Source: a virus. From it: 24,874 nucleotides of DNA. The position numbers and the translations under genes are program-made. Each line of letters starts with the position of its first letter. Positions within the stretch are counted from its first letter, which is position 1. Positions 1 through 24,874 of this stretch are shown here, in pieces. A model generated the notes under the pieces. That model was not told the origin of the DNA. It saw only the letters and a list, made by a program, of their open reading frames with translations, and ran no database searches. The DNA lies in the IMG/VR virus record IMGVR_UViG_3300020186_000086, positions 1 through 24,874 of that record; one strand, written 5' to 3'.

Positions 1-2
1 GT

Positions 3-44
3 GTTGCGCATGGTGTGTACGAATATAATAACGGGAAAAGGTAA
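3..44 (+). CDS. 3' end of an upstream gene (partial)
   Basis: An open frame enters from the window edge and ends with TAA at 42-44, giving a C-terminus that finishes in YEYNNGKR. The stop lies right beside the AAAGG ribosome site of the next gene, the spacing expected for a compact early operon. The other frame reaching this point ends at 54, inside the next gene, and is less likely. Too little is visible to name a function. Confidence 0.4.
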   Translation, partial: VAHGVYEYNNGKR

Positions 45-46
45 TA

Positions 47-739
47 ATGATTGATTACGACAAACTTAAGATAGCCCACACGATAGCCAGCAAAATTCCA
101 GGCGGTTTATTTATTTGTTATTTTTATTCACCAGACCGACTTGAGTTTTCATTTGTAAGCATCGAGCACGAGTATTACGGCACGAAAAACATAGATGATG
201 CAATACTTAAGCTTACCGAGTTAGCAAAGCCAAAGCCAAAGTATGCGGTAAACTCGGTTGTCTATGCGTTAGACGGTTTTAATGGAATTATTGAAGTTAA
301 AATAGTCAGATCATATGTAACGGGCATAGATGAGACCATCAATATTTATGTTACAGATCTTGGCGCTAGTTACGCTGAATCAAAGCTATATCCGACCCGT
401 GAAGCCCTTATCGAAGCTCAAGTTGAACACTGGCAAAAAGTACGCTGCCAAGGCGGTGGACATGATTATGCTACCGACTCATCAATATGCATCTATTGCG
501 ATACAATACAGCATTCACAGCCCACCGCCACAATTAAAGGCGGAACGTTAGCCTTAAGCGAGTTCGAAACCGTAAAAGTCCGAGGCGTTGAGCGTGCAGT
601 ATCCGAGTTTGATTCTGGGCATGAAGCGTGCCCTCACGAGCGTGATGAAAACGAACGATTAAGAAGTCTTGAGAATGCATGCGGATGGACTATTCTTTAT
701 CCGTGCAAACATTGCAAGGAGTACTATTTATGCGATTAG
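47..739 (+). CDS. Hypothetical phage early protein with two Cys/His zinc-knuckle-like motifs
   Basis: A 230-aa soluble protein, starting at ATG 47 behind AAAGG (37-41). Residues about 65-128 look like a small beta-rich domain found in many phage accessory proteins, ending in a YPTREALIEAQ helix (inference from pattern memory). Two possible metal sites follow: C134, H139, C148, C151, and C195, H197, C220, C223. The spacing C-x(1-5)-H-x(n)-C-x2-C recurs in two neighbouring gene products. The gene ends with TAG and overlaps the next small ORF by 10 nt, so it belongs to the same transcript. No enzyme motif is visible. A regulatory or adaptor role is possible but not shown. Confidence 0.8.
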   Translation: MIDYDKLKIAHTIASKIPGGLFICYFYSPDRLEFSFVSIEHEYYGTKNIDDAILKLTELAKPKPKYAVNSVVYALDGFNGIIEVKIVRSYVTGIDETINIYVTDLGASYAESKLYPTREALIEAQVEHWQKVRCQGGGHDYATDSSICIYCDTIQHSQPTATIKGGTLALSEFETVKVRGVERAVSEFDSGHEACPHERDENERLRSLENACGWTILYPCKHCKEYYLCD

Positions 740-846
740 ATGATATTGCAAATTTTATGTTCCCTTGCATGATACTCGTGGTTTCTGGTTGCGTGACAAT
801 TTTAGCAGTTGCTTTTACATACTATATTATAAAGGAGTTTTTTTAG
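730..846 (+). CDS. Small single-pass membrane protein (38 aa)
   Basis: A 38-aa ORF starts at ATG 730, inside the end of the preceding gene, and stops at TAG 844-846, immediately before the ATG of the next gene. After an N-terminal MRLDDIANF the middle is strongly hydrophobic (about residues 9-34), followed by KEFF, which predicts one transmembrane helix. The coding space has no other use and the overlaps match the rest of the operon. The ORF is in frame with the following gene, separated by a single amber codon. Function unknown; such small membrane proteins in phage early regions are often superinfection or lysis modulators (general knowledge, not evidence here). Confidence 0.6.
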   Translation: MRLDDIANFMFPCMILVVSGCVTILAVAFTYYIIKEFF

Positions 847-1209
847 ATGCACCGACTACTAAAATGTTTACAGATACGTGATTCTGGTATACGTGTGCCA
901 GTCAAACTAAAGTATGATTTTCAAAATTGGACTATAGGAACCGAACAAAAAGAACTCAATTATGAAACAATATACAGTGCGACTCTAATTTACGGCGTAG
1001 AAGTAAGAGTGTCAACCTTGGTTGAACAACCAGAGGCGTATATAAGAGAAAGGCTACGAATAGAGCTAAGCCACGAGCTTTATGGAGATGCTAGTCAACT
1101 AATAATTTACGCTTTAAACGCGCTTGAAAGACAAGACTTTGAAGGCTTAAGGGAGATTTTGTTCAATATAAAAAATGAAATAGATGGCACACGCTTGGAG
1201 TATTATTGA
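847..1209 (+). CDS. Hypothetical phage protein, 120 aa
   Basis: Starts at ATG 847 with a strong AAGGAG site at 832-837 inside the previous ORF and ends in a TGA that shares one base with the next ATG. Residues about 1-60 look beta-rich and the C-terminal half helical, with an EAYIRERLRIELSHELYGD segment resembling small phage proteins that pair with an RRELYGD-like helix. No cysteine motif, transmembrane helix or catalytic pattern is visible. Position in the tightly coupled early operon supports it being real. Function unknown. Confidence 0.75.
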   Translation: MHRLLKCLQIRDSGIRVPVKLKYDFQNWTIGTEQKELNYETIYSATLIYGVEVRVSTLVEQPEAYIRERLRIELSHELYGDASQLIIYALNALERQDFEGLREILFNIKNEIDGTRLEYY

Positions 1210-1553
1210 TGCAATGGTATAGCGTTAATCTAATTTTGCCAGGGCAGTTTACGGGTTATGTTATTGCTAGGGTGCTAAACGCCGACAATTGCCAATTTAT
1301 TTATCAAGCCCTTTATCGTGACGGCGTGTGGGAATTCTGGGATGAAGAATACTGGCCTAGTAATCGCGAAGGTTTTAGGGTGACGCATTGGACGAACATG
1401 CCGAAGATAGGGGATGGCAATGGCATAGGGAAGAAAGCATATTGTAGATTGTTTGGTCACGACTGGCTGTGTATTGTCGGGCAACACCACGATGATACTT
1501 TATGCAAACGATGCCAAATGACACGGAAAGAATTGGGAGAAGGGTTTGAATGA
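1209..1553 (+). CDS. DUF551-like protein with C-terminal Cys/His knuckle
   Basis: The first 65 residues follow the DUF551 pattern: N-terminal W-x-S/V with an LP turn, a central A-L-Y-x-D-G-x-W strand and the hallmark VTHW-x-x-MP end. DUF551 proteins are small phage proteins of unknown role. After a short linker come C79, H84, C99 and C102, a likely zinc knuckle of the C-x4-H...C-x2-C type seen in its neighbours. I chose ATG 1209 (114 aa), which overlaps the preceding TGA by one base with GGAG at 1197-1200; a TTG at 1206 would add one residue. The end overlaps the next gene as ATGA. Confidence 0.75.
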   Translation: MQWYSVNLILPGQFTGYVIARVLNADNCQFIYQALYRDGVWEFWDEEYWPSNREGFRVTHWTNMPKIGDGNGIGKKAYCRLFGHDWLCIVGQHHDDTLCKRCQMTRKELGEGFE

Positions 1554-1744
1554 ATGACTTTACAAAAGACGAGCTGGAAAAGATAGCTTACTACGTGTAT
1601 ATTTCTGGTGATTTAATACACGTATCTCGCCATGATATTTTGCTTAAAAAGCTTCATTCTATGATCGATAACTATTGCGAGCATGAAGCAGACGAATTTG
1701 AAAATTTAGATTTTTGTAAAAAATGCGACGCGAGGTTTAGATGA
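1550..1744 (+). CDS. Small Cys/His-tailed hypothetical protein (64 aa)
   Basis: Starts at ATG 1550, overlapping the preceding TGA by four bases, with a GGGAGAAGGG purine-rich ribosome site just upstream. Residues 1-40 are helical; the C-terminus carries C43, H45, C56 and C59, the same C-x-H...C-x2-C arrangement found at the ends of two other proteins in this operon. This suggests a metal-stabilised tail that has spread between neighbouring genes. No other domain is recognisable. The stop codon overlaps the next ATG. Confidence 0.7.
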   Translation: MNDFTKDELEKIAYYVYISGDLIHVSRHDILLKKLHSMIDNYCEHEADEFENLDFCKKCDARFR

Positions 1745-1905
1745 TAATCAGCGAAAAACAGGTGTATGACCTTATGGATTGTGCGCATGGCTTACTTAAC
1801 CGAATGATCACTCATAATGAATCACCGTTTTGCATTGAAGAAGTAGAGATGATACTCAATGAAATTCGTGAACAGCAATCAACGGAGCTCAAAGAAATTA
1901 CATGA
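1741..1905 (+). CDS. 54-aa hypothetical protein, copy 1 of a tandem paralogue pair
   Basis: An ORF overlapping its neighbours at both ends as ATGA (start 1741, stop 1903-1905). The product is helical and ends in EIREQQSTELKEIT. It aligns without gaps over all 54 residues with the product of 2174-2338: 33 of 54 residues are identical by my count, including the MIISE start, LMDC, LLNRM and EIREQQST. Conservation of reading frame between two diverged copies is good evidence that both are translated. Function unknown; no cysteine knuckle or membrane segment. Confidence 0.7.
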   Translation: MIISEKQVYDLMDCAHGLLNRMITHNESPFCIEEVEMILNEIREQQSTELKEIT

Positions 1906-2177
1906 ACATTACAATAACAGACTTTAACGATATTGCTTTCTGGGCTTTTAGATACGCGTTGGGTCGCAAAACCTATGCCGTAGGCAATATAGTCGATATT
2001 TTGATTCGTCATTCAGAATTTATTAATTTATGCGAAAAGTCAAAAATGATAAGTGAAATTGATAGGGCGATAAAAGAAGGAAGAGCTGGCGCGGATTGCG
2101 ATATGGAAGACTGGAACAAGCTTAAGATTGCGCTTCAAAACATTAATGAACAGCAATCTACAGAGGTAGAGGAATGA
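1902..2177 (+). CDS. Hypothetical 91-aa protein sharing its C-terminal tail with the flanking paralogues
   Basis: Starts at ATG 1902 overlapping the previous TGA and ends overlapping the next ATG. The product is predicted helical. Its last residues (INEQQSTEVEE) resemble the ends of the 54-aa proteins on either side (IREQQSTELKE), so this short tail is shared by three consecutive genes. A 15-base stretch of its 3' part, CTTAAGATTGCGCTT at 2121-2135, recurs at 2343-2357 after the second 54-aa copy, indicating that the gene was once duplicated with it. Function not recognisable. Confidence 0.7.
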   Translation: MNITITDFNDIAFWAFRYALGRKTYAVGNIVDILIRHSEFINLCEKSKMISEIDRAIKEGRAGADCDMEDWNKLKIALQNINEQQSTEVEE

Positions 2178-2338
2178 TAATCAGCGAAAGACAGATACAT
2201 TATCTCATGGATTGCACCCAAATCTTACTTAACCGAATGGTTATTAATAATGAGTCACCGCGCTTGACTGGAAATGTAGAGTTGCTGCTCGATGAAATTC
2301 GTGAGCAACAATCAACGAAACTAAAGGAAGTAAATTAA
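2174..2338 (+). CDS. 54-aa hypothetical protein, copy 2 of a tandem paralogue pair
   Basis: Starts at ATG 2174 (ATGA overlap with the preceding gene) and stops at TAA 2336-2338. It is a full-length, gap-free paralogue of the product of 1741-1905. Substitutions cluster in the middle (residues 12-38), while the first five residues and the EIREQQST tail are unchanged. Its TAA abuts a possible ATG at 2338, but the following frame carries only a remnant. Function unknown. Confidence 0.7.
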   Translation: MIISERQIHYLMDCTQILLNRMVINNESPRLTGNVELLLDEIREQQSTKLKEVN

Positions 2339-2342
2339 TGGA

Positions 2343-2378
2343 CTTAAGATTGCGCTTGACGACCTTCAATGCAAATAG
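2343..2378 (+). pseudogene. Remnant of a second copy of the 91-aa gene
   Basis: After the second 54-aa paralogue, the bases 2343-2378 translate as LKIALDDLQCK then TAG, matching LKIALQNINEQ near the end of the 91-aa protein; 15 bases are identical to 2121-2135. There is no start codon in this frame. The simplest reading is that the 54-aa + 91-aa pair was duplicated in tandem and the second 91-aa gene then lost most of its length (about 210 bases compared with copy 1). Confidence 0.55.
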
Positions 2379-2418
2379 TATCATTTTTTAAACATTGCAT
2401 GAAGTCCAGGAGGTTATC

Positions 2419-2595
2419 ATGGATGAGAAAGTGGAAACACATATCAAAGAAACAGTTAAGCTTGGCGCTGAAAGTTGTTGTTGCGCTGCTTCATCCGCCT
2501 GGTGCAAATTCAGCTTCTTTCGATCAAAAGACAATACATCAAAATCTGAAAGTCACCAATCAACGCCTACACTGCCAAAAGATATAAAAATATGA
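2419..2595 (+). CDS. 58-aa cysteine-cluster protein
   Basis: Chosen start is ATG 2419, five bases after a perfect AGGAGG (2408-2413), the best ribosome site in the early region. The product has a helical N-terminal 16 residues, a cysteine cluster (ESCCCAASSAWCKF) and a polar Ser/Lys/Thr-rich tail. Its TGA overlaps the next ATG, as elsewhere in this operon. A second frame is open over the same bases (from ATG 2369 or 2399 to 2587) but has no ribosome site, so I prefer this frame. The cysteines could be lipidated or bind metal; nothing decides it. Confidence 0.6.
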   Translation: MDEKVETHIKETVKLGAESCCCAASSAWCKFSFFRSKDNTSKSESHQSTPTLPKDIKI

Positions 2596-2753
2596 ATGAA
2601 GATGAAAGCATTAAAAGATGCATTGAGATCTTTATTCTTTTTGAGAAAAATTATAAAAGCGCAAACATGCTTACTCTTTTTGGTGTAGCAAAATCACAAT
2701 TTAAAACTTATGAAGACGTTTTGCGGTATATTGAAAATATGCGCAAACATTAG
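2592..2753 (+). CDS. 53-aa hypothetical protein, last gene of the early unit
   Basis: Starts at ATG 2592 (ATGA overlap) and ends TAG 2751-2753. The product looks like a small all-helical protein, with an acidic start (MNEDESIKRCIEIFILFEKN) and a tail ending in ENMRKH. Its stop overlaps by four bases the stop of the convergent VRR-NUC gene on the other strand. No family recognised. Confidence 0.6.
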   Translation: MNEDESIKRCIEIFILFEKNYKSANMLTLFGVAKSQFKTYEDVLRYIENMRKH

Positions 2754-3106
2754 TAGTTTTTTAAGTATGCTTTTATGACTTCTATCGCAGCATCAAACCC
2801 CCACACTGCAGCGCACATATAACCGCGCTGTGTTTTCAAGTTTAAAAACGCTTCTTGTTCTGCTGTTACTTTATTTTTACCCACTTTTAACTCAATCCAT
2901 AGACCGGCATAGTCGTCAATTGGGATCGCTAAGAAAAAATCAGATACGCCGCGCTTTACGCCCATCCGTTTAAGTGTTCGTCCTGTTTGTATAGAGCATT
3001 GCCGCTCATTCGCAAAATGATGAAAGTCATTCGTTAGGCTTGGATATTGATAATTAAACCAATTGACAATATTTATATGCTCCATCTGTTCGGGCTGCAA
3101 CGCCAT
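2750..3106 (-). CDS. VRR-NUC family nuclease
   Basis: A 118-aa protein with the compact PD-(D/E)xK fold of stand-alone viral VRR-NUC domains: an N-terminal helix with E6/Q7, the KRGVSDFFLAIP segment carrying catalytic D56, then WIELKVGK with E72 and K74, followed by the EQEAFL helix. This matches the family's full length, so it seems intact. Viral stand-alone VRR-NUC proteins are structure-selective DNA nucleases thought to act in recombination or in resolving DNA for packaging (family knowledge). It is the last gene of the late operon, three bases after the lysozyme stop, with AAGGA inside the lysozyme end as ribosome site. Its position among lysis genes is unusual. Confidence 0.85.
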   Translation of the reverse strand: MALQPEQMEHINIVNWFNYQYPSLTNDFHHFANERQCSIQTGRTLKRMGVKRGVSDFFLAIPIDDYAGLWIELKVGKNKVTAEQEAFLNLKTQRGYMCAAVWGFDAAIEVIKAYLKNY

Positions 3107-3109
3107 TTA

Positions 3110-3511
3110 TCATCCTTGTCTTATCATCAAAGCTATATCTTTAGCTCTGCCATGAACCTGTGTCGCCCACTTGCTGTCCAATGCCTCTATAGACGCCTTT
3201 GTATAGTCTTTAACGATTAGAGCCGCTATCATACGCTTAAAGCCTAGTAGACGCGTTATGCCCATGTTAAAACACATATTAAACAATGCATTTTTTACGT
3301 TTTCTGGCTGGCTTGTGTACCATGTAAATTTTGCCAATTGCGTTTCGCATCTTTTTATATCATTTGATAAAATAAATTCAGCTTCATCTACTGTGATTCC
3401 AAGGTAGTCTAAATTATGACCCCAGCCTATAGTTAGTTTTCCTACAGTATCCAAATAAGGTTTGGAGCTATACCCTTCATGTTTTTTAATCCATGGTTTT
3501 AGGTGATCCAT
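3110..3511 (-). CDS. Endolysin, T4-type lysozyme (GH24)
   Basis: This enzyme hydrolyses the beta-1,4 bond between MurNAc and GlcNAc in peptidoglycan at the end of infection. The catalytic triad of T4 lysozyme is present with the right spacing: E12 in KKHEG, D21 in PYLDT, and T27 in KLTIGWGHN. The C-terminal substrate region includes the family's F-N-x-C-F-N-M-G and RAKDI-like helices. At 133 aa it is shorter than T4 lysozyme (164 aa), mainly at the C-terminus. No signal peptide or SAR anchor is visible, so it should need a holin; the small membrane protein immediately upstream is the candidate. Confidence 0.92.
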   Translation of the reverse strand: MDHLKPWIKKHEGYSSKPYLDTVGKLTIGWGHNLDYLGITVDEAEFILSNDIKRCETQLAKFTWYTSQPENVKNALFNMCFNMGITRLLGFKRMIAALIVKDYTKASIEALDSKWATQVHGRAKDIALMIRQG

Positions 3512-3513
3512 TA

Positions 3514-3675
3514 TCAGTCTCCCGGCGACAAATCTATATCAATCCCTTGAGTTTTTAAAATAGCTTCTGCGGCTTGCTCAAGGACACCATCGGCTGTCCG
3601 TGTTATTAAGAAAGACCCCAACCCCACGGCGAATGCTGCTCCAATAATTGCTATTTTTATCCATGAAAATTTCAT
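3514..3675 (-). CDS. Small N-terminally anchored membrane protein, holin or spanin candidate
   Basis: A 53-aa ORF starting at ATG 3675 behind AAAGGA and ending two bases before the lysozyme start. Residues about 4-25 (from FSWIKIAIIGAAFAVGLG) form one transmembrane helix, followed by a 28-residue soluble amphipathic tail ending DIDLSPGD. Location directly before a leaderless endolysin is typical for a holin, but one-helix proteins of this size can also be inner-membrane spanins or unrelated. Function is inferred only from position and topology. Confidence 0.65.
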   Translation of the reverse strand: MKFSWIKIAIIGAAFAVGLGSFLITRTADGVLEQAAEAILKTQGIDIDLSPGD

Positions 3676-3679
3676 TGCT

Positions 3680-3754
3680 TCATCCTTTTGCAAATAATGC
3701 GCCCACCAAGATGAGCGCAGATATAATTAAGCCGCAAGTCTTAAAACTTGCCAC
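3680..3754 (-). CDS. Possible 24-aa hydrophobic peptide (second lysis peptide?)
   Basis: A GTG-started frame of 24 codons begins inside the end of the upstream structural gene and stops four bases before the ATG of the holin candidate. The product is hydrophobic from residue 8 on (GLIISALILVGALFAKG). The spacing fits the operon, but there is no ribosome site before the GTG, so translation would need coupling. Composition alone could arise by chance; low confidence. Confidence 0.25.
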   Translation of the reverse strand: MASFKTCGLIISALILVGALFAKG

Positions 3755-4230
3755 GTGATTACAGTTGCAGCGCCAGGGTCAGCAGACATCAACACGGTGA
3801 TAGTGTCAGCTGTTGGCGTTACTTTTTGCACTGATACCGCAGTTGTACTTGCTTGGATTTGCGCAAACACTAGATCAGAAGCAAGAGCACCCGTTACAGT
3901 AATAGTATCTGTAGCACTACCACCGGCGTACGCTTCCTTGCCAGCAAAGGCAACAACATAAGCAGGTCTAGTTCCGGCGACTGGATTAGCAATAAAATCC
4001 GCATTTACTGAGTCGTAAGTGAAAAATGCAATCCCAGCATCATACTTAATTAAAACAACATCTGTGTCTGTCCACTGAAATTCACCATTTTGCAATGTTT
4101 CAATATCAGATAGAATTGTAGAACCCGTTAAGTATCCAGCGGTTGTAATCGCGGTCAACGTATCATCAGTTACGATTGCGACGATATTTGGATTGCCCAC
4201 GAAATAACGACCTATTGAAGTAATAGACAT
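3727..4230 (-). CDS. Phage structural protein, Gly/Thr/Ala-rich beta protein
   Basis: A 167-aa protein with AAAGGAG eight bases before ATG 4230. Residues 1-75 contain an NPNIVAIVTDDTL and LQNGEFQWTDTDVVLI strand pattern; residues about 100-167 form an Ig-like or head-decoration-like beta domain (GGSATDTITVTGAL...ADTITVLMSADPGAAT). Proteins with this last module are common near phage head, tail and fibre genes and are probably virion-exposed. The position between the tail block and lysis genes fits a minor virion protein. No precise family can be assigned. Confidence 0.7.
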   Translation of the reverse strand: MSITSIGRYFVGNPNIVAIVTDDTLTAITTAGYLTGSTILSDIETLQNGEFQWTDTDVVLIKYDAGIAFFTYDSVNADFIANPVAGTRPAYVVAFAGKEAYAGGSATDTITVTGALASDLVFAQIQASTTAVSVQKVTPTADTITVLMSADPGAATVITWQVLRLAA

Positions 4231-4257
4231 TTTTAAAGCTCCTTTTAATTAATTAGT

Positions 4258-4455
4258 TTAAGTTCTTACCCAGTCTGTACGACGCATTCTATCCAAGTCG
4301 TCCATGCCTAAATACCCAACTCCACCAGCCGCGGCGTCAGTTCTAACGCCGTATTTTCCAGCGGCCTTAGCTCTGTCTATTAATTCGTCATGGCCTGTTC
4401 TGTTTCTGCCTTCACGAACTTCAATAGCTTTTTTTGGCATATCATCATAAGCCAT
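4258..4455 (-). CDS. Small hypothetical phage protein (65 aa)
   Basis: ATG 4455 is chosen because GGAGGTGATT lies directly before it; an upstream in-frame GTG at 4461 falls inside that ribosome site. The charged product contains an RNRTGHDELIDRAKAAGKYG segment and ends RRTDWVRT, with a short Gly/Ala turn between. No domain is recognisable. It follows a 42-aa basic ORF whose stop overlaps its ribosome site, so the two are probably translationally coupled. Confidence 0.65.
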   Translation of the reverse strand: MAYDDMPKKAIEVREGRNRTGHDELIDRAKAAGKYGVRTDAAAGGVGYLGMDDLDRMRRTDWVRT

Positions 4456-4457
4456 AA

Positions 4458-4586
4458 TCACCTCCCCTTTTTAGCAGGCTTGCAATCTTTATTGTCTTTT
4501 TTTGCACTTGGCATTGATTTTTTTGCAGCTTCCATGCGACCCATACCCTTCGGCTCGTCACGTCCTGATTTAGTGCTTGTTTTCAT
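4458..4586 (-). CDS. Very basic 42-aa protein
   Basis: Starts at ATG 4586 after GGGGAAAG and stops at TGA 4458-4460, within the ribosome site of the next gene. About a quarter of the residues are lysine, with KSGRDEPKGMGRMEAAKKS and repeated AKK motifs. Small lysine-rich phage proteins of this size and place are often found beside tail or packaging genes, but no role is established. The start overlaps the preceding gene by 17 bases. Confidence 0.55.
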   Translation of the reverse strand: MKTSTKSGRDEPKGMGRMEAAKKSMPSAKKDNKDCKPAKKGR

Positions 4587-4734
4587 TACTTTCCCCTGGT
4601 TTTTCATCGATAGTAACAACTTCTTCTTTTTTTTCAGCAGGCTTAAAAAACTTCATGACTTCTGCATAATGCGCACCCGCCGCAACTAAGTCATGTAAAT
4701 ACGAATCATCTATAGTTTGTTTTGTAGCTTTCAT
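4570..4734 (-). CDS. 54-aa hypothetical protein
   Basis: Starts at ATG 4734, preceded by AGGGG that spans the stop of the upstream gene (TAA 4739-4741), and ends TAA 4570-4572. The N-terminal half is a helix (SYLHDLVAAGAHYAEVMKFF); the C-terminal half is charged and probably disordered (KKEEVVTIDEKPGES). No family recognised. It sits in a chain of coupled small genes at the end of the tail block. Confidence 0.6.
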   Translation of the reverse strand: MKATKQTIDDSYLHDLVAAGAHYAEVMKFFKPAEKKEEVVTIDEKPGESNENKH

Positions 4735-4738
4735 TTTG

Positions 4739-5227
4739 TTACCCCTGAGTAGGCCATGTTATTTTAGGTAACGACTCTATAAATTCTTGAATTGTTGGAA
4801 TTGGTACCGAGCCCGATTGAATCAAGTCATATTGAGCATATGCATAGGCAAGCACATCATCACGCCAATCGATAAACGTTTGAGCTTCATCTTTCCATTT
4901 AACATTCTTGCCCGCAACGTACGTCGCGATAGATACTGAGTCGTCATAATCTTTGGATTTCGCAGTATTATCCAGATGATTTTGAGTTGCAAGATTCAAT
5001 GAGCTAATAGCTTCGTTTGCTTCAATTCTGTGCTTCATATCATCTGTTAAATACGCATCAACTTCTAGCTCAGTCGGACAAGGAACCGTGTTTTCTGTGC
5101 TCCAATCTACAGACCAATTGGCCAATGGAATTTCGCCAGGCATTGCGTTTTCTATCGGACGAAAACTAAATTTTGCATTACTTACAAGTCCATTCAGAGC
5201 ATAGTACAAATTATCTAATGTAATCAC
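4739..5227 (-). CDS. Tail-fibre-associated protein, possible fibre chaperone
   Basis: A 162-aa protein that starts with GTG 5227, overlapping the previous TGA by four bases and following AAGGAG. The C-terminal half contains the pattern D(N)TAKSKDYD-x-SVSIATY followed by AQTFIDWRDDVLAYAY, a signature I associate with proteins encoded just after phage tail-fibre genes and with the C-terminal parts of tail-fibre assembly proteins. N-terminal motifs are not recognised. Either an assembly chaperone or a minor fibre component; inferred from pattern and location. Confidence 0.55.
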   Translation of the reverse strand: MITLDNLYYALNGLVSNAKFSFRPIENAMPGEIPLANWSVDWSTENTVPCPTELEVDAYLTDDMKHRIEANEAISSLNLATQNHLDNTAKSKDYDDSVSIATYVAGKNVKWKDEAQTFIDWRDDVLAYAYAQYDLIQSGSVPIPTIQEFIESLPKITWPTQG

Positions 5228-5760
5228 CTTACTCTCCTTGCGGCTATCATGCCATAAGCACTACACGTGGAAACTGTAAAGTACGCTCGAACGGGCAGAT
5301 ATATTGTTGTTGTTGATGCTATAGTTATTCTAGTTTGAGACACAACAAAGACTGGTGGACCGATTGACCCAAATGCCGACGCGCTGCCGAAGTTAAGAAT
5401 TTGAGAAGTGGTGCTCGCTGGAGCCGTAGGTATAAGTGCGGACGTAGAAGTTATTGCCGCATCTGCTCGCTGCAAAAGTGTAGTTCCACCCCCGGTAAAC
5501 CATATCTCACCCCAAACATCCCAGTCGCCTGCCGTCAATGAAACACTTGTCATGTTTGCAGCGGTGGCTGTCGTTAACGTAACAGCAGAGCCAATTAAAA
5601 CAATAGTTTCCAAAAGCTGCCCAACACTACCAGCCGCCGCATTGTCATTTGTAGTAGTGCCGACAAGATTGGCTTGGTTAATTGTCGGCTGGTTTTGTCG
5701 AACTGTGCTGCCCGTGCCCGTGAACGTAGTCACAACTCCACCGGTGAATCCTTGGCTCAT
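5224..5760 (-). CDS. Tail fibre distal/receptor-binding domain protein
   Basis: A 178-aa protein made mainly of one C-terminal beta domain common in phage tail fibres: LTAGDWDVWGEIWF followed by a Thr/Ser-rich stretch and a final SACSAYGMIAARR-like barrel strand (here STCSAYGMIAARRVR). Such domains trimerise and bind the host surface. The first five residues (MSQGF) and 15 bases are identical to the start of the next upstream gene, suggesting a shared attachment tag or past exchange. Ribosome site AGGGG precedes ATG 5760. Confidence 0.75.
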   Translation of the reverse strand: MSQGFTGGVVTTFTGTGSTVRQNQPTINQANLVGTTTNDNAAAGSVGQLLETIVLIGSAVTLTTATAANMTSVSLTAGDWDVWGEIWFTGGGTTLLQRADAAITSTSALIPTAPASTTSQILNFGSASAFGSIGPPVFVVSQTRITIASTTTIYLPVRAYFTVSTCSAYGMIAARRVR

Positions 5761-5770
5761 AAAAGACCCC

Positions 5771-6256
5771 TTATGTTTTAATACACATCAATACGATTGC
5801 CGTGGGTTGAATATTGTTATGTGCGCCACCCCCACCGGTTGAAGAGCTTTGTTGGGTAATTGCGGCATTTACACCGTTTACAGTACCGCCAGTGCTGGTT
5901 GCTGCATTTGGCCATCCAATGCCATGGGTATGCGCTGGCATTTCTGCGGTTAAAAGCGTATGAGTTTCCGCACCACCCGTATTACCAACCGCATTGCCCA
6001 GCGTTCCCGAGCCTGTTCCACCTGAGCCGGCCAAAGTTCTACGGCTTAGCGATGGCAAATTAAAAGTTGTTACGCCATCGCCGACGCCCCAAGTTGTACT
6101 TATTGCTGCGAACAAAACTGCATAAGTAGTGCGCGAAACAGCCGCCCCGTCGCATTGCAAATATCCGTCCGGCGCCAAAGTCCCTGCAAATTGAATGACG
6201 GTTCCCGAAGGATTCGAGCTTAAGATTAATGGACCATTTACGAATCCTTGGCTCAT
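5771..6256 (-). CDS. Tail collar domain fibre protein
   Basis: Residues about 18-75 are a phage tail collar domain (Pfam PF07484): GTVIQFAGTLAPDGYLQCDG, then TTWGVGDGVTTFNLPSLSRR. After a Gly-rich linker comes MPAHTHGIG, the HxH motif that binds metal in long tail-fibre tips of the T4 gp37 type, and a GAHNNIQPTAIVL end characteristic of these proteins. At 161 aa it is a short fibre-tip subunit. Its ATG 6256 overlaps the preceding TAA, with GGAG upstream, so it is coupled to the gene before it. Confidence 0.85.
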   Translation of the reverse strand: MSQGFVNGPLILSSNPSGTVIQFAGTLAPDGYLQCDGAAVSRTTYAVLFAAISTTWGVGDGVTTFNLPSLSRRTLAGSGGTGSGTLGNAVGNTGGAETHTLLTAEMPAHTHGIGWPNAATSTGGTVNGVNAAITQQSSSTGGGGAHNNIQPTAIVLMCIKT

Positions 6257-6585
6257 TATGATATCTCCACGCCGTAGAAGTTAAAAGATAAGTTTGCTAG
6301 AGTATTTTGCACACGTATAATGTCGCCCGCTCCAAGCGTCACGCCCACTGTCGCAACAAACGTGTCGTTGGCCGGTATATTAATATCGTAATAAAGGTAT
6401 TGCGCGGGTGTATCGGCGGCTCCTCCAATTGCAACTGATATTCTAAATGCGGTGGCCGTTCCAGTCTGATTTGCTACCACAAGAGAACTGACGGTTGCTT
6501 GTGTTGCCGCGGGTACCGTGTACGCATTAGTAAGCGTCGCAGCCGTTGGCTTGGATTGCGCTAAAACTTTGTAAGTCGTTGGCAT
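6256..6585 (-). CDS. Conserved small virion-type protein (109 aa)
   Basis: The pattern YKVLAQSKPTAATLT...YTVPAATQATVSSLVVANQ, then QYLYYDINIPANDTF and a final LSFNFYGVEIS is a common single-domain beta protein found next to tail-fibre genes in many phages; I recognise the family but it has no established name. It is probably a trimeric or capsid-surface binding module. Ribosome site AAGGA precedes ATG 6585. The gene is intact and coupled to the collar-domain gene downstream. Confidence 0.7.
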   Translation of the reverse strand: MPTTYKVLAQSKPTAATLTNAYTVPAATQATVSSLVVANQTGTATAFRISVAIGGAADTPAQYLYYDINIPANDTFVATVGVTLGAGDIIRVQNTLANLSFNFYGVEIS

Positions 6586-6609
6586 GATTTATTCCTTGTG
6601 TGTTTAAAT

Positions 6610-7689
6610 TTACCCGCCCATCAGCATAAAGGAAAATGCAGCATCTGCCCCGCCGGCAGCTGGCAATGACGATACCCAGTCTGTGCCATTGGAAGTCATG
6701 ACATTCCCGGATGTTCCTGCCACCGCTGGGTAAGCTGCTGTGGAATACGCAAGCCCTGCCGCAGCAGACGATAAAACTTGTAGCATTTGACCGTTAACGG
6801 TACCGACTGCAATGCGGGCATTTAATGTACTGAACCCGTACAAATCTCCTTTTGTCGTAAGCGGCGAACCTGCCCCTGTTGCGGCTTCGATAGTGATTGT
6901 GCCAGGACCATTGGTAATTGTAATGTTAGCGCCAGCGGTAAGGGTTGCAGCAACCGGCGTTCCCCCTGCGGAACCAATAGCCATCTGCCCATCGGTCAAA
7001 GGGATGTAGGTTGGCACGCCTGTCGCATTTGAACCAAGGATTGATGAGTTAGACGCTGCTAGACCTGTAAGCGTTGATACTGCTGATGCAAAAACTATTG
7101 TATTTATTGCAAAAGCGTCGGCAATCGTTGGAACGCTTACGCTCCACGCAGAGCCAGTTGACCGAATGTACGTACCCGCCGCGCCAAAGGCAGGCAACGG
7201 CGATGGAACTAGGCCATCCACGTAAGTTTTTATTGCCGCCGAGGTTGAAACATTAGTCGCCGTAGCTGTTGCAAGCGTTGCGTCATTAATAATGGCAGCA
7301 ATCGCGGTAGTTCCTTGGATTGCAAAAGTTCCTGGCGCATTTATAGTTGATGATAGGCTTATGATTGGATTTTCTGGGTCGGTATTATCAACGTTAATTT
7401 GATTGCTTGTGCCGTCTAGCGTAATAACAGATCCCGTTGTGATAGGAACCCAAGAAATTAACGTAGGGTTATAATACTCGTAACTTTCGGTCGTAGTATT
7501 TAATCGCAATCTATAAAACATTGCAGCGGCAGCGACAGGTCTATCGCCCGTTGTGCCGGGCGGCAAATAAGTCCACGGATTATTAAATCTCGTGTTTACA
7601 GTTAGGCTCGCATCAAGACCTACGGTAGTTTTATCATTAGATAAATCCCCGCCATTCGCAAATTCACTAAACTTTACAGTGTCAACCAT
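6610..7689 (-). CDS. Tail fibre protein
   Basis: A 359-aa protein, start taken at ATG 7689 seven bases after AAGGA (an in-frame GTG lies just upstream). The N-terminus VKFSEFANGGDL...TTVGL resembles the attachment segment of many phage fibres. The middle and C-terminus carry fibre repeats: LDGTSNQINV, TPVAATLTAGANITI, SPLTTKGDLYGFST and NGQMLQVLSSAAAGLAY, all low-complexity beta strands typical of trimeric shafts. It ends in a hydrophobic FSFMLMGG. Probably part of the host-recognition apparatus. Confidence 0.8.
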   Translation of the reverse strand: MVDTVKFSEFANGGDLSNDKTTVGLDASLTVNTRFNNPWTYLPPGTTGDRPVAAAAMFYRLRLNTTTESYEYYNPTLISWVPITTGSVITLDGTSNQINVDNTDPENPIISLSSTINAPGTFAIQGTTAIAAIINDATLATATATNVSTSAAIKTYVDGLVPSPLPAFGAAGTYIRSTGSAWSVSVPTIADAFAINTIVFASAVSTLTGLAASNSSILGSNATGVPTYIPLTDGQMAIGSAGGTPVAATLTAGANITITNGPGTITIEAATGAGSPLTTKGDLYGFSTLNARIAVGTVNGQMLQVLSSAAAGLAYSTAAYPAVAGTSGNVMTSNGTDWVSSLPAAGGADAAFSFMLMGG

Positions 7690-7715
7690 CACGAAATCCT
7701 TGGTGATTACAATTA

Positions 7716-8051
7716 TTATCCTTGGATTTGTCTTAAGGAAACCCCGACAAAAGCAGTTGCGTCTGGTGTAATAAAGTGTATCACATCACCGCCGCGCACA
7801 TACCGCTTTTTGGGTCGAAACTCACTATACGGCTGCGTTGTTACGGTGGCAGGTGCTGGCGTGACAGGCGCTGCATTTAAGCGTACAAACACGTTTGAAG
7901 TGCTGATATATTCAAAGTACGCTTGATAATAGTCTGTTTCAGCACCAGGCACTGTAAATGTTTGCGCAACTGCGGCGCCGAGTGCTACTTGAGCTGCTGT
8001 GTCGCTGAAGGGCATCGTTTCGGCGTAATTGGAATTATATTGAATTGTCAT
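7716..8051 (-). CDS. Small conserved virion-type protein (111 aa)
   Basis: A beta-rich single-domain protein with ATG 8051 after AAAGGA. The pattern DTAAQVALGAAVAQTFTVPG followed by EFRPKKRYVRGGDVIHFIT occurs in a small protein family encoded between tail genes in podovirus-like phages (recognised from memory, no name). Likely a minor structural or fibre-associated protein. No active site is visible. Confidence 0.65.
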   Translation of the reverse strand: MTIQYNSNYAETMPFSDTAAQVALGAAVAQTFTVPGAETDYYQAYFEYISTSNVFVRLNAAPVTPAPATVTTQPYSEFRPKKRYVRGGDVIHFITPDATAFVGVSLRQIQG

Positions 8052-8068
8052 GATTTTCCTTTAATTGA

Positions 8069-10216
8069 TTAGATTACACCAAGTCTTGCGTCGGCTACGT
8101 AATGATAGAGCATCATTGACTCATCGCCGTCGCTAGGCGGCGTTGTGCTTCCTGAATCATACACTTTTGTACTCGTTGAGTTACAAATTAATACTAATCC
8201 TTTGGTTGATTGTCCTGTTTCTGTCCATTTTGTAATCACATAATCGGCCGGTGAAGAACCTAATGCACCAGCACCCGCCGGTACAACATCAGCCGCATTT
8301 CGAAGTACTCTTCCTTGAATATTGCCAACGCTTGCGCTGGCGGGTGAATAAAATGTAGCGGTAGGTATGATTCTTTTTACTTGATCATAAATTAATGACA
8401 AGCTTTGCAAATAAACGACATTAGTAGTAACGCTGCCGGTAATCCTGGTGCCCAGTTCATTAAGTGCGTATCTTCGACCAACATCCGTAACCGTACCTGG
8501 AACGGTTGAGCCGTCGTACGACTTCTCATAATAGTACTGGCACTCACGCAAAACCTCATCTTTAGTTTGTGGAGCGGGTCTTGTAGCAATATCACCGGGC
8601 ACTAACGAAATAGAAGCCACATCAATCACTGTTGCAGCCGTAACTGTCGCTAATGTCACGACAATAGCAAACTTGTCTGTGTCTGATATTTGAGCGTTAT
8701 CAGTTAACTGCCATCCAGCGAACGCGTAGTCGACTCCTGCGTTTATGTCCGAACTTACGGCAACCGTTTTCAAGTTAGCTGATGCCAAACCGTTTTCCCT
8801 AGTTATTTCCGTCCAGCCGGCAGCGCTTAACGTAAATACGCCGGTTGCTGAAACGTTACCGAGCACTGTGGGCACGGTTGGAATGACGGTAGCGGCGGGG
8901 GCTCTAAATAAATAGACTTTCACGTTTGCTGTTGTGCCAACCGTTCCTTTCCACGCATTTACATTTACAGACCAAGAACTTGCTGCAATTTTCTTGGCTT
9001 GTGATCCCGATAAATATTGCGTTAACTGAACGGCGGAATTTGCACTGGTCATCGTTATAGCTAGGCCGCCGCTAAGCGTGCTTCTTGCTAACGCGCAGTC
9101 TGCCGACGCTGTTCCGATTAACTGATCCCACAAATATGCGCCGCCCGTTGTAATGGTCATCGAATCCCCTCTTGCCTGAGCCGGATTCAATGCAAAATCC
9201 CAGCCGGTTAATAGCGAGGGAATTGGTTTGAAAATTAAGGGATCTCTATAGTAATGAAAAGTATGATCAATTTGCCTATCAATAGATTCTTGCTCAAACT
9301 TCGGCTCTAGCGGCAAGTCTTGCGCAACCAACTGAAAGCTTGTTAAATAAATATCAATATTGCTTGGTAGTGCCAAGCTATACTCAATATATGCCGCTGG
9401 TGGCACGTCAGGGTTTGTGGTTGCCGGCAGCAAAGCATGGCCGGTAAACTCATTCCATGATTCGTTAATAACCGTTGATGGCAAAACAACGCCTAAAACA
9501 GCATTGTTTGAGTCGATAAGGCTCGCGCTTATAGATTGAGGCGAGCCATCTAAGCGCGCGGTTACAGTGTTAGATACATATTCACCCGCCCATAACATGC
9601 CGTTTTGCTGAAATCTTTGTTTTAAGAACACACTTCCCGCCGTCCAGCCGCTAAGCGTCAACCTAAGCGCATAAGGCGCGTTTGAAGGGTTCGTATTCGC
9701 GCTATCAAGAGGCACTAGTGTAATTGCAGCCGTACCTGTTCCGGCGGCTACAAACGACCATCCCGGAGCAATGTCTGTGGGCGCGGGATTGGTTGCTGAT
9801 ATTGCCAAAGGTGATGTGAAATTTATTAACGAAAACTGAGGGTTTGTGACTTGATTGCCCGTTGAAAAAGAAACGTTATCACCGGGCGTTGTGCCGCCAG
9901 AACCTGCGGTGTAGTCGCTAACTTCATAGATTAGAGCATCGTTTTGTGAGGGTGGTAATGAGCCTGTATTTTGCCGAAACTCTAATCTATAAACTATCTC
10001 AGACTCAAAGAATATATTAGTAGGTAGCGTTCCATTTGCTAAAAATTGGATTGGAGAAGTCTACGGGATCAATAAGTCTGGGTCGTGGTAAACGGTCGCT
10101 GGCACGTAAGGCAGTACGTTTTGCAACACGTACATGTAAAACGTATCATCAAATAAATTACCCGTTAGGTCATCTAATAGCCAAATCGGATTTGCGCCCC
10201 TGGATCCTATACTCAT
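8069..10216 (-). CDS. Main tail fibre/spike protein interrupted by an in-frame amber codon
   Basis: One frame runs from ATG 10216 (after AAGGGG) to TAA 8069, except for a TAG at 10061-10063 (codon 52). The N-terminal 51 codons (GANPIWLLDDLTGNLF...LQNVLPYVPATVYHD) and the codons after the TAG (TSPIQFLANGTLPTNIFF) are the two halves of one conserved virion-anchor domain of podovirus tail proteins, in which I expect a Trp where the TAG stands. After the TAG the first possible start is a TTG at 9808 without a ribosome site, so the downstream part cannot easily be made alone. Beyond the anchor lie several jelly-roll-like beta domains and an ECQYYYEKSYD motif typical of tail proteins. Intact only if the amber is read through or suppressed. 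Confidence 0.75.
10061..10063 (-). other. In-frame amber codon in the tail gene
   Basis: Read on the minus strand the context is ATC CCG TAG ACT TCT. A single G-to-A transition from TGG would produce it. The frame is otherwise open for 664 codons downstream. Confidence 0.85.
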
Positions 10217-10234
10217 GATTACCCCTTATTATGC

Positions 10235-10264
10235 TTGTTTATTGCCTATGTGCTGTGTTATACT
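10235..10264 (+). promoter_or_regulatory. Promoter for the + strand micro-gene
   Basis: TTGTTT (10235-10240), 18-base spacer, TATACT (10259-10264), with an extended -10 TG at 10256-10257. It faces the micro-gene, whose ribosome site starts about 15 bases downstream, and opposes the surrounding late operon. A short inverted repeat, CTCCAA/TTGGAG (10263-10281), covers the expected start point and could be an operator. Confidence 0.5.
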
Positions 10265-10288
10265 CCAATTTTAACTTGGAGGTTTATT

Positions 10289-10357
10289 ATGTTAGAAGGC
10301 TTTATGTGGGGTGTGATTGGCGGCACGTGGTACCTGTGGTACACCGGCCGACTTTAA
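10289..10357 (+). CDS. 22-aa hydrophobic micro-gene on the opposite strand
   Basis: In the 147-base gap between two minus-strand late genes, a plus-strand ORF begins at ATG 10289, six bases after TTGGAGG, and ends TAA 10355-10357. The product is short and hydrophobic/aromatic (GFMWGVIGGTWYLWY core), like a single membrane-spanning or membrane-surface peptide. A promoter with an extended -10 lies just upstream and the gene ends seven bases before the stop of the converging gene. Promoter, ribosome site and ORF fitted into one gap resemble a moron-like unit; expression is not proven. Confidence 0.5.
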   Translation: MLEGFMWGVIGGTWYLWYTGRL

Positions 10358-10363
10358 TTAGAT

Positions 10364-12166
10364 TCACCTATGCCCACCGGTCATATCAATTTCTAATGGT
10401 TTTCTTTCCTGTTGTCCGACCCCTTGGCTGACCCCTCGGCTTAAGGCCATGGCAAAGGCAACCATTTTCATATGCTTGTCAGAAATCTTGTTTATTTCTC
10501 GCAGCTGACTTGCCCAGTTTGGGCTTGTAATAAATTCTATAGCTGCCTTATCATTGCCGCCTTTTGTGAATACATTGTCAATTAAGCTTTCCATGAAGGC
10601 GCCACTGCTGCGACGTTCGTTCATGCCGTATTCTTCTTTGCCTTTAGCAGTTTTAATGGTGCGCGGCCCTAGCAATTCTTCAAACACCAGCCTCATATCT
10701 TTGAGGTTTTGAGCGGCTTCAGGTGCGTTTTTAAGGTGCCCCATAAGTTCGCCAAATTTCTTTTCTGAGGCTAGCGCTCTATAAAAGTTTGTTCCGTTAA
10801 CCTTTTTCTGGTCAAACACTTTTTCAAGGCCTTGGCGCACCATTTTCCGCTCATACAATGAGCGCGCTTCTTTATATTCTGGGAAGGCTTCATCCATTTG
10901 CCCGCGCATTTGAGCCCGTGTTTCTGAGATAATACGAGCTTCGTTATTGTTCCCGGTTCGTTCAGCTTTACTAACCATGTCATCCATAGCGCGCTTAATG
11001 TGATCCCAATACACAAGGCTCGTGGGTTGTACGCCAGACTGCCCCTCTTCAAGCTTAGCATTTTTAGGCAGCATTGCCTTCAAGCTTTCTTTGTATGCCG
11101 GCGTGTTTTCAACCATGCTCTTAGCTTCGCCAATGATTGCATTATCAGCATATTGCAAAGGAAAGTCTTGAGGCATATTCACTTCATTTAATGAGCTGTA
11201 CGCTTCTTTAACCTGTGAGTCCATCTTCTTGGGATCGTATATCATCGAAAGAGTCTTCTCGATTGCGTTTTGCTCGCTGGATACTCGATATTTTAATTTT
11301 TCATGCAAGAGCTGCGCGCCTTCCTCTGTTTTTCCTAGCGCTCCTTGGCGAGTTGCTGCAACCTGACTTTCACCAGCTTCGGCAGGAGTCAAATAGGTCA
11401 ATCCTAAGCGTTTAGCGGCCGCCAGTTTTTTTCTGGCAAGTGGAACATTCATCCCCTCGGTAAGTCGCAATTTACTGTCTTTTACTGAATCCATATGCCT
11501 CGCGCCTAATGCGCCCATAAACAACCCAATGGCATCGGAACCAACTTCGCCAAATCCTAGCTCCTCCGCGCCCTTTCTGCCCATAAGACCCGTCAGGCCA
11601 AAGCCAGCCATCTTTGCTGCCGCCTTAACTTTTGGACTTGTGCTTCCCATTAATTGGGTGAGCATATCTAGGGGCACCATTGTGGCGCCTGTCTCTGCTC
11701 CCGCTTTTAATGAATCTTGAGGCGCTTGGGCTGCGCTGTATGCGCCCTGTGGAATTGCAGCCGATACGGCCTTAGATAACATGCCGCCAACTTTTGGTAT
11801 GCTGCCAAGCGCTTGCCCTGCCCTGCCTAAACCTACTCCAGGCAAAGCAAAAGAAGGTCCGTATTGTCCAGCGAACTGAATTAATTTATCAGTGGGGCTA
11901 CGGTCTTTGACGCCCAACAGCTCACTAAAATCAACGTTTGAAGGCGAAAACTCAGGAATTTTACCGCCTGATAACTTGCTGGGTAAGTTAGCAAATTCAC
12001 GCCCCATATTTAATACGCCAATGGCGGGATCTTTAATCCCAAGCCTAATTGCTTTTTGAAATAGGTTTTCATTGTCTTCAGGTTCGCTGGTCTCATCAGA
12101 CTTATTGCGCTGATATTGAGATAAATTTCCTTTTGGCTTCCTAAGGTATTGATCTAAATTAGCCAC
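10364..12166 (-). CDS. Putative DNA ejection (internal virion) protein
   Basis: A 600-aa protein starting at GTG 12166, eight bases inside the preceding gene and after GGGGG. The N-terminus is charged; residues about 100-200 are rich in Gly/Ala with amphipathic or membrane-active helices (LPGVGLGRAGQALG, KAVSAAIPQGAYSAAQ); the rest is long alpha-helix with many charged residues. This composition and its place as third of three such genes after the hub and needle-slot genes correspond to the ejection proteins gp7, gp20 and gp16 of P22, which leave the capsid with DNA and form a conduit. Assignment is by position and composition; no sequence motif fixes it. Ends TGA 10364. Confidence 0.65.
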   Translation of the reverse strand: MANLDQYLRKPKGNLSQYQRNKSDETSEPEDNENLFQKAIRLGIKDPAIGVLNMGREFANLPSKLSGGKIPEFSPSNVDFSELLGVKDRSPTDKLIQFAGQYGPSFALPGVGLGRAGQALGSIPKVGGMLSKAVSAAIPQGAYSAAQAPQDSLKAGAETGATMVPLDMLTQLMGSTSPKVKAAAKMAGFGLTGLMGRKGAEELGFGEVGSDAIGLFMGALGARHMDSVKDSKLRLTEGMNVPLARKKLAAAKRLGLTYLTPAEAGESQVAATRQGALGKTEEGAQLLHEKLKYRVSSEQNAIEKTLSMIYDPKKMDSQVKEAYSSLNEVNMPQDFPLQYADNAIIGEAKSMVENTPAYKESLKAMLPKNAKLEEGQSGVQPTSLVYWDHIKRAMDDMVSKAERTGNNNEARIISETRAQMRGQMDEAFPEYKEARSLYERKMVRQGLEKVFDQKKVNGTNFYRALASEKKFGELMGHLKNAPEAAQNLKDMRLVFEELLGPRTIKTAKGKEEYGMNERRSSGAFMESLIDNVFTKGGNDKAAIEFITSPNWASQLREINKISDKHMKMVAFAMALSRGVSQGVGQQERKPLEIDMTGGHR

Positions 12167-13214
12167 GGCGAACCCCCGTATTTTCTTGAAGAATCTGATC
12201 TACTTCTGAGCTTGGCACGTCGTAATTTTCCCCGTTAGGGCCAATCAAATGAACCGTATCCTCAGTATTAATTTTGCGTGTGTCAACAACAGATTTAGCC
12301 ATTTTTCGACGGCTGATTAAGTCCTTTTTTAAGTCTTTAAGTCTTGATTTGTAGTTATCTACAGATTCACCAGATTTACGCCTGACTTGCTCTTCAACCA
12401 AATCAATACTAGCCTGAACTTTAGGTAATTGCTGAGCTGCAACCAACGTGTCAATCATGCTGCTAGTTTTAGCTTTGTAAGCCGCGTTTTTATTAGGGTT
12501 AAAATTCATTATTCCAGGGATGTTTTTAGAGCTTATTAAATCATCCAGCATAGGCAAAACAGTATCAATGCCCTGAACAGATTGCTGGCTTTGTGTTAAT
12601 ACGGCGTTGGTAGCTGCGCCGCCACTCTTGCCATCCGCCTTAATCGCTTCCTTTTGCTTAAATAAATTAAGCGCGTCAGCCTGCTTTTCTTGTGGCGTTT
12701 GTGGCCCTTGTGCTAACGGGTCAAACCCAAACTTATGCTTAAAGAAGCCGCGCAACATCGGGCTGTTTTTTAAGGACGCCATTGGGTCTTGAATGTCTTG
12801 CGCCATACCTGGTTGCTGTTGAGCGTCTGGCACGCCCATGCCGTCACCAGCTTCTTGGTTTGGCATTTCACCTTGTGGCATATCTTGGTTTGGCATTTGT
12901 CCTTGGCTAGGCTGACCACCGCCCATTACCATGTTTTGTAATGCTTTAAATTGCTCCATCTCATAATTCGGGTCGTTTTTATGCTGCAAGCCTAATAGTT
13001 GTTGCTCCATTATTGAGCGCGACAAATCACTATTAGCTCCAGCGCGTCCTGCAGCTTGTTTCTTAAGCGCTAACTCTTGCTCAAACTGGGCTTGTTGTTG
13101 CGCCATTTTTTTCTTGTTCAAGTGCTGCATGATCATTTGATTCATCAGGTTTTGTGAGCCACTTGCCAATTGACCGCCAAAATTAGCGCTTGGTAACGGA
13201 ATCCCTAAAGCCAT
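12159..13214 (-). CDS. Putative ejection/internal virion protein, Gln/Met-rich coiled coil
   Basis: ATG 13214 is chosen because GGGAGG lies seven bases before it and it overlaps the preceding TAA; an ORF extension to 13235 has no such support. The 351-aa product starts with a Gln/Lys-rich coiled coil (KKKMAQQQAQFEQELALKKQ), then a disordered Gly/Gln/Pro/Met-rich stretch with a repeated 10-residue unit (MPNQDMPQGE / MPNQEAGDG), then a helical C-terminal half. Second of three genes in the ejection-protein slot; such disordered, helical proteins travel through the portal during infection. Function inferred from position. Confidence 0.65.
   Translation of the reverse strand: MALGIPLPSANFGGQLASGSQNLMNQMIMQHLNKKKMAQQQAQFEQELALKKQAAGRAGANSDLSRSIMEQQLLGLQHKNDPNYEMEQFKALQNMVMGGGQPSQGQMPNQDMPQGEMPNQEAGDGMGVPDAQQQPGMAQDIQDPMASLKNSPMLRGFFKHKFGFDPLAQGPQTPQEKQADALNLFKQKEAIKADGKSGGAATNAVLTQSQQSVQGIDTVLPMLDDLISSKNIPGIMNFNPNKNAAYKAKTSSMIDTLVAAQQLPKVQASIDLVEEQVRRKSGESVDNYKSRLKDLKKDLISRRKMAKSVVDTRKINTEDTVHLIGPNGENYDVPSSEVDQILQENTGVRRG
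12853..12898 (-). repeat. 30-base direct repeat in the ejection-protein gene
   Basis: TCTTGGTTTGGCATTT occurs at 12853-12868 and again at 12883-12898, exactly 30 bases apart. It keeps the frame and encodes the MPNQ...GE / MPNQ...DG units, so copy number could vary without breaking the gene. Confidence 0.8.
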
Positions 13215-13792
13215 TATGCACCTCCCAATAACCAAGAACTTGCAATATTTGCGCCAGTGTTAACCAAGTTACCAAACATTTGCCCAGGAGCGTTTTGCTG
13301 ACCGTAAGACATCTGCGCTGAGTTTTGACCCATATTCATAGAGTTTTGCCCCATTTGACCCGCAGCCGTTGCGCCCTGACCGTAGACGTTCTGAGCCATG
13401 CCAGTGCCTGCCATATACTTTTGCATCAAGTTATCAAGATAGGTTTGTCTATCTTGGGCACCGATTTGCGCTGTACCTGCTTGAACCGCATTTAAAGCCG
13501 TGTTTGACCCCATAAGCCCCATCGATGATGCAGCGTCCAGTCCTTGCTGTTGCGCCATGCCCTGCGAGTCTTTTGCAGCTTGGCTTTCTTCATAACCGGA
13601 CGACCATTTATCTTGTAAAGCCTGAGGGTCTAGCAACGCATTTATGGAATTGTTAATATTCCCATATTGCTGCTGGCCTTGCTGGGCATAGGGCTGCATT
13701 GAGGTTTGAGCCTGATCATAGTACTTATTCAACTGATCTTGCCCGGCTTTATAGCCCTTTTCTGGATGTGTAAAACTTGATAGCCAGCTCAC
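13214..13792 (-). CDS. Internal virion/ejection protein of a conserved podovirus family
   Basis: A 192-aa protein starting with GTG 13792 six bases after AAGGAG. I recognise the pattern GQDQLNKYYDQAQ...QPYAQQGQQQYG, LLDPQALQDKW-x-SGYE, the AASSMGLMGSNTALNAVQAG core and a Gln/Asn/Met/Gly-rich tail as a conserved family next to head-tail genes in short-tailed phages, in the place of P22 gp7. The amphipathic, low-charge sequence fits a protein injected with DNA. The C-terminus (ANIASSWLLGGA) may touch membrane. Overlaps the next gene as TAATG. Confidence 0.7.
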   Translation of the reverse strand: MSWLSSFTHPEKGYKAGQDQLNKYYDQAQTSMQPYAQQGQQQYGNINNSINALLDPQALQDKWSSGYEESQAAKDSQGMAQQQGLDAASSMGLMGSNTALNAVQAGTAQIGAQDRQTYLDNLMQKYMAGTGMAQNVYGQGATAAGQMGQNSMNMGQNSAQMSYGQQNAPGQMFGNLVNTGANIASSWLLGGA

Positions 13793-13802
13793 TATTGTCT
13801 CC

Positions 13803-14102
13803 TTATGGGTAGGCGGTGGTTGTAAACTTAACGAGCAAACCGCTTTGTCTTCCTACGTATAAATTATTTGTGGTGTCGTACAATAATGCGCCATCAACTA
13901 ACAATCCGCTTGCCTGTAATTGCACAATTTCCGCCGCTGTATAAGACATCGCCCGCAACAGATTAAAAGCGTTTTGTATATCGGCAATATTTTCGTTTAG
14001 CGTGTCTACTAAAACCCACATCCATTGTAAAAGCTGCGCGTCCAAAGTGCTGTTATTGATCACGGGTGCTGCGTCTATTCTATCTAAAAAGATGGTAGCC
14101 AC
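13803..14102 (-). CDS. 99-aa protein in the tail-needle position
   Basis: Begins with GTG 14102, sharing one base with the TAG of the gp10-like gene. Residues 20-48 are a helix with heptad-like hydrophobic spacing (LLQWMWVLVDTLNENIADIQ), followed by a small C-terminal beta unit (DGALLYDTTNNLYVGRQSG) common at the ends of trimeric phage proteins. P22 has the needle gp26 (233 aa, coiled coil plus C-terminal knob) at this spot. A much shorter trimeric plug is possible, but sequence similarity is not evident; it may simply be a small fibre-like protein. Confidence 0.55.
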   Translation of the reverse strand: MATIFLDRIDAAPVINNSTLDAQLLQWMWVLVDTLNENIADIQNAFNLLRAMSYTAAEIVQLQASGLLVDGALLYDTTNNLYVGRQSGLLVKFTTTAYP

Positions 14103-15889
14103 TAGTTAGCGCCCCCACTGATAGGTCTTGTGTTACGAACACCACCAAGAATCACAATGGGCGAGGAACTCACGCAGATAAGCTTATAACAGCGGTTACG
14201 ACTACAACCCAGCTCATACCAGCGCATCCGCCAACGGTATTGGCCTAATTGGCTAAACGGCCTTACGTCTGCATAGATGAATGTTTCGCCACCATCATCA
14301 GAATAATAAAGTTCAATGTGAGGCTTAAATAAATCGTTGTAATGATTGTCGTCAAAAGCGGGTGTGTTTGATGTCTCAGTAATAAGATATTTGTCATCTT
14401 CTGACAATATAAAAATAGGCGACTCCGGCGTGCTGTTCTCGTCAACAATAAAAACAGTATTACTAAACGGCGCGGTGCTTTGATAAAAGGTTTTATCACC
14501 AAATACAAAATCAATTTCCACATATTCATCCATAAACTCCGAGTAATCAGGCAAGAAAATTTGCTGAGTTACTAGCTCGTAACGCATCGGATACTTTAAA
14601 AATGCGTTGCTGCCTTGTGGGTTTGGTTGCGCTGTGTTGCGTAGTTCATTGTGATAGATGTTACCGGCCATCTCATATAAAGCTGGGTCGTCTTGAACCG
14701 TTACTAAATGATGATTGTTAAAATATATGTGTTTTTGTATGCGATTACGCTCACCGTTTAGCTCAATAACACGACCCCATTTCTTAGTCTCAAAGTTATA
14801 TTCGACGGCGCTTGCGCTATCAACAGTATCCAAGTCACCAAAGTTTATAAATTTCCCAGCACTTGCCCTATAAAATATGGTGTTCTCGTATTGATACAAA
14901 AACCCCTCAACTTTATTGATAATAAAAGGGCTGGAATCACTGGCTTGCCGTGAGTTTTCTAGCAATACGTTAATAGCTTGCGATGATATGTCTTGTGGCG
15001 CTTGTCCATTGCTCATCATGAAAGACACAAGCCCGTTGCTGTTTTTTGCAAGCCATATCATCATACCAAAATCAACCGACAAGCTGTTCGGGTCGGCTAT
15101 ACCAAAATCAAAGTTATATGATGAATTAATTTTCCACGGAAACTCTCGCGCAACCCCTGCAACCGTGATTTGTGTTGCAATATTTGCCCATACGTCCGTG
15201 GAAAAATCATTCATGATATAAAGCTGATTGTGTAAAACGGCAAGCTGTTTAATGACTCCGGAAGCTCTATTGTTTAGCGCTTGTGAGTTTATTGTAAAAT
15301 AAGTGTTTGCCGTTCCTGCTAAATTTATCTGACTTAAATAATAATCAGGTGTACCCGCTACGCTTACGACAAAGCGGTTACCGAACGCCGCTACGTAAAG
15401 AGGTTTTCCACCAGCGGTCGCGCCACCTGGGGCATTTGCATCGGTAACCACTTCTGATGTGACCGTTGAGCCATCTTCTTTTATCACAAAGATGTTTTTC
15501 TGATCGGTCATCATGTTATATATAATCGAGCCAACAGCTAAGGTTGCAAACCAGATCGGCGTGCCTAGGGCTACGCTAAACGATAGAATTTTGCTATTGT
15601 AAAACTTATCGTACTGATAAACAGTCGTGCCATCAACCACGTACAAAAAATTAATAGACTTGTAAATAGCCCGTGGTTCTGCGTTAAAAACTAATTTGTT
15701 CTCACCTAAAAACTCAACGTGCTTTCGACCCATTGCTGGATACATAGCCTGCTGCTTTTTGCCAGATTCAGCTTGAATTCCGTACCAGTTGGCGCAATTC
15801 ATAGCACCAAACTGAGTAAAGCGCTGCACATCGTAATAACAAAAGATATTAAGCGGCTCAATCTTAGCGCCTTCTGGGTTCTTTGCCAT
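14102..15889 (-). CDS. P22 gp10-like tail hub / packaged DNA stabilisation protein
   Basis: A 595-aa beta-rich protein in the place of P22 gp10, which closes the portal channel beneath gp4 and carries the tailspikes. Repeated strand motifs (FLYVVDGTTVYQYDKF, QLAVLHNQLYIMND, NFETKKWGRV) suggest a beta-propeller-like body as in gp10 (472 aa in P22, so this one is longer). The start is ATG 15889, sharing one base with the preceding TGA; a GTG at 15913 would add eight residues inside the upstream gene. It ends with TAG. Assignment rests on gene order plus fold-like pattern. Confidence 0.75.
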   Translation of the reverse strand: MAKNPEGAKIEPLNIFCYYDVQRFTQFGAMNCANWYGIQAESGKKQQAMYPAMGRKHVEFLGENKLVFNAEPRAIYKSINFLYVVDGTTVYQYDKFYNSKILSFSVALGTPIWFATLAVGSIIYNMMTDQKNIFVIKEDGSTVTSEVVTDANAPGGATAGGKPLYVAAFGNRFVVSVAGTPDYYLSQINLAGTANTYFTINSQALNNRASGVIKQLAVLHNQLYIMNDFSTDVWANIATQITVAGVAREFPWKINSSYNFDFGIADPNSLSVDFGMMIWLAKNSNGLVSFMMSNGQAPQDISSQAINVLLENSRQASDSSPFIINKVEGFLYQYENTIFYRASAGKFINFGDLDTVDSASAVEYNFETKKWGRVIELNGERNRIQKHIYFNNHHLVTVQDDPALYEMAGNIYHNELRNTAQPNPQGSNAFLKYPMRYELVTQQIFLPDYSEFMDEYVEIDFVFGDKTFYQSTAPFSNTVFIVDENSTPESPIFILSEDDKYLITETSNTPAFDDNHYNDLFKPHIELYYSDDGGETFIYADVRPFSQLGQYRWRMRWYELGCSRNRCYKLICVSSSPIVILGGVRNTRPISGGAN

Positions 15890-16830
15890 CAGATACCAGC
15901 CCTGACGCGCCACGCGCCATTAAGCATTGATTGTTGGTCGCCAGCGATTGATAAATTAACCTCGCTCGCAGCTTCCATATTATCCTTTAGCTCTCGGTAC
16001 TCGGCCTCTAAATCAGCCGTCCACGCAGAGCCGCGCGCCTTAAATTTTGACACGTATTTGCCTACAGCATACAAGAAATATAGGTGATAATACTCAGGCA
16101 CCGCACTCATGTCATCGCTAGATGTAAGCTTTGAAAGCTGAAACTTGCCACGACAATAAAACTCATACGCCTGACTTGCGCCAGGATATAATTGCGCGAC
16201 AACTTTATCGGTGTCGGGTAGCGTTATAATAAAGCGCGGCAAGCCCATAAGCGGCTCGTATTTCCATGCCGCCAGGAATTCATCACGGCTTTTATCAATA
16301 AGCGGGTAAGTCACGCCGCTTAGCAAAAGCCACGCATTATCAAGATTGGCAAGCCGTCCGTGTCGGATATATGCAACAGCTGGGTCACTTGTATCATGCG
16401 TAAAGTACAACGCTGAGGCGCCCGTGGTAGTTGCGTCCACATTCAGCGTAATTGTGTTGCCCACAACACTTAAAACACTGGCGGCCGCTGGAATTCCGCC
16501 ACCTGTCACCGTATCGCCAACAAAGTATAAAGTGCCGTTTACTACTGTGAAACTAGGTGATGCAGCTGTAAGCGTGACAATCTCTTTGATAGTTGTTGAC
16601 GTCGAATAATTGGAGTCGACAAAGTAGATAAGATTCTGTGAAGCTAAAATTGGCGTTGAGACGGTTTTAGCAATTGTCATCATAAGCCCAGAGCTTGCAT
16701 AAGACTGTAAGAGTTGGTTTAAAACTTGTATGGCCAGTTTTTCATCATCCCCGTGGAGCGGCATTGTTGGGTTTGACGCGCTGATAAGACGATACATTTG
16801 ATAAACAAAATCTCGTACAGTAAAAGACAT
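15889..16830 (-). CDS. Head-to-tail adaptor in gp4 position
   Basis: A 313-aa protein whose ATG 16830 overlaps the preceding TAA. The N-terminal helices (TVRDFVYQMYRLISA, DEKLAIQVLNQLLQSYASSGL) and C-terminal helices (YYHLYFLYAVGKYVSKF, ADLEAEYRELKDNME) resemble the helical ring adaptors that bind the portal, such as P22 gp4 (166 aa). Residues about 88-146 look like an inserted Ig-like beta domain (FVGDTVTGGGIPAAASV...GASALYFT) not present in gp4. It would act after packaging to stop DNA leakage and dock the hub protein. Family assignment is by location and helical pattern. Confidence 0.6.
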   Translation of the reverse strand: MSFTVRDFVYQMYRLISASNPTMPLHGDDEKLAIQVLNQLLQSYASSGLMMTIAKTVSTPILASQNLIYFVDSNYSTSTTIKEIVTLTAASPSFTVVNGTLYFVGDTVTGGGIPAAASVLSVVGNTITLNVDATTTGASALYFTHDTSDPAVAYIRHGRLANLDNAWLLLSGVTYPLIDKSRDEFLAAWKYEPLMGLPRFIITLPDTDKVVAQLYPGASQAYEFYCRGKFQLSKLTSSDDMSAVPEYYHLYFLYAVGKYVSKFKARGSAWTADLEAEYRELKDNMEAASEVNLSIAGDQQSMLNGAWRVRAGI

Positions 16831-17168
16831 TATGTGTTCTCTCTAGGTAAGAAGCTATCGTCTAGCAAAGCCCTAATATCCGCGCCAGCTTGTTGTTCAG
16901 CGCATTCACCGTCTTCTTCGCTTTCTAATATATCAATAGCCGTTTCTTTTTTTGAAGACTTGCGTTTGCGTTTTGGAGCTTCTTCAGCTACCACCGCGAT
17001 TGCGTTAGCGTCTTCAATTGTCTCAAACCATATGCCTGAGGCCATTGCTTCTTGATAAGCGTCGTATGACTCAACCAATTTACTAGCGCCATCTTGCGCG
17101 TAAACAAAAGCTCTAAAGCTCAGTCTAGGAACCATTCTGTTTAAATATTTGACCAGTACACCATTCAT
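16830..17168 (-). CDS. 112-aa conserved hypothetical protein after the coat gene
   Basis: Starts at ATG 17168 after GGGGTAG. The N-terminal 65 residues (VKYLNRMVPRLSFRAFVYAQDG...ESYDAYQEAMASGIWF) resemble small proteins found directly after coat genes in other P22-like phages. The middle holds a very basic patch (KRKRKSSKK, about residues 66-75) followed by an acidic stretch (DILESEEDGE), probably disordered. It may be a head completion or minor head protein. It lies after a hairpin downstream of the coat gene and would be expressed less than coat if that hairpin terminates transcription. Confidence 0.6.
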   Translation of the reverse strand: MNGVLVKYLNRMVPRLSFRAFVYAQDGASKLVESYDAYQEAMASGIWFETIEDANAIAVVAEEAPKRKRKSSKKETAIDILESEEDGECAEQQAGADIRALLDDSFLPRENT

Positions 17169-17188
17169 ACACTACCCCGCAAAAGCGA

Positions 17189-17208
17189 GCCCCTTAGTTA
17201 AAAGGGGC
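17189..17208 (-). terminator. Hairpin after the coat gene, possible partial terminator
   Basis: GCCCCTT (17189-17195) and AAGGGGC (17202-17208) form a 7-bp GC-rich stem with a 6-base loop, nine bases past the coat stop. On the minus strand it is followed by TCGCTTTTGC, only a short U run, so it may attenuate or protect the coat mRNA rather than fully terminate. Confidence 0.5.
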
Positions 17209-17216
17209 CAATGACA

Positions 17217-18458
17217 TTAAGAGCAGATACGAACCGCAAACTCAGGATTGATTGCAACGCCGCATATGACGTCGATACGATCTAATTGTTCGTAGTTTCT
17301 GATATCAGCACCTAACGAGTAGGTCATAGCTAGTTTGTACAAGTCACTGTATCTAGTTACAGCCTCAACACCGCCGCGCAATTCTTTGATTGGAGGCGCT
17401 GCGAATACAACCGCTTGAGTGTGGTAGGCCAATGAAACATTATGGCTTTGTCGTAACAGCATTTGAGCGCCGTTAGGGATTGCAGCACTAATGTTTTGGC
17501 GAGCACCAGACACGACAATTGCAGGGCTAACAGGCACACTAGCCAAACCGCCGGCGTCTGATATAACTTCTGCCGTAACTACGAACTGCGCGCGCTGCTC
17601 TAAAGCTTCATATGTCAACGGGTTAATCATGAATACGCCAGAAGCATCAGCAACTTCAATGATATCGCCTTCATTGAACACAACGGTTGAAACAGCTAGG
17701 CCGGATAGTGCGATAGTGCTTCCTGAGCTAATCGGGCCGTTAGTTACGATACCGCCAAGCTTAAAGCCTGCAGGAGGAGAACCGCCGATTTCACCAGCTC
17801 CAGCGATTTGACGTGCTAAGAAGTTAGTTTTGAAGAAGTCAAAGCCTGATAAGTGACCGACAAATCCATCAATCAACGCGCCGGTGTTAACCGTGTTATT
17901 GAAAGTTGAATACAAGTCATTTGATAGGCTGGCTGCAATACGTGGGCCAACGCCGCAATAACGTTTGCCGTCCTCAGGGATTGCTAATTCAGTCATGTAC
18001 GCATCAGCATTTAAGATGGTATTGAAATCAACAGGAACGCCAGGAGTACCGACAGCTTGATAAGTTTGTTTTTGGAAATTGTCACGAGCGATAAAGCCCT
18101 CAACCAAGTTTGCTAATCGCTTAGCACGTGGAGCATTTGCCATTTCAAGATAGGGTTCATCGCGAGCACGGTCAAAGGTTAAATCAAAACCTGTGTACTC
18201 AACCATGGTGCGGAATTGCTTGGAAATAGGAAGTGGGCGGATGATTTGAACGCGAGCCTCGGCGGTAGCAGAAGCGCCTTCACCAGCCAGGTATCTTTCT
18301 TCTAAGCGGTAATCAAGTGTTTGGCCTGTAGCAAAACGTAGGTTCTTAAAGTCGCCTTCAAGGTTTCTGTTAGCTGTGCGTGCGAAGCTCAAACTGTTCC
18401 AAAATCGCACAAATACGTCATCCAATACGTACTGGGTAGTTCTAAAAGTGTTACTCAT
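17217..18458 (-). CDS. Major capsid protein, P22 coat (gp5) type
   Basis: A 413-aa protein matching the P22 coat family: N-arm with NTFRTTQYVLDDVFVRFWNSL, the E-loop/beta region, LPISKQFRTMVEYTGFDLTF, the LANLVEGFIARDNF helix, and a mid-protein insertion (about residues 240-340, GDIIEVADASGVFMINPLTYE...QFVVTAEV) like the P22 I-domain; P22 gp5 is 430 aa. It builds the icosahedral shell with the scaffold. I start at ATG 18458 behind GGAG rather than at the longer ORF. Unlike P22, where coat follows scaffold directly, two extra genes lie between them here, and a promoter-like sequence precedes coat. Confidence 0.9.
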   Translation of the reverse strand: MSNTFRTTQYVLDDVFVRFWNSLSFARTANRNLEGDFKNLRFATGQTLDYRLEERYLAGEGASATAEARVQIIRPLPISKQFRTMVEYTGFDLTFDRARDEPYLEMANAPRAKRLANLVEGFIARDNFQKQTYQAVGTPGVPVDFNTILNADAYMTELAIPEDGKRYCGVGPRIAASLSNDLYSTFNNTVNTGALIDGFVGHLSGFDFFKTNFLARQIAGAGEIGGSPPAGFKLGGIVTNGPISSGSTIALSGLAVSTVVFNEGDIIEVADASGVFMINPLTYEALEQRAQFVVTAEVISDAGGLASVPVSPAIVVSGARQNISAAIPNGAQMLLRQSHNVSLAYHTQAVVFAAPPIKELRGGVEAVTRYSDLYKLAMTYSLGADIRNYEQLDRIDVICGVAINPEFAVRICS

Positions 18459-18587
18459 GATATATATACTCCGTATAATATTCAAACAATCAAATTTTGT
18501 CTATTGCTAGACGCTCTTTTATTGTCCGAACGGTGGACTATATATACACGTTCATTCTTTGTTCAGTTGCTAATCAGGTGACGGAAT

Positions 18588-18617
18588 TTTATACCCTGTT
18601 ACACGTCATTAGTTCAA
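18588..18617 (-). promoter_or_regulatory. Possible promoter for the coat gene
   Basis: Read on the minus strand: TTGAAC (18612-18617), 18-base spacer, TATAAA (18588-18593). It would give a leader of about 120 bases containing short inverted repeats, for example GTCTA/TAGAC at 18499-18512. A promoter here would restore coat expression downstream of the inserted methyltransferase gene. The noncoding stretch 18459-18642 holds nothing else I can name. Confidence 0.4.
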
Positions 18618-18642
18618 TAGTATTCCTGTTGTTGTATTGCTG

Positions 18643-19575
18643 TCAAATTATTATAAATGATAAAATATGCGCTATAACATCAACGGTCCAGCCATTGCCT
18701 AAGGCTTTGTATCGCTGTGCGTTACTAATTCCATCAGTGAAGCTGTCTGGCAAAGTCTGCAAGCGCTCGCATTCTATAGGCGTTAGCTTTCTAATAATAA
18801 AGTCTTCTGTAACGTAGTTATCTTTTTGTACCGTAGTAAGCGCGCATGTTTTGCCGTCTGCCCTAGTCTCGTAACCACGAACTATAATGCCATTATGGTC
18901 GTCACGCCTTGTGCCGTCTGCCGTTAGTCGTCTTCCTCGCTCGCTTGTTTGCGTAGGTTGAAAAACTAACTGCCTTCGGTGCTTTTCAAAGTAAGATTTT
19001 AAGTTTCCGCCTTTCCAATAACTTGCATCTATGCAATAACTCTTGTCCTTATCTACAACCCCATGTTCGATAATATCTTTTAAAAAAATCCCTTTATCGG
19101 TAGGCTGTGTGACGCTAGGTATGTTAGTCCAATAGTATCGGAGCCTGCTTTGAGCAGACACTAAGGCGCTGTTAATTGCTATAGGCTCAACGCCAAGCAA
19201 CCCGCTGATGACATCTTGGTATTCTTTTTTCATGCGTACGTTTTCAAGCAAGAAATACTTGGGCTTATAATGATTTAATATTTCTACAAACTTAAAAAAC
19301 AATTGACTGCGGGGGTCGTTAAATGCGAGCTGTTTGCCGGCGAAACTAAATCCCTGGCATGGCGAACCGCCCATGATTATATCAGGCTGAGGTATATTCC
19401 AAGAGCGCCAATCATTGATGCCACCAAGCTGCACTGCGTCGGGGTAATTCTTTTGCGCTACCTGTATTGCGTATTTGTCAATTTCACTTGCGTGGTAGCT
19501 GTTAATGGGTACGCCTGCGCGCTCTAAGGCTACTCGCCCACAACTAATGCCGTCAAACAAGCTTAAAATATTCAT
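18643..19575 (-). CDS. DNA (cytosine-5) methyltransferase
   Basis: A complete 310-aa C5-cytosine methyltransferase that moves a methyl group from S-adenosylmethionine to cytosine in DNA. Visible motifs: I LSLFDGISCGR (residues 4-14), IV GGSPCQGFSFAGK with catalytic Cys73, VI ENV (111-113), VIII QSRLRYYW (142-149), IX RKLTPIECERLQTLP, and X KALGNGWTVDVI. The FDGISCGR form of motif I is common in phage and solitary enzymes of the DNMT3-like branch. The target-recognition region between VIII and IX (about residues 155-260) gives no readable specificity. No restriction enzyme is beside it, so it is likely solitary and protects phage DNA from host restriction. It interrupts the scaffold-coat order and has its own upstream signals. 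Confidence 0.93.
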   Translation of the reverse strand: MNILSLFDGISCGRVALERAGVPINSYHASEIDKYAIQVAQKNYPDAVQLGGINDWRSWNIPQPDIIMGGSPCQGFSFAGKQLAFNDPRSQLFFKFVEILNHYKPKYFLLENVRMKKEYQDVISGLLGVEPIAINSALVSAQSRLRYYWTNIPSVTQPTDKGIFLKDIIEHGVVDKDKSYCIDASYWKGGNLKSYFEKHRRQLVFQPTQTSERGRRLTADGTRRDDHNGIIVRGYETRADGKTCALTTVQKDNYVTEDFIIRKLTPIECERLQTLPDSFTDGISNAQRYKALGNGWTVDVIAHILSFIII

Positions 19576-19607
19576 ATATTTTTATCTTTATAAAGCAACA
19601 ACCGAAC

Positions 19608-19617
19608 CCAGCGCTGG
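19608..19617. repeat. Perfect 10-bp palindrome in the methyltransferase leader
   Basis: CCAGCGCTGG reads the same on both strands, about 35 bases before the methyltransferase start and downstream of its proposed promoter. It could be an operator, a methylation target or an RNA hairpin. Confidence 0.6.
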
Positions 19618-19621
19618 TGCG

Positions 19622-19635
19622 TTCTTATCTAAGAA
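19622..19635. repeat. Second inverted repeat in the methyltransferase leader
   Basis: TTCTTA-TC-TAAGAA is a 6-bp inverted repeat with a 2-base centre, 20 bases downstream of the proposed -10 element. It is a candidate operator or leader hairpin. A repeated ACCGAACCC also occurs in this gap on the + strand, at 19601-19609 and near 19697. Confidence 0.55.
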
Positions 19636-19655
19636 AACCCACTCGTGCATTTTTC

Positions 19656-19685
19656 AATGTAGAGGAGTAGGCCGTGTTAAGTCAA
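19656..19685 (-). promoter_or_regulatory. Possible promoter for the methyltransferase
   Basis: Minus strand: TTGACT (19680-19685), 18-base spacer, TACATT (19656-19661). The -35 box matches consensus at five of six positions. It sits in the 164-base gap after the Acb2-like gene, the only sizeable gap in this part of the late operon, and would give a leader of about 75 bases with two inverted repeats. Confidence 0.45.
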
Positions 19686-19739
19686 GCCTAGGGTGGAACC
19701 GAACCCGGCACAAGTTAACCGGATCCGATTAGCAGAAGA

Positions 19740-19955
19740 TTAGATTCTATACTTAGTCTTTTTACCTAAAGCAATTTCAGCGTGCATTAAGAACAGATGC
19801 AGCGACCTAAACGCCAATGTCTTCTCAGCGCAATCAGGTGCGTTTTTATCTAAGTCCGCGGCCATCTCTTTAACCTTTATATGAAGGTTATAATTGTACT
19901 GCCTATCTTCGCCATCAAACGTTACTCGGTCAAACATTCCATCAATTGTGCTCAT
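19740..19955 (-). CDS. Acb2/Tad1-hairpin-like small protein, candidate anti-CBASS sponge
   Basis: A 71-aa protein whose ATG 19955 overlaps the scaffold TAA. Residues 19-64 form a helical hairpin: a first helix with a Tyr-rich start and IKVKEMAADLDK, a Pro-containing turn (NAPDC), then EKTLAFRSLHLFLMHAEIAL. This matches the pattern I know from the Acb2/Tad1 hairpin family (helix, P-[DS]-S-x-E-K/Q-S-L-A-L turn-helix, then a helix ending A-x-I-A). Acb2 proteins form hexamers that bind the cyclic nucleotides made by CBASS immunity and so block its effectors (family knowledge). Tyr and Lys residues suitable for ligand contact are present, but their equivalence is not proven. Its place beside a methyltransferase fits a defence-evasion role. 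Confidence 0.6.
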   Translation of the reverse strand: MSTIDGMFDRVTFDGEDRQYNYNLHIKVKEMAADLDKNAPDCAEKTLAFRSLHLFLMHAEIALGKKTKYRI

Positions 19956-20839
19956 TATCTATGCCCCTTGTGTCGCTGTACTGCTTTTGATAAGCGAGTA
20001 GAATCAGCCTTAGCCAGCAGGTCATCGCCTGTCGTATCCACGGCCTTTTTAGACGCCTTGGTTGTAGTGTCCTCCACCGTGCGATTCAATGGCTTAGGCG
20101 CTTTAGTGGTAGGTTTGTTACGGCGCATACGCTCTTCAAGTCGTATCATTTCTGCGTATCGTGCGTGCGGGTCACGTAGTTTAGATATGCGTTCCAAGTC
20201 CTCAGGATTACGCTTAGACGCTGTATATATAAAAGCTGCGGGGTCGGCAATTCCACGCAACGCCAAAGTCATAGCGTCATCTAGCGGTTTGTCAGAAACT
20301 ACTTCAATAAAGTCGTCAAACCTGTCCATGCCGTCGCGAAATTTCGTTTGGAACTCTTGATATTGTTGCCGTTCCACTTGCTGCTTGTTGGTGTTTTCTT
20401 GCTCAACATTCATGCTTTGTACAGTTTGCTTTACAAACTTTGCAAGTTGTTGCTGCCAATCACCGCCCGAATTTGGATCGTACTCAAAATCTTGTGCCGC
20501 CTGCTGAACAACAGGCGCCGCATTTTGTTGCGCCAATTGCTGCCTTAGCCCTTCTATTTCAGTATTATACTTCTTAGCTTGTCGCGCCAGCCGCTCACGT
20601 ATAGCCTCGTTTTCAGGCTCTTTTTGATTGCCGTATTCGTCAACCTTACTTTCCTCTGCAAGCTTATCCGCCACCTCTTTATCATCCGTTTCTTCGGCTT
20701 CATCATCGGATGTATCGGGCTCATCGGGCTCCAGCTCCTCTACTTCTTCGGGCGCTTCTTGATATTCGCTTTCGGGTGCTTCGGGCTGGCTAGACGATAC
20801 ACCGCCAGCCAGTAAATCATCTATGCTGCTTATACTCAT
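19955..20839 (-). CDS. Capsid scaffolding protein
   Basis: A 294-aa, highly charged protein between portal and coat, the place and size of P22 gp8 (303 aa). The N-terminus to about residue 70 is strongly acidic and disordered; residues about 76-110 and 130-175 are coiled-coil helices rich in Gln and charged residues; the C-terminal 60 residues are basic (TTKAPKPLNRTV, KASKKAV, SKAVQRHKGHR) and would bind coat as the helix-turn-helix end of gp8 does. It directs assembly of the procapsid and incorporates portal. Start ATG 20839 follows GAGGGA; there is no protease gene nearby, consistent with scaffold release rather than cleavage. Confidence 0.85.
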   Translation of the reverse strand: MSISSIDDLLAGGVSSSQPEAPESEYQEAPEEVEELEPDEPDTSDDEAEETDDKEVADKLAEESKVDEYGNQKEPENEAIRERLARQAKKYNTEIEGLRQQLAQQNAAPVVQQAAQDFEYDPNSGGDWQQQLAKFVKQTVQSMNVEQENTNKQQVERQQYQEFQTKFRDGMDRFDDFIEVVSDKPLDDAMTLALRGIADPAAFIYTASKRNPEDLERISKLRDPHARYAEMIRLEERMRRNKPTTKAPKPLNRTVEDTTTKASKKAVDTTGDDLLAKADSTRLSKAVQRHKGHR

Positions 20840-20855
20840 CGTTCCCTCTCTACGT

Positions 20856-23216
20856 TTATTGAATCTTGTGAGTCAAAATCTTTACTAAGTTATTGGCGTG
20901 AGATATAGCTGCGTCGCTTTCGGTTCGACCCGTTTCAGCCATGAAGCGCATTTTGCTTTCCTCAATTTCACCCATTACAGACATCTCTTCAGCTTGTAAT
21001 TTTTGATGCTCAATCTCCAAATCAACCTTCATCTGTTGAGCCTTTAACGCCAACTCTTGCTTTTTAATATCAAGCGTATCTTGCTTAAATTTAGCTTCCA
21101 TCTGCATTTGCTGTTGTTGTAATTGCATAGCTTGTTGTTCAGGTGTAGGCCCACTTTGTTGCGGCATTTTGCCTGTCTTGCCAGCCTCAATAATCTCAGG
21201 CGATACGCGCGTTTTAAGACGATTTCGAATCTCAATGTTATTAGCCAGTGGCAGGTTGTCGGCATACAAGTCAGCTATTAAATTAAACGCGGTTGGGTCT
21301 GCTTGCAGCACTTCACGCAATGATTGCAAAGCCTCTTCTTTCTGACCTTCGTAAGATGGCCCAGGTTTAAGCCTAACCTCATACGTGCCTTTTCGTATAT
21401 CGTTTTCTATGCGCTCACCATACTCATCTTTCTGTGCGTTAATTGTAATATTCTTCATGCCTTCGTCAGGCGTCATTAAAGCCAGCACCCGTTCAGTATC
21501 ATAAACACGTGGAATCATTTCATTAACAATGGCGCCGCCTGCAGCAATAGCCCGATTAATCGAATTAAAGAAAACATAAGTGGTATAGCTGCCCTGCCTA
21601 GTTCGCGCGTTGATTGCTTTACCGCTGGCTTCGTCCCCGTTATTACCCATTCTTGCCGGGTAAAGCCCTGTCGACGTATATAAATCTTGGATCGCCAACT
21701 CGTATTGCGTGTGTAGAGATTGCGACAATTCCGGTGGTCTAACTTGCTCAGGCTTTGCGCCACTCACTGATTCATCGTAAGTAAGCATCCCTTGAGTCGC
21801 GTTTGGGTCACGCCAATTTCTTTGTGTATCAAGTCCGGCAACGTTCTTTTTGCTACCGATCCATTGGTCGTACCGGCTTATCTTTAAGATGTAAGCCGAT
21901 TGAGTCCGTAAATAATTGATGTAACGCTGCGTATCTTTAGCGTCAATAAAGAACGGCCTGCACACTTGTTTCCCAGATTTATTGTAGTAACTATTGTTAT
22001 CAACAAAAACTAAAGGTAACTGTTCGCTTGGGAATTCTGTTTTGTCTAGCTCGTAATCGCCGGCCATCTGATAATGTATAATTTTATGTCGCTTACTCGG
22101 TCGCTTGTCTTCAATGCGAACCATCTCGCCGTTATCGTAAAGCGTCATTAAAGATTCGTCTTCTTCCGCCATATCCATGCCAGGCATAGTTTCGGGTTGT
22201 GGCGTTGACACATCCATGCCGTTTTCCTGCGGTAAGATATCTTGATTGCCAGACATCCCGAAACCATTGCTACCTTGCGGCGGCATTGGCATACCTTGGC
22301 CACCCATTTCAGGCTGTTGCATTCCTTGCATTCCTTGCATTTCAGGCTGTTGCATACCGCCCATTAGCGATTGTTGCAAGTCCATTATCTGGTTTTTTAG
22401 ATTAGTAGCGCGCGAGCTTTCAATCAGCTCGTCCATTTCTTCTTGATTAAGTACGCTACCATTTGATAGCTTGTAAAGTGTATCTTTTTCATACTTGCGC
22501 ACAAAGTGATGAATGATAGCAATGGCATCGTCATCAGCCCAACTAAAAGGATCGTCACCAGAGCCGGAACTCGGCTCAACCGCTAAAGCCACCTCCTCTT
22601 TTGTCGCTGCAATTGCTTTTTTACCTATCTTTTCCTCTATATCTTTGCCGTAAACTTCACGAAACTTAACGCGCGACATACGCGACACATACCCACAAAC
22701 CGTGCCATCAGTTTTGTTAATTTCCTCAGCGCCCACATCCCAGTAGCAACGCGTTGCATCTTTAAAGTGTCTGTACACAATATCTAAATCAAAAGACTTT
22801 GAGTGCGTGTACTCTGTGTCAACCAGAAAAGCACCAAAACCGCCAATTGCCGCTTGACCCGCTGCTACTTGGTAAACCGTAGCCGTGTTATTGCTAAACA
22901 TGATGTCTTTTGTAATCAGCTCTCGAATGTGCGCTATGCTTTCGTCACAATTAGACATCGGCACGACTTGCAACTGGGGTGTATTTTGTTGTTGCTCACC
23001 CAGCAAGCTGTTAGACATGGTTGCAAGCTTATTAGACACAAGCGGCACTTTACGAAAAGTCTTAATCATTTCATCTTGCTCGTCATCAGTCCACTGCTGG
23101 CCTAAAACGAAGGTATGCATCTCATGATATTGATCGTTATTCTGTCTAAAGTAACCGCGCCATTTCTCAAAAGCTACCCGCGCCTGTTTTGCAACTTTTT
23201 CATTTAATCTAGGCAT
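20856..23216 (-). CDS. Portal protein, P22 type
   Basis: A 786-aa portal that forms the dodecameric channel through which terminase pumps DNA. The N-terminal region (ARVAFEKWRGYFRQNNDQYHE...FVLGQQWTDDE) and NKLATMSNSLLGEQQQN match the P22 portal family (725 aa in P22). Differences: residues about 284-350 are a Met/Gln/Gly/Pro-rich low-complexity insertion with tandem repeats, and the last 110 residues are a long Gln/Lys/Glu helix (PTPEQQAMQLQQQQMQMEA onward), like the C-terminal barrel of P22 portal that acts as a packing sensor. ATG 23216 follows AAGGA. Confidence 0.9.
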   Translation of the reverse strand: MPRLNEKVAKQARVAFEKWRGYFRQNNDQYHEMHTFVLGQQWTDDEQDEMIKTFRKVPLVSNKLATMSNSLLGEQQQNTPQLQVVPMSNCDESIAHIRELITKDIMFSNNTATVYQVAAGQAAIGGFGAFLVDTEYTHSKSFDLDIVYRHFKDATRCYWDVGAEEINKTDGTVCGYVSRMSRVKFREVYGKDIEEKIGKKAIAATKEEVALAVEPSSGSGDDPFSWADDDAIAIIHHFVRKYEKDTLYKLSNGSVLNQEEMDELIESSRATNLKNQIMDLQQSLMGGMQQPEMQGMQGMQQPEMGGQGMPMPPQGSNGFGMSGNQDILPQENGMDVSTPQPETMPGMDMAEEDESLMTLYDNGEMVRIEDKRPSKRHKIIHYQMAGDYELDKTEFPSEQLPLVFVDNNSYYNKSGKQVCRPFFIDAKDTQRYINYLRTQSAYILKISRYDQWIGSKKNVAGLDTQRNWRDPNATQGMLTYDESVSGAKPEQVRPPELSQSLHTQYELAIQDLYTSTGLYPARMGNNGDEASGKAINARTRQGSYTTYVFFNSINRAIAAGGAIVNEMIPRVYDTERVLALMTPDEGMKNITINAQKDEYGERIENDIRKGTYEVRLKPGPSYEGQKEEALQSLREVLQADPTAFNLIADLYADNLPLANNIEIRNRLKTRVSPEIIEAGKTGKMPQQSGPTPEQQAMQLQQQQMQMEAKFKQDTLDIKKQELALKAQQMKVDLEIEHQKLQAEEMSVMGEIEESKMRFMAETGRTESDAAISHANNLVKILTHKIQ
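22308..22355 (-). repeat. Direct repeats in the portal low-complexity insertion
   Basis: TTCAGGCTGTTGCAT occurs at 22308-22322 and 22341-22355, 33 bases apart, with shorter CCTTGCATT repeats between. They encode MQQPEM and MQGMQG units in frame. Confidence 0.8.
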
Positions 23217-23239
23217 TGCTATTCCTTTTTGTAGTTGCG

Positions 23240-24760
23240 TTAAACCAGCATACCGGCCGTTCTTTCTGATAGTTGATTGACCACAAAACCGCCTTCAGAT
23301 ACGTACTCACCACCATAAAATGTGAGCATTAATGCATCAGAAGTATCAGGCGAAAGTAGTCCGCGCTTTTTAGCGTCATCTTTACTTTCTATCTGCAGTC
23401 TGTCGCTCGAATCATATTTGTAGCCTAACCCGCATAAATCTGTTTGCAGCTCGTCGCTATCCGGAATTTCAACCGGCATCTCTTGTATAAACCAGTCTCG
23501 CATCCAATCCCAGAGCTCTGCGCGTAAGTTCTTATATTTGTCTGGTTCTGTTGCGCGTCTTGCAACGTTAACGCCCTCGACCATGTCATAGCCCAGTTCG
23601 TGTAGTCTATCAACAACGCCCGCACCAATTCCAATTGAATCGATACATACACGCTTTGGGTGCTCTTTGTCAATGAGTCGACGGATAATACCAACGAGCT
23701 CCATCGTGTCAATATTGTAGTGCGTATCAAGGCCAAACGCACGCCGGCCGCGTCGTCTTATGATAGCGGTTCTATCGTCACCTTTTCGCGCAGGATCGAT
23801 TCCTATAACCAAATTGCTCTTGCTATCAACTACGGTTTTGCGTGCCTTCTTGACGCTTTCAATTTGTATGAAAGTATCTGTAACCGATGATATAAACGCT
23901 TCATCATCAGTAAAAGGATATTCTTGCCGGAAGCGACGGCATTTCTGTTCATAATCGCCTTTGAAGTCTTGTAGCTTAATACGTCGCCAGTTCAAGTGAC
24001 CAGGCTTTAAGCCGTTATCGCCAAACTTTTCAAGCCATTCGCGCTCTTCATCTGTCGGGATAAAATCTGGATCATCTATGCAATATTCATCTTGCCAGTA
24101 CCACGGAACAAAGATAGCTTGGTATCGGCTCTTGCCATTCTTAGCTTCTTGCCAATCCATGTAAAAGTCATTATCAACACCGTTTGCTGTCGATTCTTTT
24201 ATGACTTCCGTATCGCTAATTTCAGCCACTGTTTGCATCAAGCCCATACTAATTCTTGCCGCGTCTTTATAAAAAGCATACTCGGATAGGTGCAAATATT
24301 GATTAGTCATTGAGCGGCCGATTTCAGCGCTTCCAGCTGTACCTACACGATAGCCTGAGCCTATTGAGTTGTACGTGAGCATATTGTCATTCTTTTTGTC
24401 GGGCTGGGCGAATAGGTCTCGGTCGATGTTTTCGCTGTAACGCTTGGTCATTTCAAAGATTGCGCGTGTAGCGTCAGATAGATGCGTCAAGATAAAAGCT
24501 TTCTTACCGCGCTTTGTTACAATCTTATGAAAGAACCTGGCCTGTACATAAGTTGACACTCCCTGTTGCCGACCTTTCAGGATTAAAGCGCGAACCTTGC
24601 CGGTTGCCTTGATTTGCGCCTCTAGCCTTTCATGGATGTACTGCTGTGCTCTGTTAAATTTAAACTTGCTTTCAGCGCCGGATTTATCATGAATAACTAG
24701 AAAGTTTTTAGCAAACAGCGGCAAGTCTTTTAAGATTCGAATTAGCTTGTCTTCAAGCAT
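23240..24760 (-). CDS. terL: Terminase large subunit
   Basis: A 506-aa packaging motor (P22 gp2 is 499 aa). The ATPase part has a divergent Walker A, LKGRQQGVST (61-70), Walker B YLHLSE (155-160) with the acidic pair replaced by S-E, and the coupling C-motif ESTANG (189-194). The C-terminal RNase H-like nuclease has its acidic residues at D322 (VIGIDPARKGDDRT), D374 (CIDSIGIGAG) and D475 (PDTSDAL). It pumps DNA through the portal and cuts the concatemer, probably by a headful mechanism as in P22 (inference). ATG 24760 follows AGGG. The small terminase subunit is not in the window unless encoded further right. Confidence 0.95.
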   Translation of the reverse strand: MLEDKLIRILKDLPLFAKNFLVIHDKSGAESKFKFNRAQQYIHERLEAQIKATGKVRALILKGRQQGVSTYVQARFFHKIVTKRGKKAFILTHLSDATRAIFEMTKRYSENIDRDLFAQPDKKNDNMLTYNSIGSGYRVGTAGSAEIGRSMTNQYLHLSEYAFYKDAARISMGLMQTVAEISDTEVIKESTANGVDNDFYMDWQEAKNGKSRYQAIFVPWYWQDEYCIDDPDFIPTDEEREWLEKFGDNGLKPGHLNWRRIKLQDFKGDYEQKCRRFRQEYPFTDDEAFISSVTDTFIQIESVKKARKTVVDSKSNLVIGIDPARKGDDRTAIIRRRGRRAFGLDTHYNIDTMELVGIIRRLIDKEHPKRVCIDSIGIGAGVVDRLHELGYDMVEGVNVARRATEPDKYKNLRAELWDWMRDWFIQEMPVEIPDSDELQTDLCGLGYKYDSSDRLQIESKDDAKKRGLLSPDTSDALMLTFYGGEYVSEGGFVVNQLSERTAGMLV

Positions 24761-24769
24761 GTGATAGCC

Positions 24770-24874
24770 CTAGCCATTGATAAACGCAAGTATCCCGCAG
24801 CCCAAACCGGCAACAAAAATGATTTTTATGTACAATATAAATAGCTCCGTGTTGTCAGTCCAGTTTATATTTTT
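24770..24874 (-). CDS. 3' end of a small membrane protein upstream of terminase (partial)
   Basis: A minus-strand frame enters from the right edge and ends with TAG 24770-24772. The visible 34 residues run from a polar NINWTDNTELF into a transmembrane stretch (IIFVAGLGCGILAF) and end ING. A TTG-started short version with GGAG upstream (start about 24832) would give a 21-aa hydrophobic peptide instead. The stop is ten bases before the terminase ATG and in the same frame. It is not a terminase small subunit by sequence; it could be a holin-like or other small membrane protein. Confidence 0.45.
   Translation of the reverse strand, partial: KNINWTDNTELFILYIKIIFVAGLGCGILAFING

Follow-up and report, generated by a model that had tools for sequence, protein, structure and literature searches.

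A private in-frame amber codon in the anchor domain of a predicted P22-type tailspike gene from an uncultured phage

The window, i.e. the whole stretch of DNA analyzed here (24,874 bases), corresponds to the complete IMG/VR record. Complete-looking relatives of this phage reach 35-39 kb, indicating that about 12 kb of its genome are missing from the record. The window carries genes for a P22-type coat protein (hits to P22 coat protein), a portal protein, a terminase, a head-closure protein and ejection-type proteins; this combination of P22-type coat protein and short-tail module is the one expected around a P22-type tailspike. A search of 20 records detected neither DNA_pol_A nor a tyrosine integrase. 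A DNA methyltransferase gene (18643-19575; PHROG 116, with a PCQ motif as in cytosine-C5 enzymes) lies between the coat gene and the gene in the scaffold position. The features on which this work focuses are the following:

8069-10216, minus strand: predicted tailspike gene, 715 codons plus stop, cut at codon 52; AAGGGG resembling an SD ahead of the ATG; aligns over its whole length with uninterrupted relatives
10061-10063, minus strand: in-frame TAG (codon 52), read from the sequence and absent from all relatives
9896-10195, minus strand: putative anchor (head-binding) domain, about residues 8-107, which holds the TAG; profile match to 7eeq and fold match to the Pan3 spike 9vyg
9317-9859, minus strand: putative carbohydrate-binding module of CBM4 type (residues ~120-300), located past the TAG; fold match to CBM4-2
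14102-15913, minus strand: head-closure (Hc3-like) gene whose final codon is TAG, at the exact position of TAA in relatives; evidence for TAG as a normal stop

Reading of 8069-10216 confirmed the single TAG that an earlier note on this DNA had reported at codon 52 of an otherwise continuous frame of 715 codons. Read on the minus strand from 10216 to 8069, the frame opens with an ATG, runs for 51 codons to the TAG (10063-10061), continues for 663 sense codons and ends with TAA. The sequence upstream of the start ATG is AAGGGGTAATC, which includes the ribosome-site-like AAGGGG. When tail proteins of relatives are compared to the window by tblastn, the alignment crosses the TAG and stays in one single frame; the TAG therefore truly interrupts a conserved gene.

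The earlier note had also stated that no ATG or ribosome site could restart translation of the remainder, and this holds: after the TAG, no in-frame ATG, GTG or TTG is found before a TTG at codon 137 (9808). No Shine-Dalgarno sequence was found upstream of this TTG, nor at any of the first in-frame starts beyond the TAG (codons 137-196). A split gene, whose part past the TAG would be translated from its own start, could make use of this TTG, but the product would lack the whole anchor domain; given the lack of a Shine-Dalgarno sequence, internal restart was rejected and we consider it to be among the least probable explanations of all.

The tail protein matches no Pfam or PHROG family at E 0.001, and sequence searches gave no solved homologue over its full length. 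However, a search with a profile of 33 tail proteins yielded 7eeq, a tailspike head-binding domain (E 0.00027, residues 32-82). The structure predicted for the protein, for which the stop was read through for folding purposes (mean pLDDT 77), points in the same direction: residues 8-107 resemble the anchor of the spike of cyanopodophage Pan3, 9vyg (Z 11.2, rmsd 1.9, 86 aligned residues), and residues 120-299 resemble CBM4 modules, in particular CBM4-2 (Z 16.4, rmsd 2.7, 158 aligned residues). According to these profile and fold matches to solved anchor domains, the predicted protein is a P22-type tailspike with an N-terminal anchor domain, and the description "anchor domain of the main tail protein" given in the earlier note was right in substance. 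It shares with P22-type tailspikes this anchor domain, in a phage with a P22-type coat protein, but differs from them by the CBM4-like module at residues 120-300. Since the TAG falls within residues ~8-107, it cuts the anchor domain in half, so that the CBM4-like module and everything after it are lost. Translation of this template would stop at residue 51, in the middle of the anchor domain, and would yield no usable spike.

The comparison with relatives also revealed a mosaic organization of the tail module. In ten relatives (L059, L060, L061, L063, L066, L067, L070, L074, L082 and L083), the tail protein differs in its N-terminal part (e.g., MALDERYIVASDLE...) and is shared only from about residue 115-121 on, indicating a swap of the anchor module. 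Conversely, L003, L004, L007-L009, L011 and L012 keep residues 1-321 and carry another C-terminal part in place of the one encoded by 8069-9256 in the window; their tail proteins are shorter (about 530-550 aa in all), and in L003 the C-terminus of this protein is similar to the collar-domain protein encoded at 5771-6256 in the window. Two other genes of the tail module are mosaic: (i) 6610-7692, of which relatives of 600-1128 aa conserve the first ~95 residues, and (ii) 3727-4230, which matches both ends of proteins of 236-287 aa whose middle part is absent here. A tiny ORF (MLEGFMWGVIGGTWYLWYTGRL, 10289-10357), located on the plus strand and thus opposite to the tail genes, is preceded by a strong Shine-Dalgarno sequence (TTGGAGG); in L002, L005, L006, L010, L014 and L028, the same slot is occupied by different ORFs that are short, hydrophobic and equipped with SD-like sites.

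A relative encoding a coat protein 85% identical to that of the window (L085, BMAG01000039.1, a contig of 36 kb) was found in the single-cell genome BBSC-SA01, which was obtained from strawberry-farm soil and classified in Legionellales (PMC7453286). The presence of L085 in this genome suggests a Legionellales-like candidate host for this uncultured phage group.

The survey of the codon in relatives, which the earlier note had proposed, included 29 relatives for the N-terminal part and 35 for the remainder, i.e. 45 distinct proteins. All the corresponding genes are uninterrupted: TAG at codon 52 is found in none of the 45, and is therefore not conserved. In relatives that have the anchor module, the residue at this position is nearly always Trp, as the earlier note had expected, the exceptions being Leu (L016 and L017) and Tyr (L071, L072 and L075); Trp is also present in two additional copies of the site taken from genome assemblies. 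No second copy of the site was found in the viral contigs collection, and no near-identical phage was found in GenBank, either at the DNA level or by tail protein. Furthermore, in the window and all fetched relatives, this TAG is the one and only internal stop flanked on either side by conserved sequence, which makes it more than chance; for the window and L002-L030, the survey of internal stops covers ~234 kb of conserved coding sequence. A six-frame comparison had given other "stops", which were removed by the stricter two-sided flank test; most of them traced back to spurious ORFs, either on the opposite strand or in another frame, or to alignments running past gene ends.

Two of the 29 genes of the window terminate with TAG. 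One of them is the head-closure gene, whose TAG occupies the exact codon of the TAA found in all relatives whose gene end was covered, which indicates that this lineage uses TAG as a terminator. It should be emphasized that readthrough of this TAG would lengthen the product by five codons only; therefore, it counts more against a reassignment of TAG than against weak suppression. Code 15 reads TAG as Gln. An amino-acid meaning of TAG, of the type known from code 15 phages, would account for the one internal TAG of this phage, but a phage using this code is expected to have many in-frame TAG codons and to avoid TAG as terminator, whereas a single internal TAG is found among the 29 genes and two genes end with this codon. 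Moreover, Gln differs from the Trp, Leu or Tyr found at this site in relatives. Recoding was thus rejected, the TAG of the head-closure gene standing where relatives have TAA, and its probability appears negligible. We infer that the TAG at codon 52 terminates translation as TAG does elsewhere in the contig.

The amber could also be suppressed by a CUA tRNA of the phage or of its host, or be read through often enough, in which case the full-length spike would be made. The 663 codons past the TAG are still gene-like and undecayed, and the ~12 kb of phage genome that lie outside the record could hold a suppressor tRNA. However, the window does not contain any tRNA gene, the tRNAs found in relatives are only Pro (UGG) and Gln (UUG), and no CUA tRNA was detected in the window, in relatives or among the 33 tRNA matches of BBSC-SA01, the single-cell genome that contains a relative. 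In addition, the window has one internal TAG only and two genes that use this codon as terminator. Suppression thus appears unlikely, and its more specific version, in which an efficient amber suppressor of the host allows the phage to keep the amber and makes the spike output dependent on the tRNA set of this host, is even more doubtful.

Programmed readthrough, in which the TAG would be a conserved switch setting the amount of spike, agrees with the uninterrupted downstream frame, which aligns over its full length to relatives. Nevertheless, none of the 45 distinct relatives has the stop, no stimulatory RNA fold was found around or after the TAG (no better than shuffles, z = +0.65), and the main product would be a half-domain of 51 residues. 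A readthrough element was thus rejected for lack of fold and of conservation, and we regard it as very improbable. Overall, the other readings proposed in the earlier note, suppression of the amber or readthrough setting the amount of tail, are not supported: the stop is absent from every relative, the search for a CUA tRNA gave none, other genes of the window terminate normally with TAG and no stimulatory fold was detected.

Several observations bear on the age of the lesion. The 663 codons after the TAG contain no second stop and no frameshift. At 89 conserved columns of residues 1-320, the window protein has three deviations, TAG included, compared to 0-9 in relatives, and GC3 past the TAG is 0.40 compared to 0.42 in other genes; each of these decay tests is individually weak, relatives being at most ~70% identical over the region and synonymous sites probably saturated. 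Taken together, they all point to a recent event. An old pseudogene, which should display further stops, frameshifts or relaxed constraint, was rejected, since there are no further lesions and the deviations at conserved columns are within the range of intact relatives.

The TAG is unique among relatives, it is the only lesion of this kind and the remainder of the gene is undecayed; therefore, it very probably results from a nonsense change of a single base, recent and private, in a gene, intact in all other respects, for a predicted P22-type tailspike. The location of a lone random stop in this gene is unremarkable, since the tail gene accounts for 9.4% of the codons of the contig and 4.5% of the possible single-base changes in these genes create a stop. 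The alternative raised by the earlier note, inactivation of the tail or sequence/assembly error, is thus the one retained, the stop being private to this contig and the remainder of the gene intact.

This nonsense change could be an error of consensus, amplification or DNA damage, the phage in the sample having an ordinary sense codon, or a genuine variant, i.e. a genome unable to make its own spike that would be, within the population, either defective or rescued by complementation. An error would agree with the lesion being solitary, a single base from the codon that most relatives have, unshared by them and accompanied by no other decay. However, no other internal stop was found in the ~234 kb of comparable contigs, which indicates that such errors are rare in these records, and strict consensus errors are rare in well-covered contigs, which gives this explanation a low prior. 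It has slightly less than an even chance of being correct.

About the same can be said of the genuine variant, which comes just behind. The remainder of the gene is intact, in keeping with a recent event, and in-frame stops of bacterial genes are mostly short-lived population polymorphisms, over-represented in the phage/mobilome category, although many are artefacts (PMC7918605). Conversely, tailspikes are the means by which P22-like phages attach to their receptor (PMC3741392), so that strong counter-selection is expected; 20 records yielded no tyrosine integrase that would allow persistence as a standard prophage; and lethality should make such a variant rare, hence again a low prior. A genuine knock-out variant would persist only through complementation, or would be a dying genome. 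The division between error and genuine variant was made by judgement and not by measurement.

Two known situations are comparable to this recent and private nonsense change. In amber mutants of phage tail genes, such as the classical conditional ones of P22, one in-frame TAG also abolishes one structural protein while the remainder of the gene is intact; however, these mutants are laboratory isolates propagated on suppressor hosts, whereas the present case is one assembled environmental sequence that may be an error. The in-frame stops of bacteria analyzed by Belinky et al. 2021 (PMC7918605) include short-lived private stops in constrained genes such as this one, but these authors required stops to be shared between several genomes in order to limit artefacts, and the stop described here is unshared.

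The finding is ordinary and matters little as it stands. It is mostly a caution, since a lone stop in a single assembled contig provides no evidence of recoding. If the amber were truly kept and suppressed, this would be a natural phage whose receptor-binding protein depends on a suppressor tRNA of its host.
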